Source of the DNA: Teredinibacter franksiae
GTDB lineage: Bacteria; Pseudomonadota; Gammaproteobacteria; Pseudomonadales; Cellvibrionaceae
Assembly (NCBI RefSeq): GCF_014218805.1
Contig: NZ_JACJUV010000001.1
Coordinates: forward strand, 558,001 to 622,000
Length of the DNA: 64,000 bases
Reading direction: 5' to 3'
Below the pieces are notes generated by a model. The model worked only from the letters and a program-made list of their open reading frames with translations. It was not told where the DNA came from and did no database searches. Shown here piece after piece: positions 1 to 64,000 of the stretch (positions are counted from its first letter, which is position 1; each line of letters opens with the position of its first letter). Made by a program: the position numbers and the translations under genes.

Positions 1-2
1 AT

Positions 3-1691
3 GGAGTAAGGGCCGCCAATATCAACATTGGAATCCGGGCTACTATCATCCGTTAATACAGCGAAAGCACCTGTTTCAAGATTCGCATTAAAAATAATGG
101 CGTAGTTTTGCTCTGCAAATAAGAGCGTATTTTGTTCAGGGAGCAGTTTTAACATCGAAAAACTCTGGAATGCTGGATCTTTATCTATAAATATACTTCT
201 TGTGCCAGTCTCAATATCGATAGCCAATATTTGAACTGGTGCTGCACACGCTAAAAATAAACGATCATTCTCTCTATCCCATTCGATACCGGCATACTCA
301 TACCTACCAATCGACACATCATTCCCCTCAGGAAAATCAGTCGTCAACGCATCCGCCCTCTGCAATACCGTTAAGGTTACCGGCGTTGACGCTTCGCCCG
401 CAAAATCCGTTGCCGTTACCTGCAAGGTATTCAGTTTTTCACTAGCCAGGCCTACCTGTACCGACCAAGTATCCTGAAAGTCTTCATCGCCGGTAGCGGT
501 AAGGGTTTGGGTATCCACTTCTACCGTGCCGTCATCAGTAGTCACTGTTACGTTTATTTCAGTTACCGGCCCAAAGTCGTCACTGGCGTTGCCGCGCAGG
601 GTAACGAAGGTGCCGTTGCTCATTGTGTTCGCCGTGGGGAATATCACTTCGGCAGTGGGTGGGGTTTGGTCTTCGGCTATTACGGCGAAGGTATCGCTTT
701 GGTTTCCGATGGTGAGCGTGGCGGTGGTGGTATCGTTGTGGATTGTTCCAGCCGTTGCCCGTACTTGAATTTGCTGGCCGTTGGTAACGGTAGATGCCGC
801 ACTGCTGTAGTCTTGCACGCCGTCTATTCGGTATTCACCGTTGGTAATGCTGATGCTAGCGGTGGAGTTTATACCCGCTACCGTAATCAACTGGCTTTCC
901 GCAGTGGCACCGGGAGCCGATACGGTGGCAGTGGCACCCAGTTCGAATGCATCGGGGTTGGTGTCTTCGGCAACGGTGGTTACGCTAAAGTTTTCGGTGG
1001 TGTCGCCAATGGTTAACGCAACAACAATTTCTGTTGCAAAGGTCGCTGCAGCTGTGCCGGTTACTGTTACGGTTTGGCCGTTTTCAATGGTGCCCGCTTC
1101 GCTGGTGGGGCTGCCGCTGCCCAGGGTGTAGGTTCCGTTACTTATGCTGATGGGTACCGCACCGGTTATACCTTCAATGCCAACACTCACGGAGCTTGCC
1201 GTAGCCCCCGGAGTAACGTCTGTAACTGTGCCAAGGTCGATAGCGTTAGGGGTAATATCCTGTGCAGCGGTGGTTACGGTGAATTCACCGGTTACGCCGC
1301 CAATGGTGAGGCTTACGGTTTGCCCGGTCGCAAATTCAGCAGCAGCCGTTGCACGTACTTTTACGGCCTGGCCATTGCTTATGCTGCCTGCAGCGCTGCT
1401 ATAAGCACCATTGCCAATGGCGTATTCGCCACCGCTTACCACTACCGAGGCGGCGGCGTTCATTCCACTAATGGTAACCGCTTCACTTTCTACTACTGCA
1501 CCCAATGCAACATCGCCTTGTGTACTAAAGCTAAAGGCATTTGGCTGGGTATCGGGCACTGGTTCTGTTGTTGGCGTTGTATTCGTACCGCCACCGCCAC
1601 CGCCGCCACAGGCAGCAAGCCCTATTACCGCCACGCCCAATAAACACTTTGCGGCAATGCGTTTACATACAACCCGATACGACAATATCAT
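3..1691 (-). CDS. Secreted repeat-containing lipoprotein, 3' end outside window
   Basis: Reading the minus strand from an ATG at 1691 gives an open frame of 563 codons to the window edge. The N-terminus is a lipoprotein signal peptide with lipobox LAAC (Cys28), then a Gly run and a Thr/Pro linker. Residues about 49-144, 148-242 and 246-340 are three copies of a ~95-residue beta-rich repeat, each carrying an ISNGxY-like strand, a TxxNGQ turn and an LTIG strand. A bacterial Ig-like segment follows (about 345-445). The last ~115 residues, with WDRENDRLFLAC and ILAIDIETGTRSIF, look like the start of a beta-propeller. The protein is probably surface-anchored. Function is not recognisable; adhesion or substrate binding is a guess. 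The plus-strand frames over this region are antisense shadows. Confidence 0.8.
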   Translation of the reverse strand, partial: MILSYRVVCKRIAAKCLLGVAVIGLAACGGGGGGGTNTTPTTEPVPDTQPNAFSFSTQGDVALGAVVESEAVTISGMNAAASVVVSGGEYAIGNGAYSSAAGSISNGQAVKVRATAAAEFATGQTVSLTIGGVTGEFTVTTAAQDITPNAIDLGTVTDVTPGATASSVSVGIEGITGAVPISISNGTYTLGSGSPTSEAGTIENGQTVTVTGTAAATFATEIVVALTIGDTTENFSVTTVAEDTNPDAFELGATATVSAPGATAESQLITVAGINSTASISITNGEYRIDGVQDYSSAASTVTNGQQIQVRATAGTIHNDTTTATLTIGNQSDTFAVIAEDQTPPTAEVIFPTANTMSNGTFVTLRGNASDDFGPVTEINVTVTTDDGTVEVDTQTLTATGDEDFQDTWSVQVGLASEKLNTLQVTATDFAGEASTPVTLTVLQRADALTTDFPEGNDVSIGRYEYAGIEWDRENDRLFLACAAPVQILAIDIETGTRSIFIDKDPAFQSFSMLKLLPEQNTLLFAEQNYAIIFNANLETGAFAVLTDDSSPDSNVDIGGPYS

Positions 1692-2366
1692 GAGGCTACC
1701 TTTCCTTGTTTTATACTTATTCATTAAACGCAAAGTCCTTTGCGCACTTATGCTGAAGGGCGGTATTTATAGCATATTCCGCGCTTTTTTAGCGTGTGAG
1801 TTGTCGCCAAAACGGTCTTAATTCAATCAAATAATCTCTTCTCGCACACCAGCCAAAACCACCGCAAACTACTGACATAGCGCGATGCGAAAGGCTTACA
1901 AACAAATAGGCGATTGACGGGTTGACAAAGTTTTACAGGTTTACGCTTCAGGAATAAAACCGTTTTATCTTAACGATTTGCCCTACCCGTTTCGGTTTCA
2001 TCCACCAGTGCAAAATAGTCACTTGAACTATGGAATCTCTTGAACCTTACCGCTACGTTTAATTACGGGTGTATATTCTGATGGACAGTAATAGACGTCT
2101 TTGTTGACTGCCAGATTAGCTACGCCAGGTACGAACGAAGCCCTGAAAATACCAAACGAAGTTGGATTTTACTGGAACGATGGGGTACACGCCTGCGTTC
2201 GGCGTAGCTTGGGAAAGGCGAGCATGCCCAACATGGGTTGTTGCCCGATCTGCTGCACATCACAGGCAGTCACCCATCGATACACCCGAAACGAGCGAAA
2301 ACGCGCCGTTCTTTACTCTAGCGGTTAAGAATGAGGGCTGGCGGCTCGCAACTGTAAGTGAGGAGG
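1692..2366. other. Intergenic region without recognisable gene
   Basis: This stretch lies between the divergent lipoprotein gene and the toxin-antitoxin operon. Short frames at 2101-2328 and 2162-2416 overlap each other, lack family features and were not accepted. No RNA gene was recognised. Confidence 0.5.
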
Positions 2367-2399
2367 AGTATATTATCCTACTGAGTAGTATATTTATCC
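2367..2399. promoter_or_regulatory. Probable toxin-antitoxin operator, two direct repeats
   Basis: AGTATATTATCC at 2367-2378 recurs as AGTATATTTATCC at 2387-2399, 20 bp (two helical turns) apart. The repeats end about 20 bp upstream of the antitoxin start. ParD-type ribbon-helix-helix antitoxins usually autoregulate by binding such repeats, so autorepression is inferred. Confidence 0.5.
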
Positions 2400-2418
2400 G
2401 GATGACGAGGTGGTAAGT

Positions 2419-2685
2419 ATGGCCATGGTGAAAAAGAGCATTACAGTAACAGACCAGCAAGATAACTGGATCAAGGCGCAGATCGAAACGGGGCATTACG
2501 GCAATGAAAGTGAAGTGCTACGGGAACTGATACGGGAGCGACAGTTGCGAGAGCAGGAGACAAGCCGCGAAATCGAAGTGATCCGTGCCAAGCTGATTAG
2601 GGCGGAAGAGAGTGGTTTTACTGAACAAAACCCAACAGAGCTCCTAAAAGAAATTAAAAACGGACTGGGCCGTGATGCGATTTAA
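2419..2685 (+). CDS. ParD-like antitoxin, ribbon-helix-helix
   Basis: This protein of about 88 residues begins MAMVKKSITVTDQQ, the short beta strand of a CopG/ParD ribbon-helix-helix domain. The dimerisation and DNA-binding helices follow (GNESEVLRELIRERQLRE), with an acidic/amphipathic tail that would wrap the toxin. ATG2419 is preferred because GAGG lies eight bases upstream; GTG2410 and ATG2425 are alternatives. The frame overlaps the toxin start by 11 bp, so translation is probably coupled. The known role of the family is to neutralise ParE and repress the operon. The assignment to a ParD-type type II system is strong from domain pattern plus partner. Confidence 0.88.
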   Translation: MAMVKKSITVTDQQDNWIKAQIETGHYGNESEVLRELIRERQLREQETSREIEVIRAKLIRAEESGFTEQNPTELLKEIKNGLGRDAI

Positions 2686-2959
2686 ACTCAGCAATGAAGC
2701 AAAAATGGATCTAGCGCGTATCTACTGGCGCGGAGTGAAAGAGTTCGGGGAGTTTCAGGCCGACCGCTACTATGAAGCCCTGATCCAGCGCTTTGGCGAT
2801 ATTGCCGAAGCGCCCTACAAATACCAAGCAGTCGATCACATCCGCGATCACTACCGGCGTAGTGTTTGTGGCGTAGACAGCATCTACTATCGCGTGAGTG
2901 CTGACACTATCGAGGTCATGCGAGTACTTGGCAGGCAGGACACCGCCGAGAGATTATAA
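2675..2959 (+). CDS. ParE/RelE-superfamily toxin
   Basis: This 94-residue basic protein has the ParE layout: MRFKLSNEAKMDLARIYWRG at the N-terminus, a central YYEALIQRFGDIAEAP helix pair, then beta strands YRRSVCGVDSIYYRV and IEVMRVLGRQD. The last is the typical C-terminal strand of the family, in which an Arg follows the hydrophobic core. ATG2675 is chosen over GTG2672 by similarity to family N-termini. It overlaps the antitoxin end by 11 bp. ParE toxins poison DNA gyrase, whereas RelE relatives cut mRNA. The ParD-type antitoxin makes a gyrase target more likely, but this is inference. Confidence 0.88.
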   Translation: MRFKLSNEAKMDLARIYWRGVKEFGEFQADRYYEALIQRFGDIAEAPYKYQAVDHIRDHYRRSVCGVDSIYYRVSADTIEVMRVLGRQDTAERL

Positions 2960-3328
2960 AGATAAGCTAATTTGCTTGTGGAGACATTGCACTTCTTCCG
3001 CCGCTCGTCACATGGCCTATAAAAAAGAACAAAAGGGTCGCCGTGCATTTGACATACTCCCGTAAGCCCTGCCTATTTACAAACGGGTTACACAGTATCG
3101 TCTTTGGCGCGAAGCTTTTAAGACGAATATTTACAGACACGTAATTGTGGAATTACACATATCACATGAAGTGTAATAAAAACTCTGTCAAGTGAGAATG
3201 GCATTGTGACCTGTAAACAACGTAATGTTCGCGGGCAACACTTGAAGCACCACCGTAACCTCCAACAGGCAGTCTAACGATAAAGCCGGCTTAGCATAAG
3301 GATTACTTTATATAGCCCTTAGTTTGGG
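2960..3328. other. Intergenic region, convergent genes
   Basis: This is the space between the toxin and the convergent unknown gene. A short hairpin, TAGCCC (3313-3318) with GGGCTA (3326-3331), overlaps the stop of the minus-strand gene and may be a weak terminator. Nothing else was recognised. Confidence 0.4.
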
Positions 3329-4258
3329 CTATTTATTAATTCTAGCTTGATGCCCAGGAGCGTCTGGAGTTGCGGTAATATCGACTTCTTTGGGTTTTTT
3401 ACGGGCTTTCTCTACCTTGAGCGGCCAAGGTAATTCACCAAAGGTTTCTGTTATCGACATATCTGGGCAGGTGGCCTTTACTTTATCCCACTCGGCTTGT
3501 GTTTGAGCTCCAACCTCTAAACGAAGGGAGTCAATAATAGAATCGCACAGCTTAAACAGGGGTTTTGCACGCACCTCATCGCGGTAGATTGAAGTACCGC
3601 CAAAATCAAAATTAATCCGAATCATTTTTTGAGGTGCTATGGGAAAATAAACTACTCGATGTAACGAAGGATTGTCTTTGGAGCCATTTCCTATTTCGTG
3701 AATATCGCATACCACCGCGTGTATACTGGGGGATATTGGCAGCACACGCCAATGCAAAGGACCTCGATATTTTGGCTTATTACCTTGCCTATCGTAACCG
3801 TAGCTAGTATCCAAATAATTAGCGATGGCAGACTCAAATACCTTGGGGTGGAATAAATTTTTATCGGCAAAAGTACCATTTTTATCGGCCTTGACCAGTA
3901 AGGCGCTAGCCTTTAAATGTGCCTGATAACCCGTAAACCAAGGTCCTACAAAATACCAAGTGTTCGAATAAAAACGATAGTAATCCCATTCGCTTGGTGG
4001 CGCATCTGAGCCACTATTGTAAACCCGCTGCCACGGCGATTTTAATATATTGGCAGAGCCTGGCAACACCGCATCTACTGAGCTACTTCTACCAGAAAAA
4101 CCAAAAACAGGGTTAGCCAATGGCGCACCAAAATATAAGAGGCTATCCTGTAAGAACCACTTATTCTTTCTCAACGCCGAAAAATACGGCCCTCGAACTT
4201 CTGCTGGCTTATGGTCATCGTGCCATTCAAACGGAAAGAACTTCAGCCATTCAAACAT
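3329..4258 (-). CDS. Hypothetical soluble protein, partner of upstream gene
   Basis: This 309-residue protein begins MFEWLKFFPFEWHDDHKP, rich in aromatics, with no signal peptide or membrane segment. It has a Trp/Tyr-rich middle (EWDYYRFYSNTWYFVGPWF) and a C-terminal Lys/Pro tail. No family was recognised. It starts only six bases after the stop of the upstream gene (4265), so the two are almost surely co-transcribed. The arrangement of a larger protein with a hydrophobic C-terminus followed by a soluble protein resembles effector-immunity or effector-chaperone pairs, but no VgrG, PAAR or other type VI gene is in the window, so this remains a hypothesis. Confidence 0.75.
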   Translation of the reverse strand: MFEWLKFFPFEWHDDHKPAEVRGPYFSALRKNKWFLQDSLLYFGAPLANPVFGFSGRSSSVDAVLPGSANILKSPWQRVYNSGSDAPPSEWDYYRFYSNTWYFVGPWFTGYQAHLKASALLVKADKNGTFADKNLFHPKVFESAIANYLDTSYGYDRQGNKPKYRGPLHWRVLPISPSIHAVVCDIHEIGNGSKDNPSLHRVVYFPIAPQKMIRINFDFGGTSIYRDEVRAKPLFKLCDSIIDSLRLEVGAQTQAEWDKVKATCPDMSITETFGELPWPLKVEKARKKPKEVDITATPDAPGHQARINK

Positions 4259-4264
4259 CTGGGT

Positions 4265-5413
4265 TCAACCTCGTTTCATACGTTTTTTTACAGCATTAAC
4301 GGCAAAATGAATAGCGCCGATGGCTCCGGTAACGGAGCCAACGGTCGTGACCACGGGCGAGCTGACCAGCAAGCCCGCACCGGTCGCAAGTGCACCTGCG
4401 GCGCCTATCGCAGCCATGGAACCATTAGACAAATCCTTTGCGTAGTCTTGCCCCGTGTAAGGGTCACTTTTATCCCGCGCTCGCGCGGCGTTGGTCATCA
4501 AACTGCTAACACTGGCCCTTATATTACCGTTGCCTTTAGCCAAGTTTTTATCGGCTATCATGCCAAGCTTGGTAGCCGATGCTAAAGTGGGATTCGGGTT
4601 GGTGGTGGGCTGATACATTTTAATGATATGTTTTTGTTCTTTAAACGAAATATTTTTATTGGCCAAGGTTTGTAACGCCTGCGTTAGCACCACAGAACCG
4701 CCCAACTCAGACGCCCACACGACCCCTTTCTGCTGTTTAGACTGCTCCATAGCGTCTGCCAGTAGGCCCGCAAAGGCATAAGCTTCCTTTAACACTATGG
4801 GGTTATAATTACGCCAGCCCCCTAACTTACTACCAACGGGCGAATAAAATAAGTCGAAATCACATTTTAGTGCGGCGTCGCTGCTAAACATAGCTTCCAG
4901 CTTAGTTGCCGCAATTTCGGCGGCACGCGCCGGTACATTGTGCTTAGTATCTGCCACCACCACATTTCTATGGTTTTCTGGGGTAATACGCCCATTTTTC
5001 TTATAATCAACCTTCACCCCTTCTGCCCCTTCGCTGACCCGATAAACACCAGGCTTTCTACCGCTCCCACGCTCAATACTGTCGTAACCCTCACTTAACT
5101 GCAGCTCAGTCACCACCAAATTATCATTAGGCCGCCGCTCTACCGTGGCCATAATACCGGGTACAAACACAACCACTTGCTGGAAGGTGTTGGCTTTAAA
5201 GTCGTTAATGTTTGGGATAAACACATTGCGCTTGCCGTTTAACCCCGTAGATAAAGCATTTAAGTGCTTTATCGCTAGCATGGGGTAGTAATAGCCTTGA
5301 CGCGCGGCGCGCTTCAATATTATACCTTTATCTTTAATTGCTGGCGCAAAGCTCACTTCTTTGCCTTGATTGGGAGTGGAAATAAGTAAGTCTTTGTCTT
5401 TAGGAGGGATCAT
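4265..5413 (-). CDS. Hypothetical alpha/beta-hydrolase-like protein with hydrophobic C-terminus
   Basis: From ATG5413, which has AAAGGA about ten bases upstream, the product has 382 residues; GTG5449 would add 12. VVVFVPGIMAT resembles the first strand and oxyanion loop of lipase-type alpha/beta hydrolases. FDLFYSPVGSKLGGWRNYNP and VVWASELGGSVVLTQAL occupy positions where such enzymes have a later strand and the nucleophile elbow. The elbow reads ASELGG instead of xHSxGG, so the usual Ser is replaced by Glu or shifted. The last 60 residues are Gly/Ala-rich and hydrophobic (SMAAIGAAGALATGAGLLV and GSVTGAIGAIHFAV), followed by KKRMKRG, which suggests membrane insertion. Function is unknown; a toxin or effector is possible. 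Confidence 0.72.
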   Translation of the reverse strand: MIPPKDKDLLISTPNQGKEVSFAPAIKDKGIILKRAARQGYYYPMLAIKHLNALSTGLNGKRNVFIPNINDFKANTFQQVVVFVPGIMATVERRPNDNLVVTELQLSEGYDSIERGSGRKPGVYRVSEGAEGVKVDYKKNGRITPENHRNVVVADTKHNVPARAAEIAATKLEAMFSSDAALKCDFDLFYSPVGSKLGGWRNYNPIVLKEAYAFAGLLADAMEQSKQQKGVVWASELGGSVVLTQALQTLANKNISFKEQKHIIKMYQPTTNPNPTLASATKLGMIADKNLAKGNGNIRASVSSLMTNAARARDKSDPYTGQDYAKDLSNGSMAAIGAAGALATGAGLLVSSPVVTTVGSVTGAIGAIHFAVNAVKKRMKRG

Positions 5414-5449
5414 GGCCGGGGTCCTTTCGTCCTTTTTATATCCAGGCAC

Positions 5450-5980
5450 TCAGGGTAGCGCCTATCTCTTATTTTTAAGCCGTAAGCCGATATTGATTAG
5501 CAGGCTTATGTTCGTATTATTAATCTGCCCTTTTTCTATGCAGTCTAGCATTCTACTCATCTTGGGTAAACGGGATCAAAACTTCATCCGCAACGGTTGA
5601 CTATTTTCATATACACACAGCTTGCCCAACACACTCCATTTGCAGTACGCCCACTTAGCTAAAACTTGTGAAGCTTGTAGGCAACCCAACAGAACCCAAA
5701 TTTCAATTTACAGGCTAACGGGAAACCTTTTCATTCCTATTACCTACGTACACACTCGACCGCAAGGCAAACACCACACCTGCAGCCACCGAAAAAATGT
5801 GAACTGCCTCAACTTCCTTAAAACATCAATACAAAACTTATCACCAAAACTAACGACGACAAAAAAGTTGATCTACATGGATTAAGGCACCCTTCTTCGT
5901 CAAGACCAAGAGCGAGAGCCTGGCCTTGCTGTGACACCCAATCTTTCGGCACACACAAAATGACTTCCAAAAATAAATGA
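5450..5980. other. Intergenic region before the tandem repeat array
   Basis: No convincing gene is present. An 87-codon frame at 5622-5885 has biased composition and no family features and was not accepted. The region ends directly at the first repeat unit. Confidence 0.45.
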
Positions 5981-7415
5981 GACACTCACTAATAGCTAAT
6001 AGGGTCACCGCTATCCCATTGAGTGCAGACTCATATTTCGGTTATACCTTCAAATACGCCCTACTGCCCGAGACACATTAAAACCCTCACGCACCCTCGA
6101 TTTAATCGCTCTCGTGAAAGCGAGAATCTAGGGTTTGGGGTGCACCCATAAAAGATACCCGCGTTCGCGGGCATGACGGGGCCCTAGTGAAGAAATCTGC
6201 GGTGAAAAAAATATATGGGACACTCACTAATAGCTAATAGGGTCACCGCTATCCCATTGAGTGCAGAATCATATTTCGGTTATACCTTCAAATACGCCCC
6301 ACTGCCCGAGACACATTAAAACCCTCACGCACCCTCGATTTAATCACTCTCGTGAAAGCGGGAATCTAGGATTTGGAGTGCACCCATAAAAGATACCCGC
6401 GTTCGCGGGTATGACGGGGCCGTAGTGAAGAAATCTGCGGTGTAAAAAAACATATGGGACACTTAAAAAAATATATGGGACACTCACTAATAGCTTCACC
6501 GCTATCCCATTGAGTGCAGACTCATATTTAGGTTATACCTTCAAATACGCCCTACTGCCCGAGACACATTAAAACCCTCACGCACCCTCGATTTAATCGC
6601 TCTCGTGAAAGCGGGAATCTAGGGTTTGGGGTGCACCCATAAAAGATACCCGCGTTCGCGGGCATGACGGGGCCGTAGTGAAGAAATCTGCGGTGTAAAA
6701 AATATATGAGACACTCACTAATAGCTAATAGGGTCACCGCTATCCCATTGAGTGCAGAATCATATTTCGGTTATACCTTCAAATACGCCCTACTGCCCGA
6801 GACACATTAAAACCCTCACGCACCCTCGATTTAATCGCTCTCGTGAAAGCGAGAATCTAGGATTTGGAGTGCACCCATAAAAGATACCCGCGTTCGCGGG
6901 CATGACGGGGCCGTAGTGAAGAAATCTGCGGTGTAAAAAATATATGTGACACTCACTAATAGCTAATAGGGTCACCGCTATCCCATTGAGTGCAGAATCA
7001 TATTTCGGTTATACCTTCAAATACGCCCTACTGCCCGAGACACATTAAAACCCTCACGCACCCTCGATTTAATCGCTCTCGTGAAAGCGAGAATCTAGGG
7101 TTTGGGGTGCACCCATAAAAGATACCCGCGTTCGCGGGCATGACGGGGCCGTAGTGAAGAAATCTGCGGTGTAAAAAAATATATGGGACACTCACTAATA
7201 GCTAATAGCTTCACCGCTATCCCATTGAGTGCAGACTCATATTTAGGTTATACCTTCAAATACGCCCTAATGCCCGAGACACATTAAAACCCTCACGCAC
7301 CCTCGATTTAATCGCTCTCGTGAAAGCGGGAATCTAGGATTTGGAGTGCACCCATAAAAGATACCCGCGTTCGCGGGCATGACGGGGCCGTAGTGAAGAA
7401 ATCTGCGGTGTAAAA
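5981..7415. repeat. Six-copy tandem array of ~238-bp units with REP-doublet (REPIN-like) palindromes
   Basis: Units start at 5981, 6219, 6479, 6710, 6948 and 7187 and measure 238, 260, 231, 238, 239 and about 229 bp. They differ by few substitutions and two small indels. Each unit contains (a) an imperfect hairpin with CACTCA/TGAGTG outer and ATAGC/GCTAT inner arms, (b) TCTCGTGAAAGCGAGA (6110-6125 in unit 1), and (c) CCCGCGTTCGCGGG (6158-6171 in unit 1). Elements b and c are REP-like palindromes in opposite orientation about 35 bp apart, which is the layout of a REPIN. Unit 2 carries an extra ~22-bp partial duplication at its right end. The near identity indicates recent amplification. Repeated short frames across it are not genes. 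Confidence 0.9.
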
Positions 7416-7534
7416 GTGGGGGGGTCGGCAATGGCTAAGAATTATAACCTTTCCACAAACAGCAATACCGCGAACCCAAACATATGTCGAATTTCGAGCC
7501 TACGTTAAAGAATACCGCTACAAGCCTAATCCCA

Positions 7535-8518
7535 TCAACGACCCTCTAACAAAATAAGCCTGTCTATAAAGGCGTCTGTCTCGGGGCTAATAACCTGCCG
7601 CCTAGGGTCAGCTTCAAACCACTCTAAAGTTCGCGCTATTCCTTCGGCGTAATTAATTTTCGCTTTAAACTCTGGTACAAGCGATTTTATTTTGGTGTTG
7701 TCGAAAATAGCCGAAACCGATTTATCGCCCAGTAAGGTGCCAGTGTATTCAGTATTTAGGGCGCAAATTTTGTCGGACGTTACGTGTACTATCTCTGCTT
7801 CGCAACCGGCCGCACGAGCGGTTTGCTGATAAATTTCATTCCAGCTTAAGAAAAAATCGGAGGTGATATGAAAGTCTTCACCAATCGCTTTTTTGTTACC
7901 TAGCAACCCACAAAAACCCACAGCAAAATCTTCTGCGTGCGTTAGTGTCCATAATGAATGTCCATCGCCCTGAACTACAACAGGTTTTCCAGCCTTCATG
8001 CGTGCCACAGCTGTATATTCATCCCAACCACCAATGGTGAGTGGAATTACGCGTGAATAGGTATGACTTGGGCGCACAACGGTTATTGGGAAACCCTCCG
8101 ATTTAAAAGCAGCATTAAAAATATGTTCTGCTGCCATTTTATTACGAGAATAATCCCAGTGACGGTTTTCCAAAGGCGTATTTTCTGTAATGATGGCCGT
8201 TGGCCCAGGGTTTTGATAGCAAGATGCCGAACTGATAAAACTATACTGAGCCGTTCTACCCCGAAACAATTCAATATCTCTTTGAGCTTCTTCGGGTGTG
8301 AAGACAACCCAGTTAACGACTACATCCCAATGATGTTTCGCCAGCGTTTGCTCTGCACTACCCAGCGAAGCAATATCACCTTGAATAAATTTCGCACCCG
8401 GCAATTCCGAACACGCGCCACTACGATTCAGCAGCCAAAGCTCTTCACCTTTTTCCAGCAACCGCTTACTCACACTTAGGCTTATATTGCCGGTACCGCC
8501 AATAAATAGAATTTTCAT
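7535..8518 (-). CDS. NAD-dependent epimerase/dehydratase (extended SDR)
   Basis: This 327-residue soluble protein has an N-terminal Rossmann motif GGTGNIS (residues 7-13) after a single strand, MKILFI. Active-site candidates are a Ser in FISSAS (about 97-98) and YSRNK (Tyr123, Lys127), the YxxxK pair of short-chain dehydrogenases. Length and the WTLTHAEDFAVGF segment fit extended SDRs acting on nucleotide sugars or related substrates. The exact substrate cannot be read from sequence. It stands alone on the minus strand just beyond the repeat array, with no co-directional gene close enough for an obvious operon. Confidence 0.88.
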   Translation of the reverse strand: MKILFIGGTGNISLSVSKRLLEKGEELWLLNRSGACSELPGAKFIQGDIASLGSAEQTLAKHHWDVVVNWVVFTPEEAQRDIELFRGRTAQYSFISSASCYQNPGPTAIITENTPLENRHWDYSRNKMAAEHIFNAAFKSEGFPITVVRPSHTYSRVIPLTIGGWDEYTAVARMKAGKPVVVQGDGHSLWTLTHAEDFAVGFCGLLGNKKAIGEDFHITSDFFLSWNEIYQQTARAAGCEAEIVHVTSDKICALNTEYTGTLLGDKSVSAIFDNTKIKSLVPEFKAKINYAEGIARTLEWFEADPRRQVISPETDAFIDRLILLEGR

Positions 8519-8803
8519 GTGTACATTCCGAGATGGTGAATATTGGGCATTTTTTTATTTGGGAGAATTAAAGGCCGCCGCTAGTATTTTTTTGCCTTTA
8601 CGCAGCGAAAGGCTGACCGTGCTGGCAAGCAGATTGGCGCCGCAAGCGCTTACCTAGCCAATCGCTTTAGAGCATTACGCGCTGTTCATGCACAGTTTTA
8701 CTGTTTTTCGCTAAGGTTGCCAGCCTGCCGGTATAATTTACCTTGCACATAAGCCGCCCATAAAGCTAGAAACCATAAGCCATACGTAGAAGCGCCCGTT
8801 ACG

Positions 8804-9460
8804 CTAAGCGGCATACCCATGCACGGCGATAAAATGAAAGCACGAACCCGCGATAACAAAGAGGTGCCACACAAAATGGGCGTAAGGAATTCGACGGTCT
8901 AGGAGAAAAAACACAACACCTATGGTATAGGCCAAGCCTCCAGCCAATAACCACAGTAACCCAGGAAGCGGTACGGCCGTTAGCATAGGCTGAATTGCTA
9001 CGATCACAATCCAGCCCATAACAAGATACAAAGAGGTCGACAGGCCTTGGTATTGCGTACCGAGAATGCTTTTTACAAGAACCCCAAATATGGCAAGGCC
9101 CCACACCACGCCAAATAAACTCCAACCCCAGGAGCCCGCCAGTACACCAAAAGTGAATGGCGTATAGGTACCGGCAATAAATAAAAATATGGCGCAATGG
9201 TCAAGGACAACAAACGCCCGCTTTGCCTTGCCCGCCGGTAGCGCGTGATAAATTGTGGATACCAGGTAAAGAAATAGCATGGTTGAGCCAAAAACAGCCG
9301 CACCAATGACCGTCAAAACCCCACCATCACGAACGGCACCGGTAATGAGAATAGGAATAGCCACGATGGACGCTAACAACGCCATTCCGTGGGAGATTGC
9401 GTTTGCCCGCTCCTCACCGAGAGATTGAGTTCGTACCGAGGAATCGGCGCTAAAAGTCAT
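8804..9460 (-). CDS. Hemolysin III / PAQR-family membrane protein
   Basis: This 218-residue protein has seven predicted membrane segments starting at about residue 25. Family hallmarks are present: SHGMALLASI in helix 1, STIYHALP after helix 3, LDHCAIFLFIAGTYTPF in the middle, and YAHFVWHLFVIAGSCFHFIA at the end. The conserved Ser, Asp and His residues form the metal site of PAQR proteins. Bacterial members (YqfA, HlyIII) sit in the inner membrane; their role in membrane homeostasis is poorly defined and the hemolysin name is historical. Length is typical of the family. The gene is single, with 285 bp to the downstream epimerase gene. Confidence 0.92.
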   Translation of the reverse strand: MTFSADSSVRTQSLGEERANAISHGMALLASIVAIPILITGAVRDGGVLTVIGAAVFGSTMLFLYLVSTIYHALPAGKAKRAFVVLDHCAIFLFIAGTYTPFTFGVLAGSWGWSLFGVVWGLAIFGVLVKSILGTQYQGLSTSLYLVMGWIVIVAIQPMLTAVPLPGLLWLLAGGLAYTIGVVFFLLDRRIPYAHFVWHLFVIAGSCFHFIAVHGYAA

Positions 9461-9693
9461 GGTCGAACCCTGCGCGGCCTAGCACCGCGATAATATGTGG
9501 GTCACTGTTACGCCCCAAAATGTGGGTCGCCTTGTTCTACGAAAAGCCTTGTGCCGCGAGTATATTGGGGCCGGAACCACTCCCGATGATGGGCGAGTTC
9601 AACACCCAATTGCGCTGCCGTACTTCAAGGAAACGAAAACGGCCTTGGATGTGTCCGCTCCTATTGTCCTCTCATTTCATTTCAATAAAGGAC

Positions 9694-10554
9694 CTAAAAT
9701 TCTCCATCGCGCGCGGCTTGCTCTCGCTCTTTACGCTCCTCTTCTTCCTCCTTGGCAAACTCAATAATGCTCAGCATAGTGGCAATGTCGGCATCCGTAT
9801 CAGCTTCGGCAAATTCGCCGGTAAGCTTGCTGTTTGGGTGCAAATTCCCGTGCTCGTACAGCTCCCAAATCTCTTCCGCATAGTGGGTTACCCGTAAATT
9901 AGGGTCGTAACGTCCAAAATAATCCGTCATGTTGTTAACATCACGTGCCAGCATCATTTGAGCGTTATTGTTCCCCGCCGCATTCACCGCTTGTGGCAGG
10001 TCAATAACCACCGGGCCTTCTGCGTCTACCAATACGTTAAATTCGGATAAATCGCCGTGCACTAGACCAGCACACAACATACGAACAATCTCCATCATCA
10101 TTCGGCTGTGATAATCGCGGGCTTGTTCTGGAGTAAACTCGACTTCGTCTAAACGCGGCGCCGGGTCACCACTTTCGTCACACACTAAATCCATTAGCAG
10201 TACACCGTCCACAAAGCCGTGGGGGCTGGGCACACGCACGCCAGCGGCTGCTAGCCGGTATAGGGCGTCCACTTCAGCACTTAGCCACGCTTCTTCATGC
10301 TGCTTTTGCCCAAAGCGCGTACCCTTAGCCATGGCGCGGGCACGACGGGAATTACGCACGCTGCGACCTTCCTGGTATTGTGCTGCCTGCTTAAAACTGC
10401 GCTTATTGGCTTCTTTATAAACCTTCGCACAACGAATATTGCCTGCACAGCGCACGACAAATACTTGCGCTTCTTTGCCGCTCATTAGCTGATACAGCAC
10501 TTCATCAATCAGACCATCTTCCATTAATGGCTGAAGCCGTTTTGGTGTTTTCAT
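9694..10554 (-). CDS. RIO1-like serine protein kinase
   Basis: This 286-residue protein carries the RIO kinase core: ATP-loop-equivalent MSGKEAQVF (24-32), ATP-binding Lys44 in CAKVY, catalytic loop LVHGDLSEFNVLV (His166, Asp168, Asn173) and metal Asp185 in VVIDLPQAV. A basic flexible loop (RSVRNSRRARAMAKGT) follows the N-lobe, as in RIO1. The C-terminus is acidic and then charged (EFAKEEEEERKEREQ). Archaeal and eukaryotic RIO kinases act in ribosome maturation. Bacterial homologues in gammaproteobacteria are conserved, but their substrates are not established. No operon partner is visible. Confidence 0.92.
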   Translation of the reverse strand: MKTPKRLQPLMEDGLIDEVLYQLMSGKEAQVFVVRCAGNIRCAKVYKEANKRSFKQAAQYQEGRSVRNSRRARAMAKGTRFGQKQHEEAWLSAEVDALYRLAAAGVRVPSPHGFVDGVLLMDLVCDESGDPAPRLDEVEFTPEQARDYHSRMMMEIVRMLCAGLVHGDLSEFNVLVDAEGPVVIDLPQAVNAAGNNNAQMMLARDVNNMTDYFGRYDPNLRVTHYAEEIWELYEHGNLHPNSKLTGEFAEADTDADIATMLSIIEFAKEEEEERKEREQAARDGEF

Positions 10555-10944
10555 TGTTCCCCTAACGTTACGAAACCTCTGAACAAGTCGATTCGCCTAA
10601 AATTTACCTGTTAGGCGTGCGATAGGGCCAAGCTGGGTGCCGGCCGTAACCATGCACCCACCGCCGGTGCTTTTGGCGACACAGCGGGGGAAAACTCCCA
10701 AGCCCCTTACGGGCAAGGCCTACAGCGCACATCTACTGCGTAATGCAGGTGGCGCAGAGGCATCCAAGACTTACTCTGAGGGTCCTTAGATTTAGATCTT
10801 CGGTAATACAGTAGATTTTGCCATACAAACCGCTCAACCTCATCCCCTTGCGCGGCTTATTCTTGCCATACCCTAAAAGTAAACGCTATTGTTAGCGCGC
10901 TTTTTCCGCCCGCACGGTATCTGTTAAAGGCATAAAGACCCCGT
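10555..10944. other. Intergenic region upstream of RIO kinase
   Basis: About 390 bp without an accepted gene. It should contain the RIO kinase promoter on the minus strand, but no clear promoter pair could be fixed by eye. Confidence 0.4.
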
Positions 10945-11067
10945 ATGGCCAAAGTTGAGCACAAACAAAAAGCGCTCACCCTCTTTAGTGGGCAGCATTC
11001 CCGTAGCGAACGCGGCTGGGTGCCACCGCCTAGAAACTACAGCTCAGAATCTAAAGACGAAGAATAA
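10945..11067 (+). CDS. Possible small basic protein, 40 residues
   Basis: An ATG at 10945 opens a 40-codon frame starting MAKVEHKQKALTLFSGQHS, containing GWVPPPRNYSSES and ending in DEE before TAA. Composition is protein-like, with a basic N-terminal half and an acidic end. The only purine-rich stretch upstream is AAAGG about 14 bases away, so the ribosome site is weak. No family was recognised. It could be a real small conserved protein or a chance frame. Confidence 0.35.
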   Translation: MAKVEHKQKALTLFSGQHSRSERGWVPPPRNYSSESKDEE

Positions 11068-11297
11068 CCACCCCAAACATACACCTTAGAGCCGCTTAAT
11101 AGCGCTTTTATGCTCAAACATCAGGCGCCTATATGCACACCACAGGGGTTATACAATTCGATATTAATTGCTGGGGAGTTTAATTGCTGGGGAGTTTCAC
11201 TCGCCGCCCTTTGGTCTTCGGTGGGCTCCGAGCAATGCCTTTACGGCTAACAATCAAGCGCTAGGCGCTTGATACTTATCGCGCTCAATAAGCACGG

Positions 11298-12320
11298 CTA
11301 TTCTCTCCCTGTAAAGCTGCTCCATGGCGGGTAGCTTTGCTTCCAGTTCCTGCAGCAAGTTTTCTGGCAGGCCTCAACATGCTCCACTTTTGTTTGATCC
11401 ATTAAATTCGGGAACAATGCATAGGGGTGCTTACCAAAAGCCAGTAGTGGGCGCTTAATACTGCTAAATATTTCGGTAAGTTCGGCAGGCACACTAGGCC
11501 CCGCGAGATCCGCCAACACAAATTTGGAAAGCCCTGCCATAGTAACAATAGTTTCATTAGTGCTTAAAGAATCTGGCCGTGTAAAGTCGAAAATCATTGG
11601 CATATAGCCGCGTTCTTGCAGCCATTGGCGAAGCTTATATAGGCGCTCCAAACCACCATCGCGAAACTGCCCCAACAACAGCACCCCGCGATGATTAAGC
11701 ACATTAATGGTATCACGCATTTTTTTATGGTTGCTCAGGTAGTAAACAAACTGGGCAAGTTCAATATCGTCCACCATCAAGGGCAATTCGCCGCGAGCAA
11801 TAAAGTCTGAATAAAGTTCGTAGCTTTTTTCAATAATCAGTTTGGACTGTTTACTATCGTCACTAAGGGAAATATCCCAAGCCGAAATACCGTACACCAC
11901 CGTTTCGGTAATTTCTTTCACATCAAACTGTGCTTCTACTAGGTTAACTCTATTGAGGTTACAGTTTATAAACGTGGCCCCACTAAAGCAGGCCTGGGTA
12001 AAAATTGTTTTATTAAAGCGAGTATTTTTAAACGTGCAGTTGCTGAAATCGGCGCGGGAAAAATCTCCTTCCTCTATCTCGGCATCGATAAACCTACTAC
12101 CCGACAAATTTAAACCCTCGGCAAAAGCCGAATGGATGCGCGTGCCGTAAAAATGCATGCCACGCATATCCAACTTGTTACTACCCTTTATTTGCTCGCC
12201 ACCGGGCAGTTTACTGTCGAACCATTGCGGCCGGTTAAAGTCGGCCACTTTTTTGTCCATGGCCTTATTCCACACTTTACTGCCCTGCAGTACGAGTTTA
12301 TTCGGGTCAAATTTGTCCAT
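11298..12320 (-). CDS. Pentapeptide-repeat protein with C-terminal TIR-like domain, 3' end frameshifted
   Basis: From ATG12320, with AGGA eight bases upstream, this encodes 340 residues; GTG12335 is a weaker start. Residues about 50-130 are pentapeptide repeats of the A(D/N)LxX type (LNLSGSRF, ADFSNCTF, ACFSGATF, CNLNRVNL), which form a right-handed beta helix. The C-terminal part has GVLLLGQF, LQERGYMPMIFDFTRPDS and FVLADLAGPSVPAELTEIF, the pattern of a TIR/nucleoside-binding-like domain often joined to pentapeptide repeats. After KVEHVE the frame gives CQKTCCRNWKQSYPPW, which is unlike protein. A neighbouring frame reads PENLLQELEAKLPAMEQLY and runs on to a stop at 11254. A frameshift near 11375 is therefore likely. 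Function is unknown. Confidence 0.8.
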   Translation of the reverse strand: MDKFDPNKLVLQGSKVWNKAMDKKVADFNRPQWFDSKLPGGEQIKGSNKLDMRGMHFYGTRIHSAFAEGLNLSGSRFIDAEIEEGDFSRADFSNCTFKNTRFNKTIFTQACFSGATFINCNLNRVNLVEAQFDVKEITETVVYGISAWDISLSDDSKQSKLIIEKSYELYSDFIARGELPLMVDDIELAQFVYYLSNHKKMRDTINVLNHRGVLLLGQFRDGGLERLYKLRQWLQERGYMPMIFDFTRPDSLSTNETIVTMAGLSKFVLADLAGPSVPAELTEIFSSIKRPLLAFGKHPYALFPNLMDQTKVEHVEACQKTCCRNWKQSYPPWSSFTGRE

Positions 12321-12335
12321 GGGGGCTTCCTGCAC

Positions 12336-12892
12336 GTGTTGGAGTATTGATCAATCTTAACGCTAATTTACAGGCAACACAAAAACCCTGCATGCCCCCC
12401 AAGCCTTCTATATCTGTAGTCTCCACAGCCTGTTACCAGGTTACCTTGGGGTGTTAGGCGCGCCTTCTACGCGGTTTAGACTCTTTAACTCATCGTGATC
12501 ACGAACCTGAACATCTACACACTAAACAATGCAGGGATGGCCGTATTTTTTCTTAGGTGAAGGGCGAAGTACCGAATAAAAAGCCATGGTAGGCGGTAAA
12601 AGCTAAAGTGGGCCTTTAACGGCTGAAGCTTGAGCATCAAACACGTCTACTGAAAACGCAGGCGGATAAGCACCCTAAGCGAACCCGTTACACGTAAGCT
12701 AACTAGACTTATACACACAGAAGGATATGACCACGCTTGGATAAAACGGCCTATTGATACTCAAAAAATAGATAGCTCTCTGCCCATCAGCTCGCAGAGC
12801 CTTAAGGCCTAAGGTATTTATTTTAAGCGGTAGGTTTAGGCTAAACCAAGCAGCTTAATTCCCTTTCTTCGCTTTTAGTGCGTAGTAGGGGC
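12336..12892. other. Intergenic region
   Basis: About 550 bp between two minus-strand genes with no accepted frame and no recognised RNA. A very short palindrome GGTTTAGGCTAAACC lies near 12833-12847. Confidence 0.4.
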
Positions 12893-13414
12893 TTAGCCTT
12901 TCCAGTTTCCCCAGGGGTTTGGTGGTGTAGAATCACCACCGCTCTCCGGCGCTGAAGGTTTAGCCGTTTTCCGATACGGGCTCGTACTCCGGCCCTCGTT
13001 ATTGGCTCTGCCGCGCTCCGAATGCGCTCTATCCCCACGCCCAAATTCCTTCGCCTTGCGACCCCGTTTTTCACGTAATCGGGCGGCATCTTCTAGGCTT
13101 AGCTCTGCTGGCTCTCCCGGAAACTGGTCTTCGGGAATAATGCGGTCACGCGGAGGCAGTTCGAATTGTTCAGCACTGGCACGAGGCAGGCTTTTAAGTT
13201 GGTACAAGTAAAATGCTTCTACCTTTTCCCGCGCCCAATCGGTTTTCTTAAGAAATTTAACGCTCGAATCAATGCTGGGCCTTTCCTTGAAGCACTTAAT
13301 GTTCAGGTAGGCAAATAGAATTTCGTAGCCGTAGTGATCGACCAGCTCTTCTAATAGCTCCTTTAGACCTAAACCATGTAACGGGTTATGTTTGTAGTTA
13401 ATTTCGCTATTCAT
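12893..13414 (-). CDS. VF530-family DNA-binding protein with disordered tail
   Basis: This protein has 173 residues. The first ~75 match the VF530 (DUF2132) domain: [20 protein letters not shown], INxKCF-like [18 protein letters not shown] and [13 protein letters not shown], all helical. The remaining ~95 residues are Arg/Lys/Ser/Pro-rich with no fold pattern. VF530 proteins are small proteins that bind DNA in vitro; many genomes encode only the 75-residue domain, so the long basic tail is an extension. It has no signal peptide and is presumably cytoplasmic and nucleoid-associated. The gene stands alone, and the start ATG13414 fits the conserved domain beginning. Confidence 0.85.
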
Positions 13415-13926
13415 GGTAAATTCCGGTACTTTTCAGAGGCCGGAGATTATACACCTTTTCGGCTCTAGTAGCCGCCCCAGCATGCTCAAGTGCCCTGCAT
13501 ACACCGCTCATATACACCGCGATAGTGCCCATGCCACTACTTGATGGAGAGTTAGATTCGCCTGCCTATACACAGCGGTAAACTGACTTAGAGCCCTAAG
13601 GCCGGACATTACCCCGCTCTAAAAAATCAGCCCAATAAATAGGCCCATATAAAGGGCGCGCAAGACAAAATTCACAGCATACTGGTGGCCTAGCAAACCT
13701 TATTGCAGTAATGGCCTGCCTGGAAAGATTGCAGCGATGGCTTGCTTGGAAAGGCCACTAACCTTCCGCTGCGCAGCCCGCCTTACACTAAGGCTTGCGA
13801 GATCGCGTAGAGGCTAAAATCAATGAATAGAGGTGCCCTTAACGGGGAGAGTGATTTTTTACAGCGCTAACCATTACTGATAGTGCCTATTCCAGTAGCA
13901 TCATCCAACGTTGGGCACAAAATTCA
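13415..13926. other. Intergenic region
   Basis: About 510 bp between the VF530 gene and an isolated REP-like copy. No gene, RNA or strong hairpin was recognised. Confidence 0.4.
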
Positions 13927-13990
13927 AGTCATACCCGCGAACGCAGGCATCTGTATTTATCTGCACCCCAAAGCCCCCAGGAGCGTGAAG
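13927..13990 (-). repeat. Isolated diverged copy of the REP-like element
   Basis: CATACCCGCGAACGCAGGCATC followed by CTGCACCCCAAAGCCCCCAG parallels the reverse complement of the six-unit array core, which reads CATGCCCGCGAACGCGGG and then GTGCACCCCAAACCCTAG. It keeps the order of palindrome and spacer but has diverged, so it is an older insertion of the same family. Confidence 0.65.
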
Positions 13991-14037
13991 AGGAGCGTAC
14001 CAAAAATTTAAATTTAGCACGCCTCAGCGGCAACAAA

Positions 14038-14063
14038 GGCACCCCGGAAAACCACGGGGTGCC
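14038..14063 (-). terminator. Terminator of the GH12 gene
   Basis: GGCACCCCG pairs with CGGGGTGCC, nine perfect base pairs, about 25 bp beyond the GH12 stop codon. On the minus strand the hairpin is followed by TTTGTT, so it fits a factor-independent terminator. Confidence 0.8.
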
Positions 14064-14087
14064 TTGATTTCGCCGAGAGAATCGAAA

Positions 14088-15758
14088 TTATCGATTGACG
14101 CAGAACCCAATGGATGGATTGTAAGAACCAGGAGGAACGCTGTTATTCCAACCGGCCCCGGCCAAAGACACTGTCGAACCGCTCTGACTATACTCACCGT
14201 TCCATAGGTTGCTGACTGTACCATCAACGGTAAATTCAACCGACCAGCCATTAACCGTGGTGTTTCCCGAATTGTTTAACAACACGTTGCCGCAATAACC
14301 GCCACCCCAATCGTTCGTCGTTTCAATTTGTGCGGTTACACTTCCCCCACCGGAGGAACTCGAACTGCTTGAGGAACTAGAGCTACTAGATGAACTGGAA
14401 CTACTGGAGCTGCTCGATGAACTGGAACTGCTGGAGCTGCTCGATGAACTGGAACTACTGGAGCTGCTCGATGAACTGGAACTACTGGACGAACTAGAGC
14501 TAGAAGAACTACTGCTCGACCCACCATCACAGCCGGCTGCCGATGGGTTGCTTCCACTCACTTCGAGGTAATCAATATTGGCCAAACCTGAACTTTGGTT
14601 TGCCTGCAAGCGAATACGGTGGCTACCACTACTCAAATAAACACTGGTTGAAGCCGTCGCCCAACTGGCCCAACTGCCGGTGCCAGGGAAATCGGCATTC
14701 GCATTCATGCTGCCATCAACACTCAGCTCGCCGGTACGATTTGTGCTGGAACCATTGGCAAATCGCCATAAAAAATTGTAGTAACCGTCTTCGGGTACAC
14801 TTACCTGCCACTCAATTCCATTGCCGTTGGCATTGTCGGTATTCGCAAAACCAGAACCGGTGAAACCACTGTTATTGCTATCCACCGATCCATCAACATT
14901 ACAAAAACCCGTTTGGTTTTCTTGAATAATGACCCCGCCACTACTACTGCTAGAAGATGAACTTGAACTCGAAGAGCTACTAGATGATGAACTAGAGGAG
15001 CTACTTGAAGAACTACTTGAAGAGCTGGAGCTACCGCCGATATTGACATTGTAGCTATTCATACTGAAATCCAACCCGCCAGCCGATTGACTGATTTCAA
15101 AACCCAATTGAATTTCGTGCAGGTTAGTGGTTTGGCTGAAGTAGCCGTTATCGGCTAACCACTTGGAAATTTCTGTTATGTTTACAGTACCTGAATTAGT
15201 GTGGCTAGTTCTCAAGAACGAATAAACTGTAGCGGAGCCGTTAGTACCCTCGAATAAATTCCAGGTGTGGCCGCCAACATTGACATTAGTTACCACCGGG
15301 CATGCCGTACTTGGGTAACCACCACCACAACCGTAATTGTACGAAATGGGGCCCATCTCACCGTTCCAGTTCACCCACAGCATAATTTCGTAGGCGTAGT
15401 TGTCGTACCAAATATCATACGCCGTATTGTAAGAGCCACCTGAAGGACGACTAACGTTAAAACTAGAGGTGATAGTAGGCATGCTATTGACGTTATAGTT
15501 AACATCGAAGTCAACATTTGGGTAAGACTTAATACCACCTGTATTCGGGTGATCTGCCGTCACACCCCAGTCGCCCTCATTGTTCGCCCAAATACATTGT
15601 GAGCCACCACCACCGCCCCACATATTGTTATATATCGTGAATCCATTTACATTCCAGTTACCCCACTGGTCGCAGGACTGCCAGGTCTGTGCATTGGCGA
15701 CGCTTGCAACCACAAAAAAAAGCCCCGCTACCAGAGCCAGTCTATTTATTTTAAGCAT
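14088..15758 (-). CDS. GH12 endoglucanase/xyloglucanase with CBM35-like and CBM2 modules
   Basis: This is a 556-residue secreted enzyme. The signal peptide ends near residue 23 (VANAQ). Residues 25-240 are GH12: YNNMWG, QCIW, GIKSYPN, YEIMLW (nucleophile Glu124) and LGFEIS (acid/base Glu221). A first poly-Ser linker leads to a CBM35-like domain (about 275-400; GFTGSGFANTDN, WRFANGSS, LANIDYLEVSG). A second, longer poly-Ser linker leads to a C-terminal CBM2 (about 475-556) with exposed-type Trp in NDWGGGY, NGWSVEF and GWNNSV. GH12 enzymes cut beta-1,4-glucan or xyloglucan; the choice between these cannot be made here. AGAGGA precedes the ATG. It is a single gene with its own terminator. Confidence 0.92.
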   Translation of the reverse strand: MLKINRLALVAGLFFVVASVANAQTWQSCDQWGNWNVNGFTIYNNMWGGGGGSQCIWANNEGDWGVTADHPNTGGIKSYPNVDFDVNYNVNSMPTITSSFNVSRPSGGSYNTAYDIWYDNYAYEIMLWVNWNGEMGPISYNYGCGGGYPSTACPVVTNVNVGGHTWNLFEGTNGSATVYSFLRTSHTNSGTVNITEISKWLADNGYFSQTTNLHEIQLGFEISQSAGGLDFSMNSYNVNIGGSSSSSSSSSSSSSSSSSSSSSSSSSSSSSSSGGVIIQENQTGFCNVDGSVDSNNSGFTGSGFANTDNANGNGIEWQVSVPEDGYYNFLWRFANGSSTNRTGELSVDGSMNANADFPGTGSWASWATASTSVYLSSGSHRIRLQANQSSGLANIDYLEVSGSNPSAAGCDGGSSSSSSSSSSSSSSSSSSSSSSSSSSSSSSSSSSSSSSSSSSSSSSSSSSSSSSSSGGGSVTAQIETTNDWGGGYCGNVLLNNSGNTTVNGWSVEFTVDGTVSNLWNGEYSQSGSTVSLAGAGWNNSVPPGSYNPSIGFCVNR

Positions 15759-16362
15759 GTGAAATCCTCTTTTTGATAAAAGAGCTGAGCAGATACGACT
15801 ATTGATCAGACAAAATTATTATTAGATTTAGGACAGAAGTGGAAGAATTGTTTTGGCGCATACACTAGGTTGCATTTCCGACAATACATTCCTCAACATC
15901 GACCACTACCTAAGGAAAATAACACAGTTCAAATGACGTTAATCTAACAAATCGCCCATTTAGTAGAAATATTTGAGAGTTTATTCCAAAAAAAAACAGC
16001 ACATAGTCCCCTTTAATCAGGAAAAGCTATTTACGGTCCTTTTGCCGCCCTGAACCATTGAAATAGCAGGCTTTTCAATGCTCACTCATCATTACTCCGA
16101 CATTCAAGCCTGTGCTTATTGAAACAAGTGAGATGAAGTGAATTAAGCACCCACACTAACACTTCCAGGAACATTAAAAAGCACGCCAATTTTGAACTTT
16201 TACGCCGCTCGCCACATTAATTAACAACACACATTAATTAACGAAAAACATTGATAAAGGGTAAACAGACGCCCAGCCTAGCATCAAAACGGCGTAACCT
16301 TGCCTACTTAGCAAGAGCACAGGAGAACTTCGGTACCTTAATAGAGCTAACCCAAGCTTGCT
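15759..16362. other. Upstream region of GH12 gene
   Basis: About 600 bp, AT-rich near 15960-16000, that must hold the GH12 promoter. CACCCACACTAACACTT at 16148-16164 recurs exactly at 56041-56057, just upstream of the RAYT pseudogene. No gene was accepted. Confidence 0.45.
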
Positions 16363-16668
16363 TTAAATTTTTCGCTGGTAAAATCTTAAAAAAGAATCAA
16401 TACCCTGTTCTTTTATATGGCGTTGATTTTCAATTAGGTTTTGACCGTATTTTTCCCATCGCTTGGAAAACTGATTGAATTTGTAGCAGGGAAATGATGT
16501 GCATTCAAAACAGAAATTTAAATGTTTTTTACCTATGCAGCACTCATAGATACCTTTGCACTTTCTGCACTGCAATTCAGCGCCGACGCAGCCGTTCGCC
16601 CTTCCGTACCTAGGGCAGCCCCCACAATAAATGCCGCATGGAGGGATAAGCCCCTCGTACATTTTCAT
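16363..16668 (-). CDS. DUF3795 cysteine-rich protein
   Basis: This small protein of 101 residues begins MKMYEGLIPPCGIYCGGCP and has at least ten cysteines in pairs (CGIYCGGC, CRKCKGIYECC, CFECTSFPC), the pattern of DUF3795, a probable zinc-binding domain. The C-terminal half holds the usual aromatic/charged helix (FSKRWEKYGQNLIENQRHIKEQG). Function in this family is not known. It has no signal peptide. It is a single gene, with both flanks over 300 bp. Confidence 0.85.
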   Translation of the reverse strand: MKMYEGLIPPCGIYCGGCPRYGRANGCVGAELQCRKCKGIYECCIGKKHLNFCFECTSFPCYKFNQFSKRWEKYGQNLIENQRHIKEQGIDSFLRFYQRKI

Positions 16669-17141
16669 CGATCAAGCTCCTGTGCTGGTAAAAACCCATG
16701 CTTATCTCATTATGGCATACAGCCCTATAGACACAAGAGCAACCGCCTCCTAGCCCTTACATGCCCAATAGTTTGACACCACCTCAACACTCTCGCTTCA
16801 CTGAAAGTGAATAGCACACCGGTATAACCGTACGTGCAAACCACCCTACAACAAGGGCTTTAGTCTGTCCGATCAACCACACCTGATTCGGATATAGCGC
16901 GTACAGGTTAAGTCAGTACCGCCCGAAGATGGGGGAAGGGCTACGGATATGAATATTGAAGCAACGGTAACAACGAACTTTTCAATACAATTTGGCGCCT
17001 ATATAATCGGGTTTTGTATTAATCGGATGGGGGTTAAACGCGTGGTTAGCCTCCGGTGAAAGGGTTACTAAAACTTCGGTATTAGATCGGTGCAAAAGTG
17101 TATTCAGATATTAGTACGAAATAAAGGTTGCAGAGATAAAA
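16669..17141. other. Divergent intergenic region
   Basis: About 470 bp between the divergent DUF3795 and lipoprotein genes. It should contain both promoters. No gene was recognised. Confidence 0.4.
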
Positions 17142-18815
17142 ATGAAAATTAGAACATTAGGTTTATGCGCAGGATTATTGTCCGCACTGTTGATCACCGG
17201 TTGTGGTGGAGGGGGAGGTAACGGCGGCACTAGCGGTGGGGTGACCCCCGGCGGTTCCGGCGGCAACTCGAACTTTAGCTTGGCTTTTTCTCCTGCTGCG
17301 CTCGACATTGAGCGAGAAGTTGTGTCTGCATACACCGAGGAAGTCATGGTCGATATTGCGTATGTGGGTGATATACCGAGCCGCTCTGTGTTCGTAATTG
17401 TGCAGCACGACACCAGTTTTTCAGCAGTAGACCCATATGTAGGCGAGACCGAGGCGCAACTGTTTCTAACCTTGGCCGACTCTCTGTCCGTTGGGGAGCA
17501 TAGCGGTGTAATAACGGTCGATGTCTGCTACGACCAGAATTGTAGCGAAATGGCCGCTCCGCGGGCGACACTGCCTTACACCATCAACGTTGTGCGTTCA
17601 CAGCCAGCATTTTTCATGAAGCGTGCGCAAGAGGCCTCTTACGAACCTGTGAATGAAATAAAAATTCGAGAGATATTAGGTGCCGACCCTGCCCCCATAT
17701 ACATTAAAGTCGAACCGCCCTCGCAGTTTCCAACAATGACACTACCGCAGGATTTAGTCGATCGATATTCGATTGAATTCTTGAGCGACTACGAATTTGT
17801 TCTTCACCCTACCTTCCAGCATATCGATACCTACCAACACTATAATATTGACTTCAGTAACGATACCGAGGTTCATGCCACCCGTATTTCCGTGAACATT
17901 AGCCGAGACTACCAGAGCATCAAGAACGGTTTTGCCTTTACGCAAAAACTGATTCCACTATCACTTGGCCACTCCAACTACAGTTTTTACGCAACAAATT
18001 ACTATAAAATATCGCAGGAAGGAAATGACATAAATGTTAACGTGGAATACTCCCAAGGCGACGGATGGTTAAAACCACTCGTCTATGACACTAGCGAAAT
18101 ACAGGTAGAGATAAACCCGCTAAATGTGCCCACAGGTTTTTCCCATGCGCGGGTTACCGCAACGAGCGCAACAGAAGGAGCCATCAGTTTCGATGTTTAC
18201 TACCTTCCAACCAACACAACATGGCAACTCTATGGGTATGCTAATGCCCTCTATGCCAGCACAACGGTTGAGCAGATGAGTGATATAGGGTTTATACAGG
18301 GCACCTTAGATACGCCTGTGCTGGTAGAATCGTTGACACCGTGGTTAGTGAACATTAATAAATCTATCAGTGATTTGGGTGATCAGTGGTTCAGCTTTGG
18401 TGTCGACATCGACAAATTTAATGAGGCCCCCGTTGATGTAACTCACAGCCAAGAAACGGCCTACGTAAAAGTGTACGCTGAGGAAGATTCCAACCAAGTA
18501 GACATTATTGAAATAGCTTTAGATATTTCCATCGCCTGCGTGTATCGCATAGAGCCGTCGGTGGTGAGTGCCGGGCAGCCCTTTGAGTTGGTGGCATACG
18601 AAGCAGCTTTTAGTGCTAGCCCCACGAACCTCTACGTGAAGGGCGCTGATGAGACCGGGCTGGGACACCTGTACGAGCTGAACGATATAGTAAGCAACGA
18701 TGTCGACCATTCCAACACCTTTACCATGCCTGCGCTAGACACCGGTAGCTACCACTTAAATTTTGCAGGCTTGTTTGGCCCACAGTGCAATGACATAACC
18801 CTAACCGTTGAATAA
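17142..18815 (+). CDS. Secreted lipoprotein of unknown function
   Basis: The product has 557 residues with lipoprotein signal LLITGC (Cys21), followed by a Gly-rich linker (about 22-44). The rest is beta-rich with alternating hydrophobics and few cysteines (VDVCYDQNCSE), suggestive of several Ig-like or similar beta-sandwich domains. The last ~100 residues (SIACVYRIEPSVVSAGQPF to CNDITLTVE) look like a further domain with a Cys pair. No catalytic motif or known family was recognised. The start ATG17142 follows a purine-rich AAAGG and is fixed by the signal peptide. A perfect 10-bp hairpin lies 40 bp downstream. Confidence 0.8.
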   Translation: MKIRTLGLCAGLLSALLITGCGGGGGNGGTSGGVTPGGSGGNSNFSLAFSPAALDIEREVVSAYTEEVMVDIAYVGDIPSRSVFVIVQHDTSFSAVDPYVGETEAQLFLTLADSLSVGEHSGVITVDVCYDQNCSEMAAPRATLPYTINVVRSQPAFFMKRAQEASYEPVNEIKIREILGADPAPIYIKVEPPSQFPTMTLPQDLVDRYSIEFLSDYEFVLHPTFQHIDTYQHYNIDFSNDTEVHATRISVNISRDYQSIKNGFAFTQKLIPLSLGHSNYSFYATNYYKISQEGNDINVNVEYSQGDGWLKPLVYDTSEIQVEINPLNVPTGFSHARVTATSATEGAISFDVYYLPTNTTWQLYGYANALYASTTVEQMSDIGFIQGTLDTPVLVESLTPWLVNINKSISDLGDQWFSFGVDIDKFNEAPVDVTHSQETAYVKVYAEEDSNQVDIIEIALDISIACVYRIEPSVVSAGQPFELVAYEAAFSASPTNLYVKGADETGLGHLYELNDIVSNDVDHSNTFTMPALDTGSYHLNFAGLFGPQCNDITLTVE

Positions 18816-18854
18816 CACGCTAGCCACACACAGCGTAACGGTTTTTGGTGAAGA

Positions 18855-18879
18855 CATGCAGCGTGCAAAACGCTGCATG
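18855..18879 (+). terminator. Possible terminator hairpin
   Basis: CATGCAGCGT and ACGCTGCATG form a perfect 10-bp stem with a 5-base loop, 40 bp after the lipoprotein stop. There is no T run, so factor-independent termination is doubtful. Confidence 0.4.
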
Positions 18880-19106
18880 TAGAGAGGGTGATCGAGGGGT
18901 GTATGGGGCTAGAGGGAGGTATGCCTGAGCCAAAACGGCGGGTCACGTTGACGTCGTTCGGCGGTGCCAGCAATTGATTAGTGCTCACACGCCTCTGTTC
19001 TAGCTTGGTAGGTTTCCCGTTATTTACTGAATGTTATTTTATTTGTAAGGAAATGCTTATGCTCGCTGTGCAGGCACTAGGGTGTAAGCGCCAAACCAAC
19101 CACACC

Positions 19107-20603
19107 CTAACCAAGCTGGACATTCCAAGGCAACAATCCCTCAATCTGCTCAACATTTTGCGCATTGGGTAGTTCTTCAAAAATATGTTGCAAATAGTCG
19201 TACGTATTCAGGTCGTTAGCCTTGGCTGTTTCTATCAGACTGTAAAGATTTGCGCTAGCTTTAGCGCCCGCCTGACTCTTACTGAACATCCAGTTTTTGC
19301 GACCAATAGCAAAGGGGCGTATTGCACGTTCGGCAGCATTATTATCGATGGGATAGCACCCATCTTCCAGGTAGGCGATTAATCGATCCCACTGGTTGTT
19401 CAGGTACACCAATGCTATACCGAGTTTTGTTTTCGGTGCCACCGACTGTAAGCTTTTATCCAACCATTCTTTGATTTTGTCGAGGATGGGTTTTGCCTGC
19501 TCTTGGCGAACTTGGTAGCGTTTATCCGGTGGTTCGTCCTTTATTTTCTTTTCAATCGCGTACAGCTTGTGGATATAGGCTAAGGCTTGATCAGCTTTGC
19601 CTGTTTTACCCTTTTTCTGTAAATTTTGAGCCTCTTTGAACTTTCTTCTGGCATGAGCCCAGCAACCTAAGCGGGTAATACCGTACTCATCACAGGCTTT
19701 TTGGTACCACTCGTAGCCGTCGACCATAATGGCGGTATTTTCGGCGCTAAGTAGCTCGATGGGTACCCGTTGCCCTCGGTTATCCGCATAGTGGAATACG
19801 CAAACCGACTGTGGACCTGTGCTGGTCATTACCCACATGTAGCTTTTGCTTTGTGCGGTCTTTCCCGGCTCTTCCAATACCTGTAGTGTGGTTTCATCCA
19901 TGTGGATGTACGGTGGCTTGTGGAGGTAATCAATTAACAGGTTGATAAGGGGCTGTGTCAGCTCACCACACTTCACCATCCAGTTCGCCATATTAGTTCT
20001 GTCCAGCTCTATGCCGATTCGTTTGAATATCTCGCTTTGACGGTATAAAGGTAAAGCATCCGCATATTTTTGCACCGCGATGTAAGCGAGTAGACTGGGG
20101 CTGGCGATACTTTTTTCGATAGGCTGTTTGGGCTTGCCTGCCGTTACAATGTGATTGTCACAGCAGGGACAGGCATATTTTAGTCGCTTGTGGCGAACCA
20201 CTTTGATTTTAGCGGGGATGATTTCCAGTTGTTCATGGTCTTCGCTGCCAATGATATTAAGAGTGCTGCCATCGTGAGGGCAGACTTTTTCCGTTTCGGT
20301 GATGTCGTGAATGATGTCTTCACGGGGAAGGTTGTCGGGTATAGTAACGCGAGGCTTACGCTTGCGAGTATAACTTTTTACAGTGGTGCTATCGCTTTCG
20401 GCGGCCTCAACTTCAACTACACATGCTTCGGCTTCGTTAAATAAGCCTAGCTGATCAGCCGATATTTTTTCACTAGAAGATCCAAAGCGTTTGCTCAGCA
20501 GGTGTTTAAGCTGTTCGTTTAATACGGCGATTTGCGTATCGCGCGCGGCAATCTTTTCGCGCAATAAATCATTTTCTTTCTGTAAAGCCGCCGCATATTT
20601 CAT
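19107..20603 (-). CDS. tnpC: IS66 family transposase TnpC
   Basis: The 498-residue transposase has an N-terminal coiled coil (KENDLLREKIAARDTQIAV), a zinc-binding segment (CPCCDNH, about 150), and the IS66 catalytic region. HMDETTLQVLEEPGK holds the first Asp (DE-T), YEWYQKAC and CWAHARRKFKEAQ follow, and the third acid lies in NNAAERAIRPFAIGRKNWMF. It ends with the typical IS66 C-terminal helical segment. The stop is just inside the left inverted repeat. It acts as the DDE recombinase of the element, with TnpA and TnpB required in studied IS66 members. Confidence 0.97.
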   Translation of the reverse strand: MKYAAALQKENDLLREKIAARDTQIAVLNEQLKHLLSKRFGSSSEKISADQLGLFNEAEACVVEVEAAESDSTTVKSYTRKRKPRVTIPDNLPREDIIHDITETEKVCPHDGSTLNIIGSEDHEQLEIIPAKIKVVRHKRLKYACPCCDNHIVTAGKPKQPIEKSIASPSLLAYIAVQKYADALPLYRQSEIFKRIGIELDRTNMANWMVKCGELTQPLINLLIDYLHKPPYIHMDETTLQVLEEPGKTAQSKSYMWVMTSTGPQSVCVFHYADNRGQRVPIELLSAENTAIMVDGYEWYQKACDEYGITRLGCWAHARRKFKEAQNLQKKGKTGKADQALAYIHKLYAIEKKIKDEPPDKRYQVRQEQAKPILDKIKEWLDKSLQSVAPKTKLGIALVYLNNQWDRLIAYLEDGCYPIDNNAAERAIRPFAIGRKNWMFSKSQAGAKASANLYSLIETAKANDLNTYDYLQHIFEELPNAQNVEQIEGLLPWNVQLG

Positions 20604-20623
20604 AGCGGCTATTATACAAAATA

Positions 20624-20980
20624 TTAGGCCACCTCGGTGAATTTTAACTGCTTATGTGGTCTAAATTTAGCAAAGTCAAAACCCCGCAATAACCAATCCC
20701 ATTGCTCGTAGGTAATTGATGCGGTTGCAAGCGGGTCTTTACTCGGCCACTTAAATTTGTCCTTCTCTAGGCGTTTCTGCCACAGGGCAAAACCCGTACT
20801 GTCCCAATAGAGCACTTTGAGCTGACTGCGGTTTCTATTGCAAAACACGAACAACGCCTGGCTGTATACATCCAACTCCATCTCCTCACTCACGATAACC
20901 GCTAGGCCATTGATCGCTTTGCGAAAGTCTACTGGGTCGCGGTGCAGGTATATGGGAATCGCATTGGACCACTGGATCAT
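20624..20980 (-). CDS. tnpB: IS66 family protein TnpB
   Basis: This 118-residue protein has the IS66 Orf2 signature: IYLHRDPVDFRKAINGLA, LFVFCNRNRSQLKVLYWD and GFALWQKRLEKDKFKWP. It overlaps the upstream gene by four bases (ATGA), so translation is coupled. It is required for transposition in studied IS66 elements, with unknown biochemical role. Confidence 0.96.
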   Translation of the reverse strand: MIQWSNAIPIYLHRDPVDFRKAINGLAVIVSEEMELDVYSQALFVFCNRNRSQLKVLYWDSTGFALWQKRLEKDKFKWPSKDPLATASITYEQWDWLLRGFDFAKFRPHKQLKFTEVA

Positions 20981-21264
20981 GCGAGGGACTTAATCAATGA
21001 TACAAAGGAAGGAATAGACATGGCTGGTGGGCAATGAACTTTACAGTTGCCCACTTCGAGGACAAGCCCCTGCCGCGAGTAAAGTTCAGGCTGTACAACC
21101 ACATGCGCGAACGCACTGTCTTCCTGCGCTTTGAGCTTGGAAAGCTTTAAGTTGAAATATTTTGGATTGAGGTCGTGTTGCTTGCAAAATTCGACTTGCG
21201 ATAGGCCTGACCGCTCGAATTCTGCGAAAAGTTGGGGCCAGTTGTAGGTGCGGCGCTTGGACAT
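20977..21264 (-). CDS. tnpA: IS66 family protein TnpA, helix-turn-helix
   Basis: This 95-residue protein has an N-terminal helix-turn-helix (RTYNWPQLFAEFERSGLSQ, VEFCKQHDLNPKYFN), the IS66 Orf1 pattern. It starts 56 bp inside the right inverted repeat and is the first gene of the element's operon. It probably binds the element ends. Confidence 0.94.
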   Translation of the reverse strand: MSKRRTYNWPQLFAEFERSGLSQVEFCKQHDLNPKYFNLKLSKLKAQEDSAFAHVVVQPELYSRQGLVLEVGNCKVHCPPAMSIPSFVSLIKSLA

Positions 21265-21410
21265 GATAGCCTCCTTAGTAATGGAGACTATAGGTTATTA
21301 TGTTAATGTCGCGCCTTGTAGGGTGTGGTTGGATTGGCGCTTACACTAGGGTTATAGAACAGTCCGCCATAGGCGCATTGTGAATGCCCTTCTTTATTCT
21401 AGAGGAAAGC

Positions 21411-21434
21411 AGAGGCGCCCTTAAGGGCGCCTCT
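21411..21434 (-). terminator. Hairpin downstream of caspase-like gene
   Basis: AGAGGCGCCC and GGGCGCCTCT form a perfect 10-bp stem with a 4-base loop, 21 bp after the stop at 21456. No U tract follows on the minus strand, so termination may need other factors. Confidence 0.6.
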
Positions 21435-21455
21435 CATAATTAATTTCTAACCACG

Positions 21456-23081
21456 CTAACCGGCTGAGTTAACGGGAACAAAAAAGAAGTCCCCTACTTC
21501 ATGTCCTGCGCCTTTCATCGCTTTAAACTCAGGCTGTTGATCAAAACCAACGGATTTTGCACCGGCTTCCACCTTGCCTTTTAACTGGGTGTATAAATCT
21601 GGGCCAGCCATTATCTTCTGATTGTTTTCGAGCACATCGATAAATGCGCGAGCAAATACCGAGTGGCCGTTTCCGGCATTATCCAAAACGGGTTTGTCGG
21701 CACCAGACGAAAGCAGTAGCCTCGCTTTTTTAGACAGTTTGTAACGCATGTACTCGTCATCGTAATGCGCTTTATCACCAAGGAAAAGATAACCCGGCGC
21801 ACTGGAAAGCAACCCGGCGTAACAAGAGTCGGCGACAACCATAATTCGCTTGGCTTTTAAGCGCGCCAGGTGGCGAGTAATGAATTCATTCGACACCCAG
21901 AAGGTATCGGTGGGCGGAGGGTCCGCATTGACAGGCAACCAATAACCGCTTTCCAAATCACCCGATTGAATACGACTGCCATGACCTGCGTAGTAAATAA
22001 GTAAGTTGTCATTTTCGCCAACGGTATCATTCAGATCGTTGATAGCCTGCATAACCGCAATATTACTAGCATCCAATAATACCCGAACCGAGAAGCCGTA
22101 TTTATTTTCCAATAAATCTGCCACGCGACTTGCATCGTATCTGGGTGAATTGAGCTTATCTAATCGATGATAATCTTGATTACCAATCACCAAGGCATAG
22201 TATTTGCCAAACTTGCTTTCGCGCTCGTTCGAAAAATCCTCCTGGTCTCTTTCGGTAAAGCCAGAAGGCGCCGTTGGCTTTCTAAATACAGGTAAAGATG
22301 CGTAGTGCTTACGCGCATCTAACTGTTCGGTTTGAATATCGGCAATCCATTTTTTTAACTGTGCAATCTGATCTTGTAATGCCGTGTCTTCTTCGGCCAG
22401 CTTCAAATTGGATTGCAACTGATCAACCTGTTGGCCCAGCAATTTAATTTGTGAGTCTTTCGCGGTAATTTGTTGCTGTAACTGATCACGTAATGCTTTC
22501 TGTTGCTCGTAGGCGGCAGATTGGAAAATAACGTCGTCTTCCGGCATGCCCCAAGCCTTTCGGTACAAGTTCAGTGCCCTGAGCATATCTTTTTCAACGC
22601 CCAAGCCCTGCTCATAGAGTGTACCTAAATTAAATTGCCCACGCGCATTACCCTGTTCCGCTGCCTTGTTATACCAAACAGCCGCTGCGGTGTAATTAGG
22701 TTTGCCACCGTGCCCCTGCTCGAAGATTTCACCCACATTCGCTTGCGCGTCGGCATCACCGGCTTCAGCGGCTGCCATCCATACATTTAGTGCGGTTTTA
22801 TAGTCGGCCCGATCGTAAGCAACAAACTCACCACCGCGAATACCACAGTCGGCAGCGGTTGTTCTTGTGGGCCTGCGAGGTGTTACGTAGGTTGAATTGC
22901 CAAGGCGGCGAACCTGTCCAGGCAGTAAACAATCAACAACCTGCAGGCCTTCAACCATAGATGCAGCGGTAGAAGGCTCACTATCGTCAACGGTAGCAAT
23001 ACTTCCACCACAAGCCACCAACAGGAGTGAAACAAGGAATAAAGCAGGTTGCTGTAATAACTTTGGGGAGTACAATCGCAT
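21456..23081 (-). CDS. Caspase-like (peptidase C14) lipoprotein with Sel1 repeats
   Basis: This 541-residue protein has lipobox LLVAC near residue 24. Residues about 90-180 contain two or three Sel1/TPR-like repeats (NVWMAAAEAGDADAQANVGE, AVWYNKAAEQGNARGQFNLG). A coiled coil follows (about 195-260), then a C14 caspase-like domain (about 290-530) with catalytic His in YYAGHG and catalytic Cys in ADSCYAG, both preceded by the expected hydrophobic strands (ALVIGNQDY, DNLLIYYAG). The catalytic dyad is intact. The protein is likely anchored to a membrane facing the periplasm. Substrate and trigger are unknown. It is divergent from the adjacent hydrolase across a strong inverted repeat. Confidence 0.9.
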   Translation of the reverse strand: MRLYSPKLLQQPALFLVSLLLVACGGSIATVDDSEPSTAASMVEGLQVVDCLLPGQVRRLGNSTYVTPRRPTRTTAADCGIRGGEFVAYDRADYKTALNVWMAAAEAGDADAQANVGEIFEQGHGGKPNYTAAAVWYNKAAEQGNARGQFNLGTLYEQGLGVEKDMLRALNLYRKAWGMPEDDVIFQSAAYEQQKALRDQLQQQITAKDSQIKLLGQQVDQLQSNLKLAEEDTALQDQIAQLKKWIADIQTEQLDARKHYASLPVFRKPTAPSGFTERDQEDFSNERESKFGKYYALVIGNQDYHRLDKLNSPRYDASRVADLLENKYGFSVRVLLDASNIAVMQAINDLNDTVGENDNLLIYYAGHGSRIQSGDLESGYWLPVNADPPPTDTFWVSNEFITRHLARLKAKRIMVVADSCYAGLLSSAPGYLFLGDKAHYDDEYMRYKLSKKARLLLSSGADKPVLDNAGNGHSVFARAFIDVLENNQKIMAGPDLYTQLKGKVEAGAKSVGFDQQPEFKAMKGAGHEVGDFFFVPVNSAG

Positions 23082-23128
23082 AAATTATCCTTTTATTATG
23101 TCGACCAGTATTTGGCGAGGCAGTATAG

Positions 23129-23163
23129 CGGCTAACACATCAAAATACATGACGTGTTAGCCG
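23129..23163. promoter_or_regulatory. Perfect 10-bp inverted repeat in divergent promoter region
   Basis: CGGCTAACAC (23129-23138) and GTGTTAGCCG (23154-23163) are exact inverted copies separated by 15 bp, midway between the starts of the divergent caspase-like and hydrolase genes. Position fits a shared operator; a 5'-leader stem-loop is the alternative. Confidence 0.5.
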
Positions 23164-23213
23164 TGATATGAAGATCATCTTTTACGCGCTTTTTATCACG
23201 GTAGGGAACCACA

Positions 23214-24014
23214 TTGAAACTCTCTTTGCTATTGCTGACGATCGTTCTGCTTGTAAATTGTGCGACCGGGCTACACACAACACCGTCACTAATCGAAAAA
23301 AACGCGCTAGCCCAAACCGTAATACCTGGGCACCCATTCGACCACAAGATTTTCCACAATAGCGCGAGGGCAAATAACAACACCCTCCACCTCTACATTG
23401 CGGGCGATGGAATACCCTGGATAGAAGGGAAGCATATTGCAGCCAACCCGACGCCAAATAAAAGTTTGGCGCTTAACTTAATGGCAGTGGATACCCATAA
23501 TGCCGTACTCATTGGCCGCCCCTGCTACTTTGAGATGGAAAACGCTAGAAACTGCCAGCCAGACCTTTGGACGTTTGCGCGATTTTCGCAAGACGTCGTT
23601 TCCAGCATGCTGAAAGCAACGAATGAATGGCTGGAAATCCACCCACACAGCAACATAATAGTGATTGGTTATAGTGGCGGCGGTACCCTAGCGATGCTTT
23701 TAGCCCCGCACATACCCAATGTTACGGCCGTGGTAACGATTGCGGGAAACCTGAACATTGAGCACTGGACCAAGGAACATGATTACCTACCGCTTAATCA
23801 ATCTATTGACCCAATCAGTAGCAAGCCGCCGCCAGCACAAATAAAACAAGTGCATATTATTGGTGGCAAAGATAAGAACGTAACAGCAGAAATCACTCTT
23901 TCCTATGTTCACAAACACGGTGGTATTATTTGGCGCTACCCCGAATTCAACCACTACTGTTGCTGGCTGGATGAATGGCCACGCATTTTACAGCGATTAG
24001 AGACTGAATTATAA
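23214..24014 (+). CDS. Alpha/beta hydrolase, probable lipoprotein
   Basis: A TTG start at 23214, with GGGAA seven bases upstream, gives 266 residues; no ATG fits the signal peptide. The N-terminus is a signal with candidate lipobox LLVNC (Cys16). The nucleophile elbow GYSGGG (GxSxG) follows strand NIIVIG. IIGGKDKNV supplies a candidate acidic residue, and NHYCCW near the C-terminus supplies the His. THNAVLIGRPCYFEME resembles the oxyanion region. Substrate is unknown (ester or peptide). It is divergent from the caspase-like gene and convergent with the kinase gene. Confidence 0.82.
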   Translation: MKLSLLLLTIVLLVNCATGLHTTPSLIEKNALAQTVIPGHPFDHKIFHNSARANNNTLHLYIAGDGIPWIEGKHIAANPTPNKSLALNLMAVDTHNAVLIGRPCYFEMENARNCQPDLWTFARFSQDVVSSMLKATNEWLEIHPHSNIIVIGYSGGGTLAMLLAPHIPNVTAVVTIAGNLNIEHWTKEHDYLPLNQSIDPISSKPPPAQIKQVHIIGGKDKNVTAEITLSYVHKHGGIIWRYPEFNHYCCWLDEWPRILQRLETEL

Positions 24015-24177
24015 GCGGATATTTAGCCGCAGAATGCGGCCGTAAAATTGATCCGCTTTTAGCGCTGCACACCAGAAAATTGCGGCTTAACACTACCCAT
24101 AAACCCGACATTAATAAACATAAGCACCGAAATAAACATAAGCACCGATAAACCTGAAAAATAACTTTATCTTATTT

Positions 24178-25719
24178 TTAATTACTTTCTAGTAATTCCG
24201 CTTTGTAGGCCAATAGCTCTCCATTCGACGCCAGAGAATCATACTCCAACAACACATTAATTTGTTGGAGCTTTTCTTCTTTAGAGCTAAGAGAGGCTTT
24301 TCTCGCGATACCAAGCACTTTATCTACAACCGCCTCTAAACCTTTCATTGCGCGTATATTGCGCGGGTGCAATTGATAAACGGCGTTGTAATGGTAAATT
24401 GCGCCGTTAATATCACCAAATTTTCGTGCTTCTTCAGCCAAGCTAATCGATTCGTTAATACTATCTTGGGTGTTTGCATTGAGTTCCGAAAATGGAACCG
24501 CAGGGCCATTCTCTTCTGTGCTTTGAAAAACCACCACAACACCTAGTGCAATAACAACAACTAACAATGAAGCCGCTATAAGCTTGAATGAAGAAGAGGC
24601 TTCAAATTGCTTAGTAAATACAATAGCATCCGCAATACGCTCCCCGCGCTTTAGCGCAACAGCCGCCTTAATAGCCTGCGCTTGCCGCTGCTTCAAACCT
24701 TTTAGTACCGGCGGGTGTAAACGCTTTTTCTGCACTTCAAGCGCGGTCATACGCTGGTAGGGGTGGGAGCCGGTTAACAGCTCATAAGCAATTAAACCCA
24801 AGGCATAAATATCATCGCTGGGATGCGGCTCATCGCGCTCAAACATTTCATAGCTTGCGTAAGTCGGTGTCAGCCCGCCCAGCTCACCCGCATCAAAAAC
24901 TGTTTGCTCAGAGGCCTGATAGTCCTCAACAGATGACGCTGCCCGAGCAATACCAAAATCGAGTACTTTAACGGTGCCCTCGTCGGTAAGAAAAATATTA
25001 CCCGGCTTTAAATCGGAGTGAACAATGCCCTTGGAGTGCGCATAAGCTAAACCTTTCGCGACTTCCCCAATAATACGTAACGCCTCGTTTTTGTCCACGC
25101 CGCCTGGGTTATTACGAATCAGCACGTCTAGGGGTGAGCCCCTTAACTCCTCCATGGTCATAAAAACGGTGGCTCCGTCACGATCAAAATCGTACACGGT
25201 AATAATATTGGGGTGCGCCAAGGTTTGTGACTTGCGCGCCTCACGCTGCAAGGCAACAAAACCCTTCGGGTGACCAGCGAAATCGCCGCCAAGCACTTTT
25301 ACAGCCACGTACGGGTTTTTGTCTTCGGCTTCCAGCTTACGTTTATCGATAGCCCGGTACACGTGGCTCATGCCTCCACGCCCAAGTAGATCGGTCATTT
25401 CAAAACGGTTTTTTAAGGTATCGCCAACAGAAATAAAGGCTCCACTCTCGCCAGGCGCATATTCGCCAGCAACATAGGCGGCAGGTCCATAAGCGGCCGG
25501 TTTAACACGCGTTGCATCATCGGGCTCGGGTGCTTTTAGGCGGGTTGCATCAACGGAGGCTGGCGCTTTCAGGCGCGTTGCATCTTCCGAACTGGGGTCT
25601 TTGAGTCTCGTTCGATCCTCCTCCGCTTTACTAGCGCGAGGTACGGGCCGTACCTTTGATTTATCGGCATCAGGCCGGATACGGGTAGTGGCATCGAACA
25701 CGCCTTTATCTTTACTCAT
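24178..25719 (-). CDS. Membrane Ser/Thr protein kinase with N-terminal Thr-Arg repeats
   Basis: From ATG25719 this encodes 513 residues; ATG25734 is a possible earlier start. The N-terminal ~75 residues hold five TR(I/L/V)(K/R) motifs (ATTRIRP, RTRLKDP, ATRLKAP twice, ATRVKP). The kinase domain (about 100-355) has glycine loop LGRGGMSHVY, Lys in VAVKVLG, catalytic loop VHSDLKPGN (HSD instead of HRD), DFG in LDFGIA and YASYEMF. A single membrane helix (FKLIAASLLVVVIALGVVVV) follows, then a ~100-residue helical TPR-like external region. It is a Hanks-type kinase of the inner membrane. The Thr repeats may be phosphosites read by FHA domains, which is inference. Confidence 0.9.
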   Translation of the reverse strand: MSKDKGVFDATTRIRPDADKSKVRPVPRASKAEEDRTRLKDPSSEDATRLKAPASVDATRLKAPEPDDATRVKPAAYGPAAYVAGEYAPGESGAFISVGDTLKNRFEMTDLLGRGGMSHVYRAIDKRKLEAEDKNPYVAVKVLGGDFAGHPKGFVALQREARKSQTLAHPNIITVYDFDRDGATVFMTMEELRGSPLDVLIRNNPGGVDKNEALRIIGEVAKGLAYAHSKGIVHSDLKPGNIFLTDEGTVKVLDFGIARAASSVEDYQASEQTVFDAGELGGLTPTYASYEMFERDEPHPSDDIYALGLIAYELLTGSHPYQRMTALEVQKKRLHPPVLKGLKQRQAQAIKAAVALKRGERIADAIVFTKQFEASSSFKLIAASLLVVVIALGVVVVFQSTEENGPAVPFSELNANTQDSINESISLAEEARKFGDINGAIYHYNAVYQLHPRNIRAMKGLEAVVDKVLGIARKASLSSKEEKLQQINVLLEYDSLASNGELLAYKAELLESN

Positions 25720-25734
25720 GTAATTGGCTTCCAC

Positions 25735-26037
25735 TCCTGTCCATCAACTCGGTCACAATGGTGGCCATTGTTCTATTAATTGGCAACACACGCAATGTAC
25801 CCGGCCTACAAAATCGACAATTAAATGAGCCTAGTAGAGGGAATGTAAACAAGACTAATACGTGCTAGCATTTGGCCCGATTCAGCCCGATAATGGCGCG
25901 CGTATTGTCTTTCATAGCGCTCAAATCAGGCCTTTAGAAGGAATCTAATTGGAACAACCTAAAGCAATAAAGGGTTCCACACTACTTATTGGCCCGAAGT
26001 ACCCCCGTTTAGGGCCGCGATAACGGACTATTTCCCC
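25735..26037. other. Divergent promoter region
   Basis: About 300 bp between the kinase gene and the barrel operon, which should hold both promoters. No clear box pair or RNA was identified. Confidence 0.4.
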
Positions 26038-27528
26038 ATGAAAAAACCACCCGCTCTTACCTTTACCGCCAAGTGCCTCACCCTCACTTTTACATTGGCG
26101 GCAAGCCACTTGAGCTACGCCGATTTATCCGACCTAGAAGGTGAGTTCACATCACAACTGGAGGAGTATTCCGCCGCTTCCGTGCAGGGGACCTATGCGG
26201 TTCTACAGGAACATGGCTGCACCGACGAACAACGCGGCGCTACACAGGCCTGCGATGAAGCCACCTTTCGAACCTGGAGTACCGTGCGCGAGCTGGTTCA
26301 TACCGCCAACGACTTAACGGGCGCTGGGCCTACGCTGTATAGCTTAGGGCTGGACCTTGAAGGTTTGGGCTTTGCCATGCGTTGGACCGCCGGCGAGGAA
26401 TTTTCTACCCAGGGCGATATGTCTACCAACTTCCTTCGTGGCCAAATGACAGGATTAGCCAGCCGTATGACAGCACTTCGCGGCGGCACCGGTAGTATTG
26501 CCATGGGTGCGACGAATCAAAACAACCTCATTGCCCTTGGACACGAAGGCCCGCTCGGCGGCGGTGCGGGCAGCGACTTAAATGCTCAATGGTCACGCTG
26601 GGGGTTCTTTCTGAATGCCGATTACACCAGCGGTGATCGCACGGCCACCGAACGAGAAGACGCCTTCGACTTCGACGGCACCGCCATTAACACCGGCGTA
26701 GATTATCGTTTCTCTCTCAATTGGGTGGGCGGGGTTATGCTGGGGCACCAGAGTGAAACCGTGGAGTTCGACCCCAATCAAAGTATTGTCGAAGGTACCG
26801 TTGATATGACCGGGCTGTCCTTGCAACCCTATATGCTATATAGCGGCGAACGCTTATTTTTTAGTGCCGCTGTCGGCTTTCAAAGCATGGACTTCGATAC
26901 TGAACGCACGATCTCCTACCCTTCGTTAAACCCGCAAATAGAAAGTACCGATACCGTCGCTATTAGCGGCACTAGCGCATCATCCTATACCTTCAGTTCT
27001 ACCTTGGGTTATAGCTTTTTCCAACACAGTGCTTTTGGTATGGAACCGTTTGTTGCGCTTAACTATCGCAGTGTTTCCGTTGACGGCTATAGCGAAACCG
27101 ACATTGAAAATGAAGGCCATGCATTCATCGTGGCAGAGCAATCGTTTGGTTCCACAGAATCCACACTGGGACTGAAATTTAATTACCTACTCACACCGAA
27201 TTACGGTGTTTTTATCCCTTATGTGGATATTGAATACCGCACCCAGCACGATACCGCCCCTCGTCAAATTAATGCCCAATATGTGGATGTTGCTGACATC
27301 GTTGCAGGCGAATCAGCAACCGTTTTCTCCTTGCCCACCGACGAACTCGACAGCAACTACATGACCTTCACCGTTGGTATGTCCGCCGTATTAAGAGGCT
27401 CTAGCCAGAAAAACGCCGACGGCGCTGCCAGCGGTGGGCTGCAAGCCTTTATCCAATATAGAGAATTTATCAATTTAGAGTATTACAACCAAAGCCAGAT
27501 CTCTGGTGGTTTACGTTACGAATTCTAA
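26038..27528 (+). CDS. Outer-membrane autotransporter-type beta-barrel protein
   Basis: This 496-residue protein has a cleavable signal peptide (ends near SHLSYAD, residue 29), a short passenger-like region with a Cys pair (HGCTDEQRGATQAC), and a C-terminal ~300-residue barrel with alternating strands (WGFFLNADYTSG, NWVGGVMLGHQSE, LSLQPYMLYSGERLFFSAAVGF). It ends GGLRYEF, the terminal aromatic expected for outer-membrane assembly. The pattern fits the autotransporter barrel superfamily. The next gene begins 30 bp downstream, so the two form an operon. A role as conduit or anchor for the downstream lipoprotein is inference. Confidence 0.85.
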   Translation: MKKPPALTFTAKCLTLTFTLAASHLSYADLSDLEGEFTSQLEEYSAASVQGTYAVLQEHGCTDEQRGATQACDEATFRTWSTVRELVHTANDLTGAGPTLYSLGLDLEGLGFAMRWTAGEEFSTQGDMSTNFLRGQMTGLASRMTALRGGTGSIAMGATNQNNLIALGHEGPLGGGAGSDLNAQWSRWGFFLNADYTSGDRTATEREDAFDFDGTAINTGVDYRFSLNWVGGVMLGHQSETVEFDPNQSIVEGTVDMTGLSLQPYMLYSGERLFFSAAVGFQSMDFDTERTISYPSLNPQIESTDTVAISGTSASSYTFSSTLGYSFFQHSAFGMEPFVALNYRSVSVDGYSETDIENEGHAFIVAEQSFGSTESTLGLKFNYLLTPNYGVFIPYVDIEYRTQHDTAPRQINAQYVDVADIVAGESATVFSLPTDELDSNYMTFTVGMSAVLRGSSQKNADGAASGGLQAFIQYREFINLEYYNQSQISGGLRYEF

Positions 27529-27558
27529 TTTTACTCATTGGCATATAAGGACATAACC

Positions 27559-30500
27559 ATGATGCACTCAAGACTGGTTTTTATACTCACGCTACTGCTA
27601 GCTGCGTACGGCCTCGCAGGCTGTAAAAAAGAAAACACAAACACCGATAAACCCCCGATCGCCAGCCTCACAATTCTGGGAACCGCAATCACTAACAACA
27701 CGTTTGTGACGCGTTCAGGCAGTGATGTTTTAGTGAGCGCAAAAGACAGTGAAGGCGTAGACGACCCTATCCTCACCTACGAATTCACGGCCATATCAGT
27801 CAATAATACCGATCTCGAACTGGCGGATATCAACACTTCACTGCTGGAACGTACACGCAATACAAAAGCGTTCAAGACACCTGAAGTAGATAAAGAAACG
27901 GTAATTGAATTTCAACTCACCGTTTCAGACTCCGACCAAGTAGAGCGAAGCACAACAGCAACCTTGGTGATTCTTCCCACTCAAGATGCGGATGTTTTTC
28001 TCACTCAAAAAGCCGTTAACGACCCGGAGCACAACACCTATTTACTCGCCGTTGCTCTCGACCTTGCAGAAGCTGAAATATCAGCGTCAAACTACACCGT
28101 ATTAATCGAAAATTTCGCTGAATGGTCGCCCGCGTTTCCCCACACCGACTGTCAGTACGGTGCATCAAACAATTTGTGCCGACGTTTAATCAGTAGCGAA
28201 ATCGTCAGTGGTGAATGGCAAGCGGGTTTAACCTTCGAGCAGGTTAACGCCGAAACCGCAGCTAACGCTTACTTTAACCCTCGCCACCGTATCGACATGC
28301 CCTTTATTGATGTTGATGAGATTAACCGTCACTACGATATTGGTGCAGCCTGTGAAACGAACGAACTGCGCTGCATGCGGTTGGAGCTAGATAAAATCGA
28401 CCAAGCGCAAACGGTACAACAGTTTTCCTTTGTCAGCGCCAGCAGTCATGCCCGCCTGTTGATTCTGGAAAAAGACAGCGAGCAATATGTGGATTCCGGC
28501 CTGCTATGGCTTAGCACGCGCAGCGACGATAGCACCCAGAACGTGGATGTCGACCTTATTCGTCGCTCACAAAATATTGAAAGCTTTGCCTCTGCCAATG
28601 CCTACTACCGCATGATTGACCCACTAGACCAGGCAACCACTCTAACGGACTGGCTGAACCACAGAGGCTTTGTTGCTGGCGTAGAAAGCGAACCCAATTT
28701 CGCTCACGCCACCTACGTGAATAATTATGACCTTGGCTTTGGTCGCGATATGGTTATGCGCAAAGACGACTGCGGAAACGTCTACAGCTATGTGGATAAT
28801 TACCCCACCCTAGAACTCGCACTCCAGCATCGCAATAGCTTCGCCACCGTTGTTATGGAATACAGCTCATCCAACACCGCGCTTACGTGCAACCAGCAAG
28901 ACACTAAGTTTGTAAAGTTTTATGCCTATGTGCCCAATGATTTTACCGGCGAGATGGTGCGCGCAAGCAGCATGAATTTTGATGGTCGCGGTGAAAAATA
29001 TATGCCGGGCGTTTGTACTGTTTGTCATGGCGGTACGCCCTACAATACCAATAACGCCATGAACCCCGCGAGCGTTGTCGAATTTGTCAGTACGCTCGCT
29101 GACGACGCCAACATTATCGCCGCCGTGGATGCTCTCGACAGTGAGCGTGTCGCCACTATGGCGAACCTCAACGCCACCTTTATGCCGTTTGATCTCAATG
29201 CTTTTCTTTATGCAGAAGAGGACGACCTCAACCTCACAGACCCTTACCTCAATTCGAGCTTGCTGACCAACATCGACACCGCCAGCTACTCAAAAGAAAA
29301 CCAGCTCGGCGCGTTCCGACAGTTCAACAAGAACGTACTCTCCACCTATTTAGATGCGCGCAACAACGAAACCGAAACAAACAACGAGACCGAAATAAAC
29401 AACAACGAGGGCGACGAATCTTCCCGCTGGGACGCCCCGATTAATTTAATCAATAGTTGGTACAACACCAGTATTGACAACCTAGAACAACTCGACACTA
29501 TTGATACCCAGAATTTCCATGGCGATGCCGTGCTACCGGGCTGGGAAAATCAGACCGATATCTATCACGATGTTTTTGCCAAATACTGCCGCGCTTGCCA
29601 TATTCAGACCGATCAAACGCGCGTGAACTTCGCTACAGCGGAAGAGTTTCTGGGCGAAATTGACATAGAAACAGGGTTGCCGGCCAATTTCAGTAAAGTG
29701 GTGGAACAAGTGCTTTCTCGCGGACAAATGCCCGCGGCACGCTTAACCTACGACCGCTTCTGGGCAGACTTCAACGGCAATACCGCTTCCGCCGGAGAAC
29801 AGCTAGTGGATGTACTGACCCAGTACGACCCCGGTTTAGCGCAAACACCACTTACGTCTATTGTCAGTATCGATGCGGTTATTCAGGACAACAACAATAA
29901 ACCCTCCGCCAACCTTGATGGCAGTGCCAATGGCACCGATCAGCAAATCCGCATACTGGCTAGCGGCCTCATCGACACCGCCTTTGAATGGGAACTGACT
30001 AACGACTGCAGCGAAGATACCTTCCTGCACGGTGCAAAAACCACCGCAGCCAGTTTTGTAACCGCCACATCGCCTTGCCAACACCGTATAAGCTTGGCCA
30101 TAAATGGCGAAGAGCAAGACACCCAAACCATTCTGGTCGACCGCAAACCCGTCACCCGAGAACTCACCTACACCACCAACTTAGGTCCCAACGATACCGC
30201 CGAGGCGGTTGCCAATTATGTTCCAGGCGATGGCACACTCACACTCGACCTACTCGCCAACCCGTTATTCAGCGAGGCCGATTTTGGCGATGGCAGTGTG
30301 CAAGTGGTCATCAACCATGGCGCAGAGCCCTTCGGTTTAACCATAAATAATGCCGTGCAGTTAGATGCAAACGGGCACGCGCAGGTATTACTGAGTAATC
30401 GCGTTCCGGCAGAAGCCACTGAAATACGTTTTCAATACCAGCTTCAAGATCTGTCCCCAAACGATCAACCTTCAATCGCAGAGGCTACCGGTTTAGTTAC

Positions 30501-31698
30501 TATTCAAGTGGCACCCATAAGCCTGGAGATCAACACGGATACACTATCAGATTCCTCCGTCGGTTTTTCCTGGGCATCAAACCCCGAAGGTCTTACAGCA
30601 GAAACCATTAATATCTATCGCATGACCGGCAACCAAGCAGCTGCACTCGAAGCAGCCGTGGATGCGGGTACCGCAACACCTTTGGCAACCCTCACCAATT
30701 GCCATGTGAATAACGCGAATGTTTGCACTGGTGGCTTCTCGGCCACAAGCTATACCGACACCAGCGTATCGGCCGGTAATAGCTATACCTACGTTGTGGC
30801 AGCCGTGCTAACAACTGAGCCCGACAACAACAATGCAGCAAGCATACGTACCCCCGCGCTCGTCGAGGCGGTGGTAACCCAGCCGGTACTTGCGCTCACA
30901 CCGCAATCCAATGCACCTACCGAAATGAATATTAGCTGGAGTGCACCTTCAGGTTTGGAAACGGGCACCTACACACTCTTACGCTGTAACCGTAGCAACG
31001 GTGCGAGCTGTGAACCGAGCGACGTATTGTTTTCTGGCACCTGCGCACAATCCGTCAATTGTAACGCCAATAATTGGAACCTGGACGACAGTGGCTTAGT
31101 CGCTAATAACCGCTATGCCTATCGTATCGAGGTCACCAGTGGCATTACCCATTCAGCTTCCAGCGTAGAAGACGCCGCCACCTACCCCGCTCCCGCCAAT
31201 GCCGTATCGGTTGGCTCAGCCAGTAGCACCGGTGTTTTGTTTAGCTGGGCTAGCAATGGTAATAACACCACCGGCTTAAGCTATCGCATTAGCGAAGTGT
31301 CAGATACCGGCAACTGCTTTAGCGGCCCACTGACCATTAACGGAAACCTAACCAGCACCACGGCCAATTTCAGTTGCCCCGATAATGTACAACTGCAGAT
31401 ACAAGCACGCGGTTTAGATGGTCAAAATGCTTCCGCAAGTACTTTTGCTTCCGCCCGGCGGTTAGTCACCAAAACCGATGTTGAAAACGAAGCGGATGTA
31501 GTGGCATCGGTATGTAACGATTGTCATACCGCAGCCGTAGCCAAGACGCGCCTAGACAGTTTTGCCGCTGACTGTAGCCTTGATGGCGCGAACACCATCA
31601 CCGGCTGTACCGTGGCAACGGAAACACTCATGAATGGACAAACCCTCACCAACAATTCATTTACCCAATACTTTAAGCGTTGGTTAAATGGCGATTAA
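27559..31698 (+). CDS. Large lipoprotein with three c-type heme motifs and fibronectin-like domains
   Basis: From ATG27559, with AAGGA upstream, this encodes 1379 residues; an earlier TTG at 27538 is less likely. Lipobox LAGC lies near residue 22. Three CxxCH motifs occur: CTVCH at residues 486-490, CRACH at 677-681 and CNDCH at 1319-1323, each in a cytochrome-like context (GRGEKYMPGVCTVCHGG; VFAKYCRACHIQ; VLSRGQMPAARL supplying a possible distal Met). The region about 1000-1290 holds two or three fibronectin-III-like repeats (SVGFSWASNPEG, EMNISWSAPSGL, GVLFSWASNGNN). It is probably an outer-membrane electron-transfer or heme-bearing binding protein. The domain mixture is unusual and the substrate is unknown. 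Confidence 0.85.
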   Translation: MMHSRLVFILTLLLAAYGLAGCKKENTNTDKPPIASLTILGTAITNNTFVTRSGSDVLVSAKDSEGVDDPILTYEFTAISVNNTDLELADINTSLLERTRNTKAFKTPEVDKETVIEFQLTVSDSDQVERSTTATLVILPTQDADVFLTQKAVNDPEHNTYLLAVALDLAEAEISASNYTVLIENFAEWSPAFPHTDCQYGASNNLCRRLISSEIVSGEWQAGLTFEQVNAETAANAYFNPRHRIDMPFIDVDEINRHYDIGAACETNELRCMRLELDKIDQAQTVQQFSFVSASSHARLLILEKDSEQYVDSGLLWLSTRSDDSTQNVDVDLIRRSQNIESFASANAYYRMIDPLDQATTLTDWLNHRGFVAGVESEPNFAHATYVNNYDLGFGRDMVMRKDDCGNVYSYVDNYPTLELALQHRNSFATVVMEYSSSNTALTCNQQDTKFVKFYAYVPNDFTGEMVRASSMNFDGRGEKYMPGVCTVCHGGTPYNTNNAMNPASVVEFVSTLADDANIIAAVDALDSERVATMANLNATFMPFDLNAFLYAEEDDLNLTDPYLNSSLLTNIDTASYSKENQLGAFRQFNKNVLSTYLDARNNETETNNETEINNNEGDESSRWDAPINLINSWYNTSIDNLEQLDTIDTQNFHGDAVLPGWENQTDIYHDVFAKYCRACHIQTDQTRVNFATAEEFLGEIDIETGLPANFSKVVEQVLSRGQMPAARLTYDRFWADFNGNTASAGEQLVDVLTQYDPGLAQTPLTSIVSIDAVIQDNNNKPSANLDGSANGTDQQIRILASGLIDTAFEWELTNDCSEDTFLHGAKTTAASFVTATSPCQHRISLAINGEEQDTQTILVDRKPVTRELTYTTNLGPNDTAEAVANYVPGDGTLTLDLLANPLFSEADFGDGSVQVVINHGAEPFGLTINNAVQLDANGHAQVLLSNRVPAEATEIRFQYQLQDLSPNDQPSIAEATGLVTIQVAPISLEINTDTLSDSSVGFSWASNPEGLTAETINIYRMTGNQAAALEAAVDAGTATPLATLTNCHVNNANVCTGGFSATSYTDTSVSAGNSYTYVVAAVLTTEPDNNNAASIRTPALVEAVVTQPVLALTPQSNAPTEMNISWSAPSGLETGTYTLLRCNRSNGASCEPSDVLFSGTCAQSVNCNANNWNLDDSGLVANNRYAYRIEVTSGITHSASSVEDAATYPAPANAVSVGSASSTGVLFSWASNGNNTTGLSYRISEVSDTGNCFSGPLTINGNLTSTTANFSCPDNVQLQIQARGLDGQNASASTFASARRLVTKTDVENEADVVASVCNDCHTAAVAKTRLDSFAADCSLDGANTITGCTVATETLMNGQTLTNNSFTQYFKRWLNGD

Positions 31699-31743
31699 AC
31701 GAAAAAAAACAGCTAATTAACAGCGAGAATACGCCTAAAAAAT

Positions 31744-31777
31744 AAACACACCCCGGTTAAGAACCGGGGTGTGTTTA
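31744..31777 (+). terminator. Strong terminator after the barrel/heme operon
   Basis: AAACACACCCCGGTT pairs with AACCGGGGTGTGTTT around a 3-base loop, 46 bp after the stop. A long GC stem with flanking A and T runs makes it functional in both directions. Confidence 0.88.
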
Positions 31778-32195
31778 TAGACCATTAGCCTACCTTCAAT
31801 AGCTTTGGGGAATTAGCGGAAAAGGCTAGCTGTTTTTCTATTGGAGCATGCTTTGTAAACGGTTCTATATACAGCCAAAATAAGCTTCTCGGTCAATGGG
31901 GAAAATAACAATTTCCTAATCGAAATAGTTTCCCGCTACCCAATTTCATTTTTGTTATTGTGTCTGTATCATTTTCTGTTTCATTTATTTTTTAACCCTA
32001 TTTGTCAAGGTTAGACTCTAAATTCGAGTCATGCCCGCGAACGCAGGCATCCATTTTCATCCCGCCAATATCGCCTAAATGCAAACGTATCAATTGTTGT
32101 GCTTTTCCCCATCGACATATAAACAATTCGACTTATACCAGATTGGTATAGGACAGAACTAACCAAAATAGGCCGGTGACTGCTAGCTTAAAGGA
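31778..32195. other. Intergenic region with a REP-like copy
   Basis: About 420 bp without a gene. It contains the REP-like palindrome listed separately at 32028-32052 and should hold the promoter of the HExxH protein. Confidence 0.4.
32028..32052 (-). repeat. Isolated REP-like palindrome
   Basis: GTCATGCCCGCGAACGCAGG continuing into CATCC is the same palindrome as at 13930 and as the inner element of the six-unit array (reverse complement). Only one palindrome is kept here. Confidence 0.6.
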
Positions 32196-33233
32196 ATGAA
32201 GGCATTAAATTCACTTTCGATCAGTTCAAGAGCTCTGTTTCGCTGGCATGACAGCAACACGCAGTTAAGTCAGGAACGGGGTCACCCCTATGCTTTAAAA
32301 GAAGGTATGTGTTTGTTTCGTGCGCCCAATTTAGAAGCACAAGACCCGTTATATTTCAAAACGATAGAAAAAGTCGCAAACAATCACAACTGGTACCGCG
32401 GCGGTGACCGCCGAGACCGAAGCCGTTCGAAGCTCCCGCAAAAACGTAACAAATGGCTACCCGCCGCTATACTCGCTTTTTCTGTAGGCGCTCTCACCAT
32501 ACCCCTATCCGGTGACAAATGGATAGACACCAAAAAATGGGGTATCGAAAATGGTCGTCCGATAGAAGCCACCCTACTTGCTATGGCCAAAGTCAAAGAA
32601 ACCTCAATACCCTTACCAAGTTATGTAGCCCCACCAGCCAAACAAAAAAGCGAAATAATTACTAAACTCTACGATCATGTATGGCATAAAAAAATTAAAA
32701 CCATTCTGCATGCACACCTCGATCCTGCCTCCAGTCACCACAATAAAATGGCCAGCGACCTTGACTCCATAGCAAGCTATTACAGCCAATACCCAAACGT
32801 TCGTGCATTAATACGTTCACTTAAATCGAACCGATGGTCATTACGCTACTCAGAGAAAACCTATGAAACACACGTGAAAGGCCGTGCTCTCAGCATTGAA
32901 TCTATGAACGTTCTTTTTGACCCCAGATCCGCTGCGCAATTTAAATTTTACAATGCTTGCACGGAGAAAATACCTTTTTGTGTCGCATCACCAGCCGATG
33001 TGTTATTACACGAGTTAATACACGTTAAAAATATCATCGAAACGCCGGAAATATTCATAGCCCAAGGTGGTATGAACAACGTTATCTACCCTTTTGAACA
33101 CGAGCGAAAAATCATCGACGAAGAGCGAGCCCTTTACCAATCAATGACCGTGCTCGACGGCCTACCCCGACCGCTACGAAGTGAACATACAGGCCGTCAT
33201 GTGCTAGCGGCCTGCGTTACTTGCCTACACTAG
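32196..33233 (+). CDS. Putative zinc metallopeptidase (M91-like HExxH protein) with one membrane segment
   Basis: The protein has 345 residues. HELIH (His272, Glu273, His276) sits in VLLHELIHVKN, a zincin active-site helix; a downstream acidic cluster KIIDEERALY (Glu309/310) could supply the third metal ligand. The context resembles the M91 peptidase family, which includes type III effectors such as NleD. A hydrophobic segment (WLPAAILAFSVGALTIPL, 87-104) separates a basic N-terminal part from the catalytic part. The start is uncertain: AAAGGA abuts ATG32196 directly, so a later Met38 is possible. No secretion-system gene is nearby. Peptidase activity is inferred from the motif. Confidence 0.65.
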   Translation: MKALNSLSISSRALFRWHDSNTQLSQERGHPYALKEGMCLFRAPNLEAQDPLYFKTIEKVANNHNWYRGGDRRDRSRSKLPQKRNKWLPAAILAFSVGALTIPLSGDKWIDTKKWGIENGRPIEATLLAMAKVKETSIPLPSYVAPPAKQKSEIITKLYDHVWHKKIKTILHAHLDPASSHHNKMASDLDSIASYYSQYPNVRALIRSLKSNRWSLRYSEKTYETHVKGRALSIESMNVLFDPRSAAQFKFYNACTEKIPFCVASPADVLLHELIHVKNIIETPEIFIAQGGMNNVIYPFEHERKIIDEERALYQSMTVLDGLPRPLRSEHTGRHVLAACVTCLH

Positions 33234-33689
33234 CAAAGACCACTTACGCGCTTGAGCTATCGAATGAGGGGAAATAGGCGCTGATTTTTGCCGTCAGTCT
33301 AATGTGTGATTGATTTTCTCTACCGGAGCGGAGACCCTCCTGCGCCCACGAAACGCAATAGCTGATAAATTGCCAAGCAATAGAAGACAAGTGTAAAGAA
33401 TGCTTCAAGGGGAACCCCCGTATAAAAAATCTTTCCCGCTCGACAGAGCGTACTTAAGCTTGTGTTAACGGATAGCTCGGCCGGTACTATCCACCGGCTG
33501 AACATATTTATGTAAGTTAAAAGGCTAGGCCCTACGGCACAGCGTTTTCAGGTTGCCGACAAACCCCACAAATCTTCACGGTTGTGTGTCGAAATGTTTC
33601 ACTCCGCGGGATTGTCTGCTGGAACCAGTAGCAATTTTTCGCCAAATGACCTTCAATGGGCCTTCTCAAGGGGAGGGTTAGGTTGGCTA
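33234..33689. other. Intergenic region upstream of the two-component system
   Basis: About 450 bp without an accepted gene; the 36 codons upstream of ATG33690 are open but do not look like protein. It should contain the promoter of the kinase-regulator operon. Confidence 0.4.
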
Positions 33690-35108
33690 ATGATAAGGTT
33701 TAAAGTAGGTACTAAACTATGGTTCGCATTTGTTGGCACTATCACGGTTTGCGTGCTGGCTCTTTACTTGCTATTACACAATAGTCTCCGTCAGGGTTTT
33801 CTTGACTATACCTCACAACAGTCTGTCCAGCGGCTGGAGATATTACGGGGCGCACTGGGAAATCTTTACCGAGAGGAAGGCTCATTTAAAACACTCGCCT
33901 CAGAGCCTTCTCGCTGGCTGAACCTGAAAGACATTATTTTCTCTGAAACGGATACACTGTTTGCCAATACCCCACAGCCCCATAGTGCCGCCGAGACTTC
34001 ACCTCAGGCCTATTATCGGGCGTTTGTTACCAGTATAAGTTTGCAAGACGCCGATAAACAAATGCTACTTGGTGTATCCAAACCCAACCAAACGCTAAAT
34101 TGGATACCTGTAACCAGTACTAATCAGTTGGTGGGATATATCAGCTTTGTTAAGCCAGTAGTAGTGAGTCGCATGCAGGATAAGCGTTTTATCCAGCAGC
34201 AATTCAAGGTGTTTAGCATTATCAGTTTGTTGGTTTTAGCCATCGCAACGTTGGTTGCTACATTGTTTTCACGACGCATCAGCCTGCCCCTTACTACGCT
34301 TGCGAAAAATGCTCAGGCACTAGCCGCAGGTGATTACTCGCGAAGAATACCGGTCGCCAGCCGCGATGAGATTGGCCAACTGTGCAATAGTTTTAATCTA
34401 CTGGGTGAAGCGCTTGATGCTCACCAACAATCTCAGGCCCATTGGGTAGCTGATATTTCCCATGAAATACGTACTCCCTTGTCAGTATGGAAAATGCAGA
34501 TAGAAGCCATGCAAGATGGTATAAGACCGCTTAATCAGGAGAGTTTGGCACTGCTATATGGCAAAAGCCTTGAACTAAGCAAGCTAATAGACGATTTGTT
34601 TGAACTCTCGCTTTCTGATGTGGGAGCATTGAGTTATCACAAAGACAAACTCAATATTGGGCCTTTACTTAAAACCTGTATTGAGCATTATCAGGTTAAA
34701 GCTCAGTTGGCGGGTCTAGTACTGAAAGATTGCATTGATAGCTCGCTAAACGTGTCTGTTTTAGCGGATGCCAATCGCCTGCAACAGCTGGTTAGTAACA
34801 TCCTCGAAAACTCATTCCGCTATACTCATACTGGGGGACTTGTTACCGTCAAGCTCAGTGCGGATGATACGCGGGTTAACATAATAATTGATGACAGTGC
34901 GCCGGGTATTCTTGCCGGTCAAGAAGACAAGATTTTTAACCGACTATACCGTATAGAAAGCTCTCGTAGCCGTGATACCGGCGGCGCTGGTCTGGGATTG
35001 GCGATCTGTAAAAATATTGTTAGTGCACACCAGGGCACCATTACCGCAGAGCCATCCGCTCTCGGTGGATTACAAATCTGCATTGATTTACCAAGATTAG
35101 TTTTATGA
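33690..35108 (+). CDS. Sensor histidine kinase of BaeS/EnvZ type
   Basis: From ATG33690 (MIRFKVGTKLWFAFVG) this gives 472 residues. A first membrane helix (about 8-28), a ~135-residue periplasmic sensor region and a second helix (FSIISLLVLAIATLVATLF) precede HAMP (RRISLPLTTLAKNAQALAAG). The HisKA box ADISHEIRTPLSVW holds the phospho-accepting His. The ATPase has N box NILENSFRYT, G1 in DDSAPGI and G2 in GGAGLGLAICKNIV. It probably autophosphorylates in response to an envelope signal and passes phosphate to the regulator encoded seven bases downstream. An earlier in-frame start at 33582 would add a non-conserved segment. Confidence 0.93.
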   Translation: MIRFKVGTKLWFAFVGTITVCVLALYLLLHNSLRQGFLDYTSQQSVQRLEILRGALGNLYREEGSFKTLASEPSRWLNLKDIIFSETDTLFANTPQPHSAAETSPQAYYRAFVTSISLQDADKQMLLGVSKPNQTLNWIPVTSTNQLVGYISFVKPVVVSRMQDKRFIQQQFKVFSIISLLVLAIATLVATLFSRRISLPLTTLAKNAQALAAGDYSRRIPVASRDEIGQLCNSFNLLGEALDAHQQSQAHWVADISHEIRTPLSVWKMQIEAMQDGIRPLNQESLALLYGKSLELSKLIDDLFELSLSDVGALSYHKDKLNIGPLLKTCIEHYQVKAQLAGLVLKDCIDSSLNVSVLADANRLQQLVSNILENSFRYTHTGGLVTVKLSADDTRVNIIIDDSAPGILAGQEDKIFNRLYRIESSRSRDTGGAGLGLAICKNIVSAHQGTITAEPSALGGLQICIDLPRLVL

Positions 35109-35115
35109 GACTGTT

Positions 35116-35805
35116 ATGTTAGCGTTACCTCAAATTTGTTTAGTTGAAGATGAAGTGGATCTAGCCAACTTATTAGCCGACTATTTAAAAGCTAGTCATT
35201 ATGACGTTATTATTTTTAATCGCGGCGACGAAGCTCACAAGTGGCTGGAGGAAAATGAACCAGCACTGATAGTGCTCGATTTAATGCTCCCGGGCATGGA
35301 TGGTTTACAAATTTGCAGGCATCAGCGTCAACGCTCGACTGTGCCGATTATTATGATGACTGCAAAAGTAGAGGAGATTGACCGATTGCTAGGCCTTGAG
35401 CTAGGTGCAGATGATTATGTTTGCAAGCCTGTCAGTGCCCGCGAAATGGTTGCCAGAGTCAAGGCCGTGTTACGGCGCACATACACTGCGCCGCAATCTG
35501 TTGAGCCAGCGTCACAGAGCTTAGTGGTACTCAATGAACAATATATGAGCGTGCGTATTCTTGAGCAATCCGTGGAGCTTACCGGCGTGGAATTTAAACT
35601 CTTTTCGCTGCTCTATTCACAACCCGGTAGAATATTTACCCGTCAGTATATTCTCGACAATATCTATAAGGACTATCGCATAGTGGGGGATAGAACTGTC
35701 GATGGACACATCAAAAAACTACGTAAAAAACTCAATGAGATCAATGGTCAACTTGAATTGATTCGCTCTGTGTATGGATGCGGATACAAATACGAAGCGC
35801 CATGA
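35116..35805 (+). CDS. OmpR/PhoB-family response regulator
   Basis: This 229-residue protein has a receiver domain with acidic pocket (EDEVD), phospho-Asp in LDLMLPGMDG, Thr in MMTAK and Lys in VCKPVSA. The C-terminal winged helix (about 130-228) has VELTGVEFKLFSLLYSQPGR, then recognition helix region DRTVDGHIKKLRKKL and the YGCGYKY wing. It is co-transcribed with the upstream kinase (7-bp gap) and is its cognate regulator. Overall resemblance is to BaeR. The following membrane-protein gene, 180 bp on, is a candidate target. Confidence 0.95.
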   Translation: MLALPQICLVEDEVDLANLLADYLKASHYDVIIFNRGDEAHKWLEENEPALIVLDLMLPGMDGLQICRHQRQRSTVPIIMMTAKVEEIDRLLGLELGADDYVCKPVSAREMVARVKAVLRRTYTAPQSVEPASQSLVVLNEQYMSVRILEQSVELTGVEFKLFSLLYSQPGRIFTRQYILDNIYKDYRIVGDRTVDGHIKKLRKKLNEINGQLELIRSVYGCGYKYEAP

Positions 35806-36000
35806 GTGACGCGTAAAAACGTACACTTTCTGTACACCGAATATCCTCAGTGACACATTTCTTTCACATTCTAGGCATTATTACGCCCCATTTACTCTCT
35901 AATATTTCTTGAAATCTCAGCCCAGCACTCTGGGCTTAAACTGTAGCGCAAGCTCGCCAGCTGCGACCCTGAAAATCAAATTTTTTGAATGAGATATGTC

Positions 36001-37029
36001 ATGAATTTACGCACCATATCGACCATTACTTTATCCGTAGCTTTTGCTGTTCTGCTCGTTAGTGGTGTGCTTTTGTACGCTACACCCTACAATTATTTTG
36101 TTGGGTCTTTGCATATCTGGGGGGCCATTCTATTTTTGATGTGTATTGTTTTGCATATTAAACACAACGCCAAAACCTACAAAAACCATATGTATAAACG
36201 CCCGGGTAAGTGGTCCATGGGGCTGGCGATATTGGGCATCATCCCTATTGTAATCGCCCTGGTGTTCAAACTACCGCCCGTTGCGAGTGTTGTAACGTTA
36301 GGTTACAACCTCAAAACATCTGGGCAAGCACCGAAGCGAGAGTACACAGTAATTGATTTAACCACTAACCAAACGGCTCCCAAGATGAGTCTATTTTTTA
36401 AGGCTGGCCGCTCTTATGAGTCGGAACCGCAACCCTTATTTTTAAACCTTTCGTACACCAGTGTGCCGCAAATAGTTGTTTGGATGGAAACACTCGAAGG
36501 CAACTACATTGATACGCTTTACATAACCGGTAAAACATCCAACTCCAGTTATCGTTCACAAGACCCAGAAATTGATGTGGTACGTCGACCTGAGGCACTG
36601 CCTTATTGGAGTCACAAGCGAGGCATTATTGCCAGCGATGGGCTTTACACCCCCGACCCACACAATAGCGATCTAGATGGCATTACAGCGGCTACGCCGA
36701 AGGTAGACTATCAAGTCAAAATGAACGCACCACGCATGGGGCGCTTTAAGTTGATGGTGGAAGTGAATCGCTCCTACGACTTTAACGAATACTACAGTAA
36801 GGCCCGTTTCCCAGACGATGCGGTGTATAGTGGTACAGGTTCATCAGGGCAACCTTCATTAATTTATGAGACAGAAATCGATTCCGAAAGCCCCACACAA
36901 TACCTACTGAACTTAGTCGGGCACGGCCACCATTCGGGGCAAGACGGTGTCCTCTATCAGGATCTTGATAAAGTCACCACCGCGAAGCAGATACTGGAGT
37001 TTATTGTGGTGAATGTAGATTCAAACTGA
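36001..37029 (+). CDS. DUF2271 protein with N-terminal cytochrome-b-like membrane domain
   Basis: From ATG36001, with GAG seven bases upstream, this encodes 342 residues; ATG35989 is an alternative. Three membrane helices come first (ISTITLSVAFAVLLVSGVLL; LHIWGAILFLMCIVLHI; LAILGIIPIVIALVF). Paired His residues in the second resemble DUF4405/cytochrome b561-like proteins and could bind heme. The C-terminal ~200 residues match DUF2271: VPQIVVWMETLEGNYIDTLY, YWSHKRG, DGITAATP and RFKLMVEVNRSYDFNEYY. DUF2271 proteins often sit beside redox (flavin or PepSY) membrane proteins. It follows the two-component genes, and a strong terminator lies just after. Confidence 0.82.
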   Translation: MNLRTISTITLSVAFAVLLVSGVLLYATPYNYFVGSLHIWGAILFLMCIVLHIKHNAKTYKNHMYKRPGKWSMGLAILGIIPIVIALVFKLPPVASVVTLGYNLKTSGQAPKREYTVIDLTTNQTAPKMSLFFKAGRSYESEPQPLFLNLSYTSVPQIVVWMETLEGNYIDTLYITGKTSNSSYRSQDPEIDVVRRPEALPYWSHKRGIIASDGLYTPDPHNSDLDGITAATPKVDYQVKMNAPRMGRFKLMVEVNRSYDFNEYYSKARFPDDAVYSGTGSSGQPSLIYETEIDSESPTQYLLNLVGHGHHSGQDGVLYQDLDKVTTAKQILEFIVVNVDSN

Positions 37030-37048
37030 TCCGTTAAATCAAACCATT

Positions 37049-37091
37049 CTCTGGGCTTTAGCTTGCGTAAAATGCAGGATAAAGCCCAGAG
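37049..37091 (+). terminator. Terminator of the DUF2271 gene
   Basis: CTCTGGGCTTTA and TAAAGCCCAGAG form a perfect 12-bp stem with a 19-base loop, 19 bp after the stop, followed by TTCTTA. Confidence 0.72.
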
Positions 37092-37280
37092 TTCTTATAC
37101 ACCAAAAGTACGGTAGATTGAATCGGTTTTTGGATTCCTGAATGTGATGATCGGCGCTGTCTTCTGAAATGGGGTTACAAAATGCTAATGGGTGACCTCA
37201 CTAGCATCTAGCATTTTCTTTCTTGATTTGCTTTTGCTTCTATTTTATTTCGACGCTTACAAAGAACCTTTTAGACCAGA

Positions 37281-38111
37281 CTATTTACTGCGAACAATTC
37301 GCAGGCCGGTATCGGGCCCTATTCCATTCGCATCAAATTGCCCCCGGTAAGTGAGAGCAATTGCGCGTTCACCGCTAAACCAACCACCGCCTCGCCATAC
37401 ACGACTGGCGCCATGACCTGCGTCACCATCATACCAATCCCAACACCACTCCCTTATATTCCCAGACATATCGTAGAGCCCCAATTCGTTAGGTTTTTTG
37501 GTGCCAACATTGTGTGGTTTATTCTCGTTGCCTTCTATTGTTATCCAACTCCACGCTCCATCCAAAGGTGCTTTACCGGAATTTTTCCAATACCAAGCGA
37601 CTTCAGCTATATCATCGCTTCCGCTGAAGCTGAAGTTTTTACTTTTTTGTCCTCCACTTGCGGCATATTCCCATTCAGCTTCCGTCGGCAAGCGGTAACC
37701 GTTAGCACCCTCGTTAAGGGTAATTGTCCATTTCACAGTATCAATATAATTTGTGTTATGGGGGTCTTTGTTGGTTTTATCTATTGTGTAATAGGGGCTT
37801 AGCCCTTCACCGACACTTCGTTTGTTGCAGTACTCTATTGCGTCGTACCAACTCACCGAATCTACCGGCAAAGTATTGCCTTTAAATTTTGAAGGGTTGC
37901 TACCCATCACTTGGAGCCACTCTTCCTGGGTAGTTTCATACTTACTGATAAAAAAGTCTTCGATAGTGATTTTTTTATCAGCGTAGTTAGACTTGCTGTT
38001 GGTAAAACTCCCGCCTTTAATCAGCGCAAATTTTTCAGGTGCTTTTTGCGCACACCCACTCACAGCAGCCAAGGTGGCCAACACCAGAATGGTTAGTGTT
38101 TTTACATTCAT
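37281..38111 (-). CDS. Formylglycine-generating-enzyme/sulfatase-modifying-factor-like lipoprotein
   Basis: The product has 276 residues. Lipobox VSGC (Cys20) follows a short signal. The FGE-sulfatase fold is clear: FALIKGGSF, YETTQEEWLQVMGSNPS, PVDSVSWYDAIEYCNKRS, YRLPTEAEWEYAA, PNELGLYDMSGNIREWCWDW, RVWRGGGWF and GLRIVRS. Most secreted members of this family are not true formylglycine enzymes but unknown binding or modifying proteins. No sulfatase gene is in the window, so true formylglycine activity is unlikely. The active-site Cys pair of FGE near the C-terminus is not evident. It is transcribed alone, downstream of the GH11 terminator. Confidence 0.88.
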   Translation of the reverse strand: MNVKTLTILVLATLAAVSGCAQKAPEKFALIKGGSFTNSKSNYADKKITIEDFFISKYETTQEEWLQVMGSNPSKFKGNTLPVDSVSWYDAIEYCNKRSVGEGLSPYYTIDKTNKDPHNTNYIDTVKWTITLNEGANGYRLPTEAEWEYAASGGQKSKNFSFSGSDDIAEVAWYWKNSGKAPLDGAWSWITIEGNENKPHNVGTKKPNELGLYDMSGNIREWCWDWYDGDAGHGASRVWRGGGWFSGERAIALTYRGQFDANGIGPDTGLRIVRSK

Positions 38112-38150
38112 GAGCGCTTTTTCTTATTATTCAATTTGGCATTTAGAAAA

Positions 38151-38177
38151 GGGTTGCCCGATTCAAACCGGACAACC
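38151..38177 (-). terminator. Terminator of the GH11 gene
   Basis: GGGTTGCCCG pairs with CGGACAACCC, one mismatch, about 55 bp past the GH11 stop. On the minus strand it is followed by TTTTCT. Confidence 0.75.
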
Positions 38178-38233
38178 CCATTGGCGATACAAGCAGTGAG
38201 ATCAATTCCCGGCGGGTTCGATCTCAGGTTAGC

Positions 38234-39715
38234 TTAATTACAGTTTCCTAAGCGTGTCCAAGTCGCGTCGCTACCAGGAACAGAGTTTGTATACCAATTG
38301 GCTTGGTAAAGAACGCCTTGGTAAACCATGCTATCTCCACCCTCAGCGTGGTTGTACTCACCACCAGACCAGTCTTTTGCCGTCCAATTGGGGTACTCAT
38401 TTACCCCGTTACAATTACTGTTACCTGTTGAGCTAGAGCTGGACGACGAGCTATTACTTGAACTGGACGACGAGCTGCTGCTTGATGAAGAGCTGGATGA
38501 TCCAGAGCTGCCGCTAATTGAGCCCGTAGAAGGCGTCAGGGTAACACTATCCAGCCTCGAACCATCTTCGCGTCGCTGTATCCACAGGGTATGTGAGCCG
38601 GAGGAAACATTACTGAAAGTGGTTGGCCTTAGGGTGCCCCAACCATTGGTGGAAGTGTTGTTTTGAGTGTTCCAACTGCCGGAATCCAGCTTGTAATAAA
38701 AGGAGTCATCATTGCCGTTGGCCATATTGACCCTGATATCAAACTGAACATTGGCCGATTTCGAAAGGCTAAAGCTAATGGCAACACGACCAGACTGATT
38801 GTCTGAAGGCGAACTTAAAACTTGTGAGCCACTGTTTGGCCAAACGATGTACTGATTACCTGAAGCACCCCCATCGGTCTGAACATCAAATGGAGAAAAG
38901 CTGCCCTGACCCGATAGGCTTTCTAGTTCAACTGAATAAGCGTTAGCTCCAGTTGAGCTCGAGCTGCTGCTTGAACTGGAGCTACTACTTGAGCTGGAGC
39001 TGCTACTTGAGCTGGAGCTGCTGCCGGTACCCGCATCCCACACGGTTGCGTTCACGTGGCCGTCACTATTACCCCAGGCTTCCTGCAGCAAAATCTGATA
39101 ATTGTGGCTGCTTCCCAAGCTCTTCCCACCATTTGCCCATCCCCTTGCATGATTGGCAAAGGTAATTTCATGGTCTTGCCCCAAGGGAGCCTGCGACGCG
39201 CGGGTACTAAAGAGCTGCCAGAATGTTTGCGTACCATCAATTGAAGGCTTGTTCACTTGCTGGGATCGGTGCAAATCGTATCTCACACCGTCACTGGTAA
39301 TTTGGCCCATACTAATGCTGCCAGAGGGCCTAGATCCTGGCCAACGTTCTTTCACGTAGTATTCTATTAAGGGGCTGCGAGTCCATCCGTATACGGCAAA
39401 ACTACCTCCGCCACCATTGTGGTTATAGACGCCAACATTATAGCCAATTACCCGGTTACTCGTACCAGTACCCCAGCCTTTACCACAGGTGTAATTGCCG
39501 TTGCTATCCCATGTGACGTCGAAATTTCCGCCTGATCCGTTCTGATAATCTACCCAGCCACTGAGGCTATTGGACTTCCATAATTGCCAATAGAAGCCGT
39601 TATCGTTGCCAGATTGGAATGAAGCGTTAGCTGCTGGTACAAGCAAAACGACACTGATTAGCACCGTCAATATGCTTTTACTCAGGCTGAAAGCATTGTT
39701 AATACGTATGCTCAT
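38234..39715 (-). CDS. GH11 endo-1,4-beta-xylanase with CBM6/35-like and CBM5 modules
   Basis: This is a 493-residue secreted enzyme. The signal peptide ends near residue 31 (PAANA). GH11 spans about 33-226: NGFYWQLWKS, YTCGKGW, SPLIEYYVKERW (nucleophile Glu118) and ILLQEAWGNSDG (acid/base Glu212). A poly-Ser linker leads to a beta-sandwich module (about 257-395; YSVELESLSGQG, SHTLWIQRREDGSRLDSVTL) of CBM6/CBM35-like type. A second poly-Ser linker precedes a ~58-residue CBM5/12 (YPNWTAKDWSGGEYNHAEGG, ANWYTNSVPG). It cuts xylan backbone and would work with the GH115 glucuronidase. GAGG precedes ATG39715. It is a single gene with its own terminator. Confidence 0.94.
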   Translation of the reverse strand: MSIRINNAFSLSKSILTVLISVVLLVPAANASFQSGNDNGFYWQLWKSNSLSGWVDYQNGSGGNFDVTWDSNGNYTCGKGWGTGTSNRVIGYNVGVYNHNGGGGSFAVYGWTRSPLIEYYVKERWPGSRPSGSISMGQITSDGVRYDLHRSQQVNKPSIDGTQTFWQLFSTRASQAPLGQDHEITFANHARGWANGGKSLGSSHNYQILLQEAWGNSDGHVNATVWDAGTGSSSSSSSSSSSSSSSSSSSSSSSTGANAYSVELESLSGQGSFSPFDVQTDGGASGNQYIVWPNSGSQVLSSPSDNQSGRVAISFSLSKSANVQFDIRVNMANGNDDSFYYKLDSGSWNTQNNTSTNGWGTLRPTTFSNVSSGSHTLWIQRREDGSRLDSVTLTPSTGSISGSSGSSSSSSSSSSSSSSSNSSSSSSSSTGNSNCNGVNEYPNWTAKDWSGGEYNHAEGGDSMVYQGVLYQANWYTNSVPGSDATWTRLGNCN

Positions 39716-40294
39716 AAAACCCTCTATTATTATTAAAATTTATATTTTGAATCGCTCCAGCAAGTAGGATGCTATACGACATAGGGCTGTAATACTTCAG
39801 AAAGCCGAAAAAAGCTTCAGCTACTGCTGGTGCAGTGAATCAACTTCAGAGCTTACCCCTCGGCCGAACGACCAATAGAAAGCAAAGGAATACTTGTATA
39901 CCTTTTCAGTAGGGGGTCACCTTTTTAGTGCTTTTCAACCTAGTTGTCAATACTGAATGAGTAGGTTGGCGCGTATATGCCGTACAACTAGGTAGGAACT
40001 CGAAAAAAGCCTAACCCCAATTAATAGCAGCCAACACATCAACAAAAACTCCGCTGACTGCACCATGTAGTAAAACTTCTGGACAGCAACCATTAATGAA
40101 AAAGTTAGTTTGAATCGCTTTTACACTAAAGACTTTATTGGTAGTCAAGTGCAAAAACCTGTGGCTCGAAAATTCGTAATTAATAACAAAACAGGGGCCT
40201 TGTGCGGCTAGAGAAATGGTTCAAAGCATTATAGTTTTACTAATGTCGGACTGCCGCCTGGCACCCTAGAACTCACCTAAATCTTTGATTATAT
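39716..40294. other. Upstream region of GH11 gene
   Basis: About 580 bp containing the GH11 promoter. No gene, RNA or clear operator was seen. Confidence 0.4.
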
Positions 40295-40776
40295 CAACGC
40301 TTTAACTCACAGGCCTTTGTTAATGAAAAATCTCTGACCGTCGGTATGACCTACATTGACTTAAACCCCATTCGAACTAAAACGGCAAAGACCAAAAAAA
40401 TTCGGGCACCCCTCAATTAAACGCCGTATTAATTGCCTAAAACAGAAACATCTCAACCTTCTAAGCTCGTTGAGCTTATATCTATCCCAAGAGAACCAAT
40501 GCCTTAGGGCCTCCCCTTTTCACTTGCAAGACTGCATTCCGATTGTGGATAATACTGGCAGAGCTAAACGTGAAAAAAACAGATTTATCAACAACAGCTT
40601 ACCTCCCATTCTAGATCGGCTCAATATCTCTAACCGTGAATAGTCATAATCACCACGTAGTTTAATGCCAAATCGAAAATTTAGTTTACTGTATGAAAAA
40701 AATTAAACTTGCATCGAGGTCGTTAGGATTGCAAAAAAGACCGGCATACACCGATTGTGAATCGAAAGCTCACTAG
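40295..40776 (+). pseudogene. Remnant of RAYT (Y1) transposase, C-terminal half
   Basis: Plus-strand frames read QRFNSQAFVNEKSLTVGMTY and then IDLNPIRTKTAKT, then after shifts IPREPMP, GLPFSLQD, REKNRFINNSLPPILDRLNI and finally LQKRPAYTDCES. These align in order with residues about 171 to the end of the less damaged copy at 56116-57072, including the YxxLNPxRA box around the catalytic Tyr. At least three frame changes and one stop make it dead. It ends 35 bp beyond the stop of the NagB-like gene. Confidence 0.75.
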
Positions 40777-40810
40777 CATTTACAACCGAGACTGAATCCA
40801 GGACTAGCCT

Positions 40811-41743
40811 CTACTCAACAGAATTGACCTCCAAGCTAGGCAATACAAAAGATTGGGCATTGGGATGAAACCTTACCCATAGCCCAGGGTTCGAGTTTAA
40901 CTGATGTAACACTTCTTCTTTATCTGAACTTAAGCGCGTGTTAAACACGTTAGCATACGTCTGAATTTTCGCCGGCGCGGAATCGGCATCGACAACTGAT
41001 TGCACCACTTTTTTGGCTTGCAATATAGCAGCCGGCCCTAACGTAAGAATGTACCCAGCAGACCGGCACTCATTCTCATCACCTTCACTAACAACACTTC
41101 CGCCCGCTTTAAACTTGCTAATATGGTGCTCTAAAATACTGCTAGATATTGGAATTAAGCCTGCAATATGGTGGCTCTGGGCACCAGAAAATGGCTTAAT
41201 ATACGCAAGGTGTGATGCTTGATTTTTTTCTGGGCCATGACCAATAAAAAATATATCTAAACCCCCGAGAGCGTCCAGCTTATTCAAATACTCTATAAGA
41301 CCCGACTCTAAATCACTGGTATCCGTGCGCATTGGCGTAAAGCTTTTTATTTTTTTGAAAAACTCACCACCCAAAATACGCTCGAAGTCCCTAACAAAGC
41401 TAAAGCTATTGTCCATACCCATAGGCGCAAGCGCATCTTGGGTAAATACATTTAACCTGGCGAGTAGCTCGTCCTGGTCGTTTGATTTCGCTATCTCTCC
41501 GAGTAACCGGTGCAGCTCCTGTGCACCTCTTCCGCCGAGAAGGGCAATATTAATATCACCGTCTTTTGATGCCGCCGTTTTATACAGCTCATTCAGCATC
41601 GCTTTGCCAACAGCAGCTTCAGAATCAAGCACAGTTGGCTTAACACCATGATCAGTGAAATCCCAATGTTGCTCCTTTACTTGAGACAACCACACGTTAT
41701 TGTTTTGTTCATATCGTGTGAACGATGCGCTATTTACATTCAT
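40811..41743 (-). CDS. NagB/6-phosphogluconolactonase-superfamily protein
   Basis: ATG41743 has AAGG ten bases upstream and gives 310 residues; ATG41749 is close. INIALLGGRGAQELHRLL matches the sugar-phosphate binding strand-loop near the N-terminus of glucosamine-6-phosphate deaminases and 6-phosphogluconolactonases. LDIFFIGHGPEKNQASHLAY followed by IKP parallels the LGxGxDGHxAxxxP active-site motif but with changed spacing. ISSSILEHH and ILTLGPAAILQAKKV match later superfamily positions. Substrate is uncertain because the active-site loop is atypical. Neighbours are an SGNH esterase and a phosphofructokinase on the same strand. It has no signal peptide and is cytoplasmic. Confidence 0.75.
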   Translation of the reverse strand: MNVNSASFTRYEQNNNVWLSQVKEQHWDFTDHGVKPTVLDSEAAVGKAMLNELYKTAASKDGDINIALLGGRGAQELHRLLGEIAKSNDQDELLARLNVFTQDALAPMGMDNSFSFVRDFERILGGEFFKKIKSFTPMRTDTSDLESGLIEYLNKLDALGGLDIFFIGHGPEKNQASHLAYIKPFSGAQSHHIAGLIPISSSILEHHISKFKAGGSVVSEGDENECRSAGYILTLGPAAILQAKKVVQSVVDADSAPAKIQTYANVFNTRLSSDKEEVLHQLNSNPGLWVRFHPNAQSFVLPSLEVNSVE

Positions 41744-42066
41744 AACCATTACCTTACATTCTATCGAAATTGACGCCGTGCACTGCGTCCGTTTATAGAC
41801 CTACTTGTACTCGATTTTGCTCGCACCCGGTGTACAGCGTGCTGTATTTGGACGCAACATTAACACTTGGAATGGACATTCGCATCAAGCTGGAAACATT
41901 CACTTTCCCCAGCTGCCTATTCAAGCCCGGGAATTCGTTTTAGTATGGCAGATACCCATTTTTTTCGGAAATTTTTTTTTAGATGCTGTGGATACTATTA
42001 CTCTCAAACCGAGAAAACTAAGGCGATGAGACGGCCCCGTTAGCCAAAAACCGTCCATCACAATGG

Positions 42067-43119
42067 CTACCTTAAATACTCATCTAAACCTATCTGCTGG
42101 CGAGCAATTTCTTTTACAATCATCTGCGCAAAAATTTCTGCACCCTGCTCGTTTGAATGTGTCTTATCCGTTTTCACAAAGTATTTTTGCGCATCTTCTT
42201 GACCAAGCGTCTCAGCCCAACCGTGGGTTAAGCTCATTAAATCGATAAAGGGGATTTGCTCAAGTTTAGCCAAATGGATTAAAACATCTTTTACAACCAA
42301 ATCCCCGTATATGTGTTGCTTGTATAATGCATCGCCATTGTTGCGAACCATAGGGCTCACAAGTACCGGAGAAGCGCCTTTGGCTTTAATGCCTTGGAGC
42401 ATAGCTAATACGCGGCTGCGGTAGACTACAGCGGGTGTTTTTTTGTCATTGTGTCCTAACTGTATAAGTACCCAATCACCCGATTTTAGCTGTTTAGATA
42501 GCGGCGCCCATAAAGCACCTCCGCCTACACGAAACGCCGCTGTACCTTCCCCAGAATCGGCATAATTGGCAACAGAAATGTCGGCATTAAAATAAGCAGG
42601 CAGTAATTGCCCCCAACCACTAAAACGCTCGCTAGCAGGCCTATCCCATTGCGGGTCTTGATCACAAACAGTGGAATCACCCGCAATAAAAAGCACTCTA
42701 GGGCTTTCCACTTTCTCAACGTAAATAGCCTTTACAGCCGACAGGTTTTTAGGGATATGTAAATTTAAACCCGCAAAGCCATCCGCGGCAGATTCCTGCA
42801 AAGGCTGCCCTTCACGTTCGCGTACATTAACGGAAAATTGAGTACAATGTTTAGTGCTCATATTCACGGCGCTATCAAACATTAAACGGCGAGACTCCGA
42901 ATAAATTTTGGGGAGAGTGCTGGCCGCATTATCAAATTCTATTACCACGCTGTAGTGGCCCGGCTCGCCACCAAATAAGCAAATACCGGTTGTTACATCG
43001 CAGGCCGAAATGAGATTCGCTGCTTTTATACCCGTGCAGCTTGCATCATGTTTTGGTGCACCTTGGGCACACGCGCCCAAAATTGCCACCACAACCATTA
43101 TTAGAATCGGTTTCATCAT
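42067..43119 (-). CDS. SGNH-family lipoprotein, rhamnogalacturonan-acetylesterase-like
   Basis: From ATG43119 (MMKPILIMVVV) this encodes 350 residues with lipobox LGAC. The open frame extends to 43245 but the extra part overlaps the upstream gene and lacks a signal. An N-terminal ~100-residue beta-rich domain precedes the SGNH hydrolase: block I FIAGDSTV (nucleophile Ser), Gly in NYADSGEGTAAF, GHND (block III) and DKTHSNEQGA (His block V with Asp three residues before). This arrangement matches rhamnogalacturonan acetylesterases (CE12-like), which remove acetyl groups from pectin. It is secreted and lipid-anchored. It follows the phosphofructokinase gene on the same strand by about 120 bp. 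Confidence 0.85.
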   Translation of the reverse strand: MMKPILIMVVVAILGACAQGAPKHDASCTGIKAANLISACDVTTGICLFGGEPGHYSVVIEFDNAASTLPKIYSESRRLMFDSAVNMSTKHCTQFSVNVREREGQPLQESAADGFAGLNLHIPKNLSAVKAIYVEKVESPRVLFIAGDSTVCDQDPQWDRPASERFSGWGQLLPAYFNADISVANYADSGEGTAAFRVGGGALWAPLSKQLKSGDWVLIQLGHNDKKTPAVVYRSRVLAMLQGIKAKGASPVLVSPMVRNNGDALYKQHIYGDLVVKDVLIHLAKLEQIPFIDLMSLTHGWAETLGQEDAQKYFVKTDKTHSNEQGAEIFAQMIVKEIARQQIGLDEYLR

Positions 43120-43241
43120 CTTTACTTTGTTGTTTTCTATGGTGAACAATCGTTCACTTTTGTATTTGTGGTGATTATTACCCAATATCGCGAAACTATA
43201 GCCTTCGTCGCTATAGCTGGCGCTTATTTTGCCGCTTTTGC

Positions 43242-44339
43242 TCAATCGCCAAAAGAGATACCAACCCCTCGCGCTGCCTGCACCAAATATGAATCCGTGT
43301 TCACATAATTGTAATCGCGGGTTGCTTCATCCAGAGACACCGTCACAATATCATTATTTTTGTATGCGACCATTCGGCCAAACTCCTTTGCCAAAACCAT
43401 CTCGAAAGCCTTTACACCATACTGAGTCGCCAAAACCCTATCAAATGCCGTAGGCGAACCGCCTCGCTGTAAATGTCCCAACACTGTTACCCGAGAGTCT
43501 GCGGTGCAACCATTGTCTTGCAGCTGCCTAGCCAAGAGATTACCAACACCGCCCAACCTTACGTTTTCATAACCCACTTCCGTCGATTCCTGGGCAGACA
43601 CTTGCCCACCAACGGCCGCTGCACCTTCGGCAATAACAATATTGACAAAACCACGTCCGTCGCAGTAACGGCTATTGACTCGCTCAACCACTTTGTCAAT
43701 ATCATAAGGAATTTCTGGAATAAGGCAGACCTCTGCGCCGCCCGCAATCGCCGAATGCAAAGCTATCCAACCGGCACTGCGGCCCATCACTTCAAGGATC
43801 ATTGCACGGTGATGGCTCTCGGCGGTGGTGACCAGCTTGTCAACGGCGTTACTCGCCTCTTGAACGGCCGTCTGAAACCCAAAGGTGTAATCTGTAGCTG
43901 AAAGATCGTTATCGATTGTTTTGGGAACACCCACAACGTTCAAACCCTTTTCGAACAATTGCTGAGAAATTTTCTGCGAACCATCACCGCCGATACTGAT
44001 AACCGCTTCAAAGCCTAATTCAGCCAATCGGCTTAGTAGAAAATCTGAACGGTCTTCACTGGCCCAGCTACCATCCGCTTGTATTACCGGCCAATTGAAA
44101 GGCCCGCCTTTTGTTGTGGTGCGAAGTATTGTTCCACCTTTGGCATGAATACCCGCCGTGACAGACGTTCCACTCAACTTAATTATTTCCACTTTGTCAC
44201 TAAGCACACCATTGTATGCTTCTAGGCTACCCCAAACCTCCCACTCTTTCGTTAGTGATGCCCGCTTTACAACACCCCGAATAACCGCATTCAAACCTGG
44301 ACAATCACCGCCACCGGTGAGCACTAATAACTTTTTCAT
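43242..44339 (-). CDS. 6-phosphofructokinase
   Basis: The 365-residue protein has the PfkA fold: GGGDCPGLNAVIRG phosphate loop at the N-terminus, GGDGSQKIS, catalytic PKTIDNDL (Asp of TIDND), MILEVMGRSAGWIALHSA, LIPEIPYD and GHLQRGGSPTAFDR. GGDGS, with Gly rather than Asp at the fourth position, favours ATP over pyrophosphate as donor, whereas the Lys in PKTIDND is common to both group III ATP and PPi enzymes. It catalyses fructose 6-phosphate phosphorylation in glycolysis. It is followed by the SGNH esterase and NagB-like genes on the same strand, an unusual neighbourhood for a central glycolytic gene. Confidence 0.93.
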   Translation of the reverse strand: MKKLLVLTGGGDCPGLNAVIRGVVKRASLTKEWEVWGSLEAYNGVLSDKVEIIKLSGTSVTAGIHAKGGTILRTTTKGGPFNWPVIQADGSWASEDRSDFLLSRLAELGFEAVISIGGDGSQKISQQLFEKGLNVVGVPKTIDNDLSATDYTFGFQTAVQEASNAVDKLVTTAESHHRAMILEVMGRSAGWIALHSAIAGGAEVCLIPEIPYDIDKVVERVNSRYCDGRGFVNIVIAEGAAAVGGQVSAQESTEVGYENVRLGGVGNLLARQLQDNGCTADSRVTVLGHLQRGGSPTAFDRVLATQYGVKAFEMVLAKEFGRMVAYKNNDIVTVSLDEATRDYNYVNTDSYLVQAARGVGISFGD

Positions 44340-44450
44340 GTATTGTTTAATCCTTATAAATTAAGGGCCGCCCCTGAGAAAACCTATTACCGCTCGGCTT
44401 TGGCTTCCTGCGTCACTCTGCGTCCTGTAGGCCTGTAGTTATCGCTATAT

Positions 44451-44836
44451 ACGCCGCGCTTGTTTCTGTGGTCTGGATACGTCAACGGGTACAGATGACG
44501 AATAGCGCCGCCAGTGCGTTGAACACCGCATTTTATGCCTAGGGGAGGTATTCTGTATAGATGTGTATGGCTATACGATATTGAGTATTCACCACCACGT
44601 AGTGTTACATGCCTATAAAGCTGAAGCTCAGCGTTTGTGTGACCTAGAAATAGGCTAACGCTGGCATAAGCTTTACAAGAGCACCCTCTTAACTCAGAAG
44701 TCTTTAAAAGGTAAGACGCTCGACGCGGCTCAGTGGTTAGCTGTTAAGGAAAAACTAGATGAATGGCGGCTGGAGCTGGCCAATATCAGCCGTTGGATAC
44801 GGGCCTTAAACGAACCCATAGCCCGAATGGCATACT
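44451..44836 (+). pseudogene. Remnant of RAYT (Y1) transposase, N-terminal and middle part
   Basis: The plus strand encodes RRACFCGLDT, then GEVFCIDVYGYT with HHHVVLHA (HUH-like motif), then RWHKLYKSTLLTQKSLKGK and LDEWRLELANISRWIRALNE ending ARMAYY. These align with residues about 24-157 of the copy at 56116. In-frame stops are present. It ends nine bases before the stop codon of the MSEP-CTERM gene. The part present is almost exactly what is missing from the remnant at 40295-40776. Confidence 0.75.
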
Positions 44837-44844
44837 ATGTACTT

Positions 44845-47709
44845 TCAAAACTTTTCGGCACTACTGGCAAAAAAACGTCTACTCTTTCGCTCTTTCCAAT
44901 ATACAAAAATTAGGAGTATCAAAGCCATTAGCCACCACGCAGGCTCAGAAGCCTGTTTTTCCTCAAACTCTAGCCCACTATGGTTTGACAGTGACTGCTT
45001 CTCTTTTCGCTCCAACATTTTCCATTGCGAATCACTTTCCACCACAATTAATGCTGTTGATGGTAATAGAACCGACAGGTCACGGCTTACACTCAACAGC
45101 TTTAGCCTATTTTGTTCGAGGCTTGCAGGGTTAAGTGCAGATTGCTTGGCACTTTTCCAAGCCTCTGCCGCCTTGCGCCATGCCGCACTGCTAGCCGACT
45201 GAATATAGTCATCAAATGCCACGAAACGCTTCTCTGCCAGAGAATATACGGCCAAACTCTCTGAACTTTCGACATTCAATACAGCTTGCCGACTTACTGA
45301 AGCCACTTGCACTGTTTCACCACGTTTAAATACTGCGACTGGCCCCCCACCTATACCCTCAAAAACCGGCTTCGGTACTAACGTATTATTCTGGAATAGG
45401 TACCACTGCTCCATATCCGGAATTAGCCAATGCCACTCCTTAAGGCTAATATCCACATCCCCGGCAAAATGATCCCCGGCCAATACAACAAATATTGGCG
45501 TTTGTTCGACGTAGACCGCTTCTTGAACGTTACTCGCACGAAGTATTTCACTCGCCAGTGCCCTTTTTATCCAAAAACCACCGCGTTCAGCTAGCTGAAT
45601 AGCCTCAATTTCCTTAACAATTTCTGTCTCGCTTTGTACATCGATAATTCTAATTTCTTCAATGTCAGCACTACCTACGTTAGCGGCCGTTATCGCTAGC
45701 TTTTCTACACCCAAGGTTTTACTTATCTGTATGATTTTGGGCAAATAGTCATTCGCTACGTGTTTCGAATCAAGAGAATAGTCGAGAATAAAATGAAGGT
45801 AGGGCTTTCGCTCAAACGCGTAACGCCTAACCCTCTCCGCTTTCAGTATCAGACCATTGGATACCATAAGCTGCGGCTTATTTGAGGTTGGGTTCAGGTT
45901 AATCACATTGCCGCCAATATCAATTGTGGCATCAGCCAACGGGTTGTATTCGAATTTAAGCTCCACTTCTCTAATACCTTCTGCCGGGAAGGGATAAACC
46001 CGCAACTCAAGTTCATTGAGGCTTCTGTAAATTAGCAATGCAGGGTCACGTCGCACCTCCGTGATTTTTTCAAATACCCAGAGTGCAGTTTTTCGATCAA
46101 AAATCCTCGCAGCCACCCATTCGTCTTCAATTTTTAGTTTCATTCCTGTGGCAAATACACCCTCAGGAAGGTGGAGCTTCCCTACATACAGCGAGTGAGT
46201 ATCATTCGCGTAGTTGCGTAATTTTACCCGAACCGTCGATGCTCCCGGCCTAGAAAGCTCGTGATCGATTGATGCAATTTCGACCTCCTTCTTTGGTGGC
46301 ACCGCAACTCCCCACGAAGAGCGGCTACGAGGCGAACCGAAAAAATCCAATTCGGTTTTCGGCAACTCCGCGTTGGTAAGCCAACGGTACATACGTTCAA
46401 TTTTTGCATCTGGCAGAACCATATCGCCAAAAACGAAATGGTTGTATACACCGGCAATATAAGGCAACTGTTTTGCGGCCTTACGATCACGCAGCTGCAT
46501 TAAAGCGCTCACTGCACGTTCAATTTCAGAATCCGTCAAGCTCACAGATTCCATATCATTGGCATAAAAATACGCCAAGGCTCGGTCAAGCCCTGCCTTG
46601 TCCTGATAGATTTGAGACGTGAAGTACACAGGAATTATCAGAAACCCCATTAAGGCGATCGCTCTAGCGCGGGCTGGCCCAGAAACGCTGCACACCAGCG
46701 CGTAATCGTTATAGGTGATTCTCCCCTGAAAAAGGCCAAGCGCTAACGGAGTCAGCATAAGAAAACCCGCTCCCATGGCAATAATTGCAAATAACGATAG
46801 AGGCAAAAAAGGTAAAAAAACCAAGAAAAAATAAGCTATAAAAGGGAGCGTTAAAAACCTTAAAAATAGGCGGATTGACGCAAAACCCTCAGCACCCGGC
46901 TTCCACATTAAAATCAACCCATTCAAAACCGCTAGCGCATATATGACAGTGCTTTGAAAATCTACAGGAAATGGAATTATTTTGTTTAAATAGAGGCCTC
47001 CCAGTGGCGCAGCCAGCCCTAGAATTAACGCCAACACATAATGTTTTTCAGTAAAACGAAGCGATTTATCTTTGAAGATAAAATTATCGAATAAACGTAT
47101 TACAACAGCCAAGAATAGTGTTACTAATGCCGTTGAAAAAACAATCATCACGACTTCTGTGAAGCTACCTAGCATTAACGGCTGAAGAACAGACACTAAC
47201 AAATACCATAAAACAGGTATACCAATAAGACCCACCACAACCGCGAATAGTGAAGTTTCTGAACTTACCTTGTTAAAAATAGCTTTCGTTAGAGCATACA
47301 GTGAGCAAAACGCTCCCGGCATCATTAATGTGAAATTCCAACGGCCAACATTCCCTTCATTCACAACCCACGGTTGAATAGCGCTGGGGATGATGTCGTG
47401 CAGATTCAGAGTGAACGCCCACATATAGGCGACGTGCGCCATAAACGAGGCCATATAGAACGTCCAATCGAACCGAATGTATCGCAAACGATAGGCCAAA
47501 TAAACCGCCACCTCAGCGAGAATAAAAAGTACTTGAAAACACCCCAGCCAACTAGCAACAAACGTTTCTTCTGCCCCAGCTTCACCTTGAATAAGTAGCC
47601 AGCTACGCACATTCAAAATAAGTAGTAGAGAGTGCGGTACCAATAGAGCCCACAACAAACAATGTATTGCTGGCCGTTGATTTGAGTTAGTATGCTGCAT
47701 TGCTTGCAC
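44845..47709 (-). CDS. MSEP-CTERM sorting-domain membrane protein with VIT-like domain
   Basis: The protein has 954 residues. The first ~390 contain about ten membrane helices. The middle (about 465-600) is a VIT-like beta domain (HSLYVGKLHLPEGVFATGMK, WVFEKITEVRRDPALL, RVYPFPAEGIREVELKFEY), followed by a von Willebrand-A-like stretch. The C-terminus is a CTERM signal: ASEPAWWLMALILLIFVYW, then basic KERKSRR. The SEP motif plus helix plus basic tail matches the MSEP-CTERM family, found as a single copy beside exosortase K. The exosortase gene overlaps its start by 23 bp, so the pair is one operon. It is the predicted sole dedicated substrate of that exosortase. Physiological role is unknown. 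Confidence 0.87.
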   Translation of the reverse strand: MQAMQHTNSNQRPAIHCLLWALLVPHSLLLILNVRSWLLIQGEAGAEETFVASWLGCFQVLFILAEVAVYLAYRLRYIRFDWTFYMASFMAHVAYMWAFTLNLHDIIPSAIQPWVVNEGNVGRWNFTLMMPGAFCSLYALTKAIFNKVSSETSLFAVVVGLIGIPVLWYLLVSVLQPLMLGSFTEVVMIVFSTALVTLFLAVVIRLFDNFIFKDKSLRFTEKHYVLALILGLAAPLGGLYLNKIIPFPVDFQSTVIYALAVLNGLILMWKPGAEGFASIRLFLRFLTLPFIAYFFLVFLPFLPLSLFAIIAMGAGFLMLTPLALGLFQGRITYNDYALVCSVSGPARARAIALMGFLIIPVYFTSQIYQDKAGLDRALAYFYANDMESVSLTDSEIERAVSALMQLRDRKAAKQLPYIAGVYNHFVFGDMVLPDAKIERMYRWLTNAELPKTELDFFGSPRSRSSWGVAVPPKKEVEIASIDHELSRPGASTVRVKLRNYANDTHSLYVGKLHLPEGVFATGMKLKIEDEWVAARIFDRKTALWVFEKITEVRRDPALLIYRSLNELELRVYPFPAEGIREVELKFEYNPLADATIDIGGNVINLNPTSNKPQLMVSNGLILKAERVRRYAFERKPYLHFILDYSLDSKHVANDYLPKIIQISKTLGVEKLAITAANVGSADIEEIRIIDVQSETEIVKEIEAIQLAERGGFWIKRALASEILRASNVQEAVYVEQTPIFVVLAGDHFAGDVDISLKEWHWLIPDMEQWYLFQNNTLVPKPVFEGIGGGPVAVFKRGETVQVASVSRQAVLNVESSESLAVYSLAEKRFVAFDDYIQSASSAAWRKAAEAWKSAKQSALNPASLEQNRLKLLSVSRDLSVLLPSTALIVVESDSQWKMLERKEKQSLSNHSGLEFEEKQASEPAWWLMALILLIFVYWKERKSRRFFASSAEKF

Positions 47710-48217
47710 GCCCGTTGAGGTGATCTAGAATATAAACCACAAGAATAAAAGTGACCAGAAACGCTGCCACTCCACACGCAATGTGAACATATTCCGCGTA
47801 AATCGAAATTGCAGAACCTTTAATCAACTGATGCGCATAGATTGACGAAATAACCCTAATGGTGTTGGCCATTAGTGATAGAGGGTAAACCAATAACAGC
47901 CACCACCACCGATACCCCTTCACAACGCTGTAAGTCATATAGGCAAACAGCATACTGAAGAAGGTGGTGCCACTGCACGACTCTCCGAGTATATAAACCG
48001 TTTTGCTATCACCACCAAAAAGCCACTCACCCATCGAGTATTCGCCTCCCGAAAGAAACGCGTTCACAAAAACACCTGAAGGGTAAATGAAGGCAAGCTT
48101 GGCATCGGGAATAAACTTAAAAAACAGCCTGAACCCAAGGTAAACCGCCAGTAAACCTGACAATAACGCATATACAGGTATACGCCTGTTTTGGTTATAC
48201 CAAAGGTTCATTATCAC
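47687..48217 (-). CDS. xrtK: Exosortase K
   Basis: This 176-residue membrane protein has about five helices. The exosortase catalytic triad is present: Cys81 in GESCSGTTFF, Arg121 in MANTIRVIS and His145 in EYVHIACGV, each at the membrane edge. It is shorter than the ~260-residue EpsH-type enzymes, as expected for the K subfamily. Its overlap with the MSEP-CTERM gene, whose C-terminus carries the recognition signal, supports the subtype call. Exosortases cleave or transfer C-terminally tagged proteins in the inner membrane. ATG48211 is an alternative start. No other CTERM-tagged protein was noticed in this window. Confidence 0.87.
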   Translation of the reverse strand: MIMNLWYNQNRRIPVYALLSGLLAVYLGFRLFFKFIPDAKLAFIYPSGVFVNAFLSGGEYSMGEWLFGGDSKTVYILGESCSGTTFFSMLFAYMTYSVVKGYRWWWLLLVYPLSLMANTIRVISSIYAHQLIKGSAISIYAEYVHIACGVAAFLVTFILVVYILDHLNGRASNAAY

Positions 48218-48724
48218 TCCCTAAGTTAGTTGTCATGAAAACTGATGTAAACGATGCTTTAGCACTGAACACCACAGAAGCGGTGATAAGGCTATTCAGC
48301 TTCTTATTACGACCAAACCCGAAGGCACTCTTCGAATCGGCTTTTCTCCCACAAAAAATATTGCTCCAAACCAAAATCGTATGGTAATACAGAGCTCTCG
48401 TACGTGGTTCGCGAGAGAAAATTGAATCCTAACGATTACACACCTCATCCCCTGACTGGCGTAACAATCAAATATCATTCCTGCTCAAAATGGGCGAGTA
48501 ATCGACTCGTACTTTTTATAAAGCGAATTCAACATTGCCATTAGCGCTGGCATACAACTGCCCATAACCTATTAACGCCATTTAAAGCTCAATTCTGGAT
48601 CGGTTTACTCCATTCAGCAATAGTTCATCTTTATAGGGCGATTATACGGCAAATTTATATTCAGTCGGTTGTTTGGATTACACTTATTAATTCAACACAG
48701 AAACTCAAAGGAGAGTCTTTCATA
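48218..48724. other. Divergent intergenic region
   Basis: About 500 bp between the exosortase gene and the poly-Ser lipoprotein gene, presumably holding both promoters. No gene was recognised. Confidence 0.4.
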
Positions 48725-49861
48725 ATGGATTATGTAAAATATCGGTTTTGTGCGTTTTTAAAAAATAGCTTGCTGTTTACTGTGCTCCTCATGGGGCTGA
48801 TGACTGGTTGTGGTGGTAATAGTTCGAGTAGCGGTAACCTTCCACGCCAGACAGCATTACCTCCAAGCAGTTCTAGTTCTAGTTCCGTTCCTACCGAGTC
48901 CTCCTCCAGCAGCTCTGATATTTCATCGCAAAGCTCTAGCTCGTCTTCAGCTAGTGAGAGCTCTTCGAGTCGTATAAGCTCTTCAATAAGCAGTAGTTCG
49001 GTATCCAGCAGCTCTACTCCCCCCGAAACCACCTTTAATTCCACCTACTGTAATGATTTCACGGTCGCACTTACCGAGACAGAGGGCAACATTTATACAT
49101 TTAAAGCGCCCGCAAATGGCTGCTTCGGAGTCTTGAACGATGACGCTCAAAAGAAAACACTGCCTTTAATATTGGATGGGGAGGAAGACCCCTACCTTCA
49201 AATTAACAATAAGATAAAGCTCTATAACAGCACTACCGAGGTTAACACTCGGCGCGTACTGGCTTCGTTCGAGGTCACTAATACGGCACCCTTTCCAATT
49301 TGCTTTATAGACCCTGTTGTAGATATTGGCATAAGCCTATATAACGCTGAAGATGAAGAAATTGCACTGTTATCCAATTCATACTACTTGAATGGCGTGC
49401 TCTATCCATTAAACAGCTCCATTGTAGCCGCAACCAACACCTGCTTAATGCCGGGCCAAACATTAACTTACCTTGAAGAAAACGATGGATTGCCTGTAGA
49501 AGTTATAAATGCTGCCGCCTACGCAACAACAGGTAGATTGGCGGGTAAAAAAACAGAGAGAGATCCTTTACCAAACATTGCCGTTACTGAATTGTCGGTG
49601 CAGCACCCGAATGTAACCGCAAGTTTTGTTAACAACACCGGCAGTGCAATAGATTTTAAACTCGACTTTTCTCACATCAGGTTTTATGACGAAGACGGCT
49701 ACGTTGTTCACGATACATTTTTAGACATTGCCACACAGCACCGCTATACCATTGAAAGTGGTGATAGCTTTGTGTTAAGCGGCGAATCTCTAATTCATCG
49801 AATATGGCCGATAACCGCGAATAAGGCCGTTATTTATTTGAATTGGAGTCCTAAAGAATAA
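48725..49861 (+). CDS. Lipoprotein with poly-Ser linker, unknown C-terminal domain
   Basis: This 378-residue protein has lipobox LMTGC (Cys29). Residues about 33-98 are a Ser-rich linker like those in the glycanases of this window. The ~280-residue C-terminal part is beta-rich with Cys in STYCNDF, ANGCFG, FPICFID and NTCLMPG, and shows no catalytic motif. The linker suggests a surface-exposed binding or adhesion module held away from the membrane. The start is fixed by AAAGGAGAG upstream and the signal peptide. Family was not recognised. Confidence 0.82.
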   Translation: MDYVKYRFCAFLKNSLLFTVLLMGLMTGCGGNSSSSGNLPRQTALPPSSSSSSSVPTESSSSSSDISSQSSSSSSASESSSSRISSSISSSSVSSSSTPPETTFNSTYCNDFTVALTETEGNIYTFKAPANGCFGVLNDDAQKKTLPLILDGEEDPYLQINNKIKLYNSTTEVNTRRVLASFEVTNTAPFPICFIDPVVDIGISLYNAEDEEIALLSNSYYLNGVLYPLNSSIVAATNTCLMPGQTLTYLEENDGLPVEVINAAAYATTGRLAGKKTERDPLPNIAVTELSVQHPNVTASFVNNTGSAIDFKLDFSHIRFYDEDGYVVHDTFLDIATQHRYTIESGDSFVLSGESLIHRIWPITANKAVIYLNWSPKE

Positions 49862-50035
49862 ATAGCCAAGGTAACATTAGTTGAGCCTATACATAGCTCT
49901 TCCAATACGGTAGAGCCGCCTTCAAGGATAAACAATATTGTTTTATTTCACTTTGCCTAATATCAATCTCGAAATGAGCCAAGCCTAAAATTCGTGGGCA
50001 GGTTTAATTGGCCCCCCCTATTTACCTCTAGACAT

Positions 50036-50092
50036 ACCTACAAAGTAGGTATGTAAACCTATATTGTAGGTTTTATCACCTTGATAGTAGGT
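50036..50092. promoter_or_regulatory. Triple palindromic operator of wHTH/GlcG operon
   Basis: ACCTACAAAGTAGGT (50036-50050) is a perfect palindrome. AAACCTATATTGTAGGTTT (50055-50073) has perfect 7-bp arms, and ACCTTGATAGTAGGT (50078-50092) is an imperfect third copy that covers the ribosome site of the following regulator gene. A fourth half-site GTAGGT lies between the two genes. The centres are about 21 bp apart. Autoregulation by the encoded winged-helix protein is inferred. Confidence 0.7.
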
Positions 50093-50097
50093 TATTC

Positions 50098-50427
50098 ATG
50101 ATTGAAGCAATCCTTGGCTCTACCAGCGCAGAACGGGTGTTGATGTTTATCACCGCCCGTGAGTCGGGGTATGCAGCCGAAATTGCAAAAGCTTTCTCAA
50201 CCGATCTAAGCCCAATTCAAAAGCAACTGGATCGACTGGAACGGGACGGCTTGCTCATTAACGAGAAAATAGGCAGAACGCGGCTGTATAAGTACAACCC
50301 GCGCTACCCTTTCGTGCCTGAACTAAAGGTGCTTATTGAAAAAGCTCTGACGATGGCTCCCGAAGCCCTACAAGAAACACTGCTCTATGATCGACGACGG
50401 CCACGCAAAAAAGACAAGCCACTATGA
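50098..50427 (+). CDS. Winged-helix transcriptional regulator (ArsR/MarR-like)
   Basis: This 109-residue protein has ~70 residues forming a winged helix: SAERVLMFITARESGYAAE, then recognition helix LSPIQKQLDRLERDGLL and the wing NEKIGRTRLYKYNPRYP. The C-terminus is a short helix and basic tail (DRRRPRKKDKP). No metal-binding Cys cluster is present, so it is not a classical ArsR metal sensor. The ligand is unknown. ATG50098 sits directly behind three palindromes, the last overlapping the ribosome site, so the protein probably represses its own gene and the GlcG-like gene 27 bp downstream. Confidence 0.88.
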   Translation: MIEAILGSTSAERVLMFITARESGYAAEIAKAFSTDLSPIQKQLDRLERDGLLINEKIGRTRLYKYNPRYPFVPELKVLIEKALTMAPEALQETLLYDRRRPRKKDKPL

Positions 50428-50454
50428 AAAATCTAAAATGTAGGTATTGACTTG

Positions 50455-50841
50455 ATGCAAGCAGAAAATGCGATAAAGTTTGCTAAAAAAGAAGCAAACA
50501 AACTAAACACCAAAATGAATATCGCAGTTGTCGATGCTGGAGCAAATCTGGTTGCGTTTAGCCGAATGGATGGTTCTTTTATTGGCAGCATTGATATTGC
50601 AATAAAAAAAGCAAAGACAGCACGGCTATTCGATATGCCTATTGATGATCTTGGTGCAAACACTCAACCGAGAAGAGCCCTATACAACATTAAGCATTCA
50701 ATTAACGGCCTCATTACCTTTGCTGGAGGCCTACCCATTTATAATGGCGCAGGTGATGTAATTGGCGCCATAGGGGTAAGCGGTGATACGGTTGAGAACG
50801 ACAAGCTTGTTGCGCAAGCTGGCGTTGATGCTGTTAAATAA
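50455..50841 (+). CDS. GlcG/HbpS-family (DUF336) protein
   Basis: The protein has 128 residues. Family pattern: MNIAVVDAGANLVAFSRMDG, SIDIAIKKAKTA, NGLITFAGGLPIYNGAGDVI and GAIGVSGDTVENDKLVAQAG. HbpS from Streptomyces binds heme and senses redox stress; GlcG relatives lie in glycolate or glycerol/propanediol loci with unsettled function. No signal peptide is seen here, so it is probably cytoplasmic. TTG50452 is an alternative start. It is in an operon with the upstream regulator, with a GTAGGT half-operator in the 27-bp gap. Confidence 0.9.
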   Translation: MQAENAIKFAKKEANKLNTKMNIAVVDAGANLVAFSRMDGSFIGSIDIAIKKAKTARLFDMPIDDLGANTQPRRALYNIKHSINGLITFAGGLPIYNGAGDVIGAIGVSGDTVENDKLVAQAGVDAVK

Positions 50842-50982
50842 GCTTATTTAGATTACAAGCGTAATAGAGAAAAAACGCTCTCACATCGAAAGCGTGACGT
50901 TTATCACCATGCTGGCCATGGTTTAATTAATCACAACCTGTATTAGCTTTCTTTTTTTATTTTCCTGATCAACAGCACAAAT

Positions 50983-51062
50983 AAAAAACCCCGGTTAACC
51001 GCGTTTGTTCCCGACAAACTTGCGGAATACACCCCATCCCTGGGGCTAACAAACCGGGGCTT
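50983..51062 (-). terminator. Structured terminator of the GH9 gene
   Basis: CCCCGGTT (50989-50996) and AACCGGGG (51052-51059) are the outer arms; an inner CCCCATCCCTGGGG lies between. On the minus strand, transcription leaving GH9 reads the pair and then TTTTTTATT. The unusually long ~55-base loop region is itself structured. Confidence 0.65.
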
Positions 51063-51084
51063 CACAAAACAAACAAGTTATAAA

Positions 51085-54000
51085 TTAACGAGCATGTGTA
51101 TTTCCGGTAAAGCGCAGATTATCCACCAAAAGCGGCGCTGAGCAATTACTGGTATTGAGTGCGACACTTATAAGGCCCTCGTGCTCTTCAGCGAGTGCTG
51201 CCTTTATAGAGGCAGGCAACGCTACCTTGGCAGTGAACCATGAGCCCAGCGAATCATCTGTTAGCGGTACCATGTCAATCCACTGATTGTGAATGCCTGC
51301 GCTGGGCAGCGTTATGTGGAAACTAATATTTCCGAGCCAATGCGGGTTATCTTGTGCGTCTGGCAACATTACGTCTATCGCCAGACTGTCTCCTAGTACT
51401 TCAAACTCTGTGGTACTGAATTGCGGCGTATCCAGATAGGTGTAGCCGCAGCCATCAACTTCAAGGGCATTGTCTCCACGAGTGCCGCCTTCAACAACAC
51501 TGATCTCCCCTGCACCATGTTTGCTCCAACTGCGGGTATCGTCTTCGAAGCTGGAAAAGTGCTGGTTACGGATAGCACAGCGGGATTGGGCAGCAGCTTT
51601 CAGGCTGGCATCGCTCCACTGGTCCATATAGGCAGCGGTCCAGGCCAAAGGTGCATTCCAGTTAATAGTGACTTCGTTTGTGGAGTAGGATTCCCAGTGA
51701 TCGATGTAGCACTTAAGCGGGTCACAGCCTTGCAACGCGCTTTGGGCAATAGGGTCTTGCAGAAGGCTGTTGGGGCCGCCCGCTATCACTCCAGCAGGCA
51801 CTGGAGGGAAGTCGCTATTCACGACGTTTGCCCAGAAGCGGTGGTGAGGCTCTTTCATGTCGTTCTCACCGTAACCACTCACATACGAAACACCCAAAGG
51901 ATTGTTACCCAGCAGGTAGTGCATGTTGGTGTGCATGGTTTCCAGGTAGCGCTCGTCACAACTGAAGTCGTGAGCCAAACCCAGCATAATCATATCGTTG
52001 GTTACATTGGAGTTTGAGCCCCAGTACATGCCGCCGGTCCACATGGGCAAACCGTAAGCTTGAAATTCCGTGTGCCCTACATAAAGTTCCGCAACACTGA
52101 TCACCGCATTTCGCGCCTGAGCGACCCAGCTTTCGTCTGCGTTGTATTGCGGCCCAACGGTCGCCAAAGAGAGTAAACCAAGCGCCTGTGTGGTACCCCA
52201 GCCCATCGCAGCCTGACCATACTGTACATCTTCAAGGCTCAGGTGATGAACAGAAGCTTGCATGTCTTGTGCGTAAGCCTGCTTTCCCGTGCTCAGGTAG
52301 AGCTCACTGGCAGCCCAGTAAAACTCGTCCGACGCGTTGTTATCGCCGTAGGTACCGCCACCGTTGCCGTTACTGGTCGCCGGGATAAAATCATTGGCCT
52401 TGGCCGCTGCGTATGCAACTTCTGCAGCTTGCAAGCAGCCATTTGCAAAGTTTGCATCCAGCGCTTTATAAACGCGATAACACTGGGCAGTTACTGCAGC
52501 AAAGTTCAGTGTTGCTGTTGTTGAAGGTGGGTGTACGTAGCGGCTTACATCATCTTCGTGCGGTGCCGTAGGCAAGCCTGTCCAGTACTCACTGTGCATT
52601 TTGTGGTGCACCATACCAGCCAAGGGATAATCCGCAGGTATCTGCATGGTAAGGAACCATTCAATTTCCCAGCGAGCTTCGTCCAGAATGTCTGGCGTAC
52701 CGTTACCATTTTCTTCCGCTGGCAAGGTCATAGCACCGTCGGCAAATTCCCCGGCATCGCTACCCAATACTTGAGCACGCTCGTACTGGTTTAACAGTGT
52801 CCATACGGAAATACCGCCGTTCACTACGTATTTACCATGGTCACCGGCATCGTACCAACCACCGCTGGAATCCAAAGTACGGCAAGCAGGGTCGCTTGAG
52901 TCTGTTTGACACTCGATGGTTTGTACGGCGCTATCACTAACATGGCCAGCAGGACGTGCCCAAATATCGCCAACCACATCAGCCAAAATCGGCGTATTTG
53001 CGCGATTATGATAGAAGTAAGAAAGCGCATCGTATTTGAGCGTTGCGTACAGATCGTCACGAATAGCAAAAGGCTGGCTGGTATAACGGTTATCGCCTTC
53101 TGTTACCACAAGGGTGTAATTGTCTGCTTCTGTTTGAATGTGGCCGAAATTAATACCGTGAACATGATCACCGGAACCCTCATCGAGGCCACGATAAATT
53201 GTTTCTCCACTGGCCACTGACGTTTCACCACTAAACAAGCTCCAGGCTCTTGGGCTGGTCACATCCCCATATTCTTCAAGGGCAACATAAACAGCATATT
53301 TATCAAAGGCAGTGAGGTAACCGTGAGCGTTTACATAAACCGCTGGCTCAACAGGCTCTTCAATTTCAGAATTGGAGGGCGCGAGCAGCTCAATATTATC
53401 GAAGCAAATAGTGGTACCGGCTTCTACATGGCCATTGCCAAGTAAGAATCGGAATATGCCGTTCTCTGTAACACCGCCGCCATTCACAAAATCAACAGAC
53501 AATTTTTGTGGCTCCGCATCCAATGGCGCGTCGATTGCGACGTCCTGCCCGAAGTGCCAAACAAAACCCGCAGACTCATCAACACCGGCCACTTGAATAT
53601 TGACAGGAGCGCTAGACCAAGCATCGGCTCTAAATAAATATTCGCCGTTTTCGACATAATCCAAGCCATTAACACGAACCTGCAAACTCCAGGATTCTGC
53701 GCCGGGGTCGTCAACCAAAACGCAGCCACGCCCTTCATCCAAAAACGGCGTTGCAGCCCCACCAAACTCACCGAGAGCCCAGGGTTCAAAACCACTATCA
53801 AAGGTGCCGTTTTCGATCAGGTTAATGTCAGCTGAAGGTGCGTCTACAACAATATCGTCAAAACATACGGTTTCACCAACAGGCACATTACCGCCGCCCA
53901 GTAAAAAGCGGAAATGACCGGAATCGCTGTCTGCACCAGCATTAAAAGACACCGTAATCACTTGCCCATCGCCACCCAGCGGTGAGTCTATAGTAATGTC

Positions 54001-54366
54001 GCCACCGAAAATCCACACAAAACCGGCACTTTCGTCTGTAGCGCTCATTTGCATAGTAACGGGCACGCTGGACCAGGCACGCAAACTCACTTGGTAGTTT
54101 TCACCAGACACAAAGGCCAGCTGACTTTGACGCAACTGCGCGCCCCAGTCGGCAGTACCCAACGCAGTTACCGTGGTACAAAAACGGCCACGTTCATCAA
54201 CTGCTGAATCGCCCGCACCACCGGCCCACCAACCGGGCGCATCCCAGGGAAAGTACCCTTCGTCGAAGGTGCCGTTTTCTATAATATTTGCAGCGTGAAT
54301 ATTCGTTGTAGCCAGCGAGCATAAAAGCAAGACCAGCCAATAAACCACGTATTTTTTAAGATTCAT
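51085..54366 (-). CDS. GH9 endoglucanase with two N-terminal CBM4/9-like modules
   Basis: From ATG54366 (MNLKKYVVYW), with GGAGAA upstream, this encodes 1093 residues; the upstream 36 codons are not signal-like. The signal peptide ends near residue 26. Two tandem CenC/CBM4-9-like modules (about 27-178 and 182-332) each carry IENGTFD and a DESAGFVW strand. A CelD-type Ig-like domain (about 343-436) leads to the GH9 catalytic domain (about 438-920) with GGWYDAGDHGKYV (Asp506, Asp509), PHHRFWAN, and general acid Glu898 in TNEVTINWN. A last ~170-residue beta module follows (about 925-1093). Unlike the other glycanases here it has no poly-Ser linker. It hydrolyses cellulose or other beta-1,4-glucan and is secreted. 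Confidence 0.94.
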   Translation of the reverse strand: MNLKKYVVYWLVLLLCSLATTNIHAANIIENGTFDEGYFPWDAPGWWAGGAGDSAVDERGRFCTTVTALGTADWGAQLRQSQLAFVSGENYQVSLRAWSSVPVTMQMSATDESAGFVWIFGGDITIDSPLGGDGQVITVSFNAGADSDSGHFRFLLGGGNVPVGETVCFDDIVVDAPSADINLIENGTFDSGFEPWALGEFGGAATPFLDEGRGCVLVDDPGAESWSLQVRVNGLDYVENGEYLFRADAWSSAPVNIQVAGVDESAGFVWHFGQDVAIDAPLDAEPQKLSVDFVNGGGVTENGIFRFLLGNGHVEAGTTICFDNIELLAPSNSEIEEPVEPAVYVNAHGYLTAFDKYAVYVALEEYGDVTSPRAWSLFSGETSVASGETIYRGLDEGSGDHVHGINFGHIQTEADNYTLVVTEGDNRYTSQPFAIRDDLYATLKYDALSYFYHNRANTPILADVVGDIWARPAGHVSDSAVQTIECQTDSSDPACRTLDSSGGWYDAGDHGKYVVNGGISVWTLLNQYERAQVLGSDAGEFADGAMTLPAEENGNGTPDILDEARWEIEWFLTMQIPADYPLAGMVHHKMHSEYWTGLPTAPHEDDVSRYVHPPSTTATLNFAAVTAQCYRVYKALDANFANGCLQAAEVAYAAAKANDFIPATSNGNGGGTYGDNNASDEFYWAASELYLSTGKQAYAQDMQASVHHLSLEDVQYGQAAMGWGTTQALGLLSLATVGPQYNADESWVAQARNAVISVAELYVGHTEFQAYGLPMWTGGMYWGSNSNVTNDMIMLGLAHDFSCDERYLETMHTNMHYLLGNNPLGVSYVSGYGENDMKEPHHRFWANVVNSDFPPVPAGVIAGGPNSLLQDPIAQSALQGCDPLKCYIDHWESYSTNEVTINWNAPLAWTAAYMDQWSDASLKAAAQSRCAIRNQHFSSFEDDTRSWSKHGAGEISVVEGGTRGDNALEVDGCGYTYLDTPQFSTTEFEVLGDSLAIDVMLPDAQDNPHWLGNISFHITLPSAGIHNQWIDMVPLTDDSLGSWFTAKVALPASIKAALAEEHEGLISVALNTSNCSAPLLVDNLRFTGNTHAR

Positions 54367-54854
54367 TATTGTTCTCCGCACATGATTCGGTAATAAATTA
54401 TTTTGATGTTTAGGAATATTATTTTTATAGTTTTTTATACAGAAATGCCTTTGAGGCAGAAGCAGTATAAACACGCTGCCGCAATGATAAAAAGCATTGT
54501 TACAGGAATTAAAGAGTTAACCCGTCACATAATGTCAATCATGCGTGAAAAAATACGTCAACAAGGAGAAGTACGTGCCAATTAGATATACGACAATCTC
54601 AACAAATTGGCGGTGCAAGTGCTACCGTGTGGCGGGAACTACGTAGGCTGGATGCCGAAACTATAGACGCCTTGCTGCTCACGCAACTAATACAAGGGCC
54701 TAAAACGGCGAGTGGGGTCACTTTACCCAATTCATAGGGGCACAATATGCCGCCGAAATGAGCAACCCGTGCGGCCTATCTCGTTTGAGTACAGCACGAA
54801 AAAGCAATAAGAGTTAATAATAGCATGGCTGTAGAACATTTCATTGTAACGGGT
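54367..54854. other. Upstream region of GH9 with possible gene fragment
   Basis: This region should contain the GH9 promoter. On the plus strand 54581-54737 can be read as RQSQQIGGASATVWRELRRL plus ~25 residues before a stop, which looks like protein but has no start. It could be a relic of a phage-type replication protein; support is weak. Confidence 0.35.
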
Positions 54855-55631
54855 TTATTGTGCCTTTTTAGCCAGTTCCTTATTTCTATTTCCAAACACG
54901 AGTAAGCCTAGCCCCAATAGCAACCATATGCTAACGGTTATGTAATTACCATTATCAGGTAAATTTAGCCCAATTGACGATGTAGCATTATGGAATGCAT
55001 GAAAAAGAACACAAATAAAAATGCTATTTGTTTTACGGAATAACCAAGCCAACACTAACCCTAAACCAATAGTTTGCAGTACAAATGCAAGAAAATCAGA
55101 TTGATAATGACTCATGCCATTTATATAAAAAAGTGGTAAATGCCACATGGCCCATACAGCACTAACAATTAAAGCAGATGTTTTAAAGTTTATTTTTTTC
55201 GATAGTTCTGGTAGTAGAATACCTCGCCATCCTAATTCTTCTAAGCCTCCCAGCGGAATCATAATTAATGTTAGGGGAATTAATGCCATAAATTGAGGTG
55301 ATAACTCTGCCCAAATAGGGGTGTTGTAAATGTCATACAACCATATTGCAATGTATTTAATCCCTAAAACTACAAATATGCTGAATATGTAAAAACCAAT
55401 ATGGGTGCGGAATTGTAAAACCGATTTGTTAAATGCTTTTGTCTGTTTATCGGTAAACCTAATTGCTACATATGCTGCTATAGTTGGAGCAATGCCACCC
55501 AAGCAGAATATTACCACATGCAAAATGTTGTTAAATATTGGAGAATTATCGAGTTTTATTATTGATAATGTCCACCAACACAGCCATGTAATCGAAAATG
55601 TAATTAATAAGAATAGTCGTGTTTTTTTCAT
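54855..55631 (-). CDS. CPBP-family intramembrane glutamic endopeptidase
   Basis: This 258-residue protein has about eight membrane helices. Motif 1, GGLEELGWRGILLPEL, holds the catalytic EExxxR; motif 2 is in AVWAMWHLPLFY with the metal/catalytic His, and motif 3 is FHAFHNATSS. This is the CPBP (CAAX protease and bacteriocin-processing) family, ABI/Rce1-like. Bacterial members cleave near the membrane or act in bacteriocin self-immunity. No bacteriocin gene is adjacent. Base composition is more AT-rich than the neighbours, which hints at transfer. Confidence 0.9.
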   Translation of the reverse strand: MKKTRLFLLITFSITWLCWWTLSIIKLDNSPIFNNILHVVIFCLGGIAPTIAAYVAIRFTDKQTKAFNKSVLQFRTHIGFYIFSIFVVLGIKYIAIWLYDIYNTPIWAELSPQFMALIPLTLIMIPLGGLEELGWRGILLPELSKKINFKTSALIVSAVWAMWHLPLFYINGMSHYQSDFLAFVLQTIGLGLVLAWLFRKTNSIFICVLFHAFHNATSSIGLNLPDNGNYITVSIWLLLGLGLLVFGNRNKELAKKAQ

Positions 55632-55674
55632 ATGTGGTACTATCGCCGTTTTTCAAGCTAGTTGTCGCATCAAC

Positions 55675-56022
55675 TTAAATTACTTTATCTAACTTCGCTT
55701 TGTTATCGTCAGGGTTTAACCACACCGGCCCGCCCCTGCTCCAGTCCCGCGTACTGCCACTCCAGCGCATCGGGTCTCGTTGCTTCGCTTTCTCGTAAAC
55801 CGCTATTCGATTTTCTAATACCGCCTCATCTTTCCCTGTGTGGCGCTGAAGCGGCGTTACAAATTTAATTCCGCTGTGGCGGTGCTCATGGTTGTACCAC
55901 GATACAAATTTCAGCACCCATTCACGAGCCTGCTTTATATCTTCAAAGCCCTTGTAAGGGTAATCAGGGCGGTACTTGCACGTGCGGAATATCGATTCAG
56001 CATAGGCGTTGTCGTCATACGG
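55675..56022 (-). pseudogene. IS3-family transposase remnant (C-terminal part)
   Basis: Minus-strand frame reads PYDDNAYAESIFRTCKYRPD, YPYKGFEDIKQAREWVLKFV and SWYNHEHRHSGIKFVTPLQR. This is the C-terminal end of an IS3 OrfB integrase core: the AESxFxTxK segment carries the final catalytic Glu, and WYNxxRxHSGI(K)xxTPxQRH is characteristic. The N-terminal two thirds, OrfA and inverted repeats are missing. It is cut off abruptly where RAYT-associated sequence begins at about 56023. Confidence 0.85.
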
Positions 56023-56115
56023 TCACATCGGTCACATAGACACCCACACTAACACTTGCCCACCATCCACATGCACTATACATTAATACATACCAAAGCG
56101 ATCAAGGGCCGATCT

Positions 56116-57072
56116 ATGCCCACCCCTCGCAAACACCAAATATCCCTCGATGCAACACCCTACTACCATTGTACATCCCGCTGTGTGCGGCGCGCCTTCC
56201 TGTGTGGGCTAGATCCCTTTAGTGGTAAAGATTACGAACACCGACGCCAATGGGTGGAAGATCGTATTGTGTTTTTGGGGGAGGTATTTTGCATTGATGT
56301 CTGCGCCTACGCCGTTATGAGCAACCATCACCACCTTGTGCTGCATATCAATATGCCGGAAGCCCTGAGCCTGACTGACCTGGAGGTGTGTGAACGCTGG
56401 CACAAACTTTACAAGGGCACTCTTCTCACTCAGCGGTTTTTGAAAGGAGAACTGCTGGATGAAGCCCAATGGCAGGCGGTTACTGCGAAACTGGAACACT
56501 GGCGCCTTGAGCGGGCCAATATCAGCCGCTTTTACCCAAAGGGCACGCTGATATCCTGCTTAAACGAGCCTATTGCAAGAATGGCCAATACCGAAGGGCA
56601 ATGCACCGGGCGTTTCTGGGAAAGCCGCTTTAAATCACAGGCCTTGTTAGATGAAAAAGCCCTAGCGGCTTGCATGGCGTATGTGGGTTTAAACCCTGTA
56701 CGAGCCAAAATGGCGCGCACACCTGAAGATTCTGAACATACCCGAAACACTTGAATTAGCTGAGTTTGTGGGCAACCCCAGAGAACCCATGCCGCAAGGT
56801 TTGCCCTTTCACTTAAAGGACTATATCGAACTTTTGGATCTTACCGGCAGGGCAATTCGGGAAAACAAGCGGGGTTATATTGACGACCAGCTCCCCCCCC
56901 CATTCTCGACCGACTTAATATCAGCGCCCATGTATGGCTGGTGCTCACCACACAGTTTGAATCCAAATTCAAAAGCCTGGTGGGCTGTAAAGCCAAACTG
57001 CTGCATGCCGCCAGCGTTTTGGGCCTAAAACGCAGGCCGGCTTACGGTAATTGCGAAGCGCTTTTGCATTAA
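56116..57072 (+). pseudogene. RAYT-type (Y1/IS200-like) transposase, frameshifted
   Basis: Start ATG56116 (MPTPRKHQISLDATPYYHCT). The HUH motif is SNHHHLVLHI (His71-73), and the nucleophile Tyr189 sits in ACMAYVGLNPVRAKM, the REP-associated tyrosine transposase arrangement with one catalytic Tyr. The first frame stops at 56752-56754. A second frame continues with FVGNPREPMPQGLPFHLKDY. A run of nine C at 56893-56901 then shifts the frame again, and the third frame ends LKRRPAYGNCEALLH before TAA at 57070-57072. In the undisturbed frame seven C would give QLPPILD, as remnants elsewhere show. It needs two corrections to be whole. Confidence 0.85.
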
Positions 57073-57215
57073 TTTTCACCGCAAAATTCTTTTCTCATCA
57101 GGCCTTCCGTAAGAGCGGAATTCCGCTCGTGTAAAATCTTTAATATTACCCCTCTTTGAGTGTTTTCCGACTTGACAGCTAAGCACCGCTGATTTTCGCC
57201 AGCCCTTGGGGGAAA

Positions 57216-57578
57216 TTACAGGAATTTTTTATAACTCATTTTTAAGGTGACTGTCTCTTTTTCTCGTTTTTTCTCTTTGATCTTTTTTTCTCTTTCCGCA
57301 TGAAGCAGTTTGGCTTTGCAGCCAACCAGGCATTTGAATGTAGCCTCGGATTGAGTGCTTGGTACCAGCCATTCGCGAGAACTTATATGGAATTCACCCA
57401 GAATGAAAGGTAGTTGATTATCAATATAGCCGTGCTTGTTTTCCCGAATAGCGCGATCGGTGAGATCGACGAGCTCAATATCGTCCTTTAAACAAAAGGG
57501 TAGACATGACCCCCACGTTTTTCTTTGAATGTTGGGTCGACTCGCCCAGCATTCTTTTAAACACCATGGGTGGAGCAC
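57216..57578 (-). pseudogene. RAYT transposase C-terminal remnant, convergent copy
   Basis: The minus strand encodes LPFCLKDDIELVDLTDRAIR, ENKHGYIDNQLPFILGEFHI and SSREWLVPSTQSEATFKCLV followed by GCKAKLLHAE, matching the C-terminal part of the plus-strand copy ending at 57072. The end is replaced by a Lys/Glu-rich stretch and the upstream catalytic part is absent. It faces the other copy tail to tail with 143 bp between, and starts 32 bp past the PL1 stop. Confidence 0.75.
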
Positions 57579-57610
57579 TAGTCACGCACCCATGGCCAAC
57601 TCCTTAACGC

Positions 57611-59470
57611 TTACTGTGGTCCGGCACATTCCATCACGATATTCGGAACTTCCTCAGCTGCATCAAGATGGTAGCTGTAAGGGGCATCGGTGAACGGCTG
57701 CACCTCAAAATCCTGGCCTTCTTGATAGGAATTACCGCCTAGCCCTACGTCTCTAGAGCCACTGGTATTGTCATAAATATTACCCCTGGCGGTAATATGC
57801 GACCAAACGCGGTACATGTGTTGATGAGGAGTATTCACATCTTTGAAGTAGTTGTTTTCAATTAAATCAGCCGCGTACGAACCCACGCCTATACAGTAGC
57901 TATTACCTGGAGAATTAAAGAAGTTATTGTATTGATGGCCGTGACCATACATAACACGTGGCATACGCTGATCAACTAAATCGCCCCACCAGTTATGGTG
58001 GTAGGTGGTGTTCATTTTGCCCCAGTCGTTAGGCTGGCTTCCGCCGCCGGAACTGTTAAGGCTGGCAAGTCGATGACCATTATTGCTATCAGTGTAATAA
58101 AATTTTGTCCATGACACGGTTAAGAAATCAGATGCATTAGTGAAATCCAACAAGCCATCGCCAGCATCCAATAATGCGACATGGTCAACCCAAAGATTAC
58201 GCGTATTTCGTGCTGCGATTGTATCAGCAGGGCTATTGCCTTCACCTTTACCCTCAATTGTTAAGTTTTGGATAATGATGTTGTCCTTGCCGTTCATATT
58301 AAACCCGCCTTTTACTCTGGCGTTTTTATTTGCACCACGAATAGTTGTATTACTACCAACCTCGATCGATGAGCCTCCTGCATCAATGGTACCGTTAACG
58401 ATTATCACGCGCGCAGAGTTGCTATTTGCCTGGTTTCTAAGGTCGCTTGCGTTATTCACTGTCATCGGGGAAGCATTTCCGCCACCAGTAGTACCATTAC
58501 CCAGAGTAGCGAATCCTTCCATTGCCGTTGGGCAGCTACCAACGCTACTGCTGCTAGAGGAAGAACTGCTGGAACTAGAAGAACTGCTGGAACTAGAAGA
58601 ACTGCTACTGCTGCTTGATGAAGAACTACTTGTATTAGGAGCATCGCAGTCTGCTGCACTAACGCCACTGCCTACAATGGTAAGCGAGTCGATATTCGCT
58701 AAGCCGTTATTAACCTCGGCTATCAACGCTATATCGTTGATGCCAGCATTTAAAAATACGCTTAAACTGCCTGCCGTCCACGAAGCCCACGAACCGGTGG
58801 ATGGAAAATCAACCACGCTCTCTGCAAGGCTGCCATTGACTGTCACGCTAGCAGAACGAGCAGCGCTACTGCCATTGGCAAAACGCCAATCAAGGGCATA
58901 GAAACCACTGTTTTGAACTTGAACTTTCCAGCTAATTTGTTTGCCTATTGAATTATCGGTGTTTGCAAAACCGCTGCCGGTAAATCCGCTATGGTTGTTG
59001 TCGATAGATCCATCAACGGTACAAAACCCTGCGGAATTTTCTTGAAGGACTGTGTCAAATCCACCGCCCGAACTTGACGAGCTACTGCTCGAGGAGTTCG
59101 AAGAACTGCTACTTGAAGAGCTCGAAGAACTGCTACTTGAAGAGCTCGAAGAACTGCTACTTGAAGAGCTCGAAGAGTCGTCTGCGTAGGCGCATTCTTT
59201 TACTACACCATATATAGGATCGCCAAAGGCTGAGTTGTTGCACTTAATGCTGTCCGTAGCTGTTTGATAATTGTATTGCCCGTTTGCGCCGTAACGAACT
59301 TCGCGGGTACCGGAAAAATTGCAAGTTTGGCCTTCTGTGGCACAAAAAGCATAATTTGATGCCGTTTGGGAAAGAGCGCTAACTGGCGTTCCCAATAATA
59401 AGAGCGTTGATGTGAAGTACGTCAGCTTTTTAAGCGAGGTATATGATTTTCGTTTAGCTACTTTGTTCAT
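57611..59470 (-). CDS. PL1 pectate lyase with CBM35-like module and poly-Ser linkers
   Basis: This is a 619-residue secreted enzyme. The signal peptide ends near residue 35. A ~55-residue N-terminal Cys module (YAFCATEGQTCNFSG to KECAY) is followed by poly-Ser, then a CBM35-like domain (about 143-275; GFTGSGFANTDN, WRFANGSS) nearly identical in motif to that of the GH12 enzyme. A second poly-Ser linker leads to a PL1 parallel beta helix (about 312-619) with GSNTTIRGA, DAGDGLLDFTNASDFLTVSW and catalytic-Arg region RMPRVMYGHGHQYNNFF. It cleaves polygalacturonate by beta-elimination, with Ca2+ expected. AGAGGAAAT precedes ATG59470. Confidence 0.92.
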   Translation of the reverse strand: MNKVAKRKSYTSLKKLTYFTSTLLLLGTPVSALSQTASNYAFCATEGQTCNFSGTREVRYGANGQYNYQTATDSIKCNNSAFGDPIYGVVKECAYADDSSSSSSSSSSSSSSSSSSSSSSSSSSNSSSSSSSSSGGGFDTVLQENSAGFCTVDGSIDNNHSGFTGSGFANTDNSIGKQISWKVQVQNSGFYALDWRFANGSSAARSASVTVNGSLAESVVDFPSTGSWASWTAGSLSVFLNAGINDIALIAEVNNGLANIDSLTIVGSGVSAADCDAPNTSSSSSSSSSSSSSSSSSSSSSSSSSSSSSVGSCPTAMEGFATLGNGTTGGGNASPMTVNNASDLRNQANSNSARVIIVNGTIDAGGSSIEVGSNTTIRGANKNARVKGGFNMNGKDNIIIQNLTIEGKGEGNSPADTIAARNTRNLWVDHVALLDAGDGLLDFTNASDFLTVSWTKFYYTDSNNGHRLASLNSSGGGSQPNDWGKMNTTYHHNWWGDLVDQRMPRVMYGHGHQYNNFFNSPGNSYCIGVGSYAADLIENNYFKDVNTPHQHMYRVWSHITARGNIYDNTSGSRDVGLGGNSYQEGQDFEVQPFTDAPYSYHLDAAEEVPNIVMECAGPQ

Positions 59471-60604
59471 TTTATTTCCTCTTTAGTAAAAATAATGCCA
59501 ATTGAAAAATACATCGTCGTTATATTGATTATTCTACTCGCATGCATTTCTGCTCTTGTCGTGCTCGGTCGGTAGCTTCAAATTTTTATATCGTACTTTT
59601 GTTTCAATGGTCCTAAATACCAAAGCAAAAGTGAAGCATCGAAAAATATGAGTTTTTTGGTTATATAGAGGAAGTGGCTAGAGGGCGTTTGCGCGAACAC
59701 TGCCAACGTTTTTGCAGGTGGTAATCCTAATGCACTAGTGTCTAGCAGGCTTAATCTAGCAGTAACTCTCAAGTAGGAAAGCCTGCTTGCTTAACTTACA
59801 ACTATATATGGTATGAGTTTCATATGCGGCATGACAAATATTATTCTTGCTGCTGTGATGCATCTTAAACCTAGAGTATGTTTATTAAAACGGGTAAGCA
59901 ATTATATTTTTTCAATACAACTTAAATAGCTAGCAAAAATGATTTTGCAGGGAAATCGTAAGGCACGATTATGTTCTTGCTGGCGCCTTAAGTTACAAAC
60001 TGAAAATACATTTACAAATTAACCGCAATATAAAGAGATAGAAAGTCCCATACTCATTAGGATTTGGAAATTGTGTAAAGGCGCGGGTTGGCAGTTCAAG
60101 CTCTGGCATTTCAGCCGATGACAATGGGTTACAAATCGTTAGGATTAGCGGCGGATAGGCGTGGAATAGTTGTCCTATATTCTGTATGCGTAATCAGCAT
60201 TGTGGAACCTGTTGCATATGTTTGCTTTGCAATGAATTGTGTTGGGGGCTAGTGGTATTTACTTGCGGGGTAAGCAGGGGCGAGGGGGAAAAGAAAAGCG
60301 CGATAGCAAGCGCCGCCGGTTAGAATACATCTCTAAGTTGGTTCAACACCAGTGTGAGTTTCAGTGGTTGCTCAACAACCATCTCAGAAAATGCTTAGAT
60401 TGACGAGCACCCTGCCAAGTTCACTGAAACGCGTTTGATGCTCTTGCTGATTAAACAGGCACTTGGTCAGCGGTTCCGTTATAACACTACCAGTCTATGC
60501 AGCTGTTGGTGTATACGCTGAAGCCCGTCTGTGATGTTAAAATCTAAGGCTTCAAAAAATTCAATAAAATCGTGGTTTGTAGTGTTGCGTCCCTGCACTA
60601 CCGA
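59471..60604. other. Large intergenic region between PL1 and GH115 genes
   Basis: About 1.1 kb. No complete gene was recognised on either strand; a fragmentary plus-strand reading near 60290-60405 (RRLEYISKLVQHQCEFQWLL) may be a decayed gene of unknown origin. It should contain the PL1 promoter. Confidence 0.4.
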
Positions 60605-63600
60605 TTATTTTAAAACGATATTGAAATTATCCAGTACAACGCCGGCATCTACCATCCAGATTTTTAGGGTTTGTAATCCTGGTTCAGCAACTGTGTGAGT
60701 AGATGTACCAATCGACGCCGCTCGCAAGGTATTCAACTTCCAAGTCTTGGAATACTCAATAGCGTTAATATCAATAACTTGTGGGGTATCGCCATTTAAC
60801 GAAATGGCGTAACGTAAGCCGCGGTGCGCAGAAGTCAGCCGATGGGTGGGCAGGCACTGGGTTGCTATTTCTACCCCTCCGGTATTAAACATATGGAATT
60901 GATAGGTTAATGAAGGGCTTTGTTGCAATAGCTTGTCAGGTGCAATACTTTGGCTGGTGACGGGTTGAATGGTCATACCATGTCGAGATGCAGTCGCCGA
61001 GTCTGCCTTGCGCCAACCTGTATTGCCCTTGTCTTCAAGACGGAGAAAATCTTCAGCTTCAATCGAAACCCGCCCGTTGTTTTCCACGGCCTTCGGCAGG
61101 CTGGCAGGTGTTAAGCCTTCCGGGTTAAAGACTGTTAAATCAATTGTACGCTGATAACCCGTAGCGTTAAAAACTATGCTGGCCGGTACGGCAGTGCCTT
61201 TGGGGGCTACACGCCAATCGACACTGACTATCAAGCGTGTGTCGCTGCTGCCAGCCATCTGGCTTATGTTAACCCAGGGCCTATTGGCACTGGCTGTCCA
61301 GGGGAGTGGTTTTTGGCCTTGGTTAAACACGTCAATAAAATAGCGAGAGTCGGCTGGTCGATTGAAGGTGGGCAGTGTGCCGGGTTGGTCGCTAACTAAA
61401 GGCACTGCTGCGCCTTCAGGTACAACCCCTAGTGCGGCTTCGGCGCTTGGGGTAAAGCTACCGGTTTTTGGCATTATCCAAGCGTTTTGAGTTTCGCGAG
61501 CCCAACTCTGGAGCTGTTCTGTGGGCATGGGGCTTAACATATGATTCCATTTGCCATCCGCATTTTGTTCGTTGTAGTAGCGGGTTTCTTTCAGTAGCGC
61601 CTGCTGCGCGTTATTTGCTGCTTTGGCTAACTCATTAGTAGCGGTGCGATTTTGAGACGCCCATAACCGGCTGCGTTCGGCGAGTAATACGCGTTGATTG
61701 GCGTAGTTAGAAGCACGTACGGGGTAAAGCACCATTGCATAAAACGCTGCTTTATCTGCATCGGAAAGCGATGCATAAATCACGCTGGCTTTATGTGCTA
61801 GCGCTGTAAAATGGTCGAGCCGTTTCTGTGCTTCATCCCCTTTGCTCGTTAAACTGAAACCACTTTTTTCGCGGTTCAAGTGCTCCGGGCGTCTATTAAT
61901 ATTCAAGTGAAAAAGCTCACCCAAAATATCCGCTACGGTATTGGCTTGGATTTTGTTGATCGATGTAAAGTGTTTTGCCGCCCACTGGCTTAGGTATTGT
62001 TGTTGGTCGAAATTACGGAACGCTTCTGGGTTGCGGGCCAATCGAAGAAAAAAGTCTGTGCCGATTTCGTGGGGTTTAATATCGCCAATATTAATTAACC
62101 AGTACTTGCTTGCACTAAAATCCCAGGCTTTTATCATTTCCGACAAGGTCATACCCGGTGGCGTGGTGTACAGCCACAAGTAACTGCTGGGCAGCCCCCA
62201 ATAAGATGCATGATAGTAAACACCTGAGCCACCCGAGCGTTGATTCTCCTCTGGCGTTGACAGCTGTCGAATATAACCGTGGTTATCATCGGGCCAAACA
62301 ATGGTGATATCTTCTGGCAATTGTAAGCCAGACTGATATTGCACTAGGGTCTCTTTATAGGGAATAAATATCTGCGGTATATCAGCCGGGTTGGCGTGAA
62401 CATGCTCGGCAATCATTTTTCGCTGGTCTGGAATAATGTCGTTTTGAATTTTTGCTGCTTTTTCTTCGTCGGTAATGCCTTTGGGGGCGAACATGCCCGC
62501 ATCGGCACGTCCGCGCATGCCGATGGTATAGATGTTTTCGTAGCTCGCGGTTTCAATAACCCGTTGCTCCCAGAACGTATAAATATTATCGCGGTTGCTC
62601 CAGTAGCTGTAGTCGCCCAGTTTTTCGGGTTTGTATTCGTGGCTGTTACGCATCATGGGTTCGTGATGGGAGGTGCTGATAATAACCGCATAGTTATCGG
62701 CAACCACTTTGTTCTGCGGATGCAGGTAAAACGGTGTCGATTCACGAGGGTACTCGTGCATGGCTGGCCATATAGTATTGGCGTGAAGCCTTAACATTAA
62801 TTCAAAAACCGTTGCGTAGGTTTTAGGGCCTATATTGCCAAATTCCGGTTCAAAGGTTTTTGCCGCCCAGGGTTGAAAACCCCAGTCTTCATCGTTAATA
62901 AAAATGCCGCGATATTTAACGGCAGGTGAATGCTGGGTGTAGCTACCACTCACATATAATGCAGGTTTTTTGGCCGTGGCAACATCACCCCAAAAGTACC
63001 AGGGCGATACCCCAATGGCTTCGGATAAAGCAAACACGCCATAGGCGGTTCCGCGGCGGTCGCTGCCCGCGATAACCAATGCTTGTTCAACACCGGGCAG
63101 AGGGGTGTTGATAACCGCAGCTGTGTAAGCCTCCCATTTTCCATTAATGGCAGACGTATTAAGTTTTCGATTAGCAATTAACGTATCGATTAGCGGGCTT
63201 TGGCCAATAGTGCCAACTATGATGGCGGTGTTATCAGTAATTGCCGCTGTCGATATCAAGGGTTGAACACCCGTTATACGCTTAATATCGTCACTCAGCG
63301 CCGTTGCGGCAATGGCAACAACCGCAGCATCGTCTTCACTGTAGTAGATAGTTGTGCTGCTATTCTTATCTGCAATTTTAAAACTCGCTTCCGATGCGAT
63401 TGTTGTAACCGCCATAAAAGGCGTAGCAAAATAGTCGTGCGGGGTGGGTGCAGATGGTGTCATGCCATCGTAGGGCTGCCATCGGCTAGCAGTGCTGTAT
63501 TCAGACTCTACCGCTTGTTTGTTCGAAGATAAGCAAGCACTTAAAAAACTGCAGAGCAGAATAAAAAGAATAGATTTTAACTGAATTGGCTTAATAGTAC

Positions 63601-63643
63601 AGGCCAAAACACGGAAGAAAATTCTGCGTTTTATAACGAGCAT
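60605..63643 (-). CDS. GH115 xylan alpha-1,2-glucuronidase, lipoprotein
   Basis: This 1012-residue protein has lipobox FLSAC (Cys37). GH115 features are: N-terminal alpha/beta domain (AIIVGTIGQSPLID, ALVIAGSDRRGTAYG), a central TIM barrel with KYRGIFINDEDWGFQPW, LRLHANTIWPAMHEYP, STSHHEPMMRNSHEY, MRGRADAGM and VWPDDNHGYIRQLS, then a helical domain and a C-terminal beta module (about 845-1012) ending in LDNFNIVLK. Catalytic acids are expected among the barrel Glu/Asp residues in these motifs. The enzyme removes (4-O-methyl)glucuronic acid from xylan, complementing the GH11 xylanase. Lipid anchoring suggests action at the cell surface or in the periplasm. Confidence 0.94.
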   Translation of the reverse strand: MLVIKRRIFFRVLACTIKPIQLKSILFILLCSFLSACLSSNKQAVESEYSTASRWQPYDGMTPSAPTPHDYFATPFMAVTTIASEASFKIADKNSSTTIYYSEDDAAVVAIAATALSDDIKRITGVQPLISTAAITDNTAIIVGTIGQSPLIDTLIANRKLNTSAINGKWEAYTAAVINTPLPGVEQALVIAGSDRRGTAYGVFALSEAIGVSPWYFWGDVATAKKPALYVSGSYTQHSPAVKYRGIFINDEDWGFQPWAAKTFEPEFGNIGPKTYATVFELMLRLHANTIWPAMHEYPRESTPFYLHPQNKVVADNYAVIISTSHHEPMMRNSHEYKPEKLGDYSYWSNRDNIYTFWEQRVIETASYENIYTIGMRGRADAGMFAPKGITDEEKAAKIQNDIIPDQRKMIAEHVHANPADIPQIFIPYKETLVQYQSGLQLPEDITIVWPDDNHGYIRQLSTPEENQRSGGSGVYYHASYWGLPSSYLWLYTTPPGMTLSEMIKAWDFSASKYWLINIGDIKPHEIGTDFFLRLARNPEAFRNFDQQQYLSQWAAKHFTSINKIQANTVADILGELFHLNINRRPEHLNREKSGFSLTSKGDEAQKRLDHFTALAHKASVIYASLSDADKAAFYAMVLYPVRASNYANQRVLLAERSRLWASQNRTATNELAKAANNAQQALLKETRYYNEQNADGKWNHMLSPMPTEQLQSWARETQNAWIMPKTGSFTPSAEAALGVVPEGAAVPLVSDQPGTLPTFNRPADSRYFIDVFNQGQKPLPWTASANRPWVNISQMAGSSDTRLIVSVDWRVAPKGTAVPASIVFNATGYQRTIDLTVFNPEGLTPASLPKAVENNGRVSIEAEDFLRLEDKGNTGWRKADSATASRHGMTIQPVTSQSIAPDKLLQQSPSLTYQFHMFNTGGVEIATQCLPTHRLTSAHRGLRYAISLNGDTPQVIDINAIEYSKTWKLNTLRAASIGTSTHTVAEPGLQTLKIWMVDAGVVLDNFNIVLK

Positions 63644-63869
63644 AATTGGTGTTCTCTACAATCTTAATTTACATGACAAGCGAATACTTTTTATTGCGCA
63701 TACTGATTTTGACTGTTATATATGATGTGGTTTTTATATGGCGCGTAGAGTCTGTTAAAATATTTCACGATAACGCATGGTAACACACGTCGATTTAACG
63801 TTGGTTGGCAAAGGAAATACACCACACACGGGGTCAGGCCTTACATTTGACATCTCACATCTACCCCGC

Positions 63870-64000
63870 CTACATTCCCTCCCACGCTTTCACCGCTCTG
63901 CTCACCGTGGCATAACTCACACCATAAGCCTCGCCAACTTTAGCCAAACTATAGTGGCCACTCAGGTAAGCTTTTGCCATGCCTTCGGCCGGTGGGTACT
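63870..64000 (-). CDS. RAYT/Y1-transposase-associated protein, C-terminal end only
   Basis: The last 131 bp on the minus strand read YPPAEGMAKAYLSGHYSLAK, VGEAYGVSYATVSRAVKAWE and GM before TAG at 63870-63872. This is a helix-turn-helix tail typical of another RAYT/Y1 subfamily that ends in a DNA-binding domain. The 3' flank TGTAAGGCCTGACCCC is typical of such genes. The rest lies outside the window. Confidence 0.7.
   Translation of the reverse strand, partial: YPPAEGMAKAYLSGHYSLAKVGEAYGVSYATVSRAVKAWEGM

Follow-up and report, generated by a model that had tools for sequence, protein, structure and literature searches.

A six-unit tandem array of REP doublets in Teredinibacter franksiae: a familiar type of element, probably multiplied on the spot

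Six near-identical units, each with two inverted REP-like palindromes, stand head to tail between two genes of Teredinibacter franksiae. Is such an array a new system, or a known sort of element that has been multiplied on the spot, and does it need a function to explain it? We analysed it within a window of 64,000 nucleotides, C1:558001-622000 of a genome with 5,406,307 bases in 9 contigs; positions without a contig prefix are those of the window.

Units and palindromes

The array is real and mostly as an earlier note on this DNA had described it. Tandem Repeats Finder places it at 5969-7415 with a period of 238, 6.0 copies, 93% matches and a score of 2512, which confirms the six head-to-tail units of about 238 bp. 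Each unit start is marked by CACTCACTAATAGCT (5983, 6221, 6481, 6712, 6950 and 7189), and the starts are spaced by 238, 260, 231, 238 and 239 bp. Splitting at these marks gives unit 1 (238 bp) at 5983-6220, unit 2 at 6221-6460, unit 3 at 6481-6711, unit 4 at 6712-6949, unit 5 at 6950-7188 and unit 6, which ends before the A-rich joint, at 7189-7415; the limits of units 2 and 6 also draw on Tandem Repeats Finder. The 260-bp step is due to an extra partial duplication of 20-21 bp near 6461-6480, directly behind unit 2, and the 231-bp spacing is unit 3 itself, which has a 7-bp deletion. Any two units differ at 3 to 15 of the first 228 columns of their alignment (1-7%), with gap columns counted and the extra 20 bp excluded; that a larger unit containing the doublet was amplified in tandem, as had been proposed, agrees with this. 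A-runs are found at the left edge of the array (CCAAAAATAAATG), at the right edge (GTGTAAAAG) and at all five joints.

Both flanking genes are on the minus strand. The gene at 7535-8518 belongs to the NAD-dependent epimerase family (PF01370, E 7e-21), and its stop codon lies 120 bp from the array. The other, an open reading frame at 4265-5449 that is unassigned to a family (no Pfam match at E 0.001), starts about 520 bp from the array. The adjacent minus-strand gene pairs at 3329-5449 and at L047:11551-13656 are paralogous (29% identity for the larger gene), have no Pfam match and are both located near REP arrays. Some proteins encoded in the window have poly-serine linkers, a trait reminiscent of Cellvibrionaceae.

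The inverted pair of REP-like palindromes described in the earlier note is present in 6/6 units, with the tags outside. REP1 was located by a scan for terminator-like sites. In unit 5 its hairpin is at 7122-7141 on the minus strand, with 8 pairs, the loop GAAC, a CGTC tag immediately before it and a T-rich tract behind; in the other units it is at 6155-6174, 6393-6412, 6646-6665, 6884-6903 and 7361-7380, again on the minus strand. Read on that strand REP1 is CGTC-ATGCCCGC-GAAC-GCGGGTAT, with one G-T pair in five of the six units. REP2 is a decayed palindrome, TCTCGTGAAAGCGAGAATCTAG, at 7077-7098 of the plus strand in unit 5, and starts at 6110, 6348, 6601, 6839 and 7316 in the others.

Folded as single-stranded DNA, the unit 5 doublet (85 nt) outdoes 199 of 200 shuffles (z -2.48), while for its closest dispersed relative (L007) the fold is not above chance, being equalled by 126 of 200 shuffles. 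Whole units give z values from -1.6 to -1.9. The third hairpin that the earlier note saw in each unit (CACTCA...TGAGTG) can be drawn, but it does not exceed chance (z -1.08; equalled by 30 of 200 shuffles) and was rejected as a significant structure. A search of 5400-8000 against Rfam returned no family match up to E 1. Covariation was examined in an alignment that gave each place a single row (16 of them dispersed, 2 from the array) and was not fitted to a structure; pairing cells make up 80% of it, well above the 32-54% of slid versions. The two hairpins scored 0.182, a value reached by 294 of 500 shuffles, and two-sided changes occurred in 6 of 15 hairpin pairs (43 of 500 shuffles as high). 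An apparent covariation in 35 model-fitted rows (11 of 14 pairs) was discarded because both strands of the same places had been included; it vanishes once each place has one row. As covariation does not go beyond that of shuffles, nothing indicates that the fold is maintained, and the hairpins are to be taken as features of the sequence and not as a kept structure.

The dispersed element behind the doublet

The full unit has 10 matches in its own 5.4-Mb genome: the array accounts for six, and the remaining four extend over no more than parts of the doublet. In 37 relatives it has none. An exact 32-mer of the unit hit no stretch of a genome-contig collection in which the own genome is possibly absent. 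The doublet behaves differently from the full unit. A model built from three array units and three dispersed copies, used with E up to 0.01, gave at least 56 matches (150 of 622 first-look candidates scored), which merge into at least 41 places. Of these, 19 are dispersed, 16 belong to three other REP clusters and 6 to this array, all lower bounds. Hence the full unit was found at this locus only and its doublet was not, which sustains the earlier idea of an element with dispersed relatives. Nine of the clustered doublets are at C1:676.0-677.3 kb and five at C1:677.7-679 kb; the cluster of single REPs at C1:647-653.6 kb contributes 2 weak matches of 25-26 bits.

Similarity among the dispersed copies continues into the flanks outside the REPs, and per-column information above background extends over about 235 positions, which we regard as the parent element. 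An HMM built from 13 dispersed copies without the array (near-full-length coverage of these 13 follows from its construction) matches 6/6 array units with 70-75 bits. The match covers HMM positions 114-254, that is REP1, spacer, REP2 and right arm, or 128-129 of the 238 bp. By nhmmer the element parts, all on the minus strand, are at 6049-6177 in unit 1 (HMM 114-254, 72.0 bits; doublet-model match 6096-6180), 6288-6415 in unit 2 (HMM 114-253, 72.4 bits), 6540-6668 in unit 3 (75.2 bits), 6778-6906 in unit 4 (70.0 bits), 7016-7144 in unit 5 (72.1 bits) and 7255-7383 in unit 6 (73.9 bits). The earlier note was thus right about the doublet in the unit, but missed that it is the core of a longer element. 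Searched with the longer HMM, the dispersed places C1:571925, C1:590025 and C1:3552657 (three of the 19) show no REP2 part, and a fourth, C1:3811905, shows no REP1 part. The first two of these, at 13925-13994 and 32025-32084 of the window, are single REP1-type remnants of the parent element.

That all DNA around the doublet is unique and local is wrong, since the HMM shows the right arm to be element-derived. The remainder of the unit, for example the 109 bp at 7145-7253, flanked by the element parts of units 5 and 6, holds the weak third hairpin and has no match elsewhere in the own genome. Compared with the left arm of the element it scores 8.0 (shuffles 8.9 ± 1.5; 382 of 500 as high), and its reverse strand scores 10.0 (8.3 ± 1.5; 72 of 500 as high). 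A left-arm model built from 12 copies has no match in the window; a left arm inside the unit is therefore undetectable by either route. To judge from these matches, the unit is a truncated old element that starts at the GTC tag of REP1, plus about 109 bp for which no relatives were detected.

Across the own genome the left-arm model gives 21 matches, 13 adjoining doublet places and 8 at new places, so that both models combined put the dispersed places at about 27, at least (19 + 8). The same model has no match in 18 other genomes. With the doublet model the seven congeners gave at least 0, 0, 1, 2, 0, 0 and 0 matches, and 11 other genomes at least 9 (G011), at least 16 (G012), at least 1 (G029) and 0 in eight, 150 candidates being scored in most genomes. 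The ends of the element consensus, whose edges we chose ourselves, pair with a score of 15.5 (shuffles 7.0 ± 1.5; 0 of 500 as high), whereas among 12 single copies only L169 is clearly above chance (4 of 200 shuffles). Because single copies hardly pair at their ends, we call the parent element MITE-like only tentatively.

Origin of the array and the alternatives

Mean identity of the dispersed copies is 60% (16 of 19 compared) and the one closest to the array reaches 71%, as against 3-15 differences in 228 columns between array units; the family therefore looks old and the array young. In the four-gamete test among units 10 of 15 pairs of six informative sites fail, the independent sites being fewer than six (150 and 156 share one alternating pattern, and 223 is an A-run indel). 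Such shuffled variants fit recombination between units, with recurrent mutation as a less likely source. They are the kind of sign expected from the exchange between units that the earlier note suggested as gene conversion. The variant it assigned to units 3 and 6 is indeed shared, both carrying ...AGCTTCACC and TTTAGG, but the two are not the same allele, as the 7-bp deletion occurs in unit 3 only.

We think it likely that some 238 bp of intergenic DNA, with one truncated copy of the old dispersed repeat inside, were recently amplified in tandem on the spot. Diverged pieces or full copies of this repeat of about 235 bp are already scattered over the genome, and here its right-hand part, from the REP1 tag on, is joined to the local segment. 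A first duplication would then have taken place at the A-runs of both segment edges, and unequal recombination with conversion would have led to six copies with mixed variants, as the shuffling supports. The partial duplication near 6461-6480, the A-runs at edges and joints and the shuffled variants together fit a duplication born from microhomology and followed by recombination and conversion. We infer this process; the array is explicable without any function. A single-copy version of the locus was not found. An epimerase relative is present in 7/7 congeners, and none of the other four queried neighbour proteins is encoded in the examined flanks of these seven loci, so no syntenic empty site was found.

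Could the array be the work of a RAYT or another HUH transposase that repeatedly copied single strands of the REP doublet? There are seven Y1_Tnp places in the genome, among them C1:622350-622670 just to the right of the window and C1:649856-650179 with REP clusters on both sides, and the GTC tag of REP1, a conceivable cutting site for an enzyme of this kind, is where the element part of the unit starts. Against this, the element HMM has no match beyond REP1 at any of the seven loci (about 1.5 kb of flank each), so the earlier suggestion of a by-product of RAYT action is not upheld. The doublet model finds 10 weak matches (17-26 bits), all of them at two neighbours, L057 and L059, with the remaining five loci giving none; they fall on the CGTC REPs near C1:649-653 kb, and by the HMM they go no further than REP1. 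Eight named homologues of the transposase at C1:649.5-650.2 kb were examined with their flanks (up to 4 kb a side, less at contig ends); none has CGTC REPs there, and we rejected CGTC REPs as cognate REPs of the enzyme at C1:649856 for this reason. The closest homologue (77% identical, L060) is instead bracketed by GGGGTCAGATCC repeats, of which a single one is found at L062 and, by that pattern, none at the other six. In being bracketed, the closest homologue resembles the TIR-flanked tyrosine transposases with GGGGWSAS motifs described in the part of PMC3733652 consulted here. Moreover, the dispersed copies are diverged and give no sign of current movement, and we hold an origin by transposase copying to be quite improbable. 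As separate observations, CGTC REPs and GGGGTCAGATCC-like repeats stand side by side around the Y1 transposase gene in L047 (C1:647-653.6 kb), where there is also a second, shortened Y1_Tnp match, and a 232-aa open reading frame at 56056-56754 of the window looks by eye like a REP-type transposase, with no Pfam match.

A selected function is unlikely too, if slightly less so than transposase copying: the array would be kept as a row of REP1 terminators that stop minus-strand transcripts of the epimerase gene short of the next gene, or as a repeated site for a protein that bends DNA or acts on supercoiling. The region 5400-7600 has 7 terminator-like sites as compared to 2.1 ± 1.4 in shuffles, and six of the seven are the minus-strand REP1 hairpin, one per unit, in an array that lies 120 bp after the epimerase stop. 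These six are, however, copies of one sequence, so the excess counts as a single event, and the T-tract after REP1 is short. Gene neighbours of the 19 dispersed copies are convergent in 7 cases, co-directional in 9 and divergent in 3 (greedy ORF calls, with overlap of a small ORF of 92-107 aa in 5 of 19), which could suit terminators, but in the nine co-directional cases REP1 lies in sense 4 times and against transcription 5 times, so strand-specific selection for terminators was discarded. Promoter predictions show no excess (2 found, 3.5 ± 1.9 expected), Rfam has no match for the array region, and the failure of hairpin covariation to exceed shuffles (294/500) made us lower our estimate for this reading a little. 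As predicted structures the REP1 hairpins, downstream of the epimerase gene on the minus strand, may possibly serve as incidental weak terminators. Tandem repeats are often mis-assembled, and the number of units might be an artefact of this kind; the array is, however, on a contig of 4.22 Mb and its units carry distinct SNPs, the 7-bp deletion and the partial duplication, which makes an artefact very improbable. Local tandem amplification is our preferred reading over all of these.

Other arrays and known systems

Do REPs promote such amplification? Further REP clusters of the own genome, at C1:647-654, 676.1-677.3 and 677.8-679 kb, show tandem periods of 54, 103, 124 and 178-364 bp. In G012, from the same family, two of three fetched loci have tandem REP arrays (192 bp × 6.1 and 156 bp × 9.9), and in G011 none of two fetched loci has one. 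L047, L048 and the loci of the relatives were chosen for their REPs and are not a fair sample. In 400 kb of the own genome, sampled as 20 roughly evenly spread 20-kb stretches, we found five non-coding long-period arrays (period at least 50) with no REPs inside any of them; REPs are thus not necessary for arrays here. One of the five is about 0.1 kb from an element remnant (L167). This proximity, the three clusters and the two G012 arrays suggest that REPs may promote amplification instead of riding along, and REP-bearing arrays seem commoner than so few doublets would give.

The locations of these arrays are worth recording. The array at C1:676116-677290 (L048:14116-15308; 103 bp × 8.5, REP doublets) is between ihfB and rpsA, 0.2 kb from ihfB, and the next REP cluster, with the periods of 178-364 bp, follows at 677.8-679 kb. 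In G012 the 192-bp array (L108, C1:1213632-1214802) is 0.4 kb from ihfA, and the 156-bp array (L109, C1:1307813-1309343) is beside pyrF-cmk-rpsA, about 4 kb from ihfB; the names ihfA, ihfB, rpsA, pyrF and cmk come from reading translations by eye. It is a long shot that in this family CGTC-type REP doublets promote amplification of the surrounding intergenic DNA and that the arrays, gathering in one conserved neighbourhood with ihfA, polysaccharide genes and ihfB-rpsA, might provide domains to which IHF or gyrase binds. The link between REP arrays and ihf genes was drawn post hoc and was dropped, the REP cluster of G011 (C1:1288-1345 kb) being far from the three IHF-query matches of that genome. 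Seven of 15 loci cluster in 235 kb, within borders set after seeing the data, and C1:445-685 kb has only 4 of the 19 dispersed doublets. Within similarly post hoc borders, 39 of 64 listed REP places of G012 (137 in all) fall in 172 kb and 18 of 25 of G011 in 58 kb, where polysaccharide-like genes were seen by eye. Repeats of other kinds also occur. L165:5720-8096 (C1:3405.7-3408.1 kb) has tandem repeats of 388 bp with GTTATGAGC...GGCGCTTATGAGCTTAGCGTTAT ends, by eye like integron attC cassettes, and in L149:9450-20000 (C1:29.5-40 kb) a long open frame, perhaps of a giant repetitive protein, contains 306-bp repeats (34.5 copies, 85% matches) that extend over at least 10 kb.

A CRISPR array was rejected, as whole 238-bp units are alike and there are no unlike spacers. 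The BIMEs of enterobacteria, BIME-2 in particular, consist of alternating REPs in regular arrays between genes. Our array shares the alternation, the regularity and the intergenic position, but has REPs of another family and a longer unit. Measured against REPINs, it has inverted REPs in 6/6 units and a dispersed population of at least 19 places, and its tag is CGTC (GGTC and AGTC in the dispersed consensus) instead of the GTAG type; weak REP1-type matches at two of the seven Y1_Tnp loci are all that was seen of a linked RAYT with the same REPs, and compensatory pairing did not surpass shuffles (294 of 500). In its near-identical units of doublet plus flank it has the make-up of an ordered tandem REPIN cluster.

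Clusters of that kind, which the earlier note took to be unusual, are already published. In the portion of Bertels and Rainey (2011, PMC3116915) used here, P. fluorescens SBW25 has tandem repeats of near-identical REP doublets including flanks, with the doublet also dispersed, tandem arrays in which 12 REPs alternate between GI and GIII, and 16 ordered REPIN clusters, of which the largest covers 700 bp with four REPINs and one REP; a REPIN cluster stands beside each of three RAYT genes. As far as that account goes, our array is alike in its near-identical tandem doublets with flanks, and its 12 REPs are comparable to the largest tandem REP arrays quoted. It differs in having six units over 1.4 kb, in that no cognate RAYT was found, and in that its doublet sits inside a longer, older element.

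The excerpts of Di Nocera et al. (2013, PMC3733652) on which we draw describe CGTC-tagged REPs, family CGTC-1, which includes dRS3 of Neisseria: the stem is 8-9 bp with A-T pairs first, the loop 4-5 nt and the tail CCA, HH (tags-outside) dimers predominate, no transposase is linked, and CGTC REP clusters are called rare outside Neisseria and Wolbachia. Within the limits of these excerpts, REP1 of the array corresponds in its stem of 8 pairs with A-T pairs first, its 4-nt loop and its CGTC tag (6/6 units), and both array and dispersed consensus form HH dimers with no linked transposase. The tail is, in contrast, CTT in the array and CTA in the dispersed consensus, and the CGTC tag is lost from the REP2 of the array and absent from the dispersed consensus (GGTC, AGTC). 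Both tandem arrays of G012 have consensus units with two inverted CGTC REPs (the sequence was read for the 192-bp one), as here, whereas G012 has no match to the unit of the window and none to the left arm (150 of 241 candidates scored). Among the papers listed in a search of open-licence literature on this bacterial group, no title dealt with REPs.

Taken together, the array is most plausibly a familiar type of element whose copy number has grown locally, not a new system. Its parent element, dispersed, about 235 bp long and built around a REP doublet, is an addition to the known forms, and the left arm of that element was detected in none of 18 other genomes. The array offers a clean case: an apparently old and decayed REP-doublet element has been drawn into a young tandem expansion, and no cognate transposase was found. 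It keeps apart two readily confused processes, the spread of REP doublets by transposition and local tandem growth by recombination.
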